From Alloalcanivorax dieselolei B5 (lineage in GTDB: Bacteria; Pseudomonadota; Gammaproteobacteria; Pseudomonadales; Alcanivoracaceae): 64,000 nt of DNA. The stretch covers positions 806,001-870,000 of the forward strand of contig NC_018691.1 of the NCBI RefSeq assembly GCF_000300005.1. Direction: 5' to 3'. The translations under genes were made by a program, and so were the position numbers. The notes under the pieces were generated by a model, which was not told the DNA's origin, did not search any database, and saw only the letters and a program-made list of their open reading frames with translations. Positions 1 to 64,000 of this stretch are shown here, piece by piece; position 1 is the first letter of the stretch; each line of letters opens with the position of its first letter.

Positions 1-1844
1 CTTTCGAGGTAGGCGACCTGCTTGTCCAGGCGGGTTTGGCTGGTCAGGTCGATGATCTTGGTGTCCTCGGAAAGCACCGAGGGCAGCTTGCCGGATTGCT
101 GGTCGGGAATCAGTGCGGTCAGCCCCTTGAGCCCGCCCAGGGTATCGTTGATGCCGCCCACCAGGGTGTTGTACAGATTCAGGCCGCGCACGGTACCGTC
201 GGCCAGTCCCAGGTTCAAGTTGCCCTTGGCGGATTCCACCAGTGCCTTCTGGCTGTTGCCGCTGGCGTTGAAGTCGCCGTCCATGCTGAACAGGCCGGTG
301 GCCAGATCGTCCTTCATGGCCATCTTGGCGATGGGCTGGATCTGCATGCGATTCACCTTGGTGCGCGCGCTGATCCGCGGGGTCTTGCCGGCCACGTTGA
401 GGGTGCCGCTGGCGCTGAAATCCCCGTTCAGGGTCTTGCCGCTGGCCTGGGTCAGCTTCAACACACCATTGGCGGCGGACACGGCAAAGCTCAGATCGCT
501 GGCCTCGATCTGTTCGAAAGTCAGATGGCCAATGCGGAACTTGCCGTCCAGCAGCAACGGACGCAGGCTCTCCACCGGAATCAGTTCGGCCTCGGTGAGG
601 TTGGCGGTACCGCCGCTCTTGCCGGCGTCGCCGCCGGTGGCGGCCGGTTTGTCCTCGGAGGAGGGGCTTTCCGGCGGCAGGTATTGATCCAGCACGATCT
701 TGTCCATGGTCAGATCGAAGACGATCTTGCCGCTTTCCAGGTTCTGCAGCCCGGCACTGCCATTAATGGTGCTGTTATCAAGGGTAAGGGTGAGGGGCTT
801 GGCGATGACGCTGTTGGCTGGGCCGGACAGGGTGGCGCTCATCGCCACTTTGTTGAGGGCGCTGTCGCCGCGGGTCTCGATGGCCGGCTCGCCCAGCGTC
901 TTCAATACCGTGTTGAGGTTGAACGGCTCGGTATCGAGTTTGCCGGCCACGACCATGTCGCCGGTGAGTCCGGTGATCCGCGCTTCGCCGGTGGTGCGCG
1001 TGCCGGCGGCCTGCAGCACCAGGTTGGTGAGGTTGGCGCTATCCTCATCCAGGTTCACGTCCAGCGCCTGTTCCAGATGCACATCCACGGGTTGGGCGGT
1101 GGCGCCGGCGATATTGGCGTCCAGCATCATCGGATTCAACACGAAGTGGTTGGCATCCAGGTTGGCGGCCAGGGTGGTTTTCAGGTTCAGGTCCACGCGC
1201 ATGTCGCTCTGGTCCTGATAGCGCAGCGACATCTCCAGCGGGAACGGCTGATCCAGGCTGACATCGCGGGCATTGAAGTTGAAATGCTCGACGCGGATAT
1301 CGGTGCCGTCGGTGGCGTTGCGATAGCTGATGCGGCCGTTGGTGATATCCACCGAGGGAATGGTCAGGGGAATATCGAGGGTGCTGCCTTCCTCGCCGCC
1401 GTCGGCGGTTTGCTGTTCCTCTTCGGTCTGATCCTGGCTGGTGTCGTCCTGGGGACCAATCCTTTCCCAGTTGCCGCCTTGTTGATCTTCGCGCAGATTC
1501 ACTTCCAGGCCGTCGATCAGCACGCCATCCATTTCCACCTGGCCAAGCAGCAGGGGCCACACGGCGACGCTGACGCTGGCGTTGTCGAGGGCGGCGAACA
1601 GCTCTTCCTCATCGGCGATGCGGGCTTCGGTGCGGCCCAGGCTGACGCCCAGGGAGGGCCAGAACTGCCAGGAGAGGTCGCCGGGAATGGAGAGGTCCAG
1701 GTTGGCGTTCTTGCGTGCCTGCTCCTCGATCTGTGGCTTGAAATCGTTGGGGTCGATCACCTGGGTGACGACGAAGATCGCCGCGGCCAGCAATACCACG
1801 ATGGCCACGATTACGATGACAATGATCTTGATTGCACGTCCCAT
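1..1844 (-). CDS. asmA: AsmA family protein (C-terminus beyond window)
   Basis: Reading leftward from ATG at 1844 the frame stays open to the window edge, giving about 614 residues. The N-terminus is a signal anchor (MGRAIKIIVIVIVAIVVLLA), followed by the AsmA opening (FVVTQVIDPNDFKPQIEEQA) and long repetitive beta-rich sequence. Near residues 540-590 it has the AsmA C-terminal pattern with KGNLNLGLADGTVRGLNLY. AsmA-like proteins are inner-membrane-anchored periplasmic proteins of the bridge-like lipid-transfer group linked to outer-membrane assembly; that role is family knowledge. An AGGAG-like site lies just before the start. An acidic Gln/Glu-rich linker (TSQDQTEEEQQTADGGEEGS) sits near residue 140. 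It is transcribed away from the kinase at 2032. Confidence 0.88.
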   Translation of the reverse strand, partial: MGRAIKIIVIVIVAIVVLLAAAIFVVTQVIDPNDFKPQIEEQARKNANLDLSIPGDLSWQFWPSLGVSLGRTEARIADEEELFAALDNASVSVAVWPLLLGQVEMDGVLIDGLEVNLREDQQGGNWERIGPQDDTSQDQTEEEQQTADGGEEGSTLDIPLTIPSVDITNGRISYRNATDGTDIRVEHFNFNARDVSLDQPFPLEMSLRYQDQSDMRVDLNLKTTLAANLDANHFVLNPMMLDANIAGATAQPVDVHLEQALDVNLDEDSANLTNLVLQAAGTRTTGEARITGLTGDMVVAGKLDTEPFNLNTVLKTLGEPAIETRGDSALNKVAMSATLSGPANSVIAKPLTLTLDNSTINGSAGLQNLESGKIVFDLTMDKIVLDQYLPPESPSSEDKPAATGGDAGKSGGTANLTEAELIPVESLRPLLLDGKFRIGHLTFEQIEASDLSFAVSAANGVLKLTQASGKTLNGDFSASGTLNVAGKTPRISARTKVNRMQIQPIAKMAMKDDLATGLFSMDGDFNASGNSQKALVESAKGNLNLGLADGTVRGLNLYNTLVGGINDTLGGLKGLTALIPDQQSGKLPSVLSEDTKIIDLTSQTRLDKQVAYLE

Positions 1845-1893
1845 GACGGTGCTCTCCTTGCGCCCGGGCCCTCGGGCCCCGATGATAACGAGT

Positions 1894-1902
1894 TGGTATA
1901 AT
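1894..1902 (+). promoter_or_regulatory. Extended -10 promoter candidate for the histidine kinase
   Basis: TGGTATAAT fits the extended -10 form TGnTATAAT, which can work without a good -35; none is visible at the proper distance. It lies about 130 bp before the TTG start at 2032. The same divergent gap (1845-2031) holds three copies of ATGATAAC(G/C) at 1882, 1932 and 1941, the last two directly adjacent, which could be regulator sites. Confidence 0.45.
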
Positions 1903-2031
1903 CGTAACGAAGCTCTGGCCCGTTCGACACCATGATAACGATGATAACCTTTTGAGCCCGGGCCGTGGTGCTTGTGTCGCCGCGGCGTAAAGATCGCGAA
2001 CTGGCTCTTATGACCATTTGGGGAACGACGA

Positions 2032-3942
2032 TTGGTAAAGTTCCGTAACTTCCTGCTGTTTCTGGGGCTGGCCCTATGTGCCGCGCGGCTTTGGGCGGCG
2101 CCGGTGGTGGTGCCGGACGGCCACCAGAGTCAGGTGGCGGTGGCGAAATCCATGGACGTGCTGGTGGATCCGGAGGGGCGGTGGGATTTGCCTCAGGTGC
2201 GCGAGGATTTTTCCAGCCGCTTTACCGTCAACACGGCGGAGGAGCCCAATTTCGGTTTTACCAGCAGCGTGATCTGGCTGCGATTCACGCTCGACACCAG
2301 CAAAGTGATGAACCAGAGCTGGTATCTGGTGGAGCGTTATCCGATTCTCGACCACATCACGCTGTATGCACCGCGCCCGGATGGCGGTTACGACGAAGTG
2401 GCGATGGGGGATACGCTGCCGTTCCACATGCGGATGATGAATCATCGGGCCTTTATTTTCCCCCTGGACACCGACAGACCCGGGCCGCGCACCTTTTATG
2501 TGAAAGTCAGCGGCAAAGGGGCGATCAACCTGTCGCCGGTACTCTACAACAGCACCGGGCTGGTGGAATACACCTACCGGGATACCCTGTTGTACGGGGT
2601 GTTCTATGGGTGTTTGCTGATCATGGTGATCTACAACGCCCTGTTGGCATTGTCGCTGCGGGAACCGGTGTATCTGTATTTCGTCGCTTTCCTGGTGGGG
2701 ATGGTGATCTTCATCCTCAACATCAACGGCTTCGGCTTGCAGTTTGTGTGGCCACTGTGGCCCAAGCTCAATGAGTATTACTGGCTCGGCATTTACATCA
2801 GTTGTCCGGCACTGGCCATGTACTCCCGCTCTTTCCTGGAATTGCGCGTGCGCTTTCCGCGCTATGACCGGGTATTGCGGCACTACCTGATCGGCGCGTT
2901 CGTGCTGCTGGCGGTGCAACTGATGATCGTGCCGCCCTGGTCCTACTATCTGTCCACGGCCCTGGTGGGGGTCACCGTAGTGCTGTTCAGCTGGCTTGGC
3001 TGGATGGTTCTGTCCCAGGGGTATCGGGCGGCACGTTTGTACGTGCTGGCCTGGTGGGTCTTCATGCTGCTGGTGTTCATTTTTATCCTCGGTATCGTCG
3101 GCTGGCTTCCCTACACCTCGTTCATCACCATCCTGCCGCATCTGGCCACGTTGTGGGTGGTGGTGATGCTGTCACTGGCCCTGGGGGACCGCATTCGTTT
3201 CCTGGAACGTGAGCGCAACAGTTTGTTCGAGGAGTCCCGCCGCAACCTGGAACGCCATGTGGCGGAAATGGAGCGCGTGAACCGGGACAAGTCCACCTTC
3301 CTGCAATATGTCAGCCACGAATTGAACACCCCGATCAACTGGCTCGGTGCGGCGGATACCCTGAGCGACGATGATGATCGCCGGGATACCTGGAATCTGG
3401 TGCGCAAAGGGCAGCAACGTCTGATGGGGATGGTGAGTACGTCGTTGCGTTATTTCGATCTGTCGGATCGGGAGAGCCCCACGCTGATCACCGTGTGCGA
3501 TCCCTACTGGTTGGTGGAGGCGCTTACCACCAGCCGTTGCGAGTGCCTGGAGCAGAGTGGCCTGAAGGTGCAGAACCGGGTGTCGGAACGGCTGCGGGTG
3601 CGTGCCAACGAGAGTGAGCTTCAGGAGGTGCTGGCCATGGCGTTGGATAACGCCATCCGTTTCAGCCCCGCTGGAGAAATCATCGATGTCAGCAGTCAGC
3701 GTCTGGACGGGGTGGGCGAAATCCGCATGCGGGATAATGGCCGTGGTGTCGGCACGGATCAGTTGGAGAGTCTGTTCGAGCCGTTCTTCATCATGGGCTC
3801 ACGCCATCACGAGGATGGGTTCGGCCTGTCTCTGGCGATGGCGCGGGTGATGATCGAGCAGAGCGGCGGGCGGATCTGGGCGGAAAGCGCCGGCGAAGGG
3901 CAGGGCTTTACCCTGGTGATCCGCTTGCCGCTGGCGGAATAG
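2032..3942 (+). CDS. 7TM-DISM sensor histidine kinase
   Basis: A 636-residue inner-membrane sensor kinase. A signal peptide (FLLFLGLALCAARLWA) is followed by a periplasmic 7TMR-DISM extracellular domain (about 40-180), a seven-helix 7TM-DISM block (about 190-385), a short coiled linker, a HisKA-like helix with phospho-acceptor candidate His429 in YVSHELNTPINW, and an HATPase domain with the N box in ALDNAIRFSP and G box DNGRGVG. The start is TTG; the nearby ATG at 2010 is out of frame and stops quickly. No receiver domain and no response regulator gene lie nearby, so the signal and partner are unknown. The H box has Asn in place of the usual Arg (SHELNTP). Confidence 0.85.
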   Translation: MVKFRNFLLFLGLALCAARLWAAPVVVPDGHQSQVAVAKSMDVLVDPEGRWDLPQVREDFSSRFTVNTAEEPNFGFTSSVIWLRFTLDTSKVMNQSWYLVERYPILDHITLYAPRPDGGYDEVAMGDTLPFHMRMMNHRAFIFPLDTDRPGPRTFYVKVSGKGAINLSPVLYNSTGLVEYTYRDTLLYGVFYGCLLIMVIYNALLALSLREPVYLYFVAFLVGMVIFILNINGFGLQFVWPLWPKLNEYYWLGIYISCPALAMYSRSFLELRVRFPRYDRVLRHYLIGAFVLLAVQLMIVPPWSYYLSTALVGVTVVLFSWLGWMVLSQGYRAARLYVLAWWVFMLLVFIFILGIVGWLPYTSFITILPHLATLWVVVMLSLALGDRIRFLERERNSLFEESRRNLERHVAEMERVNRDKSTFLQYVSHELNTPINWLGAADTLSDDDDRRDTWNLVRKGQQRLMGMVSTSLRYFDLSDRESPTLITVCDPYWLVEALTTSRCECLEQSGLKVQNRVSERLRVRANESELQEVLAMALDNAIRFSPAGEIIDVSSQRLDGVGEIRMRDNGRGVGTDQLESLFEPFFIMGSRHHEDGFGLSLAMARVMIEQSGGRIWAESAGEGQGFTLVIRLPLAE

Positions 3943-3960
3943 GGGGCGTGAAGCCCCCTA
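3940..3960. terminator. Bidirectional hairpin between convergent genes
   Basis: TAGGGGGC-gtgaa-GCCCCCTA is a perfect 8-bp stem with a 5-nt loop. It contains the stop codons of both converging genes: TAG of the kinase and, on the other strand, TAG of psd. There is no T-run, so termination efficiency is uncertain. Confidence 0.5.
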
Positions 3961-4818
3961 GCGCAGTGTCCCCATCGCCTGCCCCATGCGTACCGGGCTT
4001 TCGGCGGCCAGGGCGGCATCGAATTCCGCGTGGCCACGGGCGAACAGCACGATGGCGGTGGAGCCGAGCAGGAAGCGGCCCAGTTCCTCGCCCCGTTGCA
4101 GCGTGACCGGTTGCCGGTTCCGATAGTCGCTGTGTGTCACGTGGCGAGGCAGCGGCGTGACCTGGCCGGAGAACACCGTCTCGATACCGGCGACGATCAT
4201 GGCCCCCACCAGGATCACCGCCATCGGCCCCTGTTCGGTATCGAAAACGCACACCAGCCGTTCGTTGCGGGCGAACAGGCCGGGCACCCGTTCGGTGGTG
4301 GCCTGATTCACCGAGAACAGCCGGCCCGGCACGTAGCGCGTTTCCCGCAGGGTGCCGGTGGCGGGCATATGCACCCGGTGATAATCCTTTGGTGACAGAT
4401 AAACGGTGGCGAACTGGCCGCCGAGGAATTCCGTGGCCAGATCGTGGTCGCCGCCGAGCAGTTCGAACAGGCTGTAGTTATGGCCCTTGGCCTGGAAAAT
4501 CCGGTCGCCTTCAATGGCGCCAAGCTGGCTGACAGTGCCGTCGGCCGGGCAGGCGATGGCATCGGCCTGTTCCGGCAGCGGCCGGGCGCCTTCGCGCAGG
4601 GCGCGGGTGAAAAACGCGTTGAAATGGGGGAATCGCCCGGCTTCGGTGATCTCCGCTTCGGACAGATCCACTTGAAAGCGGCGGATGAACAGACCAATGA
4701 AGGTGTCCTTCACCCAGGGTGTTTCGCTACGGGCCAGAATACCCACCAATCGCGACAGGGCATGGTGGGGCAGCAGATATTGCAGAGCGACGAACAGACG
4801 TTGCCATAAGTCCTTCAA
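3958..4818 (-). CDS. psd: Phosphatidylserine decarboxylase proenzyme
   Basis: Converts phosphatidylserine to phosphatidylethanolamine at the inner membrane. The LGST motif ([14 protein letters not shown]), where the chain self-cleaves to make the pyruvoyl cofactor, is present near the C-terminus, as are [10 protein letters not shown], the HRVHMPATG motif and the DYRNRQPV region of the family. The frame extends back to ATG 4905, but that would overlap rhdA by about 60 bp and add a low-complexity Pro/Asn stretch. TTG at 4818, preceded by GAGGTG, gives 286 residues and an N-terminus ([18 protein letters not shown]) that lines up with known Psd; GTG 4824 is the alternative. It is probably cotranscribed with rhdA. 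Confidence 0.9.
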
Positions 4819-4843
4819 GGGCACCTCGAAATGCGGCTGGTTG

Positions 4844-5662
4844 TTATTCGGATTTTTCGAACGGGGTATCGGGGTGGTTGCCCCATTCCGCCCAGGAACC
4901 GGCATAACCGGCGATATGAGGGAAACCCAGCAGTTTGCCCACCAGCCAGGTGAAGCTGGAGCGATGGTGGGTCTGGCAGTGGGTGATCACTTTGCGGTCG
5001 GCGGTGATGCCCAGCTCGGCCAGTTCCTGATGCAGGGTATCCAGATCACGCACTCGCAGGTGGTCGTTCTTGTCCATGGCATCGGTCCACTCATAGTGCA
5101 CCGCGCCGGGAATGTGGCCGCCTTTCTGGGCGAAGGCACGGATGCCGGCGTACTCCTCCTCGGAGCGGGCATCCCAGATCACCACATCCGGGTTCTGGTA
5201 TTCGGCCAGCACCGTCTCCAGGTCCACGTTGACGCCGGCCTTGTGCAGGCTGACCTCATAATCGCCGGGCGTGGGGGTATGCGGTTCGCTGCTGGTGGGC
5301 AGGTCCGCCGCCAGCCAGGCGTGGATGCCGCCATTGAGGTAGGTGTAGTGGGCATGGCCGATGTAATCCAGGGTCCACAACAGCCGCCCGGCCCAGCCGC
5401 CGCCTTCATCGTCATAGGCGACCACCTGGGTGTCCGGGGTCAGCCCCAGCTCGGAGAACAGGTCGGAAAGGGTATCGTCATCGGGCAGCAGGCCGGGGGC
5501 CGGCTGAGTGCCTGTCTGCAGGCGTTTGAAATCCAGGTGAACGGCGCCGGGCACATGGGCCTGGGCGTAAACCTGTTCCTTGCTCAGATCAACGATCAGC
5601 AGGTTGGCGTCATCAAGATGATTGGCCAGTTCGGCGGGTTCCAGCAACAGGGGCAGGGACAT
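4844..5662 (-). CDS. rhdA: Tandem-rhodanese sulfurtransferase, RhdA type
   Basis: A 272-residue protein with two rhodanese domains. The N-terminal one is inactive (loop [13 protein letters not shown] lacks the Cys). The C-terminal one has the active loop CQTHHRSS, which resembles the CQTHHRS loop of Azotobacter/Pseudomonas RhdA rather than CRKGVT (thiosulfate) or CG(S/T)GVT (mercaptopyruvate) enzymes. It transfers sulfane sulfur from thiosulfate to an acceptor; the physiological acceptor is not evident here. The neighbourhood rsgA-rhdA-psd is the arrangement known in pseudomonads. Confidence 0.88.
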
Positions 5663-5810
5663 AAGTCAATCAAACGGTCGTGGGTCGGGAATTTGGAGGG
5701 TGTGAATAAAATTTCACCGCCTCGTGCATGGAATCATTGTCCAATATCCGCCGGGCTTTATCCAGGTGGGATCCAGGCGGGACAGTCCCGATGGCGGCGG
5801 CGCGAATCAC

Positions 5811-6839
5811 TCAGTACCGTGCGCGGGCCTCATCGTCCAGGGTGTCGGCGATCTGGAAGTAGTTGTTCAGGCGCTCGTGTATAAACGCATCGTCCTGGGC
5901 GGCTTCCAGCAGAGCGCAGCCCGGTTCATGCCGGTGGGTACAGTTACGGAAGCGGCAATGGCCGGCCCGTTCGGACAACTCCCGATAACCGTGCAGCAAC
6001 TCCTGCTCATCGATGTGCCAGAGACCGAATTCGCGAATTCCCGGGGAGTCGATCAGGTGGCCGCCTTCGGGAAAATGGAACAAGCGCGCGGTGGTGGTGG
6101 TGTGCTGGCCCAGCCCTGACATCTCCGAAATTTCGCCCACGGGCAGTTCCGCTTCCGGCAGGATGGCGTTCACCAGAGAGGATTTGCCAACCCCGGATTG
6201 GCCGACGAAGACGCTGGTGGCGTCCGCCAGGGCGGCGCGCAAGGAGGCCAACTGGTGACCGTCGCCATGGGCGGACAGGGTGATGACCTGATAGCCAAGG
6301 TGCCGATAAAGCGCGCAGATGTGCTCGGCGTGATCGCGATTGCCATCGTCCAGCAAATCGGTCTTGTTCAGCACCAGCACCGGCTCGATGCCGGACAGTT
6401 CCGCCGCCACCAGGTAGCGGTCGAGCAGGGCGCTGGAAGGCGCCGGGCGCGGAGCGAACACCACCAGGAGACGATCCACATTGGCGGCCACGGGCTTCAA
6501 GTTGCCGTAATTGTCCGGACGTTTCAGAACCGAGTGGCGCGGCTCCACGGCCGTGACCACGCCGGTGCCTTCGCTGTGCGGCGGATGCCAGAGCACCCGG
6601 TCGCCGACCACCAGTTGTTCCAGATTGGCGCGGAAATGGCAGCGGGTCCGGGTACCGTCCCGGGCCTCCACCAATACCTGGCCACCGAAATGGGCGGTCA
6701 CCGTACCCCACTGTTCCTCGCCGAGGGTGGTGGCCACGGGCTGATCTTTTTCCGCTTTGCGCTGCATGCGATCGCGGCGCTCGGCCTGGATCTTTTCGAT
6801 GCGCCAGCGTTGTCGCCGGTTGAGATTGCGTTTCGCCAT
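5811..6839 (-). CDS. rsgA: Small ribosomal subunit biogenesis GTPase RsgA
   Basis: A 342-residue circularly permuted GTPase acting late in 30S assembly. A basic N-terminus and OB fold (about 40-110) precede the G4 motif NKTD, then the P-loop [12 protein letters not shown] and the G3 element DSPGIREF, in the permuted order typical of the family. The C-terminal zinc site reads CX4CXHX5C ([14 protein letters not shown]). It is divergent from orn. The 148-bp gap to rhdA downstream shows only a short GGGAC/GTCCC palindrome. Confidence 0.95.
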
Positions 6840-6940
6840 GCGTTCGCGAGGGGTCGGTTAAGGTGGCGCCATTATGGCACGGTTGGGGCTCCGGCTCTGC
6901 TACCATGACGTCAAATTCATTACCGCACGGGGCCCGTGAG

Positions 6941-7483
6941 ATGCCATCGAAAGACAACCTGATCTGGATCGACCTGGAAATGACCGGTTTGAGCCCCGAA
7001 CAGGATCGCATCATTGAAATCGCCACCATCGTCACCGACGCCAATCTGCAGGTGCTGGCGGAGGGACCGGTGCTGGCGGTGCATCAGAGCGACCAGCGTT
7101 TGGCGGCCATGGACGAATGGAATACCCGCCACCACGGCAACTCCGGGTTGACCGACCGGGTACGCGCCAGCCGTGTGGACGAGGCGGAAGCGGAGCGGCA
7201 GACCCTGCTGTTTCTCGCGCAATACGTGGACGAGAAGATGTCACCGATGTGTGGCAACAGCATCTGCCAGGACCGCCGATTCCTGGCCCGCTACATGCCG
7301 ACCCTGGAAGCGTTCTTCCACTACCGCAATCTGGATGTCTCCACCTTGAAGGAACTGGCCGCGCGCTGGAAGCCGCAAATCCTGTCCGGCGTCAAAAAAG
7401 AGAACAAGCACCTGGCGCTGGACGACATCCGCGAATCGATCGCCGAACTGGCCTACTACCGGGAACATTTCATCCGCGAGTAG
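6941..7483 (+). CDS. orn: Oligoribonuclease
   Basis: A 180-residue DEDD-family 3'-5' exonuclease that degrades 2-5 nt RNA and pGpG. The motifs are visible: IDLEMTGL at the N-terminus (D and E of ExoI), the Asp in NSICQDRRF, and [17 protein letters not shown] for the terminal Asp-rich motif. The frame opens further upstream, but ATG 6941 gives the standard N-terminus ([17 protein letters not shown]). It is convergent with queG; the 52-bp gap has no clear terminator. Confidence 0.96.
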
Positions 7484-7535
7484 CGTCCCTTTGGCGGTGT
7501 TCGGACCCTTGCCGCCACCGGGATCGAGAGTCTGT

Positions 7536-8582
7536 TCAGGCCAGCAGGCGATGCAGGGCCCAGTTCACGTGCTCACGTACCAGTTCGCTGGGATCGTCCC
7601 GCCGCGAGCGCAGCGCACCGATGGCCTCCGTGCTGGCCGGGCCATTGCCCAATGCCACCGCCAGATTACGCAACCAGCGCTGATAGCCGGCGCGGCGGAT
7701 CGGGGAGCCCTCGGTGCAACGCAGAAAAGTGGCTTCGTCCCACAGAAACAGAGTGACCAGATCGCTGTTTTCCAACTGATGCCGTGGCTGGAAGTCGTGT
7801 TCGCCGGTGAATTGCGCGAACCGGTTCCAGGGGCACATGAGCTGGCAGTCGTCACAGCCGAAGATGCGGTTGCCGATGCCGGCGCGCAGGGCCTCGGGTA
7901 TGGAGCCGGGATGCTCGATGGTCAGGTAGGAGATACAGCGACGGGCATCCAACTGGTAGGGAGCGACGATGGCGTCGGTGGGACAGACTGTCATGCAGGC
8001 GGAGCATTTGCCGCAGCGGTCTTCCACCGGCTGATCCACTGGCAGTGGCAGATCGGTGTAGATCTCGCCGAGAAAAAACCAACTGCCGGCTTCGCGATTG
8101 AGCAGCAGCGTATGCTTGCCCTGCCAGCCCAGTCCGGCTTTGGCGGCCAGCGGCTTTTCCATCACCGGCGCGCTGTCGACAAACGCCCGGGCCAGTTCGC
8201 TGTCACTGACTTGTTCGCGGATCCAGCGCGCCAGTGTCGCCAGCCGCTTGCGGACCAGCTTGTGGTAGTCGCGCCCCAGAGCGTAGCGCGACACATAGGC
8301 CTTCTCGCCCTGCTTGAGCAGCTTCACCGGCTGGGTGTCCGGTGGCAGATAATTCATGCGCAGGGAGATCACCCGCAGGGTGCCGGGTTCCAGCTCCTGT
8401 GGCCTTGAGCGCTTGTGCCCGTGGGCTTCCATCCACTTCATTTCACCGTGGTATCCGGCGTCCAACCAGCGTCTCAGCCTCGTCTCGGCCTCTCCGAGGT
8501 CGATATCGGCCACGCCAAGCTGCTGGAAACCCAGCAGCCTGGCCTGTTCGGCCAGTTGTGTTTTGAAATGAGTGAAATCCAT
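7536..8582 (-). CDS. queG: Epoxyqueuosine reductase
   Basis: A 348-residue cobalamin- and 4Fe-4S-dependent enzyme making the last step of queuosine tRNA modification. Two cluster motifs are visible, CGKCSACMTVCPTDAI and CDDCQLMCPWN, after the DUF1730-type N-terminal half, with HEAT-like helices at the end. It lies back to back with nnr, as in many gammaproteobacteria. Confidence 0.95.
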   Translation of the reverse strand: MDFTHFKTQLAEQARLLGFQQLGVADIDLGEAETRLRRWLDAGYHGEMKWMEAHGHKRSRPQELEPGTLRVISLRMNYLPPDTQPVKLLKQGEKAYVSRYALGRDYHKLVRKRLATLARWIREQVSDSELARAFVDSAPVMEKPLAAKAGLGWQGKHTLLLNREAGSWFFLGEIYTDLPLPVDQPVEDRCGKCSACMTVCPTDAIVAPYQLDARRCISYLTIEHPGSIPEALRAGIGNRIFGCDDCQLMCPWNRFAQFTGEHDFQPRHQLENSDLVTLFLWDEATFLRCTEGSPIRRAGYQRWLRNLAVALGNGPASTEAIGALRSRRDDPSELVREHVNWALHRLLA

Positions 8583-8589
8583 GGAGTGA

Positions 8590-8618
8590 TCGAGAACTGT
8601 ACGTGGTCAACGTATAAT
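8590..8618 (+). promoter_or_regulatory. Promoter candidate for the nnr-tsaE-amiB cluster
   Basis: TATAAT at 8613-8618 is a perfect -10; 17 bp upstream, TCGAGA is a 4-of-6 match to the -35. The -10 overlaps an in-frame ATG at 8617, so translation of nnr must begin further down. Confidence 0.5.
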
Positions 8619-8646
8619 GGGCGATGTTCGCGACAGGATAGCAGCG

Positions 8647-10137
8647 ATGACCATGGCACCGTTACCTAATCGACTTTACAGCGCTGCCCAGACCCGGGAG
8701 CTGGACCGTCTTGCCATCGAGGGCGGTGTCAGCGGTGCCACTCTGATGGCCCGGGCGGGACAGGCCGCCTTTGACCTGATGCTGCAGCGTTGGCCGGAGG
8801 TGCGTGAGCCGGCGATTCTGTGCGGTGCGGGTAACAACGGTGGTGACGGCTATGTGGTGGCGCGCCTGGCCCAGGAAGCCGGGTTGCGGCCCGTGGTCTA
8901 TCAGTGGCGTCCGCTGGATCAGCTTGGCGGCGACGCTCTGGCCATGGCGGAGGCGGCCCGTGATGCCGGGGTGCCGATGCTGCCATTGAATCTGGACAAC
9001 CTGCCGCATGCCGCGCCGCTCTTGGTGGATGGCCTGCTGGGAACCGGCATCAGCGGGGTGTTGCGCGAAGACATGCGGGCTTTGCTGCAGGCGCTCGATG
9101 CCTTGGGCAAGCCGGTACTGGCTCTGGATGTTCCCTCCGGCTTGTCGGCGGACTCCGGGGCCAGCGCCGGTGCCGTGTTGGGCGCGGATTGCACCATTAC
9201 CTTCATCGGCGTGAACCGCGGACTGCTCACCGGGGTGGGGCCATGCCACAGCGGCCAGCTGGTGTTCTCCGGCCTCAACGTGGACGAGGCCGTGTACCAG
9301 GCCATACCCGACCCGGTTTGGCGGCCTACGCCCTTGGATCTGCGCCGCTGGCTGCCGCGTCGGCGCCGGGACGGCCACAAGGGCCATTACGGTCACGTCC
9401 TGGTGATCGGTGGCGATCATGGTTTCGCCGGCGCGCCGTCCATGAGTGCCCAGGCCGCCGCCCGTTGCGGCGCCGGTTTGGTCAGTCTCGCCACCCGCGC
9501 CGAAAATCTGACCGCGGTACTGGCCCGGCAGCCGGAAATCATGGTGCGGGCGGTGGAGGACGTGGCCGAGCTGGAGCCGCTGCTGGAACGTGCCACGGTT
9601 GTGGCGGTGGGGCCGGGGCTGGGCACTGGCGAGTGGGGGCAAACGTTACTGAAACGGGCACTGATGACGGACCTGCCGCTGGTGCTGGACGCTGATGCCT
9701 TGAACTTGCTGGCCGATTGGGGCGTGGACGCCAATGATCACTGGGTATTGACGCCCCATCCCGGTGAGGCCGGACGGCTGTTGGGCAGCGACAGCGCCAC
9801 TGTGCAACGGGATCGCTTTGCCGCCGTGGAAGCCCTGGCCAGCCGTTACGGCGGTGCCGCCCTGCTCAAGGGGTTGGGTACTCTGGTGCGTGGCGGGGAC
9901 GGTTGCGCTCTGATCAGCGACGGCAACCCTGGCATGGGCAGTGGCGGCATGGGCGATGTGCTCACCGGCGTCATCGCCGCGTTGCTGGCCCAGGGGGTTC
10001 CGCCGTACCAGGCCGCTGCCCTGGGCGCCATGGCGCACGCCCGGGCCGCCGACCGGGCCGCCGCCGAGCACGGCGAGCGCGGGCTGTTGGCCACGGATCT
10101 TTTACCGCCGTTACGATGGGAATTGAATGGAAAATAA
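8647..10137 (+). CDS. nnr: Bifunctional NAD(P)H-hydrate epimerase/dehydratase
   Basis: Repairs damaged NAD(P)H hydrates. The N-terminal YjeF_N epimerase domain (first ~220 residues) shows CGAGNNGGDGYVVAR. The C-terminal ribokinase-like dehydratase (about 230-490) shows the HPGEAGRLL and NPGMGSGGMGDVLTG signatures. ATG 8647 is chosen because the upstream ATG 8617 lies in a -10 box and the stretch between is not conserved-looking; a purine-rich AGGATAGCAG precedes 8647. The 3' end overlaps tsaE by 11 bp, so the two are cotranscribed. Confidence 0.92.
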   Translation: MTMAPLPNRLYSAAQTRELDRLAIEGGVSGATLMARAGQAAFDLMLQRWPEVREPAILCGAGNNGGDGYVVARLAQEAGLRPVVYQWRPLDQLGGDALAMAEAARDAGVPMLPLNLDNLPHAAPLLVDGLLGTGISGVLREDMRALLQALDALGKPVLALDVPSGLSADSGASAGAVLGADCTITFIGVNRGLLTGVGPCHSGQLVFSGLNVDEAVYQAIPDPVWRPTPLDLRRWLPRRRRDGHKGHYGHVLVIGGDHGFAGAPSMSAQAAARCGAGLVSLATRAENLTAVLARQPEIMVRAVEDVAELEPLLERATVVAVGPGLGTGEWGQTLLKRALMTDLPLVLDADALNLLADWGVDANDHWVLTPHPGEAGRLLGSDSATVQRDRFAAVEALASRYGGAALLKGLGTLVRGGDGCALISDGNPGMGSGGMGDVLTGVIAALLAQGVPPYQAAALGAMAHARAADRAAAEHGERGLLATDLLPPLRWELNGK

Positions 10138-10558
10138 ACCAACCGGATCCCGCTATCTGGCGGACGAGACGGCCACCCTGGCCCTGGGCGCGGAATTGGC
10201 CGCCGTGCTCAAATCCGGCCAGTGCGTTTATCTGCTGGGGGACCTGGGGGCGGGCAAGACCACCCTGATGCGCGGGCTGCTGCGGGGGCTGGGTCACCAG
10301 GGGGCGGTGAAGAGCCCGACTTATACTCTGGTGGAACCCTATGAACTCAATGGCGTCCATATCTATCATTTTGACTTGTACCGGCTGGCGGATCCCGAGG
10401 AGCTGGAATTGATCGGCATCCGGGATTATTTCGACGGCCAAGGGCTGTGTGTGTTGGAATGGCCGCAAAAAGGCGCCGGGGTGATTCCGGCGCCGGATCT
10501 CACCGTGACACTGACCGTGCAGCCGCCGGGGCGTAATGCGAATTTGGAGTGGGCATAG
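10127..10558 (+). CDS. tsaE: tRNA threonylcarbamoyladenosine biosynthesis ATPase TsaE
   Basis: A 143-residue P-loop protein needed with TsaB/TsaD to make t6A37 in ANN-decoding tRNAs. Walker A is GDLGAGKTTLMRG, with the family sequence SPTYTLVEPYE and the Walker B-like HFDLYRL. It overlaps nnr and precedes amiB by 7 bp, the standard gammaproteobacterial order. Confidence 0.96.
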   Translation: MENKPTGSRYLADETATLALGAELAAVLKSGQCVYLLGDLGAGKTTLMRGLLRGLGHQGAVKSPTYTLVEPYELNGVHIYHFDLYRLADPEELELIGIRDYFDGQGLCVLEWPQKGAGVIPAPDLTVTLTVQPPGRNANLEWA

Positions 10559-10565
10559 CCGAACT

Positions 10566-11918
10566 ATGGGTGTAAATCAGCGTAAGTCCGTCCGGGGAAT
10601 GATGGCATGGCGTCTGCTCATCAGCATGCTGGGCGGCCTTCTGGCGATGGCGGCACAGGCGGCGGTGAAAGTGGATTCCGTGCGCATGCACCGGGCTCCG
10701 GATCATACCCGGGTGGTGTTTGACCTGCCGGATCCGGTGGAGCACAAGGTGGACATCCTCGCCAACCCGGATCGGGTGGTGGTGGATCTGATGGACACCG
10801 ACTTCAACTTCGACGTGAAAACGCTGGATGCGGGGGACGGGCCGGTCGCCGATATCCGGGTGGGGCAACATGCGGACAAAACCCGCATCGTGTTTGACCT
10901 CAAGACGGCGGTGCGGCCGCGTACCAATCTGCTGAAGCCGGTGGCGCCGCACGGCTGGCGGCTGGTGGTGGATTTGTTCGATAAGGAGCCCGCGCCGGCG
11001 AAGACCATTCCCAAACCCAAGGCCTCGGCGGAGAAGCCCCGCGAAATGATCGTCGCCGTCGATCCGGGGCACGGTGGCGAGGACCCCGGCGCCAGAGGGC
11101 CTCGGGGCACCAAGGAAAAAGTGGTGGTGCTGCAGATCGCCAAGAAGATTTACAACATGATCAACAACGAGCCGGGCATGCGCGCGGTGCTGGTTCGTGA
11201 TGGTGACTACTATGTGCCGCTGGCGGAGCGCCGCCGCATCGCCCGTGAGGACAATCACGCCGATGTGTTCATCTCGATCCACGCCGACGCCTTCACCGAT
11301 GCCCGCGCCCGGGGCGCCAGTGTATTCGCGCTGTCCAACAGCGGCGCCACCAGTGCCCGGGCCCGTTATCTGGCCAAGATCGCCAACGAGTCCGACCGCG
11401 TCGCCGGGGTCTACGAGGAGGAAAAGGACGACTCCAACCTGCTCAGCGTACTGGCGGACATGCGCATGTCCGGTTCCATGGCGCACAGCCTTTATTTGGG
11501 GCGGCAGATCCTGCAGGAATTCAACGGTGTCACCAAGCTGCATGGAGACCGGACCACGGTGGAACAGGCCGGCTTTGCCGTATTGAAGGAGCCGGAAATG
11601 GTATCGGTGCTGGTGGAGACCGGGTTTATTTCCAACCGCGAGGAAGAGGGCCTGTTGCGCTCCAGCACCCATCAAGCCCGTATCGCCCGGGCGGTGACCA
11701 ATGGCGTCAAACGCTATTTCCAGACCCACCCGGCCCCGAACAGCTACTTCGCCGCCCAGCGCCGGCAACAGGGGGATCAGTACCGTATCCAGCCCGGTGA
11801 TACCCTGTCCGCCATTGCTCGTGCCCATCAGGTGTCCGAGGACGCCTTGCGTACCGCCAACAATCTCAACGGCGACCGTATCGTGGTGGGGCAGTTGCTG
11901 ACCATTCCGGGCTCCTGA
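10566..11918 (+). CDS. amiB: N-acetylmuramoyl-L-alanine amidase with AMIN and LysM domains
   Basis: A periplasmic septal amidase of about 450 residues. A hydrophobic signal (LLISMLGGLLAMAAQA) is followed by an AMIN targeting domain (about 25-140), a Pro/Lys linker, the zinc Amidase_3 domain (VDPGHGGEDPGARG, ISIHADAF, VETGFISN with the catalytic Glu) and one C-terminal LysM (YRIQPGDTLSAIARAHQV). Its position between tsaE and mutL matches E. coli amiB. Start ATG 10566 is preferred over 10536, which lies inside tsaE; 10599 is also possible. Confidence 0.93.
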   Translation: MGVNQRKSVRGMMAWRLLISMLGGLLAMAAQAAVKVDSVRMHRAPDHTRVVFDLPDPVEHKVDILANPDRVVVDLMDTDFNFDVKTLDAGDGPVADIRVGQHADKTRIVFDLKTAVRPRTNLLKPVAPHGWRLVVDLFDKEPAPAKTIPKPKASAEKPREMIVAVDPGHGGEDPGARGPRGTKEKVVVLQIAKKIYNMINNEPGMRAVLVRDGDYYVPLAERRRIAREDNHADVFISIHADAFTDARARGASVFALSNSGATSARARYLAKIANESDRVAGVYEEEKDDSNLLSVLADMRMSGSMAHSLYLGRQILQEFNGVTKLHGDRTTVEQAGFAVLKEPEMVSVLVETGFISNREEEGLLRSSTHQARIARAVTNGVKRYFQTHPAPNSYFAAQRRQQGDQYRIQPGDTLSAIARAHQVSEDALRTANNLNGDRIVVGQLLTIPGS

Positions 11919-11966
11919 TCCCGGAAAGCGGAAATAAAGCAGGGGTCGCGACCCCGGGAGACCATT

Positions 11967-13814
11967 TTGTCCAAGATTCAACTGCTGGATTCCCGCCTCG
12001 CCAACCAGATCGCCGCGGGCGAGGTGGTGGAGCGGCCGGCATCGGTACTCAAGGAACTGTTGGAAAACGCCCTGGATGCCGGTGCCCGGCAGATCACCGT
12101 GGACGTGGAGCAGGGCGGCACCAAGCTGATCCGGGTGCGCGACGACGGCGGCGGCATCGAGCGGGACGAACTGCCGTTGGCGCTGTCCCGGCATGCCACC
12201 AGCAAGATCCATGTGGCCGAGGACCTGGAAGCCATCGGCACCCTGGGGTTTCGCGGTGAGGCGCTGGCGGCGATCAGTTCGGTGTCGCGGCTGAGCCTGA
12301 CCAGCAACATCGGTGAGCAGGCGGAAGGTTGGGAAGTGGTGGTGGAAGGCCGCGACATGGCCCCTTCGGTGACGCCGGCGGGGCATCCGCGTGGTACCAC
12401 CGTGACCATGCGCGATCTGTTCTTCAACACCCCGGCCCGGCGCCGCTTCCTGCGCACCGAGAAAACCGAGTTCAACCATCTGGAGGAAGTGTTCCGGCGC
12501 ATCGCCCTGAGTGAGTTCCAGACTGGATTCCGGCTCAGCCACAACCAGAAAGTGGTGCATCAGCTGCCCAGTGGCGACAACGAGGCGCTGCGGGCCGCCC
12601 GGGTGGCGCGATTGTGCGGCAGTGCTTTCATGGAACAGTCGATGCCGGTGGACGTGTCCCACGCCGGTCTGCGCTTGCATGGCTGGCTCGGGTTGCCGAC
12701 CTTCTCCCGTTCCCAGTCGGATTTGCAGTACTTCTATGTGAATGGCCGGGTGATCCGCGACAAGGTGGTCAGCCACGCGGTGCGGCAGGCCTATTCCGAT
12801 GTGCTCTACCATGGCCGCCACCCGGCGTTCGTGCTGTTCCTGGAACTGGATCCGGCCCTGGTGGATGTGAACGTGCATCCCACCAAGCACGAAGTGCGTT
12901 TCCGCGAGCAGCGCATGGTCCATGACTTCCTCTATCGGACCCTGCACCGGGCGATCGCCGAGGTGCGCCCGGCGGACCGGCTGGACGTGCCGGAGTTGCC
13001 GCAGACGATGCCCTCGTGGTCGGTGCCGACGCAGGGCGCCATGCCGTTGACTCAGGCCCGTGACAGCGGGGCGGGGGTCAGTGGGAATGGGTACCAGGGT
13101 GGGGGCGCGGCGCCGGCTTATCGCCCGCCGCCATCGGTTGCCGATGGCGACCGCCAGGCCAGTGCCTACGGTTCGCTGGTGACGCCCCGCCCGGAAGCCG
13201 CGCCGATGCCGGCGCCGGAACCGGGGCAGACGCCGCCACTGGGCTACGCGGTGGCGCAGATCCATGGCATTTTCATCATCGCCGAGAATGAGCACGGCAT
13301 GGTGCTGGTGGACATGCACGCGGCCCATGAGCGCATCACCTATGAGCGGCTCAAGCGGGACTGGGCCGAGGAGAAAGTGCGCGGGCAGCCCTTGCTGGTG
13401 CCGGTGTCGATGGCGGTGTCATCACGGGAGGCGGACTTCGCCGAACAGCAGCCGGAAGTGTTCCAACGCCTCGGTTTCGGCGTCGAACGGGCCGGGCCGG
13501 AAACCCTGATGGTGCGGGAAGTGCCGGTGTTGCTGCGCAATGCCGACAGCGAGACGCTGGTCCGTGATGTTCTTTCCGATTTGCTCGCCCATGGCAGCAG
13601 TGAGCGCATCGAGCAGCATCTGGATGCGCTGTTGTCGTCCATGGCCTGCCACGGCAGCGTGCGCGCCAATCGCAAGCTGACCATCCCGGAAATGAACGCC
13701 CTGCTGCGGGACATGGAAGCCACCGAGCGTTCGGGGCAATGCAACCACGGCCGACCAACCTGGACCCAGATGAGTGTCAAGGACCTGGATCGCCTGTTCA
13801 TGCGGGGGCAGTAA
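11967..13814 (+). CDS. mutL: DNA mismatch repair protein MutL
   Basis: A 615-residue GHKL ATPase linking MutS to MutH/UvrD. The N-terminus [24 protein letters not shown], cut here as [10 protein letters not shown], the DNALDAG-like ENALDAGA motif, and [10 protein letters not shown] are all present. A Gly/Pro-rich linker (about 340-420) joins the C-terminal dimerisation domain with [11 protein letters not shown]. The start is TTG with GGGAG 6 bp upstream. The stop TAA shares its final A with the ATG of miaA. Confidence 0.96.
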
Positions 13815-14818
13815 TGGACGCTGGACGCCGGCCCGTTGTCTTCCTGATGGGGCCAACCGGGGCCGGTAAAACCGCCCTCGCCATGGATGCCGTAAGCCGG
13901 CTTCCGATGGAAATCATCAATGTGGACTCCGCTTTGGTGTATCGGGGGTTGGAAATCGGTGCCGCATGCCCCACTAAGGAAGAGTTGGCGAAGGCGCCCC
14001 ATCGGTTATTGGGGTTCCGGGATCCGTCGGAGCCCTATTCGGCGGCGGATTTCCGTGCTGACGCGCTGGCCGAGATCGAGGATATCCAGCGGCGTGGCAA
14101 AGTGCCGCTGCTGGTCGGCGGCACCATGCTGTATTTCAAGGCCCTGGCGGATGGGCTGGCGCCGATGCCACCGGCGGACCCGGCGGTGCGGGCGGAGATC
14201 GCCGCCCTGGCCGAGCGGGAAGGTTGGCCCGCGGTGCACGCGGAGCTGGCCCGGGTCGACCCGGTCAGTGCCGGGCGCCTCAAACCCGGTGATCGGCAGC
14301 GGTTGCAGCGGGCGTTGGAGGTGTACCGGCTCACCGGCGAGCCGCTGTCGGCATTCCATGCCCGGCACGAGACCCGCGCGGAAGCGCTGGAACAGGGCTT
14401 TTATCGTTTCAGTGGTCTGTCCTCGCCGGTGCTGAGTCTGGCGGTGGCGCCGCCGCGCCAGGAATTGCATCGGCGTATCGAGCAGCGCTTCCACGCCATG
14501 TTGCGGGAGGGGTTGTTGGAAGAGGTGGAAAGACTGTTTCATCGCGGCGATTTGCACGAGAATCTGCCGGCGATCAAAGCCGTGGGCTACCGACAGGTAT
14601 GGGCCTATTTGGACGGCCAATGGGATTACCCGACCATGGTCGAAAAAGGTATCATTGCGACACGCCAACTGGCAAAACGGCAGCTCACCTGGTTGCGAAA
14701 ATGGCCCGGATTGCAGTGGTACGACAGTACCGGGGAGAACCAGCGCAAGGCGTGCACAGCGCGGCTTGCGCAGGTTTGTAAATCCGTGTTTAGTAGCGGT
14801 GAGAATGATCTGGGGTGA
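13814..14818 (+). CDS. miaA: tRNA dimethylallyltransferase
   Basis: A 334-residue enzyme that adds the isopentenyl group to A37 of UNN-decoding tRNAs. The P-loop is [11 protein letters not shown] and the DSALVYRG motif follows, with AVGYRQVW near the C-terminus. Start ATG 13814 overlaps the mutL stop by one base, showing coupled translation. A longer open frame from 13739 lies inside mutL and is not used. Confidence 0.96.
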
Positions 14819-15019
14819 AACTTTTTCAAGGTTATGTTGCCGGATGAATCAATGAACGGATTCAGGGCCCGGAGTCAGGGATGGCCGGTCTCGGATGGCC
14901 GGTTTTGGACGACCGGGGTATAACATTGAATTGGACACCCGCGGGACGCGGATTCAATGCGCTGATTGCCCGAACCGTTGGGCGCTACTTTTTATATTTG
15001 GATGCTGAGGAGAACTGCC

Positions 15020-15319
15020 ATGTCAAAAGGGCATTCGCTACAAGACCCTTTTCTCAATGCGCTGAGAAAGGAACGTATTCCGGTTTCTATCTTTCTGGTT
15101 AACGGAATCAAACTGCAGGGGCAAATCGAGTCTTTCGACCAGTACGTGGTACTGCTGAAGAACGCGGTAAGCCAAATGGTGTATAAGCATGCCATTTCCA
15201 CCGTGGTACCGGCCCGCAATCCGCGTGCGTCCGGCGGTGGCAATCCGGCCATGCAAGGCACCACCGGTGCCGCCGCCGGCGGCCAGGCTGGGGCGGGTGA
15301 CGAATACGGTAATCAATAG
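15020..15319 (+). CDS. hfq: RNA chaperone Hfq
   Basis: A 99-residue Sm-like protein that forms hexamers and matches sRNAs with mRNAs. The Sm1 part is [20 protein letters not shown] and the Sm2 motif is YKHAIST. The C-terminal tail is Gly/Ala-rich (about residues 75-99). GAGGAG lies 8 bp before the ATG. The 200-bp gap after miaA contains two direct copies of GGATGGCCGGT (about 14879-14904) but no promoter I can defend. Confidence 0.97.
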
Positions 15320-15343
15320 TCGCGTCGCCTGTTCCGGCTTATG

Positions 15344-15380
15344 CAAAGCCACGCCCTTGCGGCGTGGCTTTGTTTTGTTG
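15344..15380 (+). terminator. Rho-independent terminator after hfq
   Basis: A perfect 12-bp stem (CAAAGCCACGCC / GGCGTGGCTTTG) with a 5-nt loop is followed by TTTTGTTG. It separates hfq from hflX, so hflX-hflK-hflC depends on read-through or on its own promoter in 15381-15475, where TACACT at 15463 could be a weak -10. Confidence 0.88.
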
Positions 15381-15475
15381 ACCATCCTGCACGGCGCTGC
15401 TGACGTGATGCAGGAAATCACATTCGGTCCGTCGTATTTGTGGCGTTCCCGCGGACTGTGGGTACACTGAGGTCC

Positions 15476-16843
15476 ATGGATTTATTCGAACGTACTGAAC
15501 AGGTACGCACCGGGGCTGGCGAACGGGCCATTCTGGTGCACATGGACCTGCCCGACGCCTTCGGGCGGGAGGATCTGGAGGAATTCCACCACTTGGTGGT
15601 GTCCAGTGGCGTGGTGCCCGTGGCGGAATTGCTGGGCAAGCGCGACCGTCCTGATCCGGCACTGTTCATCGGCAGTGGCAAGAGCGAGGAACTGGCCGAG
15701 TTGGTACGCCAGGAAGAGGCCGATGTGGTGCTGTTCAACCACGCGCTCAGCCCGGCCCAGGAGCGCAATCTGGAGCGGGCGGCGAAATGCCGGGTACTTG
15801 ACCGTACCGGCTTGATCCTGGACATCTTCGCCCAGCGTGCCCGTACCCACGAAGGGCGTTTGCAGGTGGAACTGGCTCAATTGCGGCACCTGGCTTCAAG
15901 GCTGGTGCGCGGCTGGACTCACCTGGAGCGGCAGAAAGGCGGTATCGGCCTGCGTGGTCCCGGGGAAACGCAGCTGGAAACGGACCGTCGCCTGATCCGG
16001 GATCGTATCCGTGCCATCGAGGCCCGGCTGGAAAAGGTACGCAAGCAGCGAGAGCAGGGACGCCGGGCCCGTGACCGTTCGGAGACGCCGTTGATCTCCC
16101 TGGTGGGCTACACCAACGCCGGCAAGTCCACCCTGTTCAATGCGCTGACCACCGGCGAGGTTTATGTTGCGGACCAGTTGTTCGCCACCCTGGACCCGAC
16201 TCTGCGCAAGGTGCGGGTGCCAGGAGTGGGGCCGGCGATTCTGGCGGATACCGTGGGTTTCATCCGCCATTTGCCTCACCGTCTGGTGGAGGCCTTCCGG
16301 GCCACCCTGGAGGAAACCGTCAATGCTTCGTTACTGCTCCATATCACGGATTGCAGTGCCGAAGAGCGCGACGATAACGTGGCGTCGGTGAATGAAGTGC
16401 TGGAAGAGATCGGCGCCGATCAGGTGCCGGTGTTGCATGTTTACAACAAGGTGGATCGTTTCGGTGATACGCCCCGGCTGGACCGGGACGAACAGGGGCG
16501 GCCGTGGAGAGTGTGGCTGTCAGCCCGGGAGCAGCAAGGGTTTGATCTGTTGTACCAGGCGATTGCCGAACGGCTGGCCGAACACTGGGTGGACCGGTGG
16601 CTGCGTTTGCCGCCGGAGGCCGGGCGCTTGAGAGCGCGTTTACATGAGGCGGGCGAGGTGCTGGCGGAGGAAGCCGGCACCGACGGCGCCATGTTGCTGA
16701 GGGTGCATCTGAACCGGGTGCACTTTGAACGCCTGCTGCGAGAAGCGGGTCTCAGCGAAAAGGATGTATTGGTGCCGGCGCCTCAGGTTGCAGAGGGCTC
16801 GGCCCATTCCTACAATCCAGAACGCTCGCACAAAGCGGGATAA
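15476..16843 (+). CDS. hflX: Ribosome-rescue GTPase HflX
   Basis: A 455-residue OBG-class GTPase that splits stalled ribosomes. The N-terminal HflX domain has the LFNHALSPAQERNLE segment and the coiled linker (RLIRDRIRAIEARLEKVR), then the G domain with GYTNAGKSTLFN, DTVGFI and NKVD. ATG 15476 has TGAGGT upstream and gives the normal N-terminus; an upstream in-frame ATG at 15440 is less likely. Confidence 0.95.
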   Translation: MDLFERTEQVRTGAGERAILVHMDLPDAFGREDLEEFHHLVVSSGVVPVAELLGKRDRPDPALFIGSGKSEELAELVRQEEADVVLFNHALSPAQERNLERAAKCRVLDRTGLILDIFAQRARTHEGRLQVELAQLRHLASRLVRGWTHLERQKGGIGLRGPGETQLETDRRLIRDRIRAIEARLEKVRKQREQGRRARDRSETPLISLVGYTNAGKSTLFNALTTGEVYVADQLFATLDPTLRKVRVPGVGPAILADTVGFIRHLPHRLVEAFRATLEETVNASLLLHITDCSAEERDDNVASVNEVLEEIGADQVPVLHVYNKVDRFGDTPRLDRDEQGRPWRVWLSAREQQGFDLLYQAIAERLAEHWVDRWLRLPPEAGRLRARLHEAGEVLAEEAGTDGAMLLRVHLNRVHFERLLREAGLSEKDVLVPAPQVAEGSAHSYNPERSHKAG

Positions 16844-16854
16844 CGGAGAAATCA

Positions 16855-18039
16855 ATGGCCTGGAATGAACCTGGCGGCAATAAACCCAGGGATCCCTGGG
16901 GTGGGGGCGGTGGCGGAGATCAACGTCCACCCGATCTTGATGAAGCGCTGAAGAACCTGAAGGATCGCATCAACGATCTGTTCGGGGGTAAAGGTGGCGG
17001 CGGCGGTGGCGGCAAGCGAGGCGCCGGCGTACCGAAAGGACTGCTGATCATCGTCGCTCTGGTGCTGGTGGTCGGCTATGTGATGATGGGCTTTTACCAG
17101 GTGGACCAGCGGGAGCAGGGCGTGGTGCTGCGCTTCGGCAAGTTCAACCGCATGGTGGAGCCGGGCCTGAACTGGCGAGCGCCGGTGATCGAACAGGCGA
17201 TGAAAGTGGATGTGGGCCAGAACCGCAGCTACGAGCTGAGCGAAGAAATGCTCACCCGCGATACCAATATCGTCTCCGTGACACTGGGAGTGCAGTACAA
17301 GGTGCTGGATCCCCAGGCGTTTCTGCTGCGGGTGGCCGCTCCGGAAGCCATTCTTGAACACGCCACCAGCTCCGCGCTGCGCCATGTGGTGGGCAGTTCC
17401 ACCATGGATGACGTACTGCGTGACCAGCGTGAGGATATTCGCCTGGAGGTGCGCAAGCGGCTGCAGGAATACCTGGACCGCTATAACACCGGCCTGGTGA
17501 TCAACCAGGTGGTGCTGGACCGTACCGCGGCACCGGATGCCGTGCGTGACGCCTTTGACGACGTGGCCAAGGCCCGTGAGGATGAGGACCGCTTCAAGAA
17601 GGAAGCGGAGGCGTACTACAACGCGATCATTCCACAGGCGCGTGGTAAGGCCGCGCGGATCACCGAGGAAGCCAAGGCCTACAAAGCCAAGGTGGTGGCG
17701 GAAGCCCAGGGTAACGCCGCGCGCTTCGAGGATCTGGTCACTGAATATGAGAAGGCGCCGTCCATCACCCGGCACCGTTTATACCTGGACACCATCACGG
17801 AAGTCCTGGGTGCATCCAGCAAGGTTCTGGTTGATGTGAAAAATGGCAATAACCTGATGTATCTGCCTCTGGATCAGCTGATGAAGCCAAGGGAAACCGC
17901 GAAAGGGGTCGAGAGTGGCTCCGGCGGGTCTTCCAGCAGCACATCGCGCACCACCAATGCGGGCGCCGATGACGGCGGAAGCAGCGGGGGCCAGACGCCA
18001 CGCAGCCTGTATAACACCAACCGCACGGAGATTCGCTGA
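16855..18039 (+). CDS. hflK: FtsH protease modulator HflK
   Basis: A 394-residue SPFH-domain membrane protein that forms the HflKC cage around FtsH. It has a Gly-rich N-terminal cytoplasmic stretch, one transmembrane helix (about 62-80, GLLIIVALVLVVGYVMMGFY), the SPFH/prohibitin domain and a Ser/Gly-rich tail. It overlaps hflC in TGATG, so translation is coupled. Confidence 0.96.
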   Translation: MAWNEPGGNKPRDPWGGGGGGDQRPPDLDEALKNLKDRINDLFGGKGGGGGGGKRGAGVPKGLLIIVALVLVVGYVMMGFYQVDQREQGVVLRFGKFNRMVEPGLNWRAPVIEQAMKVDVGQNRSYELSEEMLTRDTNIVSVTLGVQYKVLDPQAFLLRVAAPEAILEHATSSALRHVVGSSTMDDVLRDQREDIRLEVRKRLQEYLDRYNTGLVINQVVLDRTAAPDAVRDAFDDVAKAREDEDRFKKEAEAYYNAIIPQARGKAARITEEAKAYKAKVVAEAQGNAARFEDLVTEYEKAPSITRHRLYLDTITEVLGASSKVLVDVKNGNNLMYLPLDQLMKPRETAKGVESGSGGSSSSTSRTTNAGADDGGSSGGQTPRSLYNTNRTEIR

Positions 18040-19100
18040 TGGGTACACGAGGTTGGCTGATGCTGGTGGCGGCGGGCGTACTATTGCTGCTGGCATTCGA
18101 TTCATTCTATATCGTCAATGAAACCGAGAAGGCGGTGCTCAAGCGCTTCAGCCGGATCGAAAGTACTGACATCAAACCCGGGCTGTATCCGAAGGTACCG
18201 CTGATCGACGAAGTGGTTCGCGTGGATGGCCGTCTGCTGACCCATGACGTGCCCACTCAGGCGTTTCTCACCGGCGAGAAGAAGCTGCTCAACGTGGATG
18301 CCTTCGTGACCTGGCGTATTGCCGATGTCCAGCGCTATATCGTCAGTGTCGGCGCGGGCTCCAACAACAGCATGGTGATGGAGCGCCGCGCCCGGGAACT
18401 GCTCGATCCGCGTGTCAACGAGGCGCTGCGGAACCAGTTCGCCGCCCGCACGGTGCAGGAAGTGGTGGCGGGTCGAGGTGGTGAGCTGCCTGATGAGGCG
18501 CTGGATCCGTCCGCGGTGAGCACCGGTGAGGCCCTCGACAAAAGCGAGGAGCAGCTGGCGTCCGAAGAAGACGAGGAATTCCGCAAGAAAGTGCAGGAGA
18601 AAGGGGCCACCCAGGCGTTGCTGGAAGACAAGAACGACCAGCGTGAGAAGCTGATGAACTCGGTGGCCGAGGAAGTGAACGCCGCCACTCTCCAGGACTT
18701 GGGGATCGAAGTGGTGGATGTTCGCGTGAAGCAGGTGGATTGGCCCGATGAAGTGCGTGGCCGGGTGTTCGACCGGATGCGTGCCGAGCGGGCCCGGGAT
18801 GCCTCCGAGCATCGCTCCGAGGGGCGCGAGGAAGCGGAGCGGATCCGTGCCGCGGCCGATCGCGAGGAAACCGAAACCGTGGCGCGGGCCTACGAAGAGG
18901 CACAGAAAGTCCGGGGTGAAGGGGATGCCCTGGCCACCGGAATTTACGCCCGGGCCTACTCCCGCGATGAAGAGTTCTTCCGCTTCTACCGCAGCCTGCA
19001 GGCTTATCGGGAAAGCTTCAAATCACCCAATGACATTCTGCTGCTGGAACCGGATAGCGACTTCTTCAGGTATCTGAAGGACTCCGAGGGCGGCCGTTAG
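18039..19100 (+). CDS. hflC: FtsH protease modulator HflC
   Basis: A 353-residue SPFH membrane protein, partner of HflK. The N-terminal helix is LMLVAAGVLLLLAFDSFYIV, and the family ending with LLLEPDSDFFRYL is intact. Between about residues 148 and 205 there is a strongly acidic, charged segment (for example EEQLASEEDEEFRKKVQEKG) that is absent from the shorter E. coli-type protein, where that region is a short GRR-containing turn. It overlaps hflK by one base. Confidence 0.95.
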   Translation: MGTRGWLMLVAAGVLLLLAFDSFYIVNETEKAVLKRFSRIESTDIKPGLYPKVPLIDEVVRVDGRLLTHDVPTQAFLTGEKKLLNVDAFVTWRIADVQRYIVSVGAGSNNSMVMERRARELLDPRVNEALRNQFAARTVQEVVAGRGGELPDEALDPSAVSTGEALDKSEEQLASEEDEEFRKKVQEKGATQALLEDKNDQREKLMNSVAEEVNAATLQDLGIEVVDVRVKQVDWPDEVRGRVFDRMRAERARDASEHRSEGREEAERIRAAADREETETVARAYEEAQKVRGEGDALATGIYARAYSRDEEFFRFYRSLQAYRESFKSPNDILLLEPDSDFFRYLKDSEGGR

Positions 19101-19133
19101 TCGTCGGCCCTTGGTCCATGGTAGAATGCCGTA

Positions 19134-19160
19134 ACCGGGTGCCTGGCACCCGGTTTTTTT
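19134..19160 (+). terminator. Rho-independent terminator after hflC
   Basis: ACCGGGTG and CACCCGGT form an 8-bp stem closing a short loop, followed by seven T. A TAGAAT hexamer at 19122 just before it has no matching -35. Confidence 0.85.
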
Positions 19161-19175
19161 GTGAACAGGCTCCGG

Positions 19176-19373
19176 ATGGACTGGATTCTGCTGATCAAGG
19201 CGTTGTGTCTGGTGCTGGTGATCGAGGGGTTGCCCCTGGCACTGGCTCCGGAGCGCATGCGCCGCGCCGCCCTCGAACTGGCCCGTCTGGATGGCCGGAT
19301 ACTGCGCGTCTGTGGCCTGCTGGCCATGGCAGTGGGCGCGGGTATCCTGCTGCTCCTGCGGCCGGGCATGTGA
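19176..19373 (+). CDS. DUF2065 inner-membrane protein, YjeT-like
   Basis: A 65-residue protein with two hydrophobic helices (WILLIKALCLVLVIEGLPLAL and LLAMAVGAGILLLL) separated by the family motif APERMRRAALELARLDGR. Its size and place between hflC and purA match E. coli yjeT. Function is unknown. ATG 19176 is preferred; an upstream GTG at 19161 directly follows the terminator T-run. Confidence 0.85.
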   Translation: MDWILLIKALCLVLVIEGLPLALAPERMRRAALELARLDGRILRVCGLLAMAVGAGILLLLRPGM

Positions 19374-19383
19374 CTTTGAGAGC

Positions 19384-21881
<2,498 letters not shown>

Positions 21882-21904
21882 GTTTCGCTTCCGCTGACAA
21901 AAGG

Positions 21905-21927
21905 GCCGGCAATAGCCGGCTTTTTTT
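21905..21927 (+). terminator. Rho-independent terminator after purA
   Basis: GCCGGC-aata-GCCGGC followed by seven T. Confidence 0.88.
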
Positions 21928-21960
21928 ATGTGACTGACCCGTCCTGAATAGAGCTGACAC

Positions 21961-23601
21961 TCAGTTCGTGCCAGCGGACCAGTCAAGACGGATTTCATAG
22001 CCGTCGATGCGTTTTTCCGGTTTCAGAGGTGCGATGTCGTCCGGGTTGATATGACGGAACACGTTCTTCGCTGGCGCCAGGGTGGCGTCGCGGCCATACA
22101 GGAAGCTCTGTTCCTCGACGATCAACTTGTAGGCCTTGTTCAATGACAGAGCGCGATCCCGGCTCGGCGTGATCAGTTCGTAGACATCGGCCTTGGCGAT
22201 CTTTTCCAGATCGACACTGCCATCCTCGTTGAACCAGCGTGTTTGCATCTCGCCATTCTCACGGAACTCGTTACCGCCGCCGACCAGGCCGAGGTACTGG
22301 GCGATCTCGCCCAGGGGCTGATTCAGTGCCGGCGCATCCGGCATGCCTTTCAGATCGATGTAGCCCCAGCCCTCGGCGCCGGTGACTTTGCGCGGGAAGG
22401 CGAAAGTCTGGTCGATGGTAGTACCAACGGTGGTATGGCAGCCCATGCAGAAACGCTGCTCCTGGTTGCTCTGCGGGCGCAGGGTGCCGTCCGCCTTTTC
22501 GATAAAGCCCAGCACCATCCAGCCAAAGCCGTTGTCCATGCCACGATCACCGTGATTGGCGTAGGTGGGCAGATTGCCTTCCATCTTTTCCTGGTGCTCG
22601 TTGGCGAACAGCGAGCGCAGGTGATTGGTGTCGTAGAAGCGGATCTTGTTCATGTAGCGCACTTCCTTCATGCGCTTGGGCACGCCGATGGTGCCGTCCT
22701 CGTCCACACCCACATAGCGCACCGTGTGCAGGAACTCAATGCCCTGCGGATAGAGCATGTCCACCACCGGCACGTCCGCCGCTCCTCCCAGGTAGTGATC
22801 GCGGCGCAGCAGGGTGGCGGCGGTGGCGAGCCGGCCGTCGCCGTCCAGGTCGGCGCACACCGCCTGTTCGTCCAGGGGCGGGGTGTCGATGCGGTCCAGT
22901 TCCTTGATCGCCATTTCCATCAGCGACAGATTGGCGAGATAGACGTCGCGGGACTCACCGGCCTGGCAGGTGCTGGTGCGGAATTTCTCCGGCAGTCGCA
23001 CCATGACGTCGTCGGTGCTGCCGTTGGTGGGCCAGAAGGTGCTGGGCAGCGGCTTGTAATTGAACGCCACCCAGTTGCTGCCGTCCTTGGCGAAGCCGAG
23101 ATCATCGAAAGCAGCGGAACCGTTTGCCAGGTTCTCGATGTAGGGCACCGGACCGCTCCAGTCATTGGAGTCGGCGAGACTCTTCATGTAATCGCTGTAG
23201 TTGTCCTGGTTGATGTAGTCCAGGATCGCCTGGTCGTCCATTTTGGCCACCGCTTCGCGGCGGTCGACGAACAGGTTGAGCCAGTGGTTGGTTTCCCCCA
23301 GCTCGGAGAAATCGTAACTCCCTTGCAGGTAGCCGTCGCCCATGGTGTTGGGGCGGGCCCGGTCGGGGTAGGTCTGGTGACAGGTGTAGCAGGGATTGAA
23401 CTGGCCCTCGGTGCGCGTATAGCACTGCGGCGGAATCGGTGCCTCCTGGTTGTAGATGGTTGACAGGTCCGGCGGCAGCTTCCGCTCCAGGGCGGCGGCA
23501 GGCACCGTGTCGCCGATCTCCGTGTTGCTGTTGTTCTGGTCGCAGCCGACGAGAGCGAGGCCGGCCATAGCGATTCCGGTCGCGTAAAGTAGTGCTTTCA
23601 T
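21961..23601 (-). CDS. Two-CXXCH lipoprotein, probable diheme cytochrome c-like
   Basis: A 546-residue protein with a lipoprotein signal (MKALLYATGIAMAGLALVGC), so it should be a periplasm-facing lipoprotein. Two heme-attachment motifs are present: CYTCH near residue 70 and CMGCH near residue 385. The remainder has no domain I recognise; it includes a calcium-like DLDGDG segment. It lies 96 bp downstream of the phoX-like gene on the same strand, beyond a terminator-like hairpin, and next to four phosphatase genes. Electron transfer is inferred only from the heme motifs; the link to phosphate or iron handling is from context. Confidence 0.7.
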   Translation of the reverse strand: MKALLYATGIAMAGLALVGCDQNNSNTEIGDTVPAAALERKLPPDLSTIYNQEAPIPPQCYTRTEGQFNPCYTCHQTYPDRARPNTMGDGYLQGSYDFSELGETNHWLNLFVDRREAVAKMDDQAILDYINQDNYSDYMKSLADSNDWSGPVPYIENLANGSAAFDDLGFAKDGSNWVAFNYKPLPSTFWPTNGSTDDVMVRLPEKFRTSTCQAGESRDVYLANLSLMEMAIKELDRIDTPPLDEQAVCADLDGDGRLATAATLLRRDHYLGGAADVPVVDMLYPQGIEFLHTVRYVGVDEDGTIGVPKRMKEVRYMNKIRFYDTNHLRSLFANEHQEKMEGNLPTYANHGDRGMDNGFGWMVLGFIEKADGTLRPQSNQEQRFCMGCHTTVGTTIDQTFAFPRKVTGAEGWGYIDLKGMPDAPALNQPLGEIAQYLGLVGGGNEFRENGEMQTRWFNEDGSVDLEKIAKADVYELITPSRDRALSLNKAYKLIVEEQSFLYGRDATLAPAKNVFRHINPDDIAPLKPEKRIDGYEIRLDWSAGTN

Positions 23602-23640
23602 GGTCGAGGAACCGATTGATTGAAAAGAGAGTGTCAGAAC

Positions 23641-23676
23641 GGAAAACGGGGAGGGCGCCAGACGCGCTCCTCCCCG
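23641..23676 (-). terminator. Terminator or attenuator between phoX and the heme lipoprotein
   Basis: On the minus strand an 8-bp CGGGGAGG/CCTCCCCG stem stacks on an inner GCGC/GCGC stem and is followed by TTTTCC. It would reduce transcription from phoX into the next gene. Confidence 0.6.
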
Positions 23677-23697
23677 GTGCGGGTCCGAAGGGCGTGA

Positions 23698-25449
23698 TCA
23701 GCCTTCCGGATCCAGCAACCACACCATGTTGTTTTCGTGACCGCCGGTGTCCTCGCCGATCAGCACGCGACCATCGTTCATGACCGCCACGTTATCCGGG
23801 CCGGAAAGTCCGTCCACGCTACACGTGTTGGCGGCGTCCTCGGGCTGGTGCGGACCACCCAGCTCCACCATTTCCAGGCGGGCTACGTCGTAGTCAGCGC
23901 CGAGAGGCATGCGGAACACGCCGCCGCAGTTGGCATCCTGGTTGGTCAGTTGCACCAGGCCGTCGCTGTCAGTCATGGTGCCGCTGATGTCGGACATGGC
24001 CACGTAGACGTAGGCCTGCGGGCCGTCACCTTCGACGCTTGCCTGGGCGCGCCCGATGTTGACGTTGATACCTTCCATCTTGTTGAACTCCCCGGTGGCG
24101 CCCAGGGCCACCGCCGCCTTGCGGGACTCCAGGAAGGCCACACGATCGTCGCCGAACGGATTGGTAGCTACGTCGCCGCTGTTGTCCAGATCCTCGCCGC
24201 GCTTGCTTTCCGCCCAGTCGTCAATCTGTTGCTGACTGATGTAGCTGTTGGCACCTTCCGTGTAGTCGTTCGGGGTGATGCCGTCGTACTCGTCCACCCA
24301 GCTTTCGATCTCGGTGTTGTTGCCGCTGGCCAACTCGACCCACTCAATGTCGAAACCAGCCTGGGCGGCGTCCATGGGCACGGTGTCCTGTTGAACGGCC
24401 GCCGCGTACAGAGTGCCACTGCTCAGGTCGCCGGCGGTGTCGGCCACGAATTTGAACAGGATCACGCCGCCGCCATCATCGCTCATATAGACGGTCTTTT
24501 GATCGGGCATCACCACGGCGTTTTCGTGGGAGTAGCGACCCAGTGTGAAGTGCTTCACCGGCGTCGGCGCACTAGTGGGGTCGGTGATTTCGACGATGTA
24601 GCCGTAATCGTAGGGGTTCGGGAAGGTGGCGCTGTAATCCGTGTTGATCTCGCCGGCCAGATAGTCCGCCAGATCCTGTGCCTGACCGTAGTACGGGTAG
24701 TTTGCATTGTTCCAGTCAATGGTGTCGTCGAAGTACAACTCCTCCGACGTCAGAGGGGTGTTCCAGGGGGATACGGTGCCGAAGCAGTTCACCCAGGTCC
24801 CGTTCACCGCCGAGAAATCCACCATGGAGGCTTGGTGGTCCTGCACCATCCAGCGGCCATCCTGGTCGCGCATCAGGTGCAGGCGGCTCATACCACCGGG
24901 ACGGTCTTCCCAGTTGGTGAACAGATAACCCTCGTCTTCGCTGACCGGAATCCAGCCGTTGAAGTCCGGGTCGTTGGAAACACGGATGGTGGCGCTGCCG
25001 TCCTTCACGTTGATGGCGCCCAGGCCGCCGGGTTCAGGCGCACCGGCCCAGTCTTCGCTCTGCTGGCCCAGCACGTTGTAGCGGCCCAGGGCCACGCGCA
25101 TCACCTGTTTCTCTTCGTCGGTTTCCGGCACGGAAACGGCTGCGAAGGGTTCGTTGACATCGGCACCTTCGATCACGCCCACGGTGGCGAGGCTGTAAGT
25201 GTGACCATCTGCATCCGCGGTAACATTGGCGTCGGACGGATGCTGAATGTTGGTGAAGACCTCACCGTCTTCCTTCAGGAACAGTCCGGTCGCTTCCGCG
25301 CCAAGCGGCAGGGTGGCGATACGGGTCAGCCGTTCCATCTGTGGCTGCGGATCAGGGTCGTTATCACTGTCGCTTCCGCAACCGGTGATTGCCATGGAAA
25401 TGGCAACCGCCAGTGCGCCCAGTTTAAAAGTGTCGTTCCTCAGAGACAT
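23698..25449 (-). CDS. phoX: PhoX-like (DUF839) phosphatase lipoprotein
   Basis: A 583-residue protein resembling PhoX, the Fe/Ca-dependent phosphomonoesterase that folds as a beta-propeller. Family-like segments are GRYSHENAVVMPDQKTVYMS-DDGGG, VILFKFVADTAGDLSSGTL, EGINVNIGRA and a C-terminal GPDNVAVMNDGRVLIGEDTG. The N-terminus (FKLGALAVAISMAITGC) is a Sec-type lipoprotein signal with no twin-arginine, whereas characterised PhoX proteins use Tat. Acidic Asp-rich residues follow the lipobox. It has a good Pho-box candidate about 70-90 bp upstream. Substrate range is not deducible. Confidence 0.82.
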   Translation of the reverse strand: MSLRNDTFKLGALAVAISMAITGCGSDSDNDPDPQPQMERLTRIATLPLGAEATGLFLKEDGEVFTNIQHPSDANVTADADGHTYSLATVGVIEGADVNEPFAAVSVPETDEEKQVMRVALGRYNVLGQQSEDWAGAPEPGGLGAINVKDGSATIRVSNDPDFNGWIPVSEDEGYLFTNWEDRPGGMSRLHLMRDQDGRWMVQDHQASMVDFSAVNGTWVNCFGTVSPWNTPLTSEELYFDDTIDWNNANYPYYGQAQDLADYLAGEINTDYSATFPNPYDYGYIVEITDPTSAPTPVKHFTLGRYSHENAVVMPDQKTVYMSDDGGGVILFKFVADTAGDLSSGTLYAAAVQQDTVPMDAAQAGFDIEWVELASGNNTEIESWVDEYDGITPNDYTEGANSYISQQQIDDWAESKRGEDLDNSGDVATNPFGDDRVAFLESRKAAVALGATGEFNKMEGINVNIGRAQASVEGDGPQAYVYVAMSDISGTMTDSDGLVQLTNQDANCGGVFRMPLGADYDVARLEMVELGGPHQPEDAANTCSVDGLSGPDNVAVMNDGRVLIGEDTGGHENNMVWLLDPEG

Positions 25450-25795
25450 GGATAGCTCCGTCTACTATTGTTTGGAATTGGGGTGGTGACCAGGGTGAGG
25501 GGGGCGGATGGCGTTTTAATGAGAGAAAAATGACAAAAATATTTCTCGTCATGAGAAGTGAGTAATCAGCGGCGTGGTGATTGTTGACTGGCGGCGGGAT
25601 CAGGCCTTCGTTTCGGGGTGTCCCGGTCAAATTTTGATTTGTTATATCGTTACATTTAAGAGGAGATGGCCGCTATTTCGCCGCACATTCCTGTAAGTAT
25701 CTCAAAATTGTCATAAAGATTTCGAATACTCCTTGCCGGGGTGGTCCCTTGCCCAGTTGGGGGCCGAAGACATGACGATGAGACAGGAAGTGCTG
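25450..25795. other. Divergent control region between phoX and phoA
   Basis: A 346-bp AT-richer stretch with no credible gene. Toward phoX it holds the Pho-box candidate at 25519-25536. Toward phoA it has one half-site-like TTGTCAT at 25708-25714 and a looser TTGTTAT at 25639, each lacking a good partner 11 bp away, so phosphate control of phoA is only suggested. An open frame does run back from phoA to TTG 25733, but it has no signal-like start. Confidence 0.5.
25519..25536 (-). promoter_or_regulatory. Pho-box candidate (PhoB site) upstream of phoX
   Basis: On the minus strand the sequence is TTGTCAT-TTTT-CTCTCAT: two 7-bp half-sites, each one mismatch from CTGTCAT, spaced by 4 bp as in the classic 18-bp Pho box. 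It lies 70 bp before the phoX start. Confidence 0.6.
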
Positions 25796-27232
25796 ATGAA
25801 AATGCTCAAAATGGCGGGGCTCGCCCTTGCCGTAACGCTGGCCGGCTGCGGCAGTGACAGCGACAACCACGATGCGCCACCGCCAGCCGCCGCCAAGAAA
25901 AACGTACTGTTCTTCCTCGGTGATGGCATGGGTATCACGACGTTGACCGCCATGCGTATCTTCGAGGCCGGTGAAGCGGGAAGCATCACCATCGATACGC
26001 TGCCGGAAACCGCTTTTGTCCGTACCTACTCCGCGGATGGTCAGGTGACCGATAGCGCTCCCTCCATGGCCGCTTACATGACCGGCGTGAAGATGAAAAA
26101 TGAAGTCATCTCCATGAGCACCGGCACCAACGCCTACGCGCCGGACGGTTCCCAGTATGTGGATGCCGACGGCAACAGCACCTGTGAGGAAGGTAACGGC
26201 GCCTCAGTTGAGACGCTGCTGGAGCTGATGAAGGGGCAAGGCTTTGCCACCGGCGTGGTCACTACCACCCGCGTGACTCACGCCACTCCGGCAACGACCT
26301 ACGCCCACATCTGTAACCGTAACGGTGAAAACACCATCGCCGCGCAGATGGTGCCGGGCGGGGACGGCTTCAACGCCGCCCTTGGTGACGGTGTCGACGT
26401 CATGCTCGGTGGCGGCCGCCGTCACTTCCTGCCCGCGGATCAGAGTGGCCGCCGTACCGACGGTCGTAACCTGATCGAGGAAATGCAAACCGCCGGCTAT
26501 CAGTACGTGGATAACACCGACGCTTTGATGGGCGTGGCCGACGACACCGAAAAGCTGCTTGGCATTTTCACCAGCAGCGATATGAGCTACGAGCTCGACC
26601 GTATTCCCACGCAAGAGCCGAGCCTGGCCGAAATGACCGGCAAAGCCATCGATTTGCTCAGCCCTCGCGACAATGGCTTCTTCCTGATGGTGGAAGGCGG
26701 TCGTATTGACCATGCGCTGCACGCTACCAGTGCCAAGCGTGCTCTGACCGACGGTATCGCGTTCGATAACGCGGTGAAAACCGCGCTGGAAAAAATGGAA
26801 GCGATCGATCCGGGTCTGGAAAATACCCTGATCGTGGTCACCGCGGACCACGACCACACTCTGGTGATCAATGGCTACGCCGAGCGTACTGGCAAGACCA
26901 CGGAGGACCACGCCGGTGTTCTGGGTATGGTGCGTAACTATGCCAACGGCCCGAACAAAGGGGTGCCGCGCACCGATGTTGATGGCAACCCGTACACCAT
27001 TCTCGGCTTCGGTAACGGCCCGAATCGCCCCGCCACCCGTGTCGCGTTGACGGAGACGGAAACCGCCGCGGACGACTATCTGCAGGAAGCAGTCATTCAG
27101 CTCAGCAGTGAAACCCACGGCGGTGGTGATGTGTTCCTGGGAGCGGTCGGCATGGGTGCCGACGTCTTCCACGGTGTCATCGACAACACCGAAGTTTTCG
27201 GCAAGATCAAGGCCGCCCTGGATCTGGATTGA
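25796..27232 (+). CDS. Alkaline phosphatase, PhoA family, lipoprotein form
   Basis: About 478 residues. The N-terminus MKMLKMAGLALAVTLAGC is a lipoprotein signal followed by a Ser/Asp/His-rich linker. PhoA-superfamily metal and catalytic elements are in order: FFLGDGMG (Asp ligand), TDSAPSMAAYMTG (Ser nucleophile after Asp), EGGRIDHALH and TADHDHTLV, with a late ETHGGGDV His. Start ATG 25796 has AGGAAG 6 bp upstream; longer frames to 25772 or 25733 spoil the signal peptide. It is followed after 26 bp by a second copy of the family. It probably anchors phosphatase activity to a membrane. Confidence 0.9.
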   Translation: MKMLKMAGLALAVTLAGCGSDSDNHDAPPPAAAKKNVLFFLGDGMGITTLTAMRIFEAGEAGSITIDTLPETAFVRTYSADGQVTDSAPSMAAYMTGVKMKNEVISMSTGTNAYAPDGSQYVDADGNSTCEEGNGASVETLLELMKGQGFATGVVTTTRVTHATPATTYAHICNRNGENTIAAQMVPGGDGFNAALGDGVDVMLGGGRRHFLPADQSGRRTDGRNLIEEMQTAGYQYVDNTDALMGVADDTEKLLGIFTSSDMSYELDRIPTQEPSLAEMTGKAIDLLSPRDNGFFLMVEGGRIDHALHATSAKRALTDGIAFDNAVKTALEKMEAIDPGLENTLIVVTADHDHTLVINGYAERTGKTTEDHAGVLGMVRNYANGPNKGVPRTDVDGNPYTILGFGNGPNRPATRVALTETETAADDYLQEAVIQLSSETHGGGDVFLGAVGMGADVFHGVIDNTEVFGKIKAALDLD

Positions 27233-27258
27233 ACCGCCAATTAAAGCAGGAGAGAAAC

Positions 27259-28665
27259 ATGAAACGTTCCGTTATTGGCGGTGCACTGATCTGCTGTGCC
27301 GCCACTCTGATGACCCAACCGGTCAACGCCGCTCAGGCCAAGAACATTATTTTCTTCCTCGGCGACGGCATGGGCCCGGTAACACAGACCGCGGCGCGCA
27401 TTTACGCCGGTGAAAAAGCCGGTCTGGAAGTGCCGGAGACCCACAAGCTGGCGATGGAACAGCTGGATTACGCCGCGCGTATCAAGACCTACTCCGAGGA
27501 CGCCCAGACCACCGACAGCGCACCGGGGATGGCCAGCTACATGACTGGCATGAAATCCAAGAACGAAGTGATTTCAATGACACCGGACACCAACCCCAAC
27601 GATGGTGATGGTAATCCGTACCAGACCAATGGCGACAGCCTCTGCCCGGAAACCGGTAACGGCGAGGCGGCGCGGACTCTGCTGGAGATCCTCAAAGCCG
27701 AGGGCTACAGCACCGGCGTGGTGACCACCACGCGTATCACCCACGCCACGCCCGCTACTACCTACGCCCACATCTGCAACCGCAATGCTGAAAATACCAT
27801 TGCCACGCAGATGGTGCCGGGCGGTGAGGGCTATAACAGCGCGCTGGGGAACGACGGTATCGATGTGATCCTGGGCGGTGGCCGCCGTCACTTCCTGCCG
27901 GCCCCTGACGGACGCCGCAGTGATGACCGCGACCTGATCATGGAAATGCAGGGCGCCGGTTATACCTACGTGAGCAGTGGCTCCGAGCTGGGGGCTGTCG
28001 ACCTGGGCAATACGGAAAAACTGTTCGGTCTGTTCAATAGCAGCGATCTGAACTACGAGCTGGATCGGGTCAATAACGAGCTGGATGAGCCGAGTCTGGC
28101 GGAGATGACCCGTTCCGCCATCGATATCCTGTCCCGCAATCAGGACGGCTACTTCCTGATGGTGGAGGGCGGCCGTATCGACCACGCGCTGCACGGCACC
28201 AATGCCAAGCGCGCACTGGAAGACACGCTGGCCTTCGACCAGGCCATTGCCGCTGCTATGGAAAAAGCGGATCTGGAAAATACCCTGATCATCGTTACCG
28301 CGGATCACGATCACGTCATGGCGTTCAACGGCTACTCCAAGATCGGTAACCCGGTACTCGGCCTGTTGAAGGAATACCGCACTGGCGGGCTGGCGCTCGA
28401 CGCTCAGGGCAAGCCCTTCACTACTCTGGTGTTCGGTAATGGCGGCGGCCCCCGTGAAGCGGATCGGGCCACGTTGACCGAGGACGAAGTGCTGCAGGAC
28501 GATTACCTGCAGGAAGTGGGCGTGAAACTGGGCGGACCGGGCAGTGAAACTCACGGTGGCGGTGATGTTCGCCTGAACGCGGGTGGTGCCGGCAGCGATC
28601 TGTTCAAAGGTACCCTGGATAACGTGGACGTGTTTGGTTTGATCCACGAAGCCATGGGGCTTTAA
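27259..28665 (+). CDS. Alkaline phosphatase, PhoA family, secreted form
   Basis: A 468-residue paralogue of the preceding gene with the same motifs (FFLGDGMG, TTDSAPGMASYMTG, EGGRIDHALH, TADHDHVMA, ETHGGGDV). Its N-terminus (MKRSVIGGALICCAATLMTQ, then PVNAAQA) is an ordinary cleavable Sec signal without a lipobox Cys at the cleavage site, so it is predicted soluble. AGGAGAG lies 7 bp before the ATG. It forms an operon with the lipoprotein form and ends in a strong terminator. The pair probably arose by tandem duplication. Confidence 0.9.
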   Translation: MKRSVIGGALICCAATLMTQPVNAAQAKNIIFFLGDGMGPVTQTAARIYAGEKAGLEVPETHKLAMEQLDYAARIKTYSEDAQTTDSAPGMASYMTGMKSKNEVISMTPDTNPNDGDGNPYQTNGDSLCPETGNGEAARTLLEILKAEGYSTGVVTTTRITHATPATTYAHICNRNAENTIATQMVPGGEGYNSALGNDGIDVILGGGRRHFLPAPDGRRSDDRDLIMEMQGAGYTYVSSGSELGAVDLGNTEKLFGLFNSSDLNYELDRVNNELDEPSLAEMTRSAIDILSRNQDGYFLMVEGGRIDHALHGTNAKRALEDTLAFDQAIAAAMEKADLENTLIIVTADHDHVMAFNGYSKIGNPVLGLLKEYRTGGLALDAQGKPFTTLVFGNGGGPREADRATLTEDEVLQDDYLQEVGVKLGGPGSETHGGGDVRLNAGGAGSDLFKGTLDNVDVFGLIHEAMGL

Positions 28666-28682
28666 GTTTTTCCGGTTTTCGC

Positions 28683-28711
28683 GGGTGGCCGTCATGGCCA
28701 CCCTTTTTTTT
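28683..28711 (+). terminator. Rho-independent terminator after the phoA pair
   Basis: GGGTGGCC-gtcat-GGCCACCC followed by eight T. Confidence 0.9.
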
Positions 28712-28730
28712 GCTGTTTGCAGGTAGTTGA

Positions 28731-29414
28731 ATGATGGTTGCAAAACGAATCATGGCTCTGGGGTTGGTGGCGTTTTTGGGATTGCCGCTATCCGCATGGG
28801 CACAGCCGGCTTCGGCGCTGCGGGTGGAGTATCATCAGTGGCAAGTGGGTAAGGATGGCGTGCGGCAGGAGCTGTCCTACACGGAGAAACTGTATCGCCA
28901 GGAGAATGCCCTGTGGGTCGAGCGGGAAGTGCCGGAAGCCGCCCAGCGTGATCATGATGACCACCATCACGGTGGCCTCGGCCACAAACACGCGGATGTG
29001 GTGGGCGCGCCGTTGTGGATCCAGCGGAACGACAACGGCAACGTCGACGTCAAACTGGTGGACCGTTACGAACAGCGTCTGATCGATATCGCGCCGCCGT
29101 ACTACGGCAACGTGGGCTACGACGGTCACTGGATGGAAACCTGGGCGCTGGTGGATCCGGCCAGCCTGTCTTCCCTGGAACCGTCCTCGGTGGCCGATGA
29201 CGGCGTCGAAACCTACCAGATCCAGCGCGGTTCCCAGCATATTACGTTGGTGTGGAATCCCGAGCGCCGCTACGTGGTGTCCATTCGTGCCCGGGACGAA
29301 CACGGTTTGTCCGGCCGCACCATCGAAGCAAAGGAAATCGCCGATTCGGAGCCGGCTCCCTGGACTACCCTGGAAGGTTACAAGAACCGGGACTACTCGG
29401 ACCTGCTTGATTGA
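28731..29414 (+). CDS. Secreted His-rich hypothetical protein
   Basis: A 227-residue protein with a Sec signal (IMALGLVAFLGLPLSAWAQ, cleavage after AWA). A cluster of His and Asp at about residues 77-90 (RDHDDHHHGGLGHKH) looks able to bind metal. The rest contains Tyr/Trp-rich beta-like sequence and no domain I recognise. It starts 19 bp after the phoA terminator on the same strand and converges with a small membrane protein gene. A role in metal supply to the neighbouring metal-dependent phosphatases is possible but is context inference only. ATG 28734 is an alternative start. Confidence 0.65.
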   Translation: MMVAKRIMALGLVAFLGLPLSAWAQPASALRVEYHQWQVGKDGVRQELSYTEKLYRQENALWVEREVPEAAQRDHDDHHHGGLGHKHADVVGAPLWIQRNDNGNVDVKLVDRYEQRLIDIAPPYYGNVGYDGHWMETWALVDPASLSSLEPSSVADDGVETYQIQRGSQHITLVWNPERRYVVSIRARDEHGLSGRTIEAKEIADSEPAPWTTLEGYKNRDYSDLLD

Positions 29415-29441
29415 GCGGTGGTGTGGAGATCGTGAGCAGGC

Positions 29442-29696
29442 TCAGCGGCGTTTGATGATGATCAGCGCGATGGTGATGCCGAGGGCGGCGGCGGGAAACA
29501 GTAACAGCAGTTTCTGACGCCGCTCCGCCCGGGCTCGCTGTTCGTTGGCCTTCTGAATCTCCGGGTGCACCTCGGCCTGCGCGGTTGCCGGCAGATAGGC
29601 CGGCGCCTGCAAGGCCAGAAACAGGGCCAGTGCCAATACGGGCAGGCGGCGGCCCCGGGAGGCATGAGGGGCGGGGGTGGCTTGATTCTTTTGCAT
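29442..29696 (-). CDS. Small two-helix membrane protein, unknown function
   Basis: An 84-residue frame with an N-terminal hydrophobic segment (LPVLALALFLALQAPAYL) that may be a signal or membrane helix, a charged middle (HPEIQKANEQRARAERRQ) and a C-terminal helix (LLLLFPAAALGITIALIII) ending in Lys-Arg-Arg. It lies 87 bp downstream of phoD on the same strand and may be cotranscribed. No family is recognised. GTG 29705 is an alternative start; no strong ribosome site is visible for either. Confidence 0.5.
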   Translation of the reverse strand: MQKNQATPAPHASRGRRLPVLALALFLALQAPAYLPATAQAEVHPEIQKANEQRARAERRQKLLLLFPAAALGITIALIIIKRR

Positions 29697-29783
29697 AGGG
29701 ACCACGTTATCGCTCGGTTCAGCGTGCGGCCCGGATATTGGGCCACTTCGGCGGCGTATGCAAGTTCACCACCCCCGTCGGGG

Positions 29784-31535
29784 TCAGGTCACCAGGGTCA
29801 GTGTCGGATCCCCGGGCTGCACCGTCATTGAGTGCCCGCGTGCCTCGTCCATCTGGTAGTCGCTCTGTTTAACCGTGGAAACAAAACGCCAGTCGGCCCG
29901 GGTTTCCTCGGCGGTGAAGGTAACTCGCAGGTAGCCGCGCTGGCTGGCGTTCAAGTATTGAAGGTCATCCACCAGCAGAGTGATGGCCTGCTCCGCCTGG
30001 GGGATTGCCTCCGCCGGTAACTGCAGATAGGACTCCAGGCCCGGCGAGGACACCGAGGCGGTGGCCAGTTCCACGCCGACGCTCTGCTTGTCCTCGCCAC
30101 TGCCAACGGTGAGATGGCTGGCCCAGGCATTGTGGGTGTCGCCGGCCAGTACCACCAGGTTCTTGCCCAGATCCTTCGCCGTCCGCAGCAGCATTTCGCG
30201 CTCGGCCATGTAGCCGTCCCAGGCGTCCAGGTTGTAGGGCAGGACAGTGGTGATGCGGGCGATCTCTTCCTCGGTCAGGGTCGGGTCGCCTTGCAGATAG
30301 CGCCCTTTCAGGGTGGTCAGTTCGACGATCAGATCCACCAATGCCGGGTCCAGATTGAGCAGGCCCTGCAGCATTTCCGCCGGCATCAGCATGCGGCCCA
30401 TCAGCACTTGTTGGCCCAGCACCTGCCAGGTGGCGCTGGAAGTGGCAAGTGCCCCACTGAGCCAGTTCAACTGCGTGGTCCCGAGCAAATGCCGATCGGG
30501 GTCGGTGACCGCGGCGGTGAAGGCTGCGGCGTCGATGCCGGTTTCGGTCACGTAATCGGTGTAGCTGAGCTGTTTGTCCCGGCCGATGATGCGGGTGTCG
30601 AGCATGTGCAGACTGACCAGGTCGCCGTAGTGGAAGCTGCGGTAGATGATTTCCCGATCGTTGTCGTCGAACGGCCGGATTGGCATCCACTCGAAGTAGG
30701 CTTGCAGGGCGTACTGCTTGCGCAGCAGGTAGTCGCCCTCGGTGTCCGGGTCATGGTTCTCCGCGCCTCCGATCCAGGCGTCGTTGGCGATTTCGTGGTC
30801 ATCCCAGACGGCGATGAACGGCGCCTTGGCATGAAGGGCCTGCAGATCCGGGTCGGTGCGATAGAGCGCATAGCGGCGGCGGTAGTCCACCAACTGAATC
30901 ATTTCCAGGTCGTTGTTTTCTGGCAGGGTGCGGCCCATCTCCTCGGCCTGGTCGCCGTCGTAGCCGTCGGTGGCGTACTCGTAGAGGTAGTCCCCCAGAT
31001 GCAGTACCGCATCCAACTGCGCCTCCTTGGCCGCCTCGGCATAGACATGAAAATAGCCCGCCGGATAGTTGGAGCAGGACAGCACCGCGAAGGTGACCTG
31101 ATCCACGCTGCCCTCCGGCAGAGTGCGGGTAACGCCCACCGGGGAAGTGACGCCGGCGGCATGGAAGCGATAGTAGTAGGTCTTGCCAGGCTCAAGCCCC
31201 TGGACGTCCACCTTGAGGGTGTAGTCGTAGGCTTCCCGGACTTCGGCGCTGTCCTCATTCACCAGTTGCGTGAAGTCCGCATCACTGGCCACTTCCCAGC
31301 TCACTGATACCGGCGCGGTGTCGCCGTCTTCCGGGGTCACCCGGGTCCACAGAATGACGCCCTGGGTCTGCGGGTCGCCGCTGGCAACGCCATGGTGGAA
31401 CGCCACCTGGCGACCATCGTCATTATTGTTGCTGGAGGACGATCCGCCACAGCCGGTCAGGCCGGTGGACACCACCACCGCGCCCATGCCCAGCGCCGAG
31501 GCACGAATAAAATCACGACGAGTAAGGCGTCTCAT
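29784..31535 (-). CDS. phoD: PhoD-family alkaline phosphatase
   Basis: A 583-residue Fe/Ca phosphodi/monoesterase. The N-terminus has a twin-arginine signal (LTRRDFIRAS) leading into LTGC, so a Tat-exported lipoprotein is likely. A Ser/Asn linker is followed by the PhoD N-domain and the metallophosphatase core: AVLSCSNYP, LHLGDYLYEY, WDDHEIANDAW and LAGDTHNAW. The upstream gap (31536-31667) has only a poor Pho-box-like CCGTCAT, so regulation is not clear. It is the third phosphatase family in this block. Confidence 0.92.
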   Translation of the reverse strand: MRRLTRRDFIRASALGMGAVVVSTGLTGCGGSSSSNNNDDGRQVAFHHGVASGDPQTQGVILWTRVTPEDGDTAPVSVSWEVASDADFTQLVNEDSAEVREAYDYTLKVDVQGLEPGKTYYYRFHAAGVTSPVGVTRTLPEGSVDQVTFAVLSCSNYPAGYFHVYAEAAKEAQLDAVLHLGDYLYEYATDGYDGDQAEEMGRTLPENNDLEMIQLVDYRRRYALYRTDPDLQALHAKAPFIAVWDDHEIANDAWIGGAENHDPDTEGDYLLRKQYALQAYFEWMPIRPFDDNDREIIYRSFHYGDLVSLHMLDTRIIGRDKQLSYTDYVTETGIDAAAFTAAVTDPDRHLLGTTQLNWLSGALATSSATWQVLGQQVLMGRMLMPAEMLQGLLNLDPALVDLIVELTTLKGRYLQGDPTLTEEEIARITTVLPYNLDAWDGYMAEREMLLRTAKDLGKNLVVLAGDTHNAWASHLTVGSGEDKQSVGVELATASVSSPGLESYLQLPAEAIPQAEQAITLLVDDLQYLNASQRGYLRVTFTAEETRADWRFVSTVKQSDYQMDEARGHSMTVQPGDPTLTLVT

Positions 31536-31667
31536 AGTGCTCTTCCCTGTCAGGTTGTTGGGTGGGAGCGATGCTAATGAGCCGCTATGACGGTTTTATG
31601 TTGGATGTTGTATATGGAGGGGAGGGTGATGCGCGTGTGGGGACGGGAGTCCGACCTTGCCCTAACG

Positions 31668-31697
31668 AAAAAAGGCTCCCGTTTGGGAGCCTTTTTT
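31668..31697 (-). terminator. Terminator of tRNA-Leu, bidirectional
   Basis: GGCTCCC-gttt-GGGAGCC flanked by A6 on one side and T6 on the other, so it can act in both directions. It directly follows the tRNA gene on the minus strand. Confidence 0.85.
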
Positions 31698-31701
31698 AAA
31701 T

Positions 31702-31788
31702 TGGTGCCGAGGAGAGGACTTGAACCTCCACGGGGTTGCCCCCACTAGCACCTGAAGCTAGCGTGTCTACCAATTTCACCACCTCGGC
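31702..31788 (-). tRNA. tRNA-Leu (anticodon CAG)
   Basis: The minus strand folds as a class II tRNA of 87 nt with encoded CCA. The acceptor is GCCGAGG/CCTCGGC, the anticodon stem CTAGC/GCTAG holds loop TTCAGGT with anticodon CAG, a long variable arm (about GTGGGGGCAACCCCGT) follows, and the T arm contains GGTTCAAGTCC. It reads CUG leucine codons, the dominant Leu codon in this GC-rich genome. It lies between the phosphatase block and rnr. Confidence 0.95.
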
Positions 31789-31838
31789 TTGGCGTGAAAG
31801 GCTGAAAAAATCAGGCCGTTCATCGCGAAAGCGCGTGC

Positions 31839-31866
31839 ATTCTAGTATATGATGGCCCGATGTCAA
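31839..31866 (-). promoter_or_regulatory. Sigma-70 promoter of tRNA-Leu
   Basis: On the minus strand a perfect TTGACA (31861-31866), a 16-bp spacer and TAGAAT (31839-31844), followed by a GC-rich GCACGCGC discriminator as in stringently controlled stable-RNA promoters. It lies 51 bp before the mature tRNA 5' end. Confidence 0.75.
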
Positions 31867-32028
31867 ACGGTTTCTGCAAAAAAGTCGTCCCATTTTCTTC
31901 ATATTGGTTTCATCTCCGGCGTCCACAACGCCTTGCCAGGGAGACCGGCTTGCCACGTTTTTCCCACGAGCCAAATTGAGGCGCATTATGCGCCGGCCAA
32001 CCCATACATTTGTTTTTGAGGGTATTGA

Positions 32029-34461
32029 ATGTCATCAAAAAAACGCTACACGGATCCCCACGCGGATCGGGAAGCGGCGAAATACGAGAATCCGGTTCCC
32101 AGCCGAGAGTTGATCCTTGAAGTGTTGAATGACCAGGGCAAGCCGCTGGATCAGCGGCAACTGGCGGAACTGCTGGCGGTGGGTGAAGACGGTCTGATTG
32201 GTCTGGAGCGCCGCCTCAAGGCCATGCTCCGTGACGGCCAACTGGTGGAAAACCGCAACGGTAAACTGGGCATCGTCTCCCGCATGAATCTGGTCGCCGG
32301 CACCGTGCAGGGCCACCGCGACGGGTTCGGTTTCCTGATCCCCGATGATCGCAGCCTGTCCGACCTGTTCCTGGCGCCGCGCCAGATGGAAAAGGTCATG
32401 GACGGCGACCGGGTGCTGGTGAACGAGGCGGGTTTCAACCGCTTCGGCAAGCGCGAGGCGCGCATTGTCGAGATCGCCGAACGGGCGGTGACCGAAGTGG
32501 TGGGCCGTTTCCGCCGTGAGGCGGGGGTCAGTTTCATCGAGCCGGAGAACCGGCGTATCGCCAAGGAAGTCCTGGTGGAGGACCATAATGGCCTCAAACC
32601 GAGCCCGGGTGATCACGTTCGCGGGGTAATCACCCAGTATCCGTCCCGTGACCATCATGTGCTGGTGCGCCTGGAGGAGATCATCGCCACTCCGGATCAG
32701 CCGGGGATGGAAGTGGAAGTGGCGCTGCGCCGCTTTGAGATCCCCCACCAGTGGCCGGAAGGGGTAGAAGAAGCCGCCTCCCGCTTTGGCGTGGATGTGC
32801 CCCATGAGGCCAAGGCCCACCGGGTCGACCTGCGCGATCTGCCGCTGGTCACCATCGACGGCGAGGACGCCCGTGATTTCGACGATGCCGTTTATGTCGC
32901 CCGCCGCCGCCGTGGCGGCTGGCGCCTGATCGTCGCCATCGCCGACGTCAGCCACTACGTGCAGCCCAACAGCCCGCTGGACAATGAAGCCCACAAGCGC
33001 GGCAATTCGGTGTATTTCCCCAACCGGGTGGTGCCGATGCTGCCGGAGGCGCTGTCCAACGGGTTGTGTTCACTCAACCCTCATGTGGACCGGCTGTGTC
33101 TCTATTGCGACATGCTGGTCTCCGCCAACGGCCGGGTATCGCGCTTCGTATTCCGCGAAGGGGTGATGCGCTCCCGTCACCGGCTGACCTACACCAAGGT
33201 CGGGGCGATGATCGAGGAACCGGAATCCGAGCTGGCCCAGGAAACGGTGGCGTCGCTGGACGACGAGTCCATCGACATGGTCTGGTCCTTCCACGAGATG
33301 TTCCAGGCCCTGCGCAGCCGCCGGGAGTTGCGTGGCGCCATCGACTTCGACAGTGCCGAGAGCCGGATTCTCTACGACGAGAATCAAAAGATCCGCGCCA
33401 TCGTGCCGGTGGTGCGCAATGTGGCGCATATCATGATCGAGGAGGCGATGCTGGCGGCCAACATCTGTGCCGCCCGCCTGCTGGAGAAGGCCGATGTGGC
33501 GACGCTCTACCGTAATCACGAGCCGCCCAAGGAAGAGCGCCTGAGCAATCTGCAGCAGTTCCTGGGCGGGCTCGGCCTGAGTCTCGCCTGGTCCGACGGG
33601 CCAATCCAGCCGAGCGTGTTCCAGGCGTTGGGCGGGGACATCGCCGACCGGCCGGACCGCCAGGTGATTCAGACCATGATGTTGCGCTCCATGAGCCAGG
33701 CCAAATACGAGGCCGGCAACAAGGGGCACTTCGGTCTGGCCTACAACGCCTATACCCACTTTACCTCGCCGATCCGCCGTTATCCGGATCTGCTGGTGCA
33801 CCGGGCCATCCGCTATCTGATCCGTTCCGGCGCCGACAGCCCCCATGTGGACAATCCCGGCGAGCTGCCGGCGATTCCGCGCGAACGCATCCTGCCTTAC
33901 AGCCCGGCGGACATGGTGACCATGGGTGAGCACTGCTCGATGACCGAGCGGCGCGCCGATGACGCCACCCGTGATGTGCTGCAGTGGCTCAAGTGTCAGT
34001 ATATGGAGGAGCACCTGGGGCAGGAATTCGACGGGGTGATCAGCGGTGTGGCGGCCTTCGGTCTGTTTGTCCAGATCAACGATCTGCATATCGACGGCCT
34101 GGTGCACGTGGCCAACCTGGACAGCGATTACTACCGCTTCGATGACGTCAATATGGTACTGGTGGGAGAATCCTCCGGGCGCCGTTATGGTCTCGGTGAC
34201 GCGGTCTGCGTGAAGGTGGCCGGGGTGCACACCGAAGAGCGCAAGATCGACCTGGAGCTGATCAGCTCCGCTTCCGCGCGGCCGGGCAAGAAAGGCCGCT
34301 CCGGCAAGGCCAAGAAGGCCGCCAAGGCGCCGAAACAGGCCGCCGAGCCGGCCGCCAAGGGCGATGGCACCCGGGAAAAGCTGGCCAAGGGCGAGATTCC
34401 CAAGGACGGTAAACGCAAGCCCAAGTCCAAGTCCGCCCGCCGGGGGCGCCGCCGCGGATGA
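32029..34461 (+). CDS. rnr: Ribonuclease R
   Basis: An 810-residue RNB-family 3'-5' exoribonuclease for structured RNA. It has an N-terminal HTH-like region, cold-shock domains (GFGFLIPDD), the RNB catalytic core with TIDGEDARDFDDAVYV (metal-binding Asps) and HFTSPIRRYPDL, an S1 domain (GVISGVAAFGLFVQI), and a Lys/Ala-rich basic tail from about residue 745. It overlaps rlmB in ATGA, so the two are coupled. Confidence 0.96.
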   Translation: MSSKKRYTDPHADREAAKYENPVPSRELILEVLNDQGKPLDQRQLAELLAVGEDGLIGLERRLKAMLRDGQLVENRNGKLGIVSRMNLVAGTVQGHRDGFGFLIPDDRSLSDLFLAPRQMEKVMDGDRVLVNEAGFNRFGKREARIVEIAERAVTEVVGRFRREAGVSFIEPENRRIAKEVLVEDHNGLKPSPGDHVRGVITQYPSRDHHVLVRLEEIIATPDQPGMEVEVALRRFEIPHQWPEGVEEAASRFGVDVPHEAKAHRVDLRDLPLVTIDGEDARDFDDAVYVARRRRGGWRLIVAIADVSHYVQPNSPLDNEAHKRGNSVYFPNRVVPMLPEALSNGLCSLNPHVDRLCLYCDMLVSANGRVSRFVFREGVMRSRHRLTYTKVGAMIEEPESELAQETVASLDDESIDMVWSFHEMFQALRSRRELRGAIDFDSAESRILYDENQKIRAIVPVVRNVAHIMIEEAMLAANICAARLLEKADVATLYRNHEPPKEERLSNLQQFLGGLGLSLAWSDGPIQPSVFQALGGDIADRPDRQVIQTMMLRSMSQAKYEAGNKGHFGLAYNAYTHFTSPIRRYPDLLVHRAIRYLIRSGADSPHVDNPGELPAIPRERILPYSPADMVTMGEHCSMTERRADDATRDVLQWLKCQYMEEHLGQEFDGVISGVAAFGLFVQINDLHIDGLVHVANLDSDYYRFDDVNMVLVGESSGRRYGLGDAVCVKVAGVHTEERKIDLELISSASARPGKKGRSGKAKKAAKAPKQAAEPAAKGDGTREKLAKGEIPKDGKRKPKSKSARRGRRRG

Positions 34462-35267
34462 GCAAGCGTCCTTCCGGCCCGCCCCGGGGCAAAGCGGGGT
34501 CCCGTAAAGGTGCCATGGACAAGCCGGTGATGTATTCCGGCATCCATGCGGTGGAATCGCTGCTGCGGCACCGGCCGGAAGCGGTCCTGGAGCTGTTTGT
34601 CCTGGATCGCCGGGCCGAACGCGGCGAGGCCCGCCTGGATGCGTTGATGCAACAGGCGCTGGTCCAGGGCATCGCGGTGCAGTCCGCGCGCCGGGAATCA
34701 CTGGAGAAACTGGCGGGGCCGCAGAATCAGGGCGTGGTGGCCCGGGCCCGGCCGCGCGTGCCGGGCGGGGAATCCGAATTGGCGACCTTGCTGGAGGGGC
34801 TTGAGAGGCCACCCTTGCTGCTGATTCTGGAAGGGGTCACGGACCCCCATAATCTGGGGGCCTGCCTGCGCAGCGCCGACGCCGCCGGAGTCGACGCGGT
34901 AATTGTGCCACGCCGCCACACCGCCGGGCTGACGCCGGTGGCCTGCCGCAGCGCCGCCGGCGCCGCCGAGTCGCTGCGTTACTTCGAGGTGGGCAATCTG
35001 GCCCAGCTGCTGGCAGCGCTCCAGGATCGCGGCATCCGGGTGGCCGGGGCGGCCCTGGATCAGCGCAGTGTGTCGTTGTTCGACTACCAGCCCGATCCGG
35101 GCCTGGCGGTGGTCATGGGCGCCGAAGGCGAGGGGCTGCGGCGCCTGACCCTGGAGCGCTGTGATGATCTGGTGTCGATCCCCATGGCCGGTGATGTGCA
35201 GAGCCTGAACGTGTCCGTGGCCACCGGAGTGATGCTGTTCCACCTCCGCGCCCGCGGTCACTCTTGA
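34458..35267 (+). CDS. rlmB: 23S rRNA (guanosine-2251-2'-O)-methyltransferase RlmB
   Basis: A 269-residue SPOUT methyltransferase. It has an N-terminal L30e-like substrate-binding domain (YSGIHAVESLL) and the SpoU knot motifs (LEGVTDPHNLGACLRSADAAG, shown here as DPHNLGACLR; VMGAEGEGLRRL; IPMAGDVQSLNVSVATGV). The first ATG at 34458 overlaps the rnr stop; ATG 34515 (MDKPVMYSGIHAVE) would match the shorter family N-terminus. Confidence 0.94.
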   Translation: MSKRPSGPPRGKAGSRKGAMDKPVMYSGIHAVESLLRHRPEAVLELFVLDRRAERGEARLDALMQQALVQGIAVQSARRESLEKLAGPQNQGVVARARPRVPGGESELATLLEGLERPPLLLILEGVTDPHNLGACLRSADAAGVDAVIVPRRHTAGLTPVACRSAAGAAESLRYFEVGNLAQLLAALQDRGIRVAGAALDQRSVSLFDYQPDPGLAVVMGAEGEGLRRLTLERCDDLVSIPMAGDVQSLNVSVATGVMLFHLRARGHS

Positions 35268-35292
35268 GCCGGCGCGCCTTCTGAGCTAGAAT
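35264..35292 (+). promoter_or_regulatory. Sigma-70 promoter of the rpsF operon
   Basis: TTGAGC, a 17-bp spacer and TAGAAT. It overlaps the rlmB stop codon and lies about 92 bp before rpsF, leaving room for a structured leader. Confidence 0.72.
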
Positions 35293-35302
35293 CCCCGCCC
35301 TT

Positions 35303-35329
35303 CGCCTGCCGCCGACCCGGTGGCGGGCG
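35303..35329 (+). promoter_or_regulatory. Probable S6:S18 autoregulatory leader hairpin
   Basis: CGCCTGCC and GGCGGGCG form an 8-bp stem (one G-U) closing an 11-nt loop GCCGACCCGGT that contains CCG. The S6:S18 complex is known to bind its own mRNA leader through a hairpin exposing CCG in many bacteria. Position in the rpsF leader fits; the exact family fold was not computed. Confidence 0.5.
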
Positions 35330-35383
35330 GACTCCTTGCTTCACCGATATTCGGGAAGCTGCCCAATCCGTAAGGAGCCAACA

Positions 35384-35725
35384 ATGCGTCACTACGAAAT
35401 CGTGTTCCTGGTCCACCCGGACCAGAGCGAGCAAGTGCCCGCCATGATCGAGCGTTACAGCGCGATCGTTACCGATGGCAACGGCACGATCCACCGTCTT
35501 GAAGACTGGGGCCGCCGTCAACTGGCTTACCCGATCAACAAGATCCACAAAGCACACTATGTGATGCTGAATATTGAATGTGACGGCGAAACCCTCGCCG
35601 AGCTGGAAAACACCTTCCGGTTCAACGATGCCGTAATCCGTCACCTCGTAATTCGTCGCGAAAAGGCCATCACCGAGCCGTCCTCGCTGGCGAAATCCAA
35701 CGAGAAGGAGGAGGCCGCCAGCTGA
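35384..35725 (+). CDS. rpsF: 30S ribosomal protein S6
   Basis: A 113-residue protein of the small-subunit platform, binding partner of S18. It begins [19 protein letters not shown] and has the family segment [22 protein letters not shown] 35384 has AAGGAG 6 bp upstream; the longer frame from 35336 lies in the leader. Its last codons (GAG AAG GAG GAG) double as a strong ribosome-binding site for priB. Confidence 0.97.
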
Positions 35726-36036
35726 TTTCCGAGCGCAATCACTGCGAGCTCACCGGCATCATCGTCACCCTTGAAAAGGTGGCCGTAACGCCGGGTGGCG
35801 TGCCCCGCCAGCGTCTCTGGCTGGAGCACCGGTCCCGGCAGCTTGAAGACGGCCATCCCCGTGAAGTCCAGGCCCGTATCGGGCTGGTACTCGCCGGCGG
35901 CAAGACCGCCCTGGCGAAGCACCTGAAGGAAGGACAACGGGTCAGAGTCGGCGGCTTTCTCAGCCGCGCCGGCTACAAGGGCGAAGCCCGGGACCGTTTG
36001 CAGTTGATCGTGGAAACGCTGGAGCCCCTGGACTAG
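35722..36036 (+). CDS. priB: Primosomal replication protein PriB, non-AUG start
   Basis: A 104-residue OB-fold single-strand-binding protein of the replication-restart primosome. It aligns by eye with E. coli PriB (same length; [13 protein letters not shown], then [14 protein letters not shown] against its GIPHCQFVLEHRS). Between the upstream stop at 35581 and codon 35779 the frame has no ATG, GTG or TTG. Starting at GTG 35779 would delete the first beta strand. CTG at 35722 sits 8-10 bp after AAGGAGGAGG and overlaps the rpsF stop (CTGA); ATT 35725 is the alternative. The order rpsF-priB-rpsR-rplI is the E. coli order. Confidence 0.88.
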
Positions 36037-36053
36037 GAATCGAGGAGAAAACC

Positions 36054-36284
36054 ATGGCCCGTTTTTATCGCCGTCGCAAATTCTGCCGCTTCACCGCGGA
36101 AGGTGTTGAGTACATTGATTTCAAGGATCTCGACACGCTGAAAGCCTATATCACCGAAACCGGCAAGATCGTGCCCAGCCGCATCACCGGCACCAAAGCA
36201 CGCTATCAGCGCCAGCTGGCCAGCGCGGTCAAGCAGGCCCGCTTCCTGGCGCTGCTGCCGTACTCCGACAGCCACGACAATTAA
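36054..36284 (+). CDS. rpsR: 30S ribosomal protein S18
   Basis: A 76-residue basic protein ([20 protein letters not shown]; then [20 protein letters not shown]), partner of S6 in the platform. GAGGAG precedes the ATG. The S6:S18 pair is the likely repressor acting on the leader at 35303. Confidence 0.97.
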
Positions 36285-36299
36285 GCCGAGGGGACCGTC

Positions 36300-36752
36300 A
36301 TGCAAGTGATCCTGCTGGAAACCATCAAGAACCTGGGTGATCTGGGCTCCGTGGTGGACGTTCGCCCCGGCTATGGCCGTAACTTTCTGATCCCGCAAGG
36401 CAAGGCGCTGCCGGCCACCAAGGGTAACCTGGCCGAAGTAGAAGCCCGTCGCGCGGAACTGGAAAAACAAGCTTCCGAGCAACTGGCGGCCGCTCAAGAG
36501 CGCGCTGACAAGCTGGCCGAAGCGTCCGTGACCATCGGCGCCAAATCCGGTGACGAAGGCAAGCTGTTCGGCTCCGTTGGTACCCGCGACATCGCCGACG
36601 CCATCACCGAGCAGACCGGTGTGGAAATGTCCAAGGCCGAAGTGAAGCTCCCGCACGGCGCGCTGCGTCAAACCGGCGAGTACGAAATCGACTTGGCGTT
36701 GCACGCCGATGTGACCGTGACCATCAAACTGGCGGTGGTACCGGCCGAGTAA
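36300..36752 (+). CDS. rplI: 50S ribosomal protein L9
   Basis: A 150-residue protein beginning [20 protein letters not shown] with the [14 protein letters not shown] signature, a long charged connecting helix and the C-terminal rRNA-binding domain. It is the last gene of the operon before a clear terminator. Confidence 0.97.
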
Positions 36753-36808
36753 TCACGGCCGTTACCCTGCGCCGGTTTGCCCCCTTGGGGGCGCGGTGAC
36801 ACAATCAA

Positions 36809-36841
36809 GGCACTGTCCGATCATCGGGCGGTGCCTTTTTT
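36809..36841 (+). terminator. Rho-independent terminator after rplI
   Basis: A 12-bp stem starting GGCAC and ending GTGCC (two G-U pairs) with a TCA loop, followed by six T. Confidence 0.85.
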
Positions 36842-36916
36842 GTGGCCGCCGTCCATGGCGGCCACCCTCCGGGCCGTCGCTGTTGCGACGTCAAAAATCG
36901 TTCCGGACGATTTTTT
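36842..36916 (+). repeat. Three consecutive palindromes before dnaB
   Basis: GTGGCCGCC/GGCGGCCAC (36842-36865, 6-nt loop), CGTCGC/GCGACG (36875-36890, loop TGTT) and AAAAATCGT/ACGATTTTT (36893-36916) follow the rplI terminator with almost no spacing. TATGAT at 36919 could be the dnaB -10, with no clear -35. The palindromes may be backup terminators, operators or leader structures. Confidence 0.6.
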
Positions 36917-36965
36917 GTTATGATCGCCCTCTGATCTTTTTTGCGTGCCACCGAACGGACCCACC

Positions 36966-38357
36966 ATGAACGAGTCTCTTGCGTTGGATGATCATCTTCC
37001 CGACAGCCTGCGTATCCCGCCCAATTCCGTGGAAGCGGAACAGGCGGTGCTGGGGGGGCTGTTGCTCAACAACGAAGCCTGGGACGACGTTGCCGAACGG
37101 GTCGGCGAGAAGGACTTCTACCGCAAAGAGCATCGGTTGATCTTCCAGGTGATCGGTCAGTTGGTGGAAGAGGAAAAGCCCAGCGATCTGGTTACCGTTT
37201 CCCAGGCTCTGACTCACCGTGGCGAGCTGGACGACGTGGGCGGTGCCACCTATCTCTCGGAACTGGCCCGCAATACGCCGAGTACCGCCAATATCAATGC
37301 CTATGCCGAGATCGTTCGCGAACGCAGCATTTTGCGGCAGCTGATTCAGGTATCGCACAAGGTGTCGGATCTGGCGTTCAATCCCAAGGGCAAGCCGTCC
37401 CTGGAAATCCTCGATACCGCCGAGTCGTCGATTTTCGAAATCGCCGAACAGCAAAAGAAGGGTTCAGGTCCGCAGAACATCAAGTCGGTGTTGAAAAAGG
37501 CGGTGGACCGCATTGATGAGCTGTACCGCAACAAGAATTCCCTGACCGGGGTCACCACCGGCTTCGAGGAAATGGACAAGATAACCGCGGGGCTGCAGCC
37601 GTCGGATATGGTGGTGGTGGCGGGACGGCCGTCGATGGGGAAAACCACGTTCGCCATGAATCTGTGCGAGAACGTGGCGATCAAGGCCGGTAAGCCAGTG
37701 CTGGTGTTCTCCATGGAGATGCCCGCCGACGCCATCGTCATGCGGATGCTGTCTTCCCTGGGCCGCATCAATCAGGGCGCGATCCGTTCCGGGAATCTGG
37801 ATCAGGACGATTGGCCGCGTATCACCTCGGCGATCCAGATGCTCAGTGAGCAGAAATTCTTTATCGACGATACCGCCGCGCTCAGCCCGCTGGAAATGCG
37901 CGCCAGGGCACGCCGGGTGGCGCGGGAATGCGGCGGCGAGATCGGTCTGATCATGGTCGACTATCTGCAATTGATGCAGGTTCCCGGCGCCGACAACCGG
38001 GTCAACGAAATCTCCGAGATCTCCCGGAACCTGAAGGGGCTGGCCAAGGAAATGAATTGCCCGGTGCTGGCTCTGTCACAGCTGAACCGGTCGTTGGAAC
38101 AACGTCCGAACAAAAGGCCTGTGATGTCCGACCTGCGGGAATCCGGGGCGATCGAGCAGGACGCGGACCTGATCATCTTTCTCTATCGCGACGAGGTCTA
38201 TAACAAGGACACTCCGGAGAAGGGCATCGCTGAAATTATCCTTGGCAAGCACCGGAATGGTCCGATCGGTACGGTTCGGCTGGCGTTTCGCGGGGAATTC
38301 CTGCGCTTCGATGATCTGGCGCCGGAGTACTACCAGCAGTATCAGGACAACGAATAA
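36966..38357 (+). CDS. dnaB: Replicative DNA helicase DnaB
   Basis: A 463-residue hexameric helicase. The N-terminal primase-interacting domain (IPPNSVEAEQAVLGGLL) is followed by the RecA-like domain with Walker A GRPSMGKTTFAMN, Walker B LIMVDYLQLM, and SDLRESGAIEQDADLIIFLYRDE. There is no intein. ATG 36966 is preferred over the upstream GTG in the same frame. Confidence 0.97.
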   Translation: MNESLALDDHLPDSLRIPPNSVEAEQAVLGGLLLNNEAWDDVAERVGEKDFYRKEHRLIFQVIGQLVEEEKPSDLVTVSQALTHRGELDDVGGATYLSELARNTPSTANINAYAEIVRERSILRQLIQVSHKVSDLAFNPKGKPSLEILDTAESSIFEIAEQQKKGSGPQNIKSVLKKAVDRIDELYRNKNSLTGVTTGFEEMDKITAGLQPSDMVVVAGRPSMGKTTFAMNLCENVAIKAGKPVLVFSMEMPADAIVMRMLSSLGRINQGAIRSGNLDQDDWPRITSAIQMLSEQKFFIDDTAALSPLEMRARARRVARECGGEIGLIMVDYLQLMQVPGADNRVNEISEISRNLKGLAKEMNCPVLALSQLNRSLEQRPNKRPVMSDLRESGAIEQDADLIIFLYRDEVYNKDTPEKGIAEIILGKHRNGPIGTVRLAFRGEFLRFDDLAPEYYQQYQDNE

Positions 38358-38375
38358 CCGGGGCGGGAGAAAACC

Positions 38376-39440
38376 ATGCGCGGTACCCGGTTACAAATAC
38401 GGCCAACGGCCCTGTCCCATAATGCCGGCGTGGCCCGGACCCTGGCCGACGGCGCCCAGGTGTTCGCCATGATCAAGGCCAATGGCTACGGCCATGGCCT
38501 GACGCTGGCCGCCGACGCCATGGCCGGCCAGGTGGACGGCTTGGGTGTGGCATTGATGGACGAGGCCCGGGTGGTGCGTGAACACGGCATCCGCAAGCCT
38601 ATCCTGGTGGCCGAGGGCTTCTTCGATCAGGACGAGATCGCGGAAGCCGCCCGCCTGGATGTGGAAGTGGTGGTGCACGCCGCCTGGCAGGTGGCCCTGC
38701 TGAGCAAACGGCCGGCTCCCCTGGGCGTCTGGCTGAAAATCAATACCGGCATGAATCGGCTGGGCATGCCGCCGGAGCAGGCACGGGAGCAGGCGGCGTT
38801 ACTGCGGGCCATCCCTGGAGTGCGACTGGCCGGCCTGATGAGTCATTTCGCCTGCGCCGATCAGCAGGATGATCCGCTTAGCGAGCGGCAACTGGCGACG
38901 GTGCTGGCGTTATCCGAGGAACTGGGGTTGCCGGTGACCGCCGCCAATTCCGCGGCGTTGATCCGCTACCCGGCGGCGCGCCGGCAGCGGGTCCGTCCCG
39001 GCATCATGCTGTATGGCTCGTCGCCGTTCCCATGGCGCTCCGCCAGTGAATTGGGGCTGCGCCCGACCCAGCGTTTCAGTGCCCGTCTGATCGCCGTGAA
39101 TCCCATTGGCGCCGGCCAGACGGTGGGATACGGCGCCACCTGGCGTGCGCCGGAAAATGGCACCATCGGTGTGGTGGCGGTGGGTTACGGTGACGGCTAC
39201 CCGCGCCACGCCCCCAACGGTACGCCGGTGGCGGTGAACGGCCGGCGCACCGAACTGGTTGGCCGGGTCTCCATGGACATGATCACGGTGAGACTGGATG
39301 GCCTCGAGGCCCGCGTCGGTGACGACGTGGAGCTGTGGGGCGATACCGTTTCCGTGGATGACGTGGCCGTCGCCTGCGGCACCATCAGTTACGAGTTATT
39401 CTGTCAGGTCACCGCCCGGCCGGAACGGGTGATCGGCTGA
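38376..39440 (+). CDS. alr: Alanine racemase
   Basis: A 354-residue PLP enzyme supplying D-Ala for peptidoglycan. The PLP lysine is Lys34 in FAMIKANGYGHG; the catalytic Tyr lies in GYGATWRAPENG; RPGIMLYGSSP and GDGYPRHAPNG are family segments. GGGAG lies 8 bp before the ATG. It follows dnaB by 18 bp, as is usual. Confidence 0.96.
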   Translation: MRGTRLQIRPTALSHNAGVARTLADGAQVFAMIKANGYGHGLTLAADAMAGQVDGLGVALMDEARVVREHGIRKPILVAEGFFDQDEIAEAARLDVEVVVHAAWQVALLSKRPAPLGVWLKINTGMNRLGMPPEQAREQAALLRAIPGVRLAGLMSHFACADQQDDPLSERQLATVLALSEELGLPVTAANSAALIRYPAARRQRVRPGIMLYGSSPFPWRSASELGLRPTQRFSARLIAVNPIGAGQTVGYGATWRAPENGTIGVVAVGYGDGYPRHAPNGTPVAVNGRRTELVGRVSMDMITVRLDGLEARVGDDVELWGDTVSVDDVAVACGTISYELFCQVTARPERVIG

Positions 39441-39485
39441 CTGCGCGGGGGCGACGCTCCCGGATCCCGGCATCGAGGAGAGTCC

Positions 39486-40853
39486 GTGGCGAAGAAGAAA
39501 ACCGCTTTTGTCTGCACTGAATGTGGCGGGGACTTCCCCAAATGGCAGGGACAGTGCCCGGCCTGCGGGCAATGGAACACCCTGCAGGAGTTCGTGGTGG
39601 ACAGCGCCCCGTTCCGCGCCAGTGGCGGCGCCGGCCGCAGCGGCTTCAGCGGACAGCTGGCGGAAGTGCGCAATCTGGATGAGATCGTTCTTGAGGAAAC
39701 CCCGCGTATCAGCGCCGGCATGGGCGAACTGGATCGCGTGCTCGGCGGCGGTCTGGTGCCCGGTTCCGCCATTCTGATCGGCGGTCATCCCGGTGCCGGC
39801 AAATCCACCTTGTTGTTGCAGACGTTGTGCCGGCTGGCTCACGCCCATTCCTGTCTTTATGTCACCGGCGAGGAATCCCTGTCCCAGGTGGCGATGCGCG
39901 CCGATCGTCTGAAGCTGCCCAAGGACAAACTGCGGCTGGCGGCGGAAACCGATGTGGAGCGCATCATCGAGCTGGCCCGCAAGGAACAGCCGCACCTGCT
40001 GGTGGTGGATTCCATTCAGGTGATGTATCTGGCCGGTTTGCAATCGGCGCCGGGTTCGGTGGCTCAGGTGCGCGAGTGCGCGGCGGCGTTGACCCGCTTC
40101 GCCAAGCAGACCGGCACCGTGCTGCTGCTGGTGGGCCATGTCACCAAGGACGGCACCCTGGCCGGGCCCAAGGTGCTGGAGCACATGATCGACTGCTCGC
40201 TGATGCTCGAAGGTTCCTCCGATTCCCGTTTTCGTACCCTGCGCGGTTTGAAGAACCGCTTCGGCGCCGTCAATGAGCTGGGCGTGTTCGCCATGACCGG
40301 CGAGGGGCTCAAGGAAGTGAAGAATCCGTCGGCGATTTTTCTCAACCGCGCCGAGGAGATCGCGCCGGGTTCTCTGGTCACGGTGGTGTGGGAAGGCACC
40401 CGGCCGTTGCTGGTGGAACTGCAGGCGCTGGTGGACGCCAGCCATTTCGGCAATCCCCGGCGCGTCTGCGTGGGGCTGGAAGCCAACCGTCTGGCCATGT
40501 TGCTGGCGGTGTTGCACCGTCATGGTGGCATCCAGGTTGGCGACCAGGATGTGTTCGCCAATGTGGTGGGCGGCGTCAAAATAAGCGAGACCTCCGCCGA
40601 CCTGGCTCTGGTGCTGTCCATCGTTTCCAGCTTCCGCGACCGGCCGTTGGGACGGGACCTGGTGGTGTTCGGGGAGATCGGTTTGTCCGGAGAGATCCGC
40701 CCGGTACCGCAGGGTCAGGAGCGGTTATACGAAGCGGTCAAACATGGTTTTCGCCGCGCCGTGATCCCCAAGTCCAATCAGCCGCGCAACCTGCCGGAAG
40801 GGGTGGAACTGATCGCCGTGAGCACTCTGGCGGAGGCGTTGGAGCAGTTGTGA
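39486..40853 (+). CDS. radA: DNA repair/branch migration protein RadA
   Basis: A 455-residue RecA-like protein processing recombination intermediates. It has an N-terminal four-Cys zinc finger (CTECGGDFPKWQGQCPACG), Walker A GGHPGAGKSTLL, the RadA signature KNRFGAVNELGVF and a C-terminal Lon-like domain. The start is GTG with GAGGAG upstream. Confidence 0.96.
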   Translation: MAKKKTAFVCTECGGDFPKWQGQCPACGQWNTLQEFVVDSAPFRASGGAGRSGFSGQLAEVRNLDEIVLEETPRISAGMGELDRVLGGGLVPGSAILIGGHPGAGKSTLLLQTLCRLAHAHSCLYVTGEESLSQVAMRADRLKLPKDKLRLAAETDVERIIELARKEQPHLLVVDSIQVMYLAGLQSAPGSVAQVRECAAALTRFAKQTGTVLLLVGHVTKDGTLAGPKVLEHMIDCSLMLEGSSDSRFRTLRGLKNRFGAVNELGVFAMTGEGLKEVKNPSAIFLNRAEEIAPGSLVTVVWEGTRPLLVELQALVDASHFGNPRRVCVGLEANRLAMLLAVLHRHGGIQVGDQDVFANVVGGVKISETSADLALVLSIVSSFRDRPLGRDLVVFGEIGLSGEIRPVPQGQERLYEAVKHGFRRAVIPKSNQPRNLPEGVELIAVSTLAEALEQL

Positions 40854-40906
40854 TGAGGGACCCGGCGTCAGCGCTCTGACATTGGGCCCGAGACAAGGGA
40901 GCGGTT

Positions 40907-41557
40907 ATGAAAAAGCAATTCGCGGTGCTTGGGCTGGGCAGCTTTGGCGAAGCAGTGGCACTGGAACTGATGCGTCTGGGGCACCAGGTGCTGGGCGTCG
41001 ATAATCGGGAGAGCCAGGCCAATCGTCTGGTCGACAAATTGACGCAGACGGTGATCGCCGACGCCACCGACGAGGACGCCCTACGTGAACTGGACCTGCC
41101 CAGTTTCGATGCCGTGCTGGTGGCCATCGGCGAGCACATCGAAGCCAGCATTCTCTGCACCATGGCGGTGAAATCCCTGGAGGCGAAGGAGGTGTGGGTC
41201 AAGGCGATCTCGCCGGTCCATCACCGTATCGTCGAGAAGCTTGGCGCCGACCGTGTTCTGCACCCCGAGTATGAAATGGGATTGCGCGCCGCCCAGACCA
41301 TGGCTCATCCCAATATGCTGGATTACATCAGCCTGGGGGATAACTACTTCGTCATCGAGATCCGCCCCGGCGAAGTGCTGGAGGACCGCCCGCTGTCGGA
41401 TCTCAAGATCGAGGAGATCGGCGTGCGCCTGCTGGCCATCAAGCATGGCCAGAACGTGGATATGCAACCGAGTCCGCAGCAACGGCTCAAGCGCAACGAC
41501 CACCTGGTGCTGCTGGGTGAAGAGCCGGCCTTGCGTCGATTCTCCGAGAGCCTATGA
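40907..41557 (+). CDS. ktrA: K+ uptake regulatory subunit, TrkA/KtrA type
   Basis: A 216-residue cytoplasmic RCK protein. A Rossmann nucleotide-binding domain (FAVLGLGSFGEAVALEL) is followed by a TrkA_C domain from about residue 140. The single RCK unit is KtrA-like rather than the duplicated TrkA. It overlaps the membrane subunit in ATGA. Gating by nucleotide and possibly c-di-AMP is family knowledge and not shown here. Confidence 0.9.
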   Translation: MKKQFAVLGLGSFGEAVALELMRLGHQVLGVDNRESQANRLVDKLTQTVIADATDEDALRELDLPSFDAVLVAIGEHIEASILCTMAVKSLEAKEVWVKAISPVHHRIVEKLGADRVLHPEYEMGLRAAQTMAHPNMLDYISLGDNYFVIEIRPGEVLEDRPLSDLKIEEIGVRLLAIKHGQNVDMQPSPQQRLKRNDHLVLLGEEPALRRFSESL

Positions 41558-42924
41558 GAACCTGGTTTCCCGGACTCAGGGCCCGCACCGAGGCGGTTCT
41601 GTCCCTGCGCCACCCCTGGCGTTACAGTCCGCCGGCGATCCTTGCTGGCAGCTTCCTGCTGCTGATCGGGATCGGCACCGTGTTGCTGTGGCTGCCGGTT
41701 TCCGGCACGCCGCCGCTGACGTTCTTCCAGGCCCTGTTCACCGCCTGCTCGGCGGTCACCGTTACCGGTCTGGTGGTGGTGGACACTGGCTCCCATCTCA
41801 GTCCGTTTGGTCAGTCGGTGGTGTTGGGGCTGATGCAACTGGGCGGCCTTGGTTTGATGACCTTCGCCGCGTTGACGCTGGTGGCGCTCGGTGGCCGCCT
41901 GGGACTGCGCGGCCAGCGCCTGGTGCGCGAGGCCACCGACCAGACCTCGCCGGCGGATATGTTGGTGCTGGTCCGGCACACCGCGTTGCTGGCGCTGATC
42001 ATGGAGGCCATTGGAGCCGGGTTGCTGAGCGTGGTCTGGATTCCGGAGCTGGGAGTGGCACGGGGGCTGTGGTTCAGTGTTTTCCATAGCGTCTCCGCGT
42101 TCAACAACGCCGGCTTCGCTTTACTGCCAGACAGCCTGTCACAGTGGGCGGCCAATCCCATGGTCAACCTGGTGATCACCGCGCTGTTCATTATTGGCGG
42201 TCTGGGCTTCACCGTGCTTCTGGATCTGTGGCGCAAACGGCAATGGCGCACCCTCTCCCTGCACAGCAAGCTGACTCTGGCCGGCACGCTGGTTTTGTGC
42301 CTTGGCGCCTGGTTTCTGGTGATCGGTTTTGAATGGAACAACGCTCGTACGCTTGGGGAACTGCCCGAATCCGGCCGGCTCTGGGCCGCCTGGTTCACCG
42401 CGGTGACGCCCCGTACCGCTGGTTTCAACACCGTGGATATGGGCGGTCTGATGGCGCCCACGGTCATGCTGATCATGTTTCTGATGTTCATCGGCGGTGG
42501 CAGCAATTCCACCGCTTCCGGTATCAAGGTGAGCACTTTCATGGTCATGCTGCTGGCCACGCGGGCGTTCTTGCGCGGGCGTCAGCGGCCCACGGTGTTC
42601 CGGCGCGCCATTGCCGTGGAGTCGGTGTTCCGGGCCCAGGCGGTAGTGATGCTGAGTCTGCTGGCGGTGGCGTTGAGCGGATTCCTGATGGTGGTGCTGG
42701 AGCCGGGGCGGGCGGTGATGGACGTGTTGTTCGAGGCGTTTTCAGCGTTCTCGACAGTGGGCTTGTCCCGGGGCATTACCGGGGAGCTGTCCTGGCCGTC
42801 CCAGTGTGTGCTGATGATACTGATGTTCATGGGCCGCATCGGGCCGCTGGCCCTGGCGTTCTCGCTGGCGCGGCCGCAAATACCGAAACTGCGCTACGTC
42901 GAGGACCACGTGCAAATTGGGTGA
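41554..42924 (+). CDS. ktrB: K+ transporter membrane subunit, TrkH/KtrB family
   Basis: A 456-residue polytopic protein with four pore-loop repeats typical of the superfamily: FTACSAVTVTGLVVVDTG, SVSAFNNAGFAL, AVTPRTAGFNTVDMG and FSAFSTVGLSRGITGE, each carrying the filter Gly. It works with the cytoplasmic subunit encoded just upstream. It converges with the PepSY gene across a REP element. Confidence 0.92.
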   Translation: MRTWFPGLRARTEAVLSLRHPWRYSPPAILAGSFLLLIGIGTVLLWLPVSGTPPLTFFQALFTACSAVTVTGLVVVDTGSHLSPFGQSVVLGLMQLGGLGLMTFAALTLVALGGRLGLRGQRLVREATDQTSPADMLVLVRHTALLALIMEAIGAGLLSVVWIPELGVARGLWFSVFHSVSAFNNAGFALLPDSLSQWAANPMVNLVITALFIIGGLGFTVLLDLWRKRQWRTLSLHSKLTLAGTLVLCLGAWFLVIGFEWNNARTLGELPESGRLWAAWFTAVTPRTAGFNTVDMGGLMAPTVMLIMFLMFIGGGSNSTASGIKVSTFMVMLLATRAFLRGRQRPTVFRRAIAVESVFRAQAVVMLSLLAVALSGFLMVVLEPGRAVMDVLFEAFSAFSTVGLSRGITGELSWPSQCVLMILMFMGRIGPLALAFSLARPQIPKLRYVEDHVQIG

Positions 42925-42945
42925 TGAGGCTCTCTGCCCATCCGT

Positions 42946-42975
42946 ATTCGCCAGCAAGCTGGCTTCCCACAGCGG
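42946..42975 (-). repeat. Single REP-type palindromic element
   Basis: Read on the minus strand it starts CCGCTGTGGGAAGCC and ends TGGCGAAT, with an inner GCCAGC-aa-GCTGGC palindrome. It shares head (CCGCTGT.GGA) and tail (GCGAAT) with each arm of the element at 52180 and follows the general layout of Pseudomonas REPs. It sits between convergent genes, a common REP location. Confidence 0.65.
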
Positions 42976-42981
42976 TAACCT

Positions 42982-44067
42982 TTACCGCCGTTTCAGCCGC
43001 CGTTTACGCCACCATAAATAAACCCCGGTGACGAACAGCAGGGCGGGCAACCAGCCGGACACGAATACCAGCCAGCGTCCGGGCAGTCCCAGGGCCTCGC
43101 CATTGTGCAGTGGAAACTGCCAGGCCAGCACGGTATCGGCGGCGCCCAATTGGCGTTCGTCCCATACATCCAGCACTTTGCCGCTGTATTGATCCACCCA
43201 GACCGAGCTGGCCGCGTAGCGTTGCCAGTTGGATTCGGGCAGGACATAGGCCAGCCGGTAGCTGTCGCGCTCGGAGCGTGGCAGGTAGACCCGGCTCAAC
43301 CGGGCTCCGGGGAAGACCGGGGTGGCGGCGGCAACCGCCTGGTCCAGATCCACCGGGGCGGAATCCGATGGCGTCGATTGAGGTTGAGGTGCCGGCGTCA
43401 CCGTGGCGAGCGCGGCGACGGCGCCGGTGATCGGTGCGCGAAACACCATGAACACCCCGGACAGCGCCACCACCATCAACACCGGAAACAGGTATAAGCC
43501 GAGCGCGCCGTGCAGGTCGAAATAGAAACGAAAGCGGCCCTTGCCGCGTTCGATGGCGAGAGCACGCCGCCAGCGGCCGCGTTTGGGCCAGCGCAGATAC
43601 ACCCCGGTAATCGCGAACAGCGCCAGCAGAATGCCGCATACGCCGACCACGTACTTGCCAGTGGTGCCGGCCAGCAGGGTGTAATGCAGACGGTAGATCC
43701 AGGTCATCGGATACGCCCCCCATGTCCGCACGGTGGCAACCTCGCCGGTGTAGGGATCCACGTTCACCTGCAAGGGCCCCGGCGCGTCCGGTGGCGTATC
43801 GAAACGGACCAGATGGTAGTCGCCGTTGGTGCCGGGCAGGTAGAGCCGGCGAGGCTCGGCGCCGTCCACGGCATCGCTGGCCCGTGACAGAATTTCCTGT
43901 AGCGGCAAAGGGGTGGCGGTGGTGGCCGGCGTGGTCAGCGCCGGCGTCAGCCATTGATCCAGCTGTGGATAAAACACCAGCAGGCTGCCGGTGACGCCGA
44001 TCAGGGCGAGCAACAGGCCCGCGCCCAGACCGGCGTACAGATGCAGGGTAAAGATCAGCCTGCGCAT
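42982..44067 (-). CDS. PepSY-associated transmembrane protein
   Basis: A 361-residue inner-membrane protein of the PepSY_TM family, often found beside siderophore receptors and thought to include ferric-siderophore reductases. N-terminal helix LHLYAGLGAGLLLALIGVTG, PepSY-like periplasmic parts, and further helices near 140, 195 and 335, ending in a basic KRRLKRR tail. It begins 15 bp after the TonB receptor and is surely cotranscribed and under the same Fur control. Confidence 0.85.
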   Translation of the reverse strand: MRRLIFTLHLYAGLGAGLLLALIGVTGSLLVFYPQLDQWLTPALTTPATTATPLPLQEILSRASDAVDGAEPRRLYLPGTNGDYHLVRFDTPPDAPGPLQVNVDPYTGEVATVRTWGAYPMTWIYRLHYTLLAGTTGKYVVGVCGILLALFAITGVYLRWPKRGRWRRALAIERGKGRFRFYFDLHGALGLYLFPVLMVVALSGVFMVFRAPITGAVAALATVTPAPQPQSTPSDSAPVDLDQAVAAATPVFPGARLSRVYLPRSERDSYRLAYVLPESNWQRYAASSVWVDQYSGKVLDVWDERQLGAADTVLAWQFPLHNGEALGLPGRWLVFVSGWLPALLFVTGVYLWWRKRRLKRR

Positions 44068-44082
44068 GGGGAATAACGGTCC

Positions 44083-46206
44083 TTAGAAATCGAGGCTGTA
44101 GCCTACCGTAATCACGCGCCCGCGTCCCTTGAAGTACTGATCCTCGCGGTTGGTGGCACTCTGCGAGTAGTAGGTGAAATAGTCTTCGTTGAACAGATTC
44201 TCGATGCCGCCGGAGAGTTGGCCCTTGGGCAGTTGATAGACCAGGGAGAGATCCACCAGGTTGTAGCCGTCGAAGTTGGTGTTGTCGTCATCGAAATGAC
44301 GGCTGAAATAATGGGAGCCCTGGACTTGGGAGCGCAGACGGCTGGTCCAGCGGGCCTGCCAACGCAGGGTCAGACGGTCCGGGGCGATATTGCGGGCATC
44401 CAGGCGGCTTTCCAAATGGCCATCGTCGTCGCCATCGTATTTGCCGCTGGTGTGAGCGTAGCTGGCGCTGAGATGATGGTTTTCTTCCACCTGCCAGCCA
44501 ACCTGGGCTTCCACGCCGTTGATCTCGGTTTTTTCCCGTTTGACCTCGAAAAAGCCACTGCCATTGTCGGCCAGCCGGGCGCCCAGGTCCGAGTCGGATT
44601 CAAAGTAGCTGGCTTCGAAGGTCACCGGGTGCTGATTGATGCGAATCCCCACTTCGCGATTGTCGGTGACGATGGGGCGCAGATCCAGAAAGTCATCCAC
44701 TCGCGCGCCATCGTCGCCAATGGCACGTAGCACACGGCCGACGTCCGGCATGCCGAACCCTTCCGAGTAGTTGGCGAACAATTGCAAGCCCTCCGTGATC
44801 TGGTAGGTCAGACCGCCGTTGAGCAAGGTCTCGTCGAAGCTGGGGTCGCCACCAACGACGCGATTGCCCTGTTTGTGGTCATCACCGTAGTAGGCCAGGG
44901 TGGTGAAGTCATCCACATCCAGTTTGGCGTACTCATAGCGGACCCCGGCCTGGGCGGTAAGGCGGTCGGTAACGCGCCATTCCCCTTGCAAGAAAGGAGC
45001 GATGTTCTGGAACCGGGTCTCTGGTACCCATTCGCGATCGGTGTGGACCAGTACCTGACTGGTCTCGTCCTGCAGAACGTCCAGGCCGGTGGTGAGTTTG
45101 ACCCGTCCGTTGAAGAGGCCGTCCCGGTTCAGGGTGATTTTGCCACCGACCTTGTCGGACTCGTTCTGGGATTGATCGTAGATCCTGTCTTCACCGAGGG
45201 CCTCGGGGTCGACCTGAAAAGTATCGAACGTGCCACCACCGTAGCGGGCGCGGAATCGCTGGGTGTAAAGCTGAACCTGGAGGTCGTTTCCGGCCAGATC
45301 CAGATTGTGATAGTTGAGGCTGGTGGTGAGCACCTCGTTACGGGTGGGTTTACCCTCCGGATCGCCTTTTTCGGAGGTGGTGGGTGTCCGGTTTCTTCGA
45401 ACGCCATTCTCGATGACATAGTCGTGATTCCCTTCCAGGAAGAAGCGGTTCACGGTCAATTGCAGGTTCTGGTTGTCGTCGAACCAGTAGCCCACTTTCA
45501 CCATCACGTCATGGCTTTCGGAGTCCATGATATCGCCCTGGGTGTTGTCCACGCCGATGGCATCGCCGTTGGCGTCATAGAACAGCCCGCGGGACTGGTA
45601 GGTGACGCCGGCCAGGTAGTCCCATTTGCCATGCAGCCCCTCCACCCGATAGTCCGCTTTGTAGCCGAGGCCGTCGGACTCATAGTCGGTGGGCGCGCTG
45701 ACGCTGACGCCGGCGTGCTGGCGCACACGGTCGCCTTCCGGGCGGCGGGTGACGAAGTTGATGATGCCGCCGGTGGCCCCCAGGCCGTGCTCGGCGCTGG
45801 CGCCGTGAATCACCTCGATGCGCTCCACCATGGACAGATCAATGGTGTAGCCGTCACGGCTGCCGTCACGCAATGGATTGGACTGGGGCACGCCGTCCAC
45901 CAGAAACAATGGATTGCGGCCCCGGAAGCTCTCGCCGGCATTGCTCAGTTTCTGCCGGCTCGGCGCATAGCCGGGAATCAGGTTGCTGAGTACCTGAGCC
46001 TGGTCGCCGGTGATGGCCAGTTGATCTTCCAGTTCCTGGCGGGTGATCACGGTGACTTTCTGTGGTGTTTTACCCACTTCCCCCTGGGACCGGCTGGCGG
46101 TGACCGTGACGGCATCCAGTTTGTGAGGATCGTTTTCGGCCATGGCCAGGGGGGCCAGGGTCAGTGACAGCAGAGAGACAGGCACGCCGAAGCGGAGAGG
46201 GCGCAT
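44083..46206 (-). CDS. TonB-dependent receptor, siderophore type, without STN domain
   Basis: A 707-residue outer-membrane receptor. After the signal peptide comes the TonB-box region (LDAVTVTASRSQ), the plug (GKTPQKVTVITRQELEDQ; RNPLFLVDGVPQSNP; GASAEHGLGATGGIINFVTR), then a 22-strand barrel ending in Phe (TVGYSLDF). It is strikingly similar along its length to the receptor at 52437 but lacks that protein's N-terminal signalling domain. A Fur box lies 66 bp upstream. The ligand cannot be told from sequence; an iron complex is likely. Confidence 0.92.
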   Translation of the reverse strand: MRPLRFGVPVSLLSLTLAPLAMAENDPHKLDAVTVTASRSQGEVGKTPQKVTVITRQELEDQLAITGDQAQVLSNLIPGYAPSRQKLSNAGESFRGRNPLFLVDGVPQSNPLRDGSRDGYTIDLSMVERIEVIHGASAEHGLGATGGIINFVTRRPEGDRVRQHAGVSVSAPTDYESDGLGYKADYRVEGLHGKWDYLAGVTYQSRGLFYDANGDAIGVDNTQGDIMDSESHDVMVKVGYWFDDNQNLQLTVNRFFLEGNHDYVIENGVRRNRTPTTSEKGDPEGKPTRNEVLTTSLNYHNLDLAGNDLQVQLYTQRFRARYGGGTFDTFQVDPEALGEDRIYDQSQNESDKVGGKITLNRDGLFNGRVKLTTGLDVLQDETSQVLVHTDREWVPETRFQNIAPFLQGEWRVTDRLTAQAGVRYEYAKLDVDDFTTLAYYGDDHKQGNRVVGGDPSFDETLLNGGLTYQITEGLQLFANYSEGFGMPDVGRVLRAIGDDGARVDDFLDLRPIVTDNREVGIRINQHPVTFEASYFESDSDLGARLADNGSGFFEVKREKTEINGVEAQVGWQVEENHHLSASYAHTSGKYDGDDDGHLESRLDARNIAPDRLTLRWQARWTSRLRSQVQGSHYFSRHFDDDNTNFDGYNLVDLSLVYQLPKGQLSGGIENLFNEDYFTYYSQSATNREDQYFKGRGRVITVGYSLDF

Positions 46207-46271
46207 GGGCGTTCTCCTTTTTTGTTGGTGAGAGTTGTGTATCGTTTGTAAGGACGGGCGCTGACACTAAG

Positions 46272-46290
46272 ACAAATGAGAATCGTTGTC
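46272..46290 (-). promoter_or_regulatory. Fur box upstream of the TonB receptor
   Basis: ACAAATGAGAATCGTTGTC matches 13 of 19 positions of GATAATGATAATCATTATC, centred about 75 bp before the receptor start. Confidence 0.65.
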
Positions 46291-46350
46291 TATTGCCGAA
46301 TGGTTAAAACAGTGGTACTAAAGTGCTAGGACAATGCGTGCCCAGCGGCG

Positions 46351-47133
46351 TCACCGGGCGCTGTTCAGGGACCAGTCATAGGACATGAAGCTCAGGTCCA
46401 GGATGCCTCTCCGCAGTGCTTCGGCGGTGTCCTCGGACAGCGCCAGGGGAGCATGGTATCGGGCCAGCCAGCTGTGGAGCGTGCCGGCCGCGTCGGCGAA
46501 ATCGTCCCGGTACCATTTGAAAATGGAAGAGACCGCCAGGCGGTTTCGATCGGCGTCATAGCGGTTGCGTTGCCGGTCGGACAGGAAGCGGCGGGTGCTG
46601 TCCTCCAACTGCCGATCCAGTCGCTCGGCGGTGTAGGCTTCCGGGCGCAGCGCCGGGCAGCCCACCGAAGCGCAGTTCACGGCAAAATGAATACGCGGAT
46701 CCATGAGCTCCGGATTGCCGCGAATCAGGTCATGCTCCACTTCATCCAGGATACGGGGAGCGCCCAGCAGCTCGAAGAAGCGCTGATCCCAGGGGCCGGA
46801 GAACAGGGAACCTATGTCACGGATGGAATCCGGGCGCGGATCCTGATCGAGGATCAGCTTTACCGTGAAGGCATTGTAGGCGTTGATCAGGAAAGCCAGT
46901 TGTTGATCCCGGTCGTAGCGCCTGAACTGCTGTTCGGATACGGCGCTCAGGCTGCCCAGGTAGTGCTCCAGGCGTTTCTCGTCGGCGGCGAAACCGTTGT
47001 AATCCACCTGTGACGTGACACCACCGCGCACCCATTGCACATGGGCCTTGAGCAGGGCGTCCCAGGCGCTGTGTTCGAAGGCCTGGGCGATGCCGGTGAG
47101 TAGCAGCAGCAGAGTGATGATCACAGGGCGCAT
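46351..47133 (-). CDS. DUF547 secreted protein
   Basis: A 260-residue protein with a Sec signal (VIITLLLLLTGIAQAFEHS). Family features are VDYNGFAADEKRLEHYL, the INAYNAFTVKLIL motif, and NCASVGCPALRPEAY with two Cys. DUF547 function is unknown. It is the last gene of an operon with the ArsM-like and VTT/flavoprotein genes; the gap to the latter is 22 bp. Similar gene company occurs in arsenosugar-type clusters, as I recall, but that is not provable here. Confidence 0.88.
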   Translation of the reverse strand: MRPVIITLLLLLTGIAQAFEHSAWDALLKAHVQWVRGGVTSQVDYNGFAADEKRLEHYLGSLSAVSEQQFRRYDRDQQLAFLINAYNAFTVKLILDQDPRPDSIRDIGSLFSGPWDQRFFELLGAPRILDEVEHDLIRGNPELMDPRIHFAVNCASVGCPALRPEAYTAERLDRQLEDSTRRFLSDRQRNRYDADRNRLAVSSIFKWYRDDFADAAGTLHSWLARYHAPLALSEDTAEALRRGILDLSFMSYDWSLNSAR

Positions 47134-47155
47134 GGGGAAATCTCCGTTGCGGCGG

Positions 47156-49318
47156 TCAGCGTTGCCAGGCGTGGAAACGTTCCACCCAGCGCAACAAACG
47201 CTCCGGTTTGTGGTTCTTTTTCCATTCCCCCGCCGCGTATTTATTGGCCTCCGACAGGGTCGGGTAGATGTGAATGGTGCCGAGAATCTTGTTCAGTCCA
47301 AGGCCGTGTTTCATCGCCAATACATACTCGCTGATCAGTTCCGCGGCGGATTCGCCGACGATAGTGACACCAAGAATGCGGTCCTTGCCGGGCTCGGTGA
47401 GCACCTTGACGAAGCCCTGATCCACGCCATCGGCGATGGCCCGGTCCAGATCATCAATACCGTACTTGGTCACCTCGTAGGCAATACCCTGTTGCCGGGC
47501 ATCGTCCTCGTTCAGGCCCACGCGAGCCACTTCCGGGCTGGTGAAGGTGGCCCAGGGAATCACCCGATAATCCACGTTAAAGGACTTCAGCCGCCCGAAC
47601 AGGGCATTCACCGCCGCATACCAGGCCTGATGCGCGGCGGTGTGGGTGAACTGATAAGGGCCGGCCACATCACCGCAGGCATAGATATTGGGGAAGCGGG
47701 TCTGCAGGCGTTCATTCACCTCTATGGTGCCGTTGGCCCGGGTGGTGATGCCCAGGGCCGACAAGCCCAGCCCCTCGGTATGGGCACGCCGGCCCACCGC
47801 CACCAGCACCGCGTCGAAGGGCAGCACGGACTCCTGGTCCCGGTGTTCCACATGCAACTGGCTGGTGCCGTTCTCCACACTGAAACGCAGGGCCTTATGC
47901 TCCGTGAGTACACGCACACCGCTGTCTTCCAGCGCCGCGGTGACGAGCGCGGCGGCGTCTTCGTCCTCCCGGGGCATCAGACGTGACTGCATTTCCACCT
48001 GGGTGACCTGGCTGCCAAGGCGGGAAAACGCCTGAGCCAGTTCGCAGCCGATGGGCCCGCCGCCGAGCACCAGAAGACGCTCAGGCAACGCCTTCAATTG
48101 CCACAGCGTGTCGGAGGTCAGCGCCTGCACCTGGTCGATGCCGGGGATCGGTGGCACCAAGGGGGCGGCGCCGGTGGCCAGGATCACCGACCGGGTGGTG
48201 AGCCGGGTGGTGCCTTCGTTGCCCTCCGTCGAATTATCCACTTCCACTTCCCAAGGGGAGATCAGGCGGGCATGGCCGTGCAGGCACTCCACCCCCAACT
48301 CGGTGTAGCGCTCCACGGAATCGTGGGGTTCGACTTTGCTGATCACCCGCTGTACCCGGGCCATGATATCGCTGAAGTCGAATTCGTTATCAATGGAACG
48401 GAAACCGTAGTGGTGTGCCTGCTTTTCCAGATGGGCAATACGGGCACTCTTGAGCAGGGCCTTGGAGGGCACGCAACCGGTGTTGAGGCAGTCGCCCCCC
48501 ATGCGCTGTTGTTCCACCAGGGTCACCTTGGCCTTCACCGTGGCGCCAATGTAGGCGCTGACCAGGCCGGCGGAGCCGCCGCCGATCACCACCAGATTAC
48601 GGTCGAAATGGCGGGGCTTCTGATAGCCGCGATAAATTTGCCGTGTCTGCCAAAAGCGGACAGGCAATCGTGCCAGCCAGGGAAACAGGCCCAGCAACAC
48701 AAAAGCGCCGATCAACCCCGGTGAGAGTATTCCGGAAAGGTTTTCCAGTTGTCCGAGTTGGGTGCCGGCGTTCACGTATACCGCCGTGCCGGCCAGCATG
48801 CCCACCTGGCTGACCCAGTAGAAGGTGCCGGTGCGAATCGGCGTGAGCCCCATCAGCAGGTTGATGACGAAGAACGGAAACACCGGAATCAGACGCAACG
48901 TGAACAGATAGAAGGCACCGTCTTTTTCCACGCCGGCGTTGACCTTTTTCAACCGGTCCCCGAAGCGCTGTTGTACCGCGTCCTGGAACAGGAATCGGGA
49001 AGCCAGAAACGCCAGGGTGGCGCCCAGACTGGAGGCGAACGACACCAGCAGCAACGCCCACCAGAATCCGAACAAGGCGCCGGCCGCCAGGGTCAGGATG
49101 GCGGCGCCGGGCAGGCTGAGGGCGGTGACCAGCACATACAGCGCAAAGAAACCGCCCAGTACCCGCAGAGGGTGTTCTCCTGCCAGCTCCTGAAAGGCCG
49201 CCTGTTGGGACTTCAGATAGTCCAGACTCAGATACTGACCGAGATCGAACAGGAAAAACGCCGCCACCAGCACGGCAATCAGGAGCAGGAGAAAGCCTTT
49301 CTTCGCTGTCATCGTCAC
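47156..49318 (-). CDS. VTT-domain membrane protein fused to FAD disulfide oxidoreductase
   Basis: A 720-residue two-part protein. Residues 1-225 are a TVP38/TMEM64 (VTT) membrane domain with an N-terminal helix, the GAAILTLAAGALFGFWWA segment, and about five helices. Residues 235-700 are a class I pyridine-nucleotide disulfide oxidoreductase: FAD motif VIGGGSAGLVSA, redox pair CLNTGC in GGDCLNTGCVPSK, NAD motif LGGGPIGCELAQ, ACGDVAGPYQFTHTA and a dimerisation domain. The C-terminal vicinal Cys pair and N-terminal HMA domain of mercuric reductase are missing, so it is not MerA. It starts 13 bp after the ArsM-like gene. Confidence 0.9.
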   Translation of the reverse strand: MTMTAKKGFLLLLIAVLVAAFFLFDLGQYLSLDYLKSQQAAFQELAGEHPLRVLGGFFALYVLVTALSLPGAAILTLAAGALFGFWWALLLVSFASSLGATLAFLASRFLFQDAVQQRFGDRLKKVNAGVEKDGAFYLFTLRLIPVFPFFVINLLMGLTPIRTGTFYWVSQVGMLAGTAVYVNAGTQLGQLENLSGILSPGLIGAFVLLGLFPWLARLPVRFWQTRQIYRGYQKPRHFDRNLVVIGGGSAGLVSAYIGATVKAKVTLVEQQRMGGDCLNTGCVPSKALLKSARIAHLEKQAHHYGFRSIDNEFDFSDIMARVQRVISKVEPHDSVERYTELGVECLHGHARLISPWEVEVDNSTEGNEGTTRLTTRSVILATGAAPLVPPIPGIDQVQALTSDTLWQLKALPERLLVLGGGPIGCELAQAFSRLGSQVTQVEMQSRLMPREDEDAAALVTAALEDSGVRVLTEHKALRFSVENGTSQLHVEHRDQESVLPFDAVLVAVGRRAHTEGLGLSALGITTRANGTIEVNERLQTRFPNIYACGDVAGPYQFTHTAAHQAWYAAVNALFGRLKSFNVDYRVIPWATFTSPEVARVGLNEDDARQQGIAYEVTKYGIDDLDRAIADGVDQGFVKVLTEPGKDRILGVTIVGESAAELISEYVLAMKHGLGLNKILGTIHIYPTLSEANKYAAGEWKKNHKPERLLRWVERFHAWQR

Positions 49319-49331
49319 CTCGTCGGTGTCC

Positions 49332-50375
49332 TCAACAGCAGCTTCCGCCGCTGGAGGAACTTTGCGTGTCTTCGAACGGCAGGCTCACGCCGCAGTCCTG
49401 AAAAATGCCGTAGTGGGTACTGAAATCGCCGATGTAGTCGAAGTGGGAATGGAATCGGCTTTCCGCCAGCATACGCCAAGTGTTGCCGCATACGGGAAAG
49501 ACCTTGCCGGTGGGCAGGTAATGGTGCCCGTCCAGCATGAAGCCGTGGGGCTGCTCGTCCACCGTGCCCTTGTAGACCACCGCCTGGCCATAATCCTCAC
49601 AGGCGGGTTCCAGACCGTCGAGATTGAACAGACGGTAGGTGGCTGAGTAAAAGCGGATGTCACCGAGCCTGGCTTCGATGGCCGGGTTGTCGATGGTCAG
49701 GCGGCGCGACTCCACCAGCCTGGGATCGGCAAAACCACAGTCCTTGCTCAGATTGAGAAAATCATTCCAGTAGAGGGCGCCCGACAGGCATTCACCATAG
49801 AGCACCGGGTCCCGGGTGAGCGACTCCGGCACTCGCCGATCCGAGTACACATCCGAGAAATAAAACTCGCCGCCGGGTTTCAACAAACGTTTGACGTCCG
49901 AGATCACCTTGGCCTTGTCGGTACTGAGGTTGATCACGCAGTTGGAGACCACCACGTCGAAACTGCCCGGCTGCAGATCCAGTTGATCCAGTTCCTCGAT
50001 GTAGCCCTCAAAAAAGGCAACGTTACTGTGGCCGTGGCCAAATTGATCGCGGTGAAAATCCTGATGGCGGCGGGCGACGTCCAACTGTTCCCCGGTCATG
50101 TCCACGCCCACCACCGAGCCCTGCTCGCCCACCAGGGCGGAAAGCAGGTAGACATCACGGCCGGAGCCGCAGCCCAGATCCAGGATCCGGGCGCCGCTCA
50201 AAGCCGCCGGTGCCACCAGGCCGCAGCCGTAGTAACGGCTGATCACCTCGTCATGGAGGCGCGCCAGCAGCGGTTTTAAGTGGTCCGGAGGTGTCTGGTC
50301 GCAGCACGCGTTGGTTTGCAGGTCGCCACTGCCGGAAAGGTGTTTACCGTAATAGTCCTGAACGTCGTCTCTCAT
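49332..50375 (-). CDS. ArsM-like SAM methyltransferase
   Basis: A 347-residue class I methyltransferase. SAM motif I is ILDLGCGSGRDV. The Cys residues that bind As(III) in ArsM have counterparts: a CC pair at 24-25, Cys146 in SNCVINLSTDK and Cys196 in GECLSGAL. The C-terminus ends in SSSSGGSCC, another metalloid-friendly Cys pair. ATG 50375 is chosen because AAGGAAG lies 5-6 bp upstream; GTG 50378 is adjacent. It heads an operon with the flavoprotein fusion and DUF547 genes. Arsenite methylation is likely by residue conservation but no arsR, arsS or efflux gene is in sight. Confidence 0.82.
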   Translation of the reverse strand: MRDDVQDYYGKHLSGSGDLQTNACCDQTPPDHLKPLLARLHDEVISRYYGCGLVAPAALSGARILDLGCGSGRDVYLLSALVGEQGSVVGVDMTGEQLDVARRHQDFHRDQFGHGHSNVAFFEGYIEELDQLDLQPGSFDVVVSNCVINLSTDKAKVISDVKRLLKPGGEFYFSDVYSDRRVPESLTRDPVLYGECLSGALYWNDFLNLSKDCGFADPRLVESRRLTIDNPAIEARLGDIRFYSATYRLFNLDGLEPACEDYGQAVVYKGTVDEQPHGFMLDGHHYLPTGKVFPVCGNTWRMLAESRFHSHFDYIGDFSTHYGIFQDCGVSLPFEDTQSSSSGGSCC

Positions 50376-50603
50376 CACTGTCTTCCTTCATTGGTGCCGT
50401 GAATTGGATGCCCGGCGGCGGTCGTTGTTACGGACCACCGGACAATTTCAGTCTGTCGGATGAAGACGACCGTCGCGGTTTCGTCCGGGCGCTGATGCTG
50501 CGCTATTGGACAGGGTGGGCGGCAAAGCGTTGTAACGAAGGCTTCATCAGCGGTTTCTCCATGGTGTACAGAAAAACACATCCGGGCCCTTGTTATTCAT
50601 AAT

Positions 50604-50618
50604 TGATGATGGTTATCA
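50604..50618 (+). promoter_or_regulatory. Fur box upstream of the ECF sigma gene
   Basis: TGATGAT-G-GTTATCA is one mismatch per arm from the 7-1-7 Fur palindrome. It lies 53 bp before the preferred sigma start. The rest of the 50376-50670 gap shows no gene I believe. Confidence 0.72.
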
Positions 50619-50670
50619 TTTCCATTCTTTGTCCATGTCTTCTTCCGCCCACGCGGCCGCTCAGTTCCCT

Positions 50671-51174
50671 ATGTCCGATCCGTCACTGGAGACGCTTTAC
50701 CGGCACCATCATAACTGGCTGCGAGCGGTGTTGTACCGGCGTTCGGGTTGCTCCGAACTGGCCGCGGATCTGGCCCAGGATACCTTCGCGAGGCTGTTGC
50801 GCCGTGAAGACGACATCGTCGATATCCGCGAACCGAGAGCTTTTCTCGGGCGTATCGCCAACGGGTTGCTGGCTAATTACTGGCGTCGCAAGGCCATCGA
50901 GCAGGCCTATCTGGAGACGCTCCAGCAGCAGCCGGAACCCGTCGCGATATCGCCGGAAACCCGCTACCTGGTGATCGAGACCCTCTACCGCATTGATGTG
51001 CTGCTGGATGCGCTGCCCACCAAGGTACGGCGGGCTTTTCTAATGTCCCGCCTGGATGGCATGCGCTATGTCGATATCGCCACCCGGCTGGCAGTGTCGG
51101 AAAGGACAGTGCGTAACTACATGGAGCAAGCCATGTTCCATTGCCTGAAGGCGGATCCGGGGCTACTGCCGTGA
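50671..51174 (+). CDS. FecI-type ECF RNA polymerase sigma factor
   Basis: A 167-residue iron-starvation sigma factor. Region 2 shows LYRHHHNWLRAVLYRRSG and AADLAQDTFARLL; region 4 shows LPTKVRRAFLMSRLDGMRYVDIATRL, trimmed here to AFLMSRLDGMRYVDIA, then SERTVRNYMEQA. The frame opens earlier at 50590 and 50635, but the first spans the Fur box; MSDPSLETLYRHH at 50671 matches FecI/PvdS starts. It overlaps the anti-sigma gene in GTGA. Confidence 0.9.
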   Translation: MSDPSLETLYRHHHNWLRAVLYRRSGCSELAADLAQDTFARLLRREDDIVDIREPRAFLGRIANGLLANYWRRKAIEQAYLETLQQQPEPVAISPETRYLVIETLYRIDVLLDALPTKVRRAFLMSRLDGMRYVDIATRLAVSERTVRNYMEQAMFHCLKADPGLLP

Positions 51175-52121
51175 GTACCCCGGAGATTTCCGACGAGGCT
51201 CTGGAGCAGGCCGCCCGCTGGTTCGCCCTCCTTGGTGCCGATAACGTCAGCGAAGAGGACCGGGCGCACTGGCGCCAGTGGCTCAACGCCAGCGCCGGCA
51301 ACCAAAGGGCCTGGGACAGGGTGGGGCGAATCGACCGCGCCTTTCACGCCATGCCGGTAAAGTCCGCCGGTGACATCCTGAGCGATGCCGGGCGTCGCCG
51401 ACGGCGCCTGTTGCGCGGCCTGGGCGGCGGGCTGTTGCTGGCACCACTGGGATGGTGGGGCTGGCGGCAGCTGCCCGCCGGTTTGGGGTGGGCGGACCTG
51501 CGCACCGCGGTGGGGGAAATCCGCGAAGTGACGCTACCCGATGGCAGCCGGCTGTGGCTGAACACGCACAGCGCGGTGTCTCTCGATTTCAGCGCGGCTG
51601 ACCGCCAATTGCACCTGTGGGCCGGTGAGCTGTATCTGCAGACCGCCCGGGATGTCCGGCCCATGCGAGTCACCACCGCCCTGGGCTCGGCGGCGCCGTT
51701 GGGCACCGCTTTCGGTGTGCGCCTCACCGAAGAGAATCTTCGGGTGCGGGTCGACCGTGGCCGGGTGGCGGTGAACGCCGCCGTTGGTGACGCCGGGGAG
51801 TGGCTGGTGGAAGCCGGGCAGGGCGTTGTCGTCGATGGCGAGGGGCGCCTGGAGCGCATACGCCCATCGGCGGAAGAGAACGCCTGGCGTGACAGGCTGC
51901 TGGTGGCCAATGGCCGGCGCCTGGGGGACTTCCTCGATGAGCTGGCCCGTTACCGGCACGGGGTGCTCCGCTATGACCCGAGCGTGGCGGATCTGAAACT
52001 GAGTGGCGGTTTTCCGCTGGACGACACGGATCGCATTCTCCAGGTGCTGGAAGCGACCCTGCCGGTGAAGGTGACACGCCTGACGCCCTGGTGGGTCAAG
52101 GTCGAATCCGCGTCACGCTGA
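51171..52121 (+). CDS. FecR-type anti-sigma/transducer
   Basis: A 316-residue single-pass protein. The N-terminal DUF4880 (ALEQAARWFALLGADNVSEE; HWRQWLNASAGNQRAWDRV) holds the sigma factor; one membrane helix lies near residues 78-95; the periplasmic FecR domain (LPDGSRLWLNTHSAVSLDF) and a C-terminal STN-like domain receive the signal from the receptor. The start GTG overlaps the sigma stop. It belongs with the receptor at 52437. Confidence 0.9.
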   Translation: MSTPEISDEALEQAARWFALLGADNVSEEDRAHWRQWLNASAGNQRAWDRVGRIDRAFHAMPVKSAGDILSDAGRRRRRLLRGLGGGLLLAPLGWWGWRQLPAGLGWADLRTAVGEIREVTLPDGSRLWLNTHSAVSLDFSAADRQLHLWAGELYLQTARDVRPMRVTTALGSAAPLGTAFGVRLTEENLRVRVDRGRVAVNAAVGDAGEWLVEAGQGVVVDGEGRLERIRPSAEENAWRDRLLVANGRRLGDFLDELARYRHGVLRYDPSVADLKLSGGFPLDDTDRILQVLEATLPVKVTRLTPWWVKVESASR

Positions 52122-52179
52122 TATTCCCTCCATCGGAGCACCGGTCGGACGGATTGCTGGCACAGAAGGGGCTACGAAG

Positions 52180-52254
52180 CCGCTGTAGGAGCTTGCCTGC
52201 AAGCGAATGGGCTTCCGGGCCCAAGATTCGCTTGCAGGCAAGCTCCTACAGCGG
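52180..52254. repeat. REPIN-like inverted pair of REP elements
   Basis: A perfect 29-nt inverted repeat (52180-52208 and 52226-52254) separated by 17 nt. Each arm begins or ends CCGCTGTAGGAGC and has its own inner palindrome GCTTGC-ct-GCAAGC, the two-element layout of REPINs. It lies in the 315-bp gap between fecR and the receptor, so it could block or attenuate read-through. The rest of that gap has no gene and no sigma site I can defend. No RAYT transposase is in the window. Confidence 0.82.
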
Positions 52255-52436
52255 AGTTGTAGCGACCTCAGAATTTATGTCTCCAAGACCAGAAGAACAC
52301 CTGCGCTTGCCGCTGTCCCTGATGGAGAGCAATTCTGTTTCCTTTTAAATCGCGACGAACTTTTTTTCCGGTTTTCGCTTTTCGCGGGGCTTAGATCACA
52401 AAGGCCCATGCGCAAAACGAAAAACAGGAGAACGAC

Positions 52437-54815
52437 ATGCTTTTCAGGCTTCGCCGCCAGCCCTTGGTGCTGGCACTTTCCCTCCTTTTGCTGCCCTGCC
52501 TGGTGGAACGCCCGGTATGGGCCCAGGAGGCACCGACCGTCGCGCCGGTAACTGATAAGCAAAACTATGACATTGCCGCCGGCCCTCTGGCAGAAGGGCT
52601 TGCCGGTTTCGCCGCTCAATCCGGCTGGATCGTCTCCGCCAACGCCGCGATGACGAAAGGCCACCATACCCAAGGGGTGCGGGGGGCCTACACCCGGCAA
52701 CAGGCGCTGGAGCGACTGCTGGCTGGAAGCGGTCTTGGCTGGCGGCGGGTGGATGAGCGCTCGGTGGTGCTGACGGCAGCGGCGGCTCCGGCGGTTCTGG
52801 AACCGGTGACCGTTACCGCCAGCCGGTCGCAAGCGCAATTGGGGAAAACACCGCAGAAGGTCACCGTCATCACCCGGGAGCAGATCGAGGAACAGATGGC
52901 CATGACCAGCGACCAGTCCCTGGTGCTGAGCAGCCTGATTCCGTCCTATGCGCCGAGCCGGCAAAAGCTGACCAACTACGGTGAAACCTTTCGTGGCCGC
53001 AAGCCGCTGTTCCTGATTGACGGCGTGCCGCAATCGAACCCGCTGAGAGACAGCAGCCGGGAAAGCTACACCATCGATCTGGCCATGGTGGACCGTATCG
53101 AAGTCATCCACGGTGCCAGCGCCGAGCACGGTTTGGGCGCCACCGGCGGTATCATCAATTTCGTCACCCGGCGTCCGCAAGGCGACGATGTCCGCCAACA
53201 CTTCGCCACCAACATCAGCGCCCCCACCGACTTCGAGTCCGACGGTGTCAGCTACATGGGCAGCTATCGGGTGGAAGGCATCGCCGGTAACTGGGATTAC
53301 CTCGCCGGCGTCACCTATCACTCCCGTGGTCTGTTCCATGACGCCAAGGGGAACCCGGTGGGCATCGATCGGAGCCAGGGCGATATCATGGATTCCCAGG
53401 GCCATGATGTGATGGTGAAAATCGGCTACTGGTTCGATGACAATCAGAATCTGCAATTCACCGCCAACCGCTTTTTTCTCGAAAGCAACCACGACTACAT
53501 GACCGTGGATGGCAATCGCTCCATCGGCAGGCCCACCACCTCGGTCAAGGGCGATCCCGGCGGCAAGCCGCCCCGCAACGAAGTGCTGACCACCAGTCTC
53601 AACTATCATCACCGTGATTTTCTGGGCAACGACGTGCAGGCCCAGGTGTATACGCAACGGTTCCGGGCCCGGTACGGTGGTGGTGTTTTTTCGGTGTTTC
53701 AGGATCCGGACATTGATCCCGGCAACAACCTGTACGACCAATCGCAAAACGAGGCCGACAAGATTGGTGGCAAGTTCACGTTGAACCGGGACGGGCTTTT
53801 CGATGGCCGGGTCAAACTCACCGCCGGTTTCGATGTGATTCAGGACGAGACCAGCCAGATCATGGTGCTGACCCATCGGGAGTGGGTGCCGGAGACCCGG
53901 TTCCGCAATATCGCGCCTTTCCTGCAAGGGCTCTGGCGGGTCAATGACCGGCTCTCCGCCCAGGCCGGTGTTCGCTACGAGTACGCCGAGCTGGACGTGG
54001 ATGATTTCACCACGCTGGCATCCTATGGCGGCGCCCGCGTTCCCGGCGGCAAACCCAGTTACGATGAAACGCTCTATAACGCCGGCCTGACTTATCAGAT
54101 CACGGACGGCTGGCAGTTGTTCGCCAGCTACGCGGAAGGCTTCGGGTTGCCGGATGTGGGACGGGTATTGCGCGAGATCGACGATCCCGACACCGACATC
54201 GAGAAGTTCCTGGACCTGCGCCCCATCATTACCGAAAACCGGGAGATCGGGTTGCGGTTTCACCAGCATCCAGTGGACTTCGAGGTCAGCTATTACCAAT
54301 CCGATTCCGATCTGGGGCAGCGTCTTGAACAGAATCCCGATGGCTTCACCAAGGTGCGCCGAGAGAAGACCGAGATTGACGGCCTGGAAGCCAGTGTCGG
54401 CTGGCAGGTTCTGGAAAAACACCGCCTCGGTGCCAGCTACGCCAAAGTTCGTGGCCGTTATGACAGCAACGAGGACGGGCATGTGGACACCAAACTGGAT
54501 GGCCGCAATGTGGCGCCGGATCGCCTGACGTTGCGGTGGCAGGCCAACTGGACCGGCAAGCTGCGCTCCCAGATCCAGGGTACCCATTACTTCAGCCGCC
54601 ATTTCGATGAGCCGGAGAAGCGTTTCGAGGGCTACAACCTGGTGGATCTGTCCGTGATCTACCAATTACCGAAAGGGCAGTTGAGCGGGGGGGTGGAGAA
54701 TCTGTTCAACGAGGATTATTTCACCTACTACTCGCAATCCGGAACCACCACCGATACCCAGTATTTCAAGGGACGTGGTCGGGTTGTGACGGTGGGGTAC
54801 AGTCTGAATTTCTAG
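52437..54815 (+). CDS. TonB-dependent signalling receptor with STN domain (FecA type)
   Basis: A 792-residue outer-membrane receptor. The signal peptide is followed by an STN signalling domain (about 40-115: YDIAAGPLAEGLAGFAAQSG; RQQALERLLAGSGLGWR), the TonB box/plug (VTVTASRSQ; GKTPQKVTVITREQIEEQ; GASAEHGLGATGGIINFVTR) and a barrel ending in TVGYSLNF. It would signal ligand occupancy to the FecR-like protein. Excluding the STN extension it is a close paralogue of the receptor at 44083. It converges with the cysteine-hydrolase gene with a 17-bp gap. Confidence 0.94.
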   Translation: MLFRLRRQPLVLALSLLLLPCLVERPVWAQEAPTVAPVTDKQNYDIAAGPLAEGLAGFAAQSGWIVSANAAMTKGHHTQGVRGAYTRQQALERLLAGSGLGWRRVDERSVVLTAAAAPAVLEPVTVTASRSQAQLGKTPQKVTVITREQIEEQMAMTSDQSLVLSSLIPSYAPSRQKLTNYGETFRGRKPLFLIDGVPQSNPLRDSSRESYTIDLAMVDRIEVIHGASAEHGLGATGGIINFVTRRPQGDDVRQHFATNISAPTDFESDGVSYMGSYRVEGIAGNWDYLAGVTYHSRGLFHDAKGNPVGIDRSQGDIMDSQGHDVMVKIGYWFDDNQNLQFTANRFFLESNHDYMTVDGNRSIGRPTTSVKGDPGGKPPRNEVLTTSLNYHHRDFLGNDVQAQVYTQRFRARYGGGVFSVFQDPDIDPGNNLYDQSQNEADKIGGKFTLNRDGLFDGRVKLTAGFDVIQDETSQIMVLTHREWVPETRFRNIAPFLQGLWRVNDRLSAQAGVRYEYAELDVDDFTTLASYGGARVPGGKPSYDETLYNAGLTYQITDGWQLFASYAEGFGLPDVGRVLREIDDPDTDIEKFLDLRPIITENREIGLRFHQHPVDFEVSYYQSDSDLGQRLEQNPDGFTKVRREKTEIDGLEASVGWQVLEKHRLGASYAKVRGRYDSNEDGHVDTKLDGRNVAPDRLTLRWQANWTGKLRSQIQGTHYFSRHFDEPEKRFEGYNLVDLSVIYQLPKGQLSGGVENLFNEDYFTYYSQSGTTTDTQYFKGRGRVVTVGYSLNF

Positions 54816-54832
54816 TGGATCTGGCGGCGGCG

Positions 54833-55597
54833 TCAGTGGTCCGATACCGCCGTTGTGCTTTCCGGTGACCAGTTGACCCGATAGGGATCGAAACCCCGCA
54901 GCGACGGTTTGATCACCTGAAAATACGGCGAAATGTCGAAGTCTCTTGGCGCGAACAGACTGTAGTGTCGAATATGCAGGATTTCCCGGCAGTAGCCTCG
55001 CTGGGCCGGGTCGCACTGATCTTCCCACTCAATCGTGGGCAGGATCGGATAGCGGACCGTCTGAAACGCCTGGGCGATCAGCGTGGAGCAGATGGCGCGG
55101 GTGGGATCGCCGCTGCCCAGCGCCAGCATGCGTCGACGCCAGCGGCTGGGAGCGGGCGGTGTCTGGATCAGGTAGCGGGCCAGATCGATGATATTGCGCA
55201 AATCATAGCGGTATCCCACCCGCCCACGGGCGTAGCTCACCACCCGCGCCAGGTCTTCGGCGGTGAGCCCCACGCTTCGGCAGATGCGGGTGTGAAAGCC
55301 ACGGTAGTGATCAAGCGGGACCTCGCGCACACCCTGTTCCAGATCCGCTTCGATCAGGCGGCAATGTTGCGGTGACGGGCCGGTGGCGACCACCAGAGCG
55401 GCGTGGGACCAGGTGGACTGGGTCAGATATTTTACCGCCGAGCTGAAACGGCTGGTGCCTTCCACCAACAGGACGTCACCCACTTGCACCGTGTCCGCCA
55501 GCTGTTGGAGCCCGGTGGCGGGGGCCAGCGACAGATGCGGCCGGGCGCGAGCCAGATAACGCACCAGACAGCGGCCTAACCACCAGCGAACACCCAT
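54833..55597 (-). CDS. YiiX/YebB-like permuted papain hydrolase (C92-type)
   Basis: A 254-residue protein with the circularly permuted NlpC/P60 signature: VGDVLLVEGTSRFSSAVKYL, the His in TWSHAALVV, and the nucleophile Cys in RAICSTLIAQAFQ, in the permuted order His before Cys. Related enzymes act on lipids or peptidoglycan peptides; the substrate here is unknown. The N-terminus has a weak amphipathic helix and no clear signal. It is a monocistronic-looking gene divergent from the LuxR regulator. Confidence 0.82.
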   Translation of the reverse strand: MGVRWWLGRCLVRYLARARPHLSLAPATGLQQLADTVQVGDVLLVEGTSRFSSAVKYLTQSTWSHAALVVATGPSPQHCRLIEADLEQGVREVPLDHYRGFHTRICRSVGLTAEDLARVVSYARGRVGYRYDLRNIIDLARYLIQTPPAPSRWRRRMLALGSGDPTRAICSTLIAQAFQTVRYPILPTIEWEDQCDPAQRGYCREILHIRHYSLFAPRDFDISPYFQVIKPSLRGFDPYRVNWSPESTTAVSDH

Positions 55598-55773
55598 GAT
55601 TCACCCCTTATTAGCGTTTATTGGAACCATAACGCAATCGAATGCGGAACAGGAGATTGAGTCGTGAGCAGGAGCTTGTTCTCCGGCGATGCTGGCCGGA
55701 TTTGCTGTATCGTGGCTGGAAATGGGTAGAATGGGGAAGAAGCCAACTCTGGGGATCAACAACAATTCGCTTC

Positions 55774-56565
55774 ATGTCCAATACCGTTCGCGAGCACATT
55801 CATCGTATTTGGGATCGACTGGCCGATTTTCCCGAGCCACTGCTGGGAACGGATGGGCTGCGTTACCTGCTGGAATCCATCAGCGAGCTGATCGGTGCCG
55901 ATCACGGCTATTGGCTCAGCTGTTTCCTGCTTGGTCATTTGGACGCCGACAGGGATCCCATGCTGGGCTGGCGGCCTGGCCCCATGTTTTTCTACAAGGA
56001 AATGCCCGACGACAAGTCGGTGGTGAAGAACAACATGGATAAGCTCGAGGCGGGAGAATACCCGGTGGATGAAAGTACGCGTAATCATGTGCGCCAGGCC
56101 GGGCGTTTTCGCGCCACGCTGATGCGGGATCACGTCTCGGCGGATTTCTTCAGCGGGCCGCACTACCGGCATTATTATCAACGTCGCAACATCACCGACA
56201 CTCTCTTCGTGGCGGCGCCGGTCAATGCCGATACCGAAGTCTATTTTTGCTTCAACCGGGTCGGCAGTGAGCAACCGTTTAGCAAAGCCGAGCTGGAGGT
56301 GGCCGCGGAAACGTTGCGCAGCCTGGGCTGGTTTCACAAAAAAGTGCTGCTCGGCCATGGCCTGCTGATTGCCCGCCAGCCACTCACGCCCACTGAAAAG
56401 AAGGTGATGCATCATCTGTTGACCGGTCTGGCGGAAAAGCAGATCGCGGAAAAACTGAACCAGAAAACGGACACCACCCATAAGCATGTCGGCAGTATCT
56501 ACCGTAAATTCAATGTCAGGAGCCGTGCTGCCCTAACGGCTCTCTGGCTGGGCCAGCGGAACTGA
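55774..56565 (+). CDS. LuxR-family transcriptional regulator
   Basis: A 263-residue regulator with a GAF-like N-terminal sensing region of no recognised ligand (Trp/Tyr/His-rich, about 1-190) and a C-terminal LuxR HTH (LTPTEKKVMHHLLTGLAEKQ; THKHVGSIYRKFNVRSR). No phosphorylatable receiver is present. ATG 55774 is preferred; an open frame to 55642 would span a promoter-like TTGCTG-19-TAGAAT (55702-55732). Its 3' end overlaps the convergent DoxX gene by 33 bp. The autoinducer-binding residues of LuxR/LasR are not apparent. Confidence 0.85.
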   Translation: MSNTVREHIHRIWDRLADFPEPLLGTDGLRYLLESISELIGADHGYWLSCFLLGHLDADRDPMLGWRPGPMFFYKEMPDDKSVVKNNMDKLEAGEYPVDESTRNHVRQAGRFRATLMRDHVSADFFSGPHYRHYYQRRNITDTLFVAAPVNADTEVYFCFNRVGSEQPFSKAELEVAAETLRSLGWFHKKVLLGHGLLIARQPLTPTEKKVMHHLLTGLAEKQIAEKLNQKTDTTHKHVGSIYRKFNVRSRAALTALWLGQRN

Positions 56566-57228
56566 GGTGCTCTGCCCCGATGCCGTCAGAAAACGGGACA
56601 CCCAGTAATCCAGGCTCAGAAAGCGGCCCGCGCCATGAAAGAACAAGACCATCAACATGAGCAGGTAAGTGGCGGCGAACTCGATGCCGTTATTGAGCAC
56701 CACGAAAGTGCCCTTCTCCGTTAACCAGTCGTAGTGTCCATGTTCTTGCAACAGACCGCGGGCTTGCGCCAACCGCTCGTTGACGCCAGAGCTGTTCTCA
56801 AGGCTTGCTTCGGCGGCGGGGATGCCCAGCGCCGCCAGCGGCCGCGCCATGCTGGTTTCCGCATTGGAAGGGGCGATGGCGAACCAGCCGTTGGGCCAAT
56901 GCACGGCGAAGATGGCGACCAGCATGGTGGCCATCAAGGGCACGCTGATCAGGCGGGTGGCCAGGCCGAGAAGCAGCAGAACGCCGCCGATCAATTCGGT
57001 GGCGGTGGCCATGAATGCCAGCAGCCAGGGAAAGGGAAGGCCCAGGCCCCAATCCGGGTTACCGAACCAGGCGACGGTGGCGTCGAAGGCGGTCAGCTTG
57101 TTGAGACCGGCGCTGAAAAATACCGGCGCCAGGTACAGCCGCAGCGCCAGCGGCGCCAGAAAGTCCAGGGAACGGGCGCGATCGAGCAGCGCCTGAACGC
57201 GAGAGCCTGCGAGAGCGGGGAGAGACAT
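56533..57228 (-). CDS. DoxX-family membrane protein
   Basis: A 231-residue inner-membrane protein with about four helices and the DoxX features FFSAGLNKL, MATATELIGGVLLLLGLATR, and HWPNGWF. DoxX proteins are linked to oxidative and metal stress, as family knowledge. It lies 70 bp downstream of the zinc anti-sigma gene in the same direction, so it is a likely target or member of that sigma operon. The central insert of about residues 125-170 (Glu/Ala-rich) is longer than in the smallest family members. Confidence 0.88.
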   Translation of the reverse strand: MSLPALAGSRVQALLDRARSLDFLAPLALRLYLAPVFFSAGLNKLTAFDATVAWFGNPDWGLGLPFPWLLAFMATATELIGGVLLLLGLATRLISVPLMATMLVAIFAVHWPNGWFAIAPSNAETSMARPLAALGIPAAEASLENSSGVNERLAQARGLLQEHGHYDWLTEKGTFVVLNNGIEFAATYLLMLMVLFFHGAGRFLSLDYWVSRFLTASGQSTSVPLAQPESR

Positions 57229-57298
57229 GCCGGCATCCTGTTTTGGGGAAGGTGGAGTATGGATGCGGTGGCGATGCGAATGTTACAGGCGGCGCCGG

Positions 57299-57535
57299 TC
57301 AGGAAGGCGGGGGCGGCAACCGGGCCAGGATAGTGTCCACCTCGCCATCGTCCAACGGCGCAACCGGAGCCTGTTGGCGCAGATGTTCGGTGAGCGCGTC
57401 CAATTGCCGTACATAGCGGCGGCAATGGCGGCAGATCATAAGATGGGTGCGCAGGGCGAGGCGTTCGCCAAAGCTCAGCGGCGTGCCATCGATAAGAGCG
57501 TCGGCGCGTTGTACTACCTCTTTGCATTTCAGCAT
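57299..57535 (-). CDS. Zinc-finger anti-sigma factor (zf-HC2), soluble
   Basis: A 78-residue protein with the ZAS motif: His31, Cys35 and Cys38 in THLMICRHC, plus an early Cys4 as the likely fourth ligand. There is no membrane helix, so it is cytoplasmic; redox-controlled release as in RsrA is a reasonable guess but not shown. It overlaps the ECF sigma gene by 7 bp, the standard coupling of sigma with its inhibitor. Confidence 0.88.
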   Translation of the reverse strand: MLKCKEVVQRADALIDGTPLSFGERLALRTHLMICRHCRRYVRQLDALTEHLRQQAPVAPLDDGEVDTILARLPPPPS

Positions 57536-58143
57536 TCGCCGGTCTCCTGGAAATGATCCACCAATTGAAACAGCCGCGTGCGGGCGCGATGCAGCAGTAC
57601 CCTGACATTGGATGGGCTGATGTCGAGAATGTTACAGATGACGTCGAAATCCAGGCCCTGGATATCGCGCAGTTCCAATACCAGCCGCTGATTGTCCGGC
57701 ATGGCATCAATATGCTTTTCCATGCAGTGCTTCAATTCGTCCCGGGTCAGTAACGCGTCCGGGCCGTGCAGTTCCCAGGTGAGCGGCGGCGTTTGCCAGT
57801 GACCGTCGCCGCGAAAGCGGTGGGCCAGGGCGTCGCCGGCATCCTCGGTGGGATCGAACTGGATCTCGCGGCCCTGGCGGCGCAGTTGCATGCGTGCCTG
57901 GTTGATGACGATGCGAGTGAGCCAGGTGAGCACGGTACTGCGGCCTTCGAAGCGGGCGAGGGCGCCATGGGCGGCGATCCAGCTCTCCTGTACCGCTTCC
58001 TCGGCGTCCGCCGGTTGCAGCAGGCTGCGGGCGGTACTGAGAAGCCGGGAATGGTAGTGCTTTACCAGCAAGGCGAAGGCCGCGCGGTCGCCACCACGCA
58101 GGCGCTCGACGAAGTCGGGGGTTTCCAGTTGCGATTCGCTCAT
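57529..58143 (-). CDS. ECF RNA polymerase sigma factor
   Basis: A 204-residue group 4 sigma factor. Region 2: LVKHYHSRLLSTARSLL, then ADAEEAVQESWIAAHGALAR; linker; region 4: LPDNQRLVLELRDIQGLDFDVI-type helices (here MPDNQRLVLELRDIQGLDF) and ISPSNVRVLLHRARTRLF. ATG 58143 (MSESQLETPDFVERL) is preferred to 58179, which lies in a hairpin. The operon is sigma, zinc anti-sigma, DoxX. No consensus target promoter could be assigned. Confidence 0.92.
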   Translation of the reverse strand: MSESQLETPDFVERLRGGDRAAFALLVKHYHSRLLSTARSLLQPADAEEAVQESWIAAHGALARFEGRSTVLTWLTRIVINQARMQLRRQGREIQFDPTEDAGDALAHRFRGDGHWQTPPLTWELHGPDALLTRDELKHCMEKHIDAMPDNQRLVLELRDIQGLDFDVICNILDISPSNVRVLLHRARTRLFQLVDHFQETGEC

Positions 58144-58166
58144 TGGCCGCGGTTTCCGCTTGAACA

Positions 58167-58190
58167 GGGCGCCCGGCAAAGCGGGCGCCC
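58167..58190 (-). terminator. Hairpin between ettA and the ECF sigma gene
   Basis: GGGCGCCCG and CGGGCGCCC form a 9-bp stem with a 6-nt loop; on the minus strand it is followed by TGTTCA, a poor T-run. It may weakly terminate ettA or be a leader structure of the sigma gene. Confidence 0.5.
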
Positions 58191-58197
58191 TTATGGG

Positions 58198-59865
58198 TTA
58201 CACCTCGATACGCTTGTACTTCATGCGCTTGGGTTGCAGGGCGTCGTCGCCCAGCTGCTTGCGCTTGAACTCTTCGTATTCGGTGTACGAGCCCTCGAAC
58301 CACTCCACCTGGGCATCGCCTTCGAAGGAGAGGATATGGGTGGCCACCCGGTCCAGGAACCAGCGGTCGTGGGAGATCACGATGGCGCAGCCGGGGAACG
58401 CCAGTAGCGCTTCCTCAAGGGCCCGCAGGGTTTCCACGTCCAGGTCGTTGGTCGGTTCGTCCAACAGCAGCACGTTGGCGCCCTGTTTGAGCAGCTTGGC
58501 CAGGTGCAGGCGGTTGCGTTCGCCGCCGGACAGGTCCTTCACCCGTTTCTGCTGATCGGCGCCCTTGAAGTTGAAGCGACCCAGGTAGGCGCGGCTGGGC
58601 ACTTCGTAATTGCCGATCTTGAGAATGTCCAGACCGTCGGAGACCTCTTCCCACACGGTCTTGTTGCCGTCCAGGTCCTCGCGGCTCTGATCCACGTAGG
58701 CCAGATCCACGGTGTCGCCGATCTCGATCTCGCCTTTGTCTGGTGTCTCCTGGCCGGCGAACATGCGGAACAGCGTGGTTTTACCAGCGCCGTTGGGGCC
58801 GATGATGCCGACGATGGCGCCGCGTGGCACCGAGAAGTTCAGGTTCTCGTAGAGCATCTTGTCATCGAAATGCTTGCTGACGTCCTTCACTTCGAACACC
58901 TTTTCGCCGAGACGCTCGCCCGGCGGGATGTACAGCTCCTGGGTTTCGTTGCGCTTCTGGAATTCCTGGCTGGCCAGTTCCTCGAAGGCGGACACCCGGG
59001 CCTTGTTCTTGGCGCGGCGGCCTTTTGGATTCTGCCGTACCCATTCCAGTTCTTTTTCCACCGTCTTGCGGTGCGCGGATTCGCTCTTGGCTTCCTGCTC
59101 CAGGCGCTGTTCCTTCTGCTCCAGCCAGGAGGAATAGTTGCCTTTCCAGGGGATGCCTTCGCCACGGTCCAGTTCCAAGATCCATTCGCAGGAGTTGTCC
59201 AGGAAGTAGCGATCGTGGGTCACCGCCACCACGGTGCCGGGGAATTCGTGCAGGAAGCGCTCCAGCCAGGCCACCGATTCGGCGTCCAGGTGGTTGGTGG
59301 GCTCGTCCAGCAGCAGCATGTCCGGGGCGCTCATCAGCAGCCGGCACAGTGCCACCCGGCGCTTCTCGCCCCCGGACAGGTTCTTCACCGAGGCCTCCCA
59401 GGGCGGCAGGCGCAAGGCGTCGGCGGCGATGTCCAGTTTGCGCTCCAGATTGTGGGCGTCGGCGGTTTCGATGATCGCTTCCAGCCGCGCCTGTTCCTCG
59501 GCCAGCTTGTCGAAGTCGGCATCTTCTTCCGCGTAGGCGGCATACACCTCTTCCAGCCGGGTCTGGGCGTTGCGGATCTCGGACAGCGACTCTTCAACGA
59601 TCTCGCGCACGTTCTTTTCCGGATCCAGCTCCGGCTCCTGGGGCAGGTAGCCGATATTGATGCCGGCCATCGGGCGGGCTTCGCCGATGAAGTCCTTGTC
59701 CACCCCGGCCATGATTTTCAACAGGGTGGATTTCCCCGAGCCGTTGAGACCGAGCACGCCGATCTTGGCACCGGGGAAGAATGACAGGGAGATGTCCTTC
59801 AGGATCTGCTTCTTCGGGGGGACCACCTTGCCCACCCGGTCCAGGGTGAAGATGTATTGAGACAT
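58198..59865 (-). CDS. ettA: Energy-dependent translational throttle protein EttA
   Basis: A 555-residue ABC-F ATPase that binds the ribosomal E site and gates translation by ATP/ADP state. It has two ABC domains, with Walker [14 protein letters not shown] and [13 protein letters not shown], signatures [13 protein letters not shown] and [14 protein letters not shown], and Walker [15 protein letters not shown] and [11 protein letters not shown]. The linker (residues ~240-320) is basic and helical. The upstream leader holds a GGCCCCGC/GCGGGGGCC palindrome (near 59896). Confidence 0.96.
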
Positions 59866-60068
59866 AGAAAATGGCTTGCCTGACAGTGCGTTAAGGCCCC
59901 GCTAGGCGGGGGCCGGGGTGTGGCGCCTAAACTAACCGAAGGCGGGGGAGGATGAAAGCCCGGCGCGTGCCCGGACCCTCAAGAACCGGTCGGCTCCGCC
60001 GATAACACGGCCACGAAACCCGATTCCACTTTCCGAAGCGGGTGTGTTGGACCTTTCAGGAGCAGGCC

Positions 60069-61664
60069 GTGCTGGCAAAACTCAACCGGATCAATGTGAA
60101 GTATGGGGTCGCCTTCATCGGGGTGGCATTGGCGTTGTGGATCGTGGTGGGAGTGAATGTACTGCTGGTGAACTCGGTGAAACAGCGGCTGGTGGAGTTT
60201 GGCGACCGGTTCACGCCGGCCATCACCGAGGTGGTCAACGCCGACCGGGACCTGTACCAGGCCCGGCTGGCGGAAATGGCCTTTCTGCGCGGTATCCCCG
60301 GTACGCCGGAGGCGCGGGCCCATCAGGCGTTCTATGAGGAGAACGCGGTCCAGGCCCAGGAGCGCATCGCGCGCATGGCGGAGCTGATGGACGGCTACAT
60401 GGATACCGATACCGGCGGCAAGGCTGATGAGTACCGGCAACTCTACGAGAGCTGGCGGCGTGAATCGGCCAAGGTGTTCCAGCTTTATAATGACGAATTG
60501 GTGGGGGAGGCCATGGAGCAGTTGGATGGGCCGTCCCAGGCCAGCTTCGATGCCCTGCGCGCCTTCTATGATCAGGCCGGTGACAATGTCGCCGCGCGCA
60601 TCCGGGCGTTGCAGGAAGAGACCTTGGAGACGGTGCGTCTCCAGCAGTTGGCCATCAGCGTCTTCGCCGTGATCATCGGCGTGCTGGCGATCGCCATCGC
60701 CCTGATCGGCCCGCACCTGATGTCCCGGGCGATCCGCCAGATCACCCGGCGTATCCGTGAGATCAGCGAAGGAGACGGCGACCTGACCGCCCGCATCCAC
60801 AGCCGCCGCAGTGATGAGATCGGCGAATTGGCGGATCAATTCAATGCCTTCATCGGGCGTATTGATGGCACTCTGCTGAAAGTGCGCGACAGCGCTCTGA
60901 GCGTGAAGAGCGCCGCCGAGGAAATTGCCCGTGGCAGTCAGGAACTGTCCGCCCGGACCGAGCAAACGGCGGCCAACCTGCAGGAAACCTCCGCGTCCAT
61001 GGAGCAGATCACTCACACCGTCCACAACACCTCGGACGCCACCGGCAAGGCAACGCAACTGGTCGGCGGTACCGTCGAGGTGGCCCGCCGTGGCCAGGAG
61101 GTGATGCGTGAAGTCGAGCAGACCATGGCGCGTATCAACGACTCTTCCACCCGCATCGCCGATATCGTCACCCTGATCGACGGCATCGCCTTCCAGACCA
61201 ACATTCTGGCGCTGAACGCCTCGGTGGAAGCGGCCCGTGCCGGCGAGCACGGCAAGGGCTTCGCGGTGGTGGCCCAGGAGGTGCGTACCCTGGCCAGCCG
61301 CTCCGGCGAGGCCTCCAAGGAGATTCGCGATCTGATCGGCACCTCGGTGAACTGGACCCGCTCCGGCGCCACCCAGGTGGAGGGGGCGGGCCGCACCATG
61401 GAGGAAATCCTTGCCGCCATCGAGAAGGTCAACGGTGTGATCGCCGAGATCAGCACCGGCGCCCAGGAGCAGAGCCTGGGCATCGGCCAGGTCAACACCG
61501 CGGTGACCGAACTGGACACCATGACCCAGCACAACGCGTCCATGGTCGAGGAAACCAACGCCGCCGCCGGCGAGATGCGCGACCAGGCGGAGTCTCTGAG
61601 CGCGGTGATCGGTGCTTTCCGGCTCAGTGAGCGCCCCTCTGGCGGGGAGCGGACCGCTTCCTGA
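60069..61664 (+). CDS. Methyl-accepting chemotaxis protein
   Basis: A 531-residue class of transmembrane receptor. TM1 ([20 protein letters not shown]) and TM2 ([19 protein letters not shown]) flank a four-helix-bundle periplasmic sensor with [25 protein letters not shown] domain follows ([20 protein letters not shown]), then the signalling hairpin with the conserved tip [20 protein letters not shown]. No CheR-docking pentapeptide is at the C-terminus. GTG 60069 is chosen for AGGAG 7 bp upstream; an open frame reaches GTG 60042. The ligand is unknown. Confidence 0.92.
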
Positions 61665-61669
61665 GGTCG

Positions 61670-61700
61670 CCACTGGCGCGGGATGGCCCCGCGCCAGTGG
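61670..61700 (+). terminator. Stem-loop after the chemotaxis receptor gene
   Basis: CCACTGGCGCGGG and CCCGCGCCAGTGG form a perfect 13-bp stem with a 5-nt loop, directly after the stop codon. No T-run follows, so it may protect the 3' end rather than terminate by itself. Confidence 0.55.
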
Positions 61701-61813
61701 GATTCGCCCCCCTTCAAGTCGCCATGAGCGCCATTCAAGTGCCAAAGGGCGGGGTTTTGGTTAGAATACGCGCCCCTGAATCCCCAACCAGACCGTACCG
61801 TAGAGGGTAGCCC

Positions 61814-63070
<1,257 letters not shown>

Positions 63071-63078
63071 ACGGCGAA

Positions 63079-63106
63079 TTGATAGTTGACAGTGGACAGT
63101 TGACAG
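63079..63106 (+). repeat. Left heptamer array of the four-helix-bundle insert
   Basis: Four contiguous 7-bp units: TTGATAG, TTGACAG, TGGACAG, TTGACAG. It begins 9 bp after the glyA stop codon and is the inverted counterpart of the array at 63509. Each TTGACAG contains a perfect -35 hexamer, but no -10 follows at the right distance. Confidence 0.9.
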
Positions 63107-63130
63107 CGAAAACAAAACGAGGCGTCAAGG

Positions 63131-63487
63131 ATGACGACAAAATTTGTGGCGCGGGAGAAATCCCGCGCTTTTGCATTGCGGGTGGTGAAGTGTTGCCGGT
63201 TGCTCCAGGAAGAGATGCGGGAATACGTATTGAGCAAGCAATTGCTTCGTAGCGGAACGGCGATTGGGGCACTGATTCGCGAAGCGGAGCAGGCTGAGAG
63301 TCGGGCGGATTTCGTTCATAAGCTGGCGATTGCACTGAAGGAAGCCAACGAAACGGAGTATTGGCTGGATTTATTGACTGAGTCTGGCTATTTAGATTTG
63401 CGGCACGGACGGTCTATGATGGCGGATACCAAAGAGTTATTAAGAATTCTGACAGCCATTATCAGAACCACCAAGGCTCGAGGATAA
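63131..63487 (+). CDS. Four-helix-bundle protein, 23S rRNA intervening-sequence type
   Basis: A 118-residue helical protein of the family first seen in 23S rRNA intervening sequences (S23-like, avd-related). Conserved stretches include SRAFALRVVKCCRLL, LLRSGTAIGALIREAEQAES and KLAIALKEANETEYWLDLL. Function is unknown; family members form pentamers and one relative (Avd) works with diversity-generating reverse transcriptase. No reverse transcriptase is here. Codons 7-13 form an 8-bp hairpin with a GAAA loop. The gene lies between two inverted heptamer arrays and is lower in GC than its neighbours, suggesting acquisition. Confidence 0.9.
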   Translation: MTTKFVAREKSRAFALRVVKCCRLLQEEMREYVLSKQLLRSGTAIGALIREAEQAESRADFVHKLAIALKEANETEYWLDLLTESGYLDLRHGRSMMADTKELLRILTAIIRTTKARG

Positions 63488-63508
63488 CGCGGGTTGCTGG
63501 TTTTTTAG

Positions 63509-63536
63509 CTATCAACTGTCAACTATCAACTGTCAA
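63509..63536 (-). repeat. Right heptamer array of the four-helix-bundle insert
   Basis: Four contiguous units on the plus strand: CTATCAA, CTGTCAA, CTATCAA, CTGTCAA. Paired unit-for-unit with the left array, 24 of 28 positions are complementary, with one further G-U in RNA. It ends 11 bp before the nrdR start. Confidence 0.9.
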
Positions 63537-63547
63537 CTGGTCTTCCC

Positions 63548-64000
63548 ATGTACTGTCCTTTCTGCGGCGCGCAAGATACCAAGGTGATCGATTCGCGGCT
63601 GGTGGCCGATGGCGGCCAGGTGCGGCGTCGCCGTGAGTGTCTGAGCTGTAACGAGCGGTTCACCACCTTTGAAACCGCTGAGCTGGTGATGCCGCGGGTG
63701 ATCAAATCCGATGGCACTCGCGAGCCGTTCGATGAGAACAAGCTAAGGGCCGGCATGCAGCGGGCGCTGGAGAAGCGTCCGGTGAGCGTGGAGGACCTGG
63801 AAGCGGCCATCAGCCGCATCTGCCACCGGCTGCGGGCCACCGGCGAGCGGGAATTGCCGGCGCGGGAGCTGGGTGAGCGGGTAATGGAAGAGCTGCAGTT
63901 GCTGGATGATGTGGCCTATGTGCGCTTTGCCTCGGTCTACCGCAGCTTCCAGGACATTTCCGAATTCGCCGCCGAAGTGGACCGGCTGCGCAGCAAATCT
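63548..64000 (+). CDS. nrdR: Transcriptional repressor NrdR (C-terminus beyond window)
   Basis: The frame is open from ATG 63548 to the right edge (151 residues; the family is about 150-165, so little is missing). It has an N-terminal zinc ribbon ([26 protein letters not shown]) and an ATP-cone ([15 protein letters not shown]). It represses ribonucleotide reductase genes in response to dATP/ATP. No Shine-Dalgarno sequence is visible; the heptamer array ends 11 bp before the start. Confidence 0.95.

Follow-up and report, generated by a model that had tools for sequence, protein, structure and literature searches.

The small gene between glyA and nrdR in the window (the whole 64,000-nt stretch analyzed here, from a host genome of 4,928,223 bp in one contig, labeled G000) belongs to a widespread class in which a gene for a four-helix-bundle (4HB) protein lies between two inverted arrays, each of about five 7-nt sites. 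The architecture, the period, the subfamily-specific array unit, and the gene-dependent dispersal of the arrays are all well supported. Our reading, to which we assign a probability of roughly 0.6, is that the cassette is a gene-bearing member of a family of elements of the type of the 23S rRNA intervening sequences (IVSs), located outside rRNA, whose protein acts in trans on dispersed arrays.

The glyA-nrdR cassette and its protein

The cassette is 461 bp long and begins with a plus-strand array of four heptamers at 63079-63106 (TTGATAG, TTGACAG, TGGACAG, and TTGACAG), followed by the plus-strand inner end CGAAAA at 63107-63112. The gene encoding a 118-aa 4HB protein, a putative array-recognizing protein, occupies 63131-63487 on the plus strand, and the right array of four heptamers (CTATCAA, CTGTCAA, CTATCAA, and CTGTCAA) follows at 63509-63536 in the inverted, minus-strand orientation. 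Directly after it, the CTG at 63537-63539 (minus strand) forms a partial fifth unit, such that the minus strand reads as five YAG triplets at 7-nt spacing. Both flanking genes are on the plus strand and lie outside the element, glyA at 61814-63070 and nrdR at 63548-64000, the latter continuing beyond the window end; the location outside rRNA given in an earlier note on this DNA thus holds.

Tandem Repeats Finder detected 4.0 copies of a 7-bp period in each array, with a shifted register for the right one (63512-63539), and a repeat finder paired the two arrays as an inverted repeat. Together with the sequence itself, this confirms the earlier description of a single small gene between two opposite arrays of four heptamers. 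Comparing the left array with the reverse complement of the right gave the same figure for the potential pairing of the ends as had been claimed, 24 of 28 positions, and the arms are paired in the minimum free energy RNA fold predicted for 63070-63548 (z = -5.0 versus 100 shuffles). This pairing also suits a different reading, according to which the arrays serve mainly at the RNA level, as terminators, stabilizers, or RNase III sites at gene ends, under regulation by an RNA-binding 4HB protein and with no movement involved. Lag-7 identity of at least 17/21 was found in none of 209 300-bp chunks in the rest of the window; a cassette with arms identical to those of the window cassette (L262) scored 18 and 19 of 21.

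The assignment of the small gene to the 4HB family is borne out by matches of the 118-aa ORF to PF05635 (90.5 bits, cut-off 33.8) and TIGR02436 (99.8 bits, cut-off 24), both above cut-off. A profile search at E 0.001 detected no domain besides PF05635 in this protein, including no Y1 (HUH) transposase domain, and no catalytic domain is known in it. Its closest named relatives, among the best 80 of 492 confirmed relatives, are from Alcanivorax and Alloalcanivorax. Between the 4HB orthologues at glyA-nrdR, dN/dS is below 1, with 25 of 28 pairs falling within 0.02-0.23 and the G001-G011 pair, which has very few changes, at 0.30; two pairs were not computable, and many dS values exceed 1, making the ratios rough.

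Gene-less arrays in the same genome

The cassette is not the self-contained lone insert that the earlier note had suggested, as dozens of copies of its arrays are spread through G000. Searched with a 27-letter version of the array, this genome gave 42 forward and 47 reverse matches (at most 3 mismatches, with some matches overlapping). Among 58 fetched stretches, 36 contain a plus array followed by a minus array, 20 contain one array (two of these, L079 and L088, span one and the same array), and 2 contain none at threshold. The opposite order, minus then plus, occurs in 0 of the 36 inverted pairs. Thirty-three of the pairs are 74 to 307 bp long and carry no 4HB gene. The earlier note had held that arrays occurring widely without the gene would speak against its idea; they do so occur in the host genome, and we read these copies as the gene-less relatives of the cassette.

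When compared by eye, many of the gene-less elements share the inner ends GACAG-CGAAAA and TTTTCG-CTGTC, and the window cassette has the CGAAAA end on its left. Their interiors are varied modules, including a CTGTGGGAAGCTTGCTTGCAAGCGA hairpin, a terminator-like GAGGCCGCGCCC hairpin, and a GCGTATACGCAAA motif; the CTGTGGGAAGCTTGCTTGCAAGCGA hairpin is one that we take to resemble Pseudomonas REPs. ORF ends lie within 10 bp at 25 of the 72 flanks, involving 21 of the 36 elements, per a rough ORF scan with no control. The genome also harbors a second PF05635 gene (G000 265771-266046, in L001/L091), which by eye has its own inverted arrays of alternating 7- and 8-bp units (GCAACAC and GCTTGCAC).

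The remaining three of the 36 pairs are about 1.4 kb long and hold an apparent IS3-type transposase gene pair between the arrays, the type being read from the ORFs. Located in L033 (503000-504800), L034 (1501600-1503400), and L035 (2939200-2941050) of G000, they are three copies of one IS3-like element, with identical 105-aa and 286-aa ORFs between the heptamer-element arms. We read them as insertions into heptamer elements, which may be a preferred target of this IS3-like element.

These copies bear on the possibility that the arrays are spread by unrelated machinery (IS or RAYT) with the 4HB gene as a passenger. The many dispersed copies without the gene, the three with an IS3-type-looking gene pair, and the lack of a known catalytic domain in the 4HB protein fit such a scenario. 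Nevertheless, the three IS copies have identical ORFs and look like insertions into elements, and IS-driven spread was rejected. The passenger reading also leaves unexplained that independent 4HB genes at different loci and from different phyla likewise carry heptamer arrays (see below), and we consider it improbable.

Gene alleles and array abundance in the genus

A PF05635 gene is present in 12 of 13 species of the genus, for a total of 18 genes, and each of the 18 has, by eye, heptamer-type units on at least one flank, the units being of one of several sequences. At glyA-nrdR specifically, the 4HB gene is found in 8 of the 13 species. The other five have a gene-less element of another heptamer family at this position, AAGTTGA-type in G005 and G002 and GGATNCA-type in G009, G003, and G004. 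In the comparison of relatives called for by the earlier note, none of the 13 species has a clean empty glyA-nrdR site.

The abundance of the arrays tracks the gene at this locus. Combined TTGAYAG and TTAAYAG matches, which overlap within arrays and are not counts of elements, number at least 57 in all eight species with the glyA-nrdR gene and at most 8 in all five species without it, the species being few, related, and thus not independent. With the gene, the TTGAYAG/TTAAYAG matches are 165/3 in G000, 115/15 in G012, 101/11 in G007, 5/88 in G008, 32/43 in G001, 12/48 in G011, 16/41 in G006, and 17/89 in G010. Without it, they are 0/0 in G002, G003, and G009, 0/2 in G004, and 8/0 in G005, which thus has eight TTGAYAG matches without the glyA-nrdR gene. 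The reversed-pattern control for TTAAYAG gave a single match across the 13 genomes together; for TTGAYAG this control is uninformative because an array of the reversed heptamer is nearly the same array in another register.

Two alleles of the 4HB gene occupy the locus, A in G000, G012, G007, and G008 and B in G001, G011, G006, and G010. When G000/G012 are compared with G001/G011, similarity is 93-97% over the final 400 bp of glyA and 90-98% over nrdR but only 70-71% over the 4HB gene; the two alleles at this locus are old. The flanking arrays follow the allele in 8 of 8 species: those of A are of the TTGAYAG type and those of B of the TTAAYAG type, TGAAYAG or GGAACAG occurring as variants, with one right-arm unit of the other kind in the B species G001 and G011. 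The dominant dispersed unit agrees with the allele in 7 of 8 genomes, narrowly so in G001 (32 versus 43). The exception, G008 (86% complete), has allele A and dispersed matches mostly of the B kind. Its glyA is 98.7% like that of the B-type G010 and its 4HB gene 95.8% like that of the A-type G007, with which a recent cassette swap would fit, an explanation arrived at after the fact.

Element sites in related genomes

Element sites of G000 were compared between relatives. At site E1, an element is present at the same place in G012, G001, and G011 and absent in G007 and G010; at E2 (G000 968141-968329), it is present in G012, G001, G011, G007, and G010 and absent in G003; and at E3, it is present in G012 and G011. 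The elements at these sites in relatives often have their own unit and different interiors. At E2 in G012, the left arm is of the TTAAYAG type while the right units are CTGTCAA, and between G001 (contig C66, L199) and G011 (contig C4, L200) the E2 interior is inverted with arms and flanks kept.

A further 16 elements, taken from 32 flank pairs from which E1-E3 (already examined) and others (on length) were left out, were compared by their joined flanks with G012, G011, and G001. Of these 48 comparisons, 44 were resolvable, those unresolved being site 10 in G012, site 7 in G011, and sites 1 and 14 in G001. Judged by the inter-flank distance, with the sequence between the flanks checked in part, no empty site was found in any of the 44 across the three relatives, so movement there is rare or old. 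The distance is 118-270 bp in 40 comparisons, 2.4-2.5 kb in three (one site in all three genomes), and 1.2 kb in one. At L043 (G000 ~1105.9 kb), the flanks are 0.2 kb apart in G000 and 2.4-2.5 kb apart in three relatives, possibly the result of a deletion between two elements.

Across the 16 sites and E1-E3, G001 has TTAAYAG at nine sites where G000 has TTGAYAG, TTGAYAG at three, and at the remaining seven of the 19 sites a mixed element, one broken by a contig end, or no listed match. The element positions are old, with turnover affecting the unit sequence and the interior.

Conserved positions between close species, like the ORF ends near element flanks and the paired arms of the window cassette, are points in favor of the arrays being mainly RNA elements, as is the excision of the Coxiella IVS RNA by RNase III (PMC4990558). 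That explanation leaves unaccounted for the replacement of units at fixed sites in step with the gene allele, the swapped or inverted interiors at one site, and the presence of a cassette inside a plasmid gene. As a full account it appears rather unlikely to us, though it is compatible with recognition of the arrays in trans by the 4HB protein and could be partly true.

Heptamer arrays at 4HB genes in other taxa

The association of 4HB genes with heptamer arrays extends well beyond the genus. For the subfamily of the window protein, we analyzed 80 named loci, the best 80 of 492 confirmed relatives, whose hosts include Cyanobacteria, Bacteroidota, Planctomycetota, Anaerolineales, Nitrospira, and others. 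The threshold of 17/21 identity at lag 7 was reached in the left flank at 47 loci, in the right flank at 54, in both at 36, and in either at 65 of the 80. Other lags from 3 to 15 reached the threshold at most twice, except for the harmonic 14; shuffled flanks gave 0 and distal chunks 4 of 146. The heptamer arrays that the earlier note had proposed to look for beside other 4HB genes are therefore found both in the genus and in other phyla.

A second set was drawn from the host's own phylum, where PF05635 is present in 62 of 397 genomes. At 67 of 70 loci, three with short flanks being left out, the threshold was reached on the left at 21, on the right at 27, and on both sides at 12, so many proteobacterial loci are without a strong array per side at this threshold. 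The controls were again near zero (other lags at most 3 per side except the harmonic 14, lag-7 shuffles 0, distal chunks 3 of 134). At six proteobacterial 4HB genes (L133, L145, L152, L156, L158, and L162), the flanking period is 8 (GGGGAGTA-like) and not 7. A search with Rfam among 20 mostly array-poor loci of the 70-locus set revealed no hidden rRNA IVSs and one tRNA.

These controls bear on ordinary short-tandem-repeat slippage, under which the gene would lie between arrays by chance. Heptameric simple repeats are over-represented in some bacteria (PMC4692102), which lends this idea some plausibility. The inverted orientation, the fixed period, the near-zero controls, and the co-occurrence of the arrays with the gene all speak against it; chance or generic slippage was rejected on the lag and shuffle controls, and we regard its probability as close to negligible.

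The unit of the array is also specific. Inward-oriented runs of at least 3 TTGAYAR-type units occur on the left at 41 and on the right at 45 of 68 own-subfamily loci outside Alcanivorax, and outward-oriented runs at 5 and 10 of the 68, respectively, so the orientation is not absolute. Such arrays occur at 0 of 65 other-subfamily loci (of 68, two own-like loci being set apart), at neither of the two own-like loci of the phylum set, and in 0 of 68 shuffled flanks. Their presence at own-subfamily flanks and in none of the 65 others indicates that the array unit follows the protein and not the host. A unit set by the protein subfamily would be unexpected if the 4HB gene were a passenger, and thus argues against that scenario. 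Recognition of the arrays in trans by the 4HB protein is likely.

An inverted-repeat control was less informative. In the own-subfamily set, 5 of 80 loci exceeded the 99th percentile for mismatched pairs (medians 21 and 13), a weak result because unrelated loci share the unit; as such, we relied on period and orientation there. The corresponding number in the proteobacterial set was 21 of 67 (medians 18 and 10).

A second array family, AGTAGGC, is present in 13 of the 397 genomes, 10 of which have PF05635 (62 of 397 overall). The five genomes with the highest counts, G170, G067, G083, G063, and G234 (52, 36, 22, 12, and 8), all have a 4HB gene flanked by AGTAGGC, and three others, G262, G392, and G247, have AGTAGGC arrays (2, 6, and 3 matches) without a PF05635 match. 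The reversed AGTAGGC control pattern gave 17 matches in G177, a hint that this genome has a further heptamer array family. On spread by viruses, little information was gained. One relative came from viral_contigs (L344), its arrays scoring 19 and 16 of 21; of two phage records, the one examined (L342) has no arrays at threshold.

A cassette inside a plasmid methyltransferase gene

A DNA cytosine methyltransferase gene of the Nostoc plasmid pNPM1 is interrupted by a 4HB cassette whose CAATTCG arrays are perfect. The CAATTCG cassette is also present in pNsp_c and p057_G (Nostoc cassette records L343, L348, and L349). The methyltransferase gene is uninterrupted in eight copies, namely those of pC052_C, p057_N, UHCC 0302, Halotia, Trichormus, two MS1 plasmids, and NIES-3756, and is truncated differently in pC052_A; pNsp_b (L357) has only the downstream part of it. 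The pNPM1 cassette replaces approximately 330 bp of the gene, with no target duplication visible, and CAATTCG is found near the left junction in 6 of the 8 intact copies, a post hoc observation. Comparison of these plasmid sequences supports mobility of 4HB cassettes as a class, which is the level at which the earlier suggestion of a possibly mobile element can be upheld.

About five sites per arm and a probably pentameric protein

Among runs of at least 3 YAG triplets at 7-nt spacing, 54 of the 88 arms of G000 have 5 triplets, the maximum in that genome. Five is also the commonest length in G006 (11 of 28, again the maximum), G008 (11 of 27, with five exceeding it), and G001 (12 of 22, with four exceeding it), and AG runs in the 70-locus phylum set likewise have their peak at 5 (32 of 86 flanks, with 14 above it). 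Counting a TKRA core, by which a partial end unit is missed, puts the peak at 4 for own-subfamily loci of other taxa (29 of 84). The window cassette has a YAG run of 4 on the left and 5 on the right.

A search of PDB sequences retrieved two relatives of the window protein, 2RLD (E 5e-34) and 2GSC, with five chains in each. The title of the 2GSC paper, as cited in PMC10053308, names five four-helix bundles. By homology, the window protein is probably a pentamer, and we propose one heptamer site per protein subunit.

The matching of left and right arms within elements was assessed by permutation, using 32 elements with two 4-unit arms from the 53 stretches L033-L085 in G000 and all fetched stretches (14, 14, and 12) in the other three genomes. 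Within one array family, arm coupling is not significant (p 0.12 in G000 and 0.73 in G008). It is significant in G006 (p 0.004) and G001 (reached by 0 of 20,000 shuffles); both genomes mix two array families, so that the coupling there reflects family-level matching only. Compensatory pairing arm by arm is thus not supported.

A mechanism can be sketched in which the probably pentameric 4HB protein would bind an array as a single strand, RNA or DNA, with one heptamer per subunit, and would act in trans on matching array pairs genome-wide. Gene-less elements would then be maintained, copied, or overwritten with the cognate unit, as RAYT maintains REPINs. Since no catalytic domain is known in the 4HB protein, strand transfer would need host enzymes or array homology; the latter route may be glimpsed in Nostoc, where the cassette junction lies near a native copy of the cassette's own heptamer. 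A more specific version, which we put forward tentatively, is that PF05635 proteins are pentameric readers of heptamer arrays, with one YAG-type site per subunit and a subfamily-specific unit, and that a swapped allele would cause the resident arrays to be overwritten with their positions unchanged. One such site per subunit would lead to about five sites per arm and to the constant period of 7.

Comparison with known systems

Intervening sequences are found at helix 25 of 23S rRNA as well as at helix 45. The 23S rRNA IVS of Coxiella burnetii, 428-444 nt long and located in helix 45, is described as having terminal inverted repeats forming a 28-bp stem and GACAGAT heptamers upstream of its S23p ORF (PMC4990558). 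The likeness to IVSs is thereby closer than the earlier note could tell. The window cassette shares the S23p/PF05635 family (the Pfam family is named after the IVS protein), a similar size (461 bp versus 428-444 nt), and terminal inverted repeats of about 28 bp (24 of 28 matching here) together with tandem heptamers beside the ORF (PMC4990558). It differs in lying between glyA and nrdR and not in a 23S rRNA gene, and in having dispersed gene-less relatives in the same genome. On our reading, the 23S rRNA IVS would represent this type of element at an rRNA location.

By analogy, the RAYT-REPIN system offers the closest working model. As described in PMC3116915, a gene is flanked by the repeat, families of repeats are tied to specific genes, and there are many gene-less inverted pairs with predicted hairpins, to which the 36 pairs in 58 stretches correspond here. 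Repeat abundance likewise depends on the cognate gene, as in the 8 of 8 versus 5 of 5 species above, few and related as these are. Unlike in that system (PMC3116915), the window protein is a 4HB protein and not a Y1 transposase, and the element ends are tandem heptamers and not REP palindromes.

Other systems are less similar. Avd of the diversity-generating retroelements (4DWL) has been suggested to be homologous to the PF05635 member 2GSC (PMC10053308), but 4DWL was not among the results of our profile search of PDB sequences, and at the locus between glyA and nrdR there is no reverse transcriptase, template, or variable repeat. With respect to MITEs, the gene-less elements do have terminal inverted repeats, their interiors do not by eye resemble shortened 4HB genes, and no clean empty site offered a basis for scoring a target-site duplication.

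Intergenic heptamers have been reported as GGGAATC in Xanthomonas and GGGGA(C/T)T in Nostoc (PMC4692102) and as TAACTGA in Beggiatoaceae and cyanobacteria (PMC4679880), and one of these two papers states that detailed literature on heptamer repeats is unavailable. Like the arrays here, these are tandem 7-bp repeats, largely intergenic, the quoted cases having over 150 sets per genome (PMC4692102, PMC4679880). The link to a 4HB gene is not made there, the words "four helix" and "S23" being absent from the main texts of both papers. Across titles, abstract openings, and term counts in the open-access literature, we found no general link between 4HB genes and heptamer arrays.

Implications

The glyA-nrdR cassette joins three separate topics, namely the IVS protein, the unexplained intergenic heptamers, and REPIN-like dispersed elements. 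PF05635 gains a testable role in array recognition along with a structural prediction of five sites for five subunits, and the two alleles with two array types in one genus amount to a natural experiment. If our reading is true, a genome can have dozens or more of its intergenic sites shaped, with no known transposase, by a gene family that occurs across many phyla. On the more specific and more tentative version given above, this class of elements, the 23S rRNA IVS included, would explain the long-puzzling surplus of intergenic heptameric repeats in bacteria.
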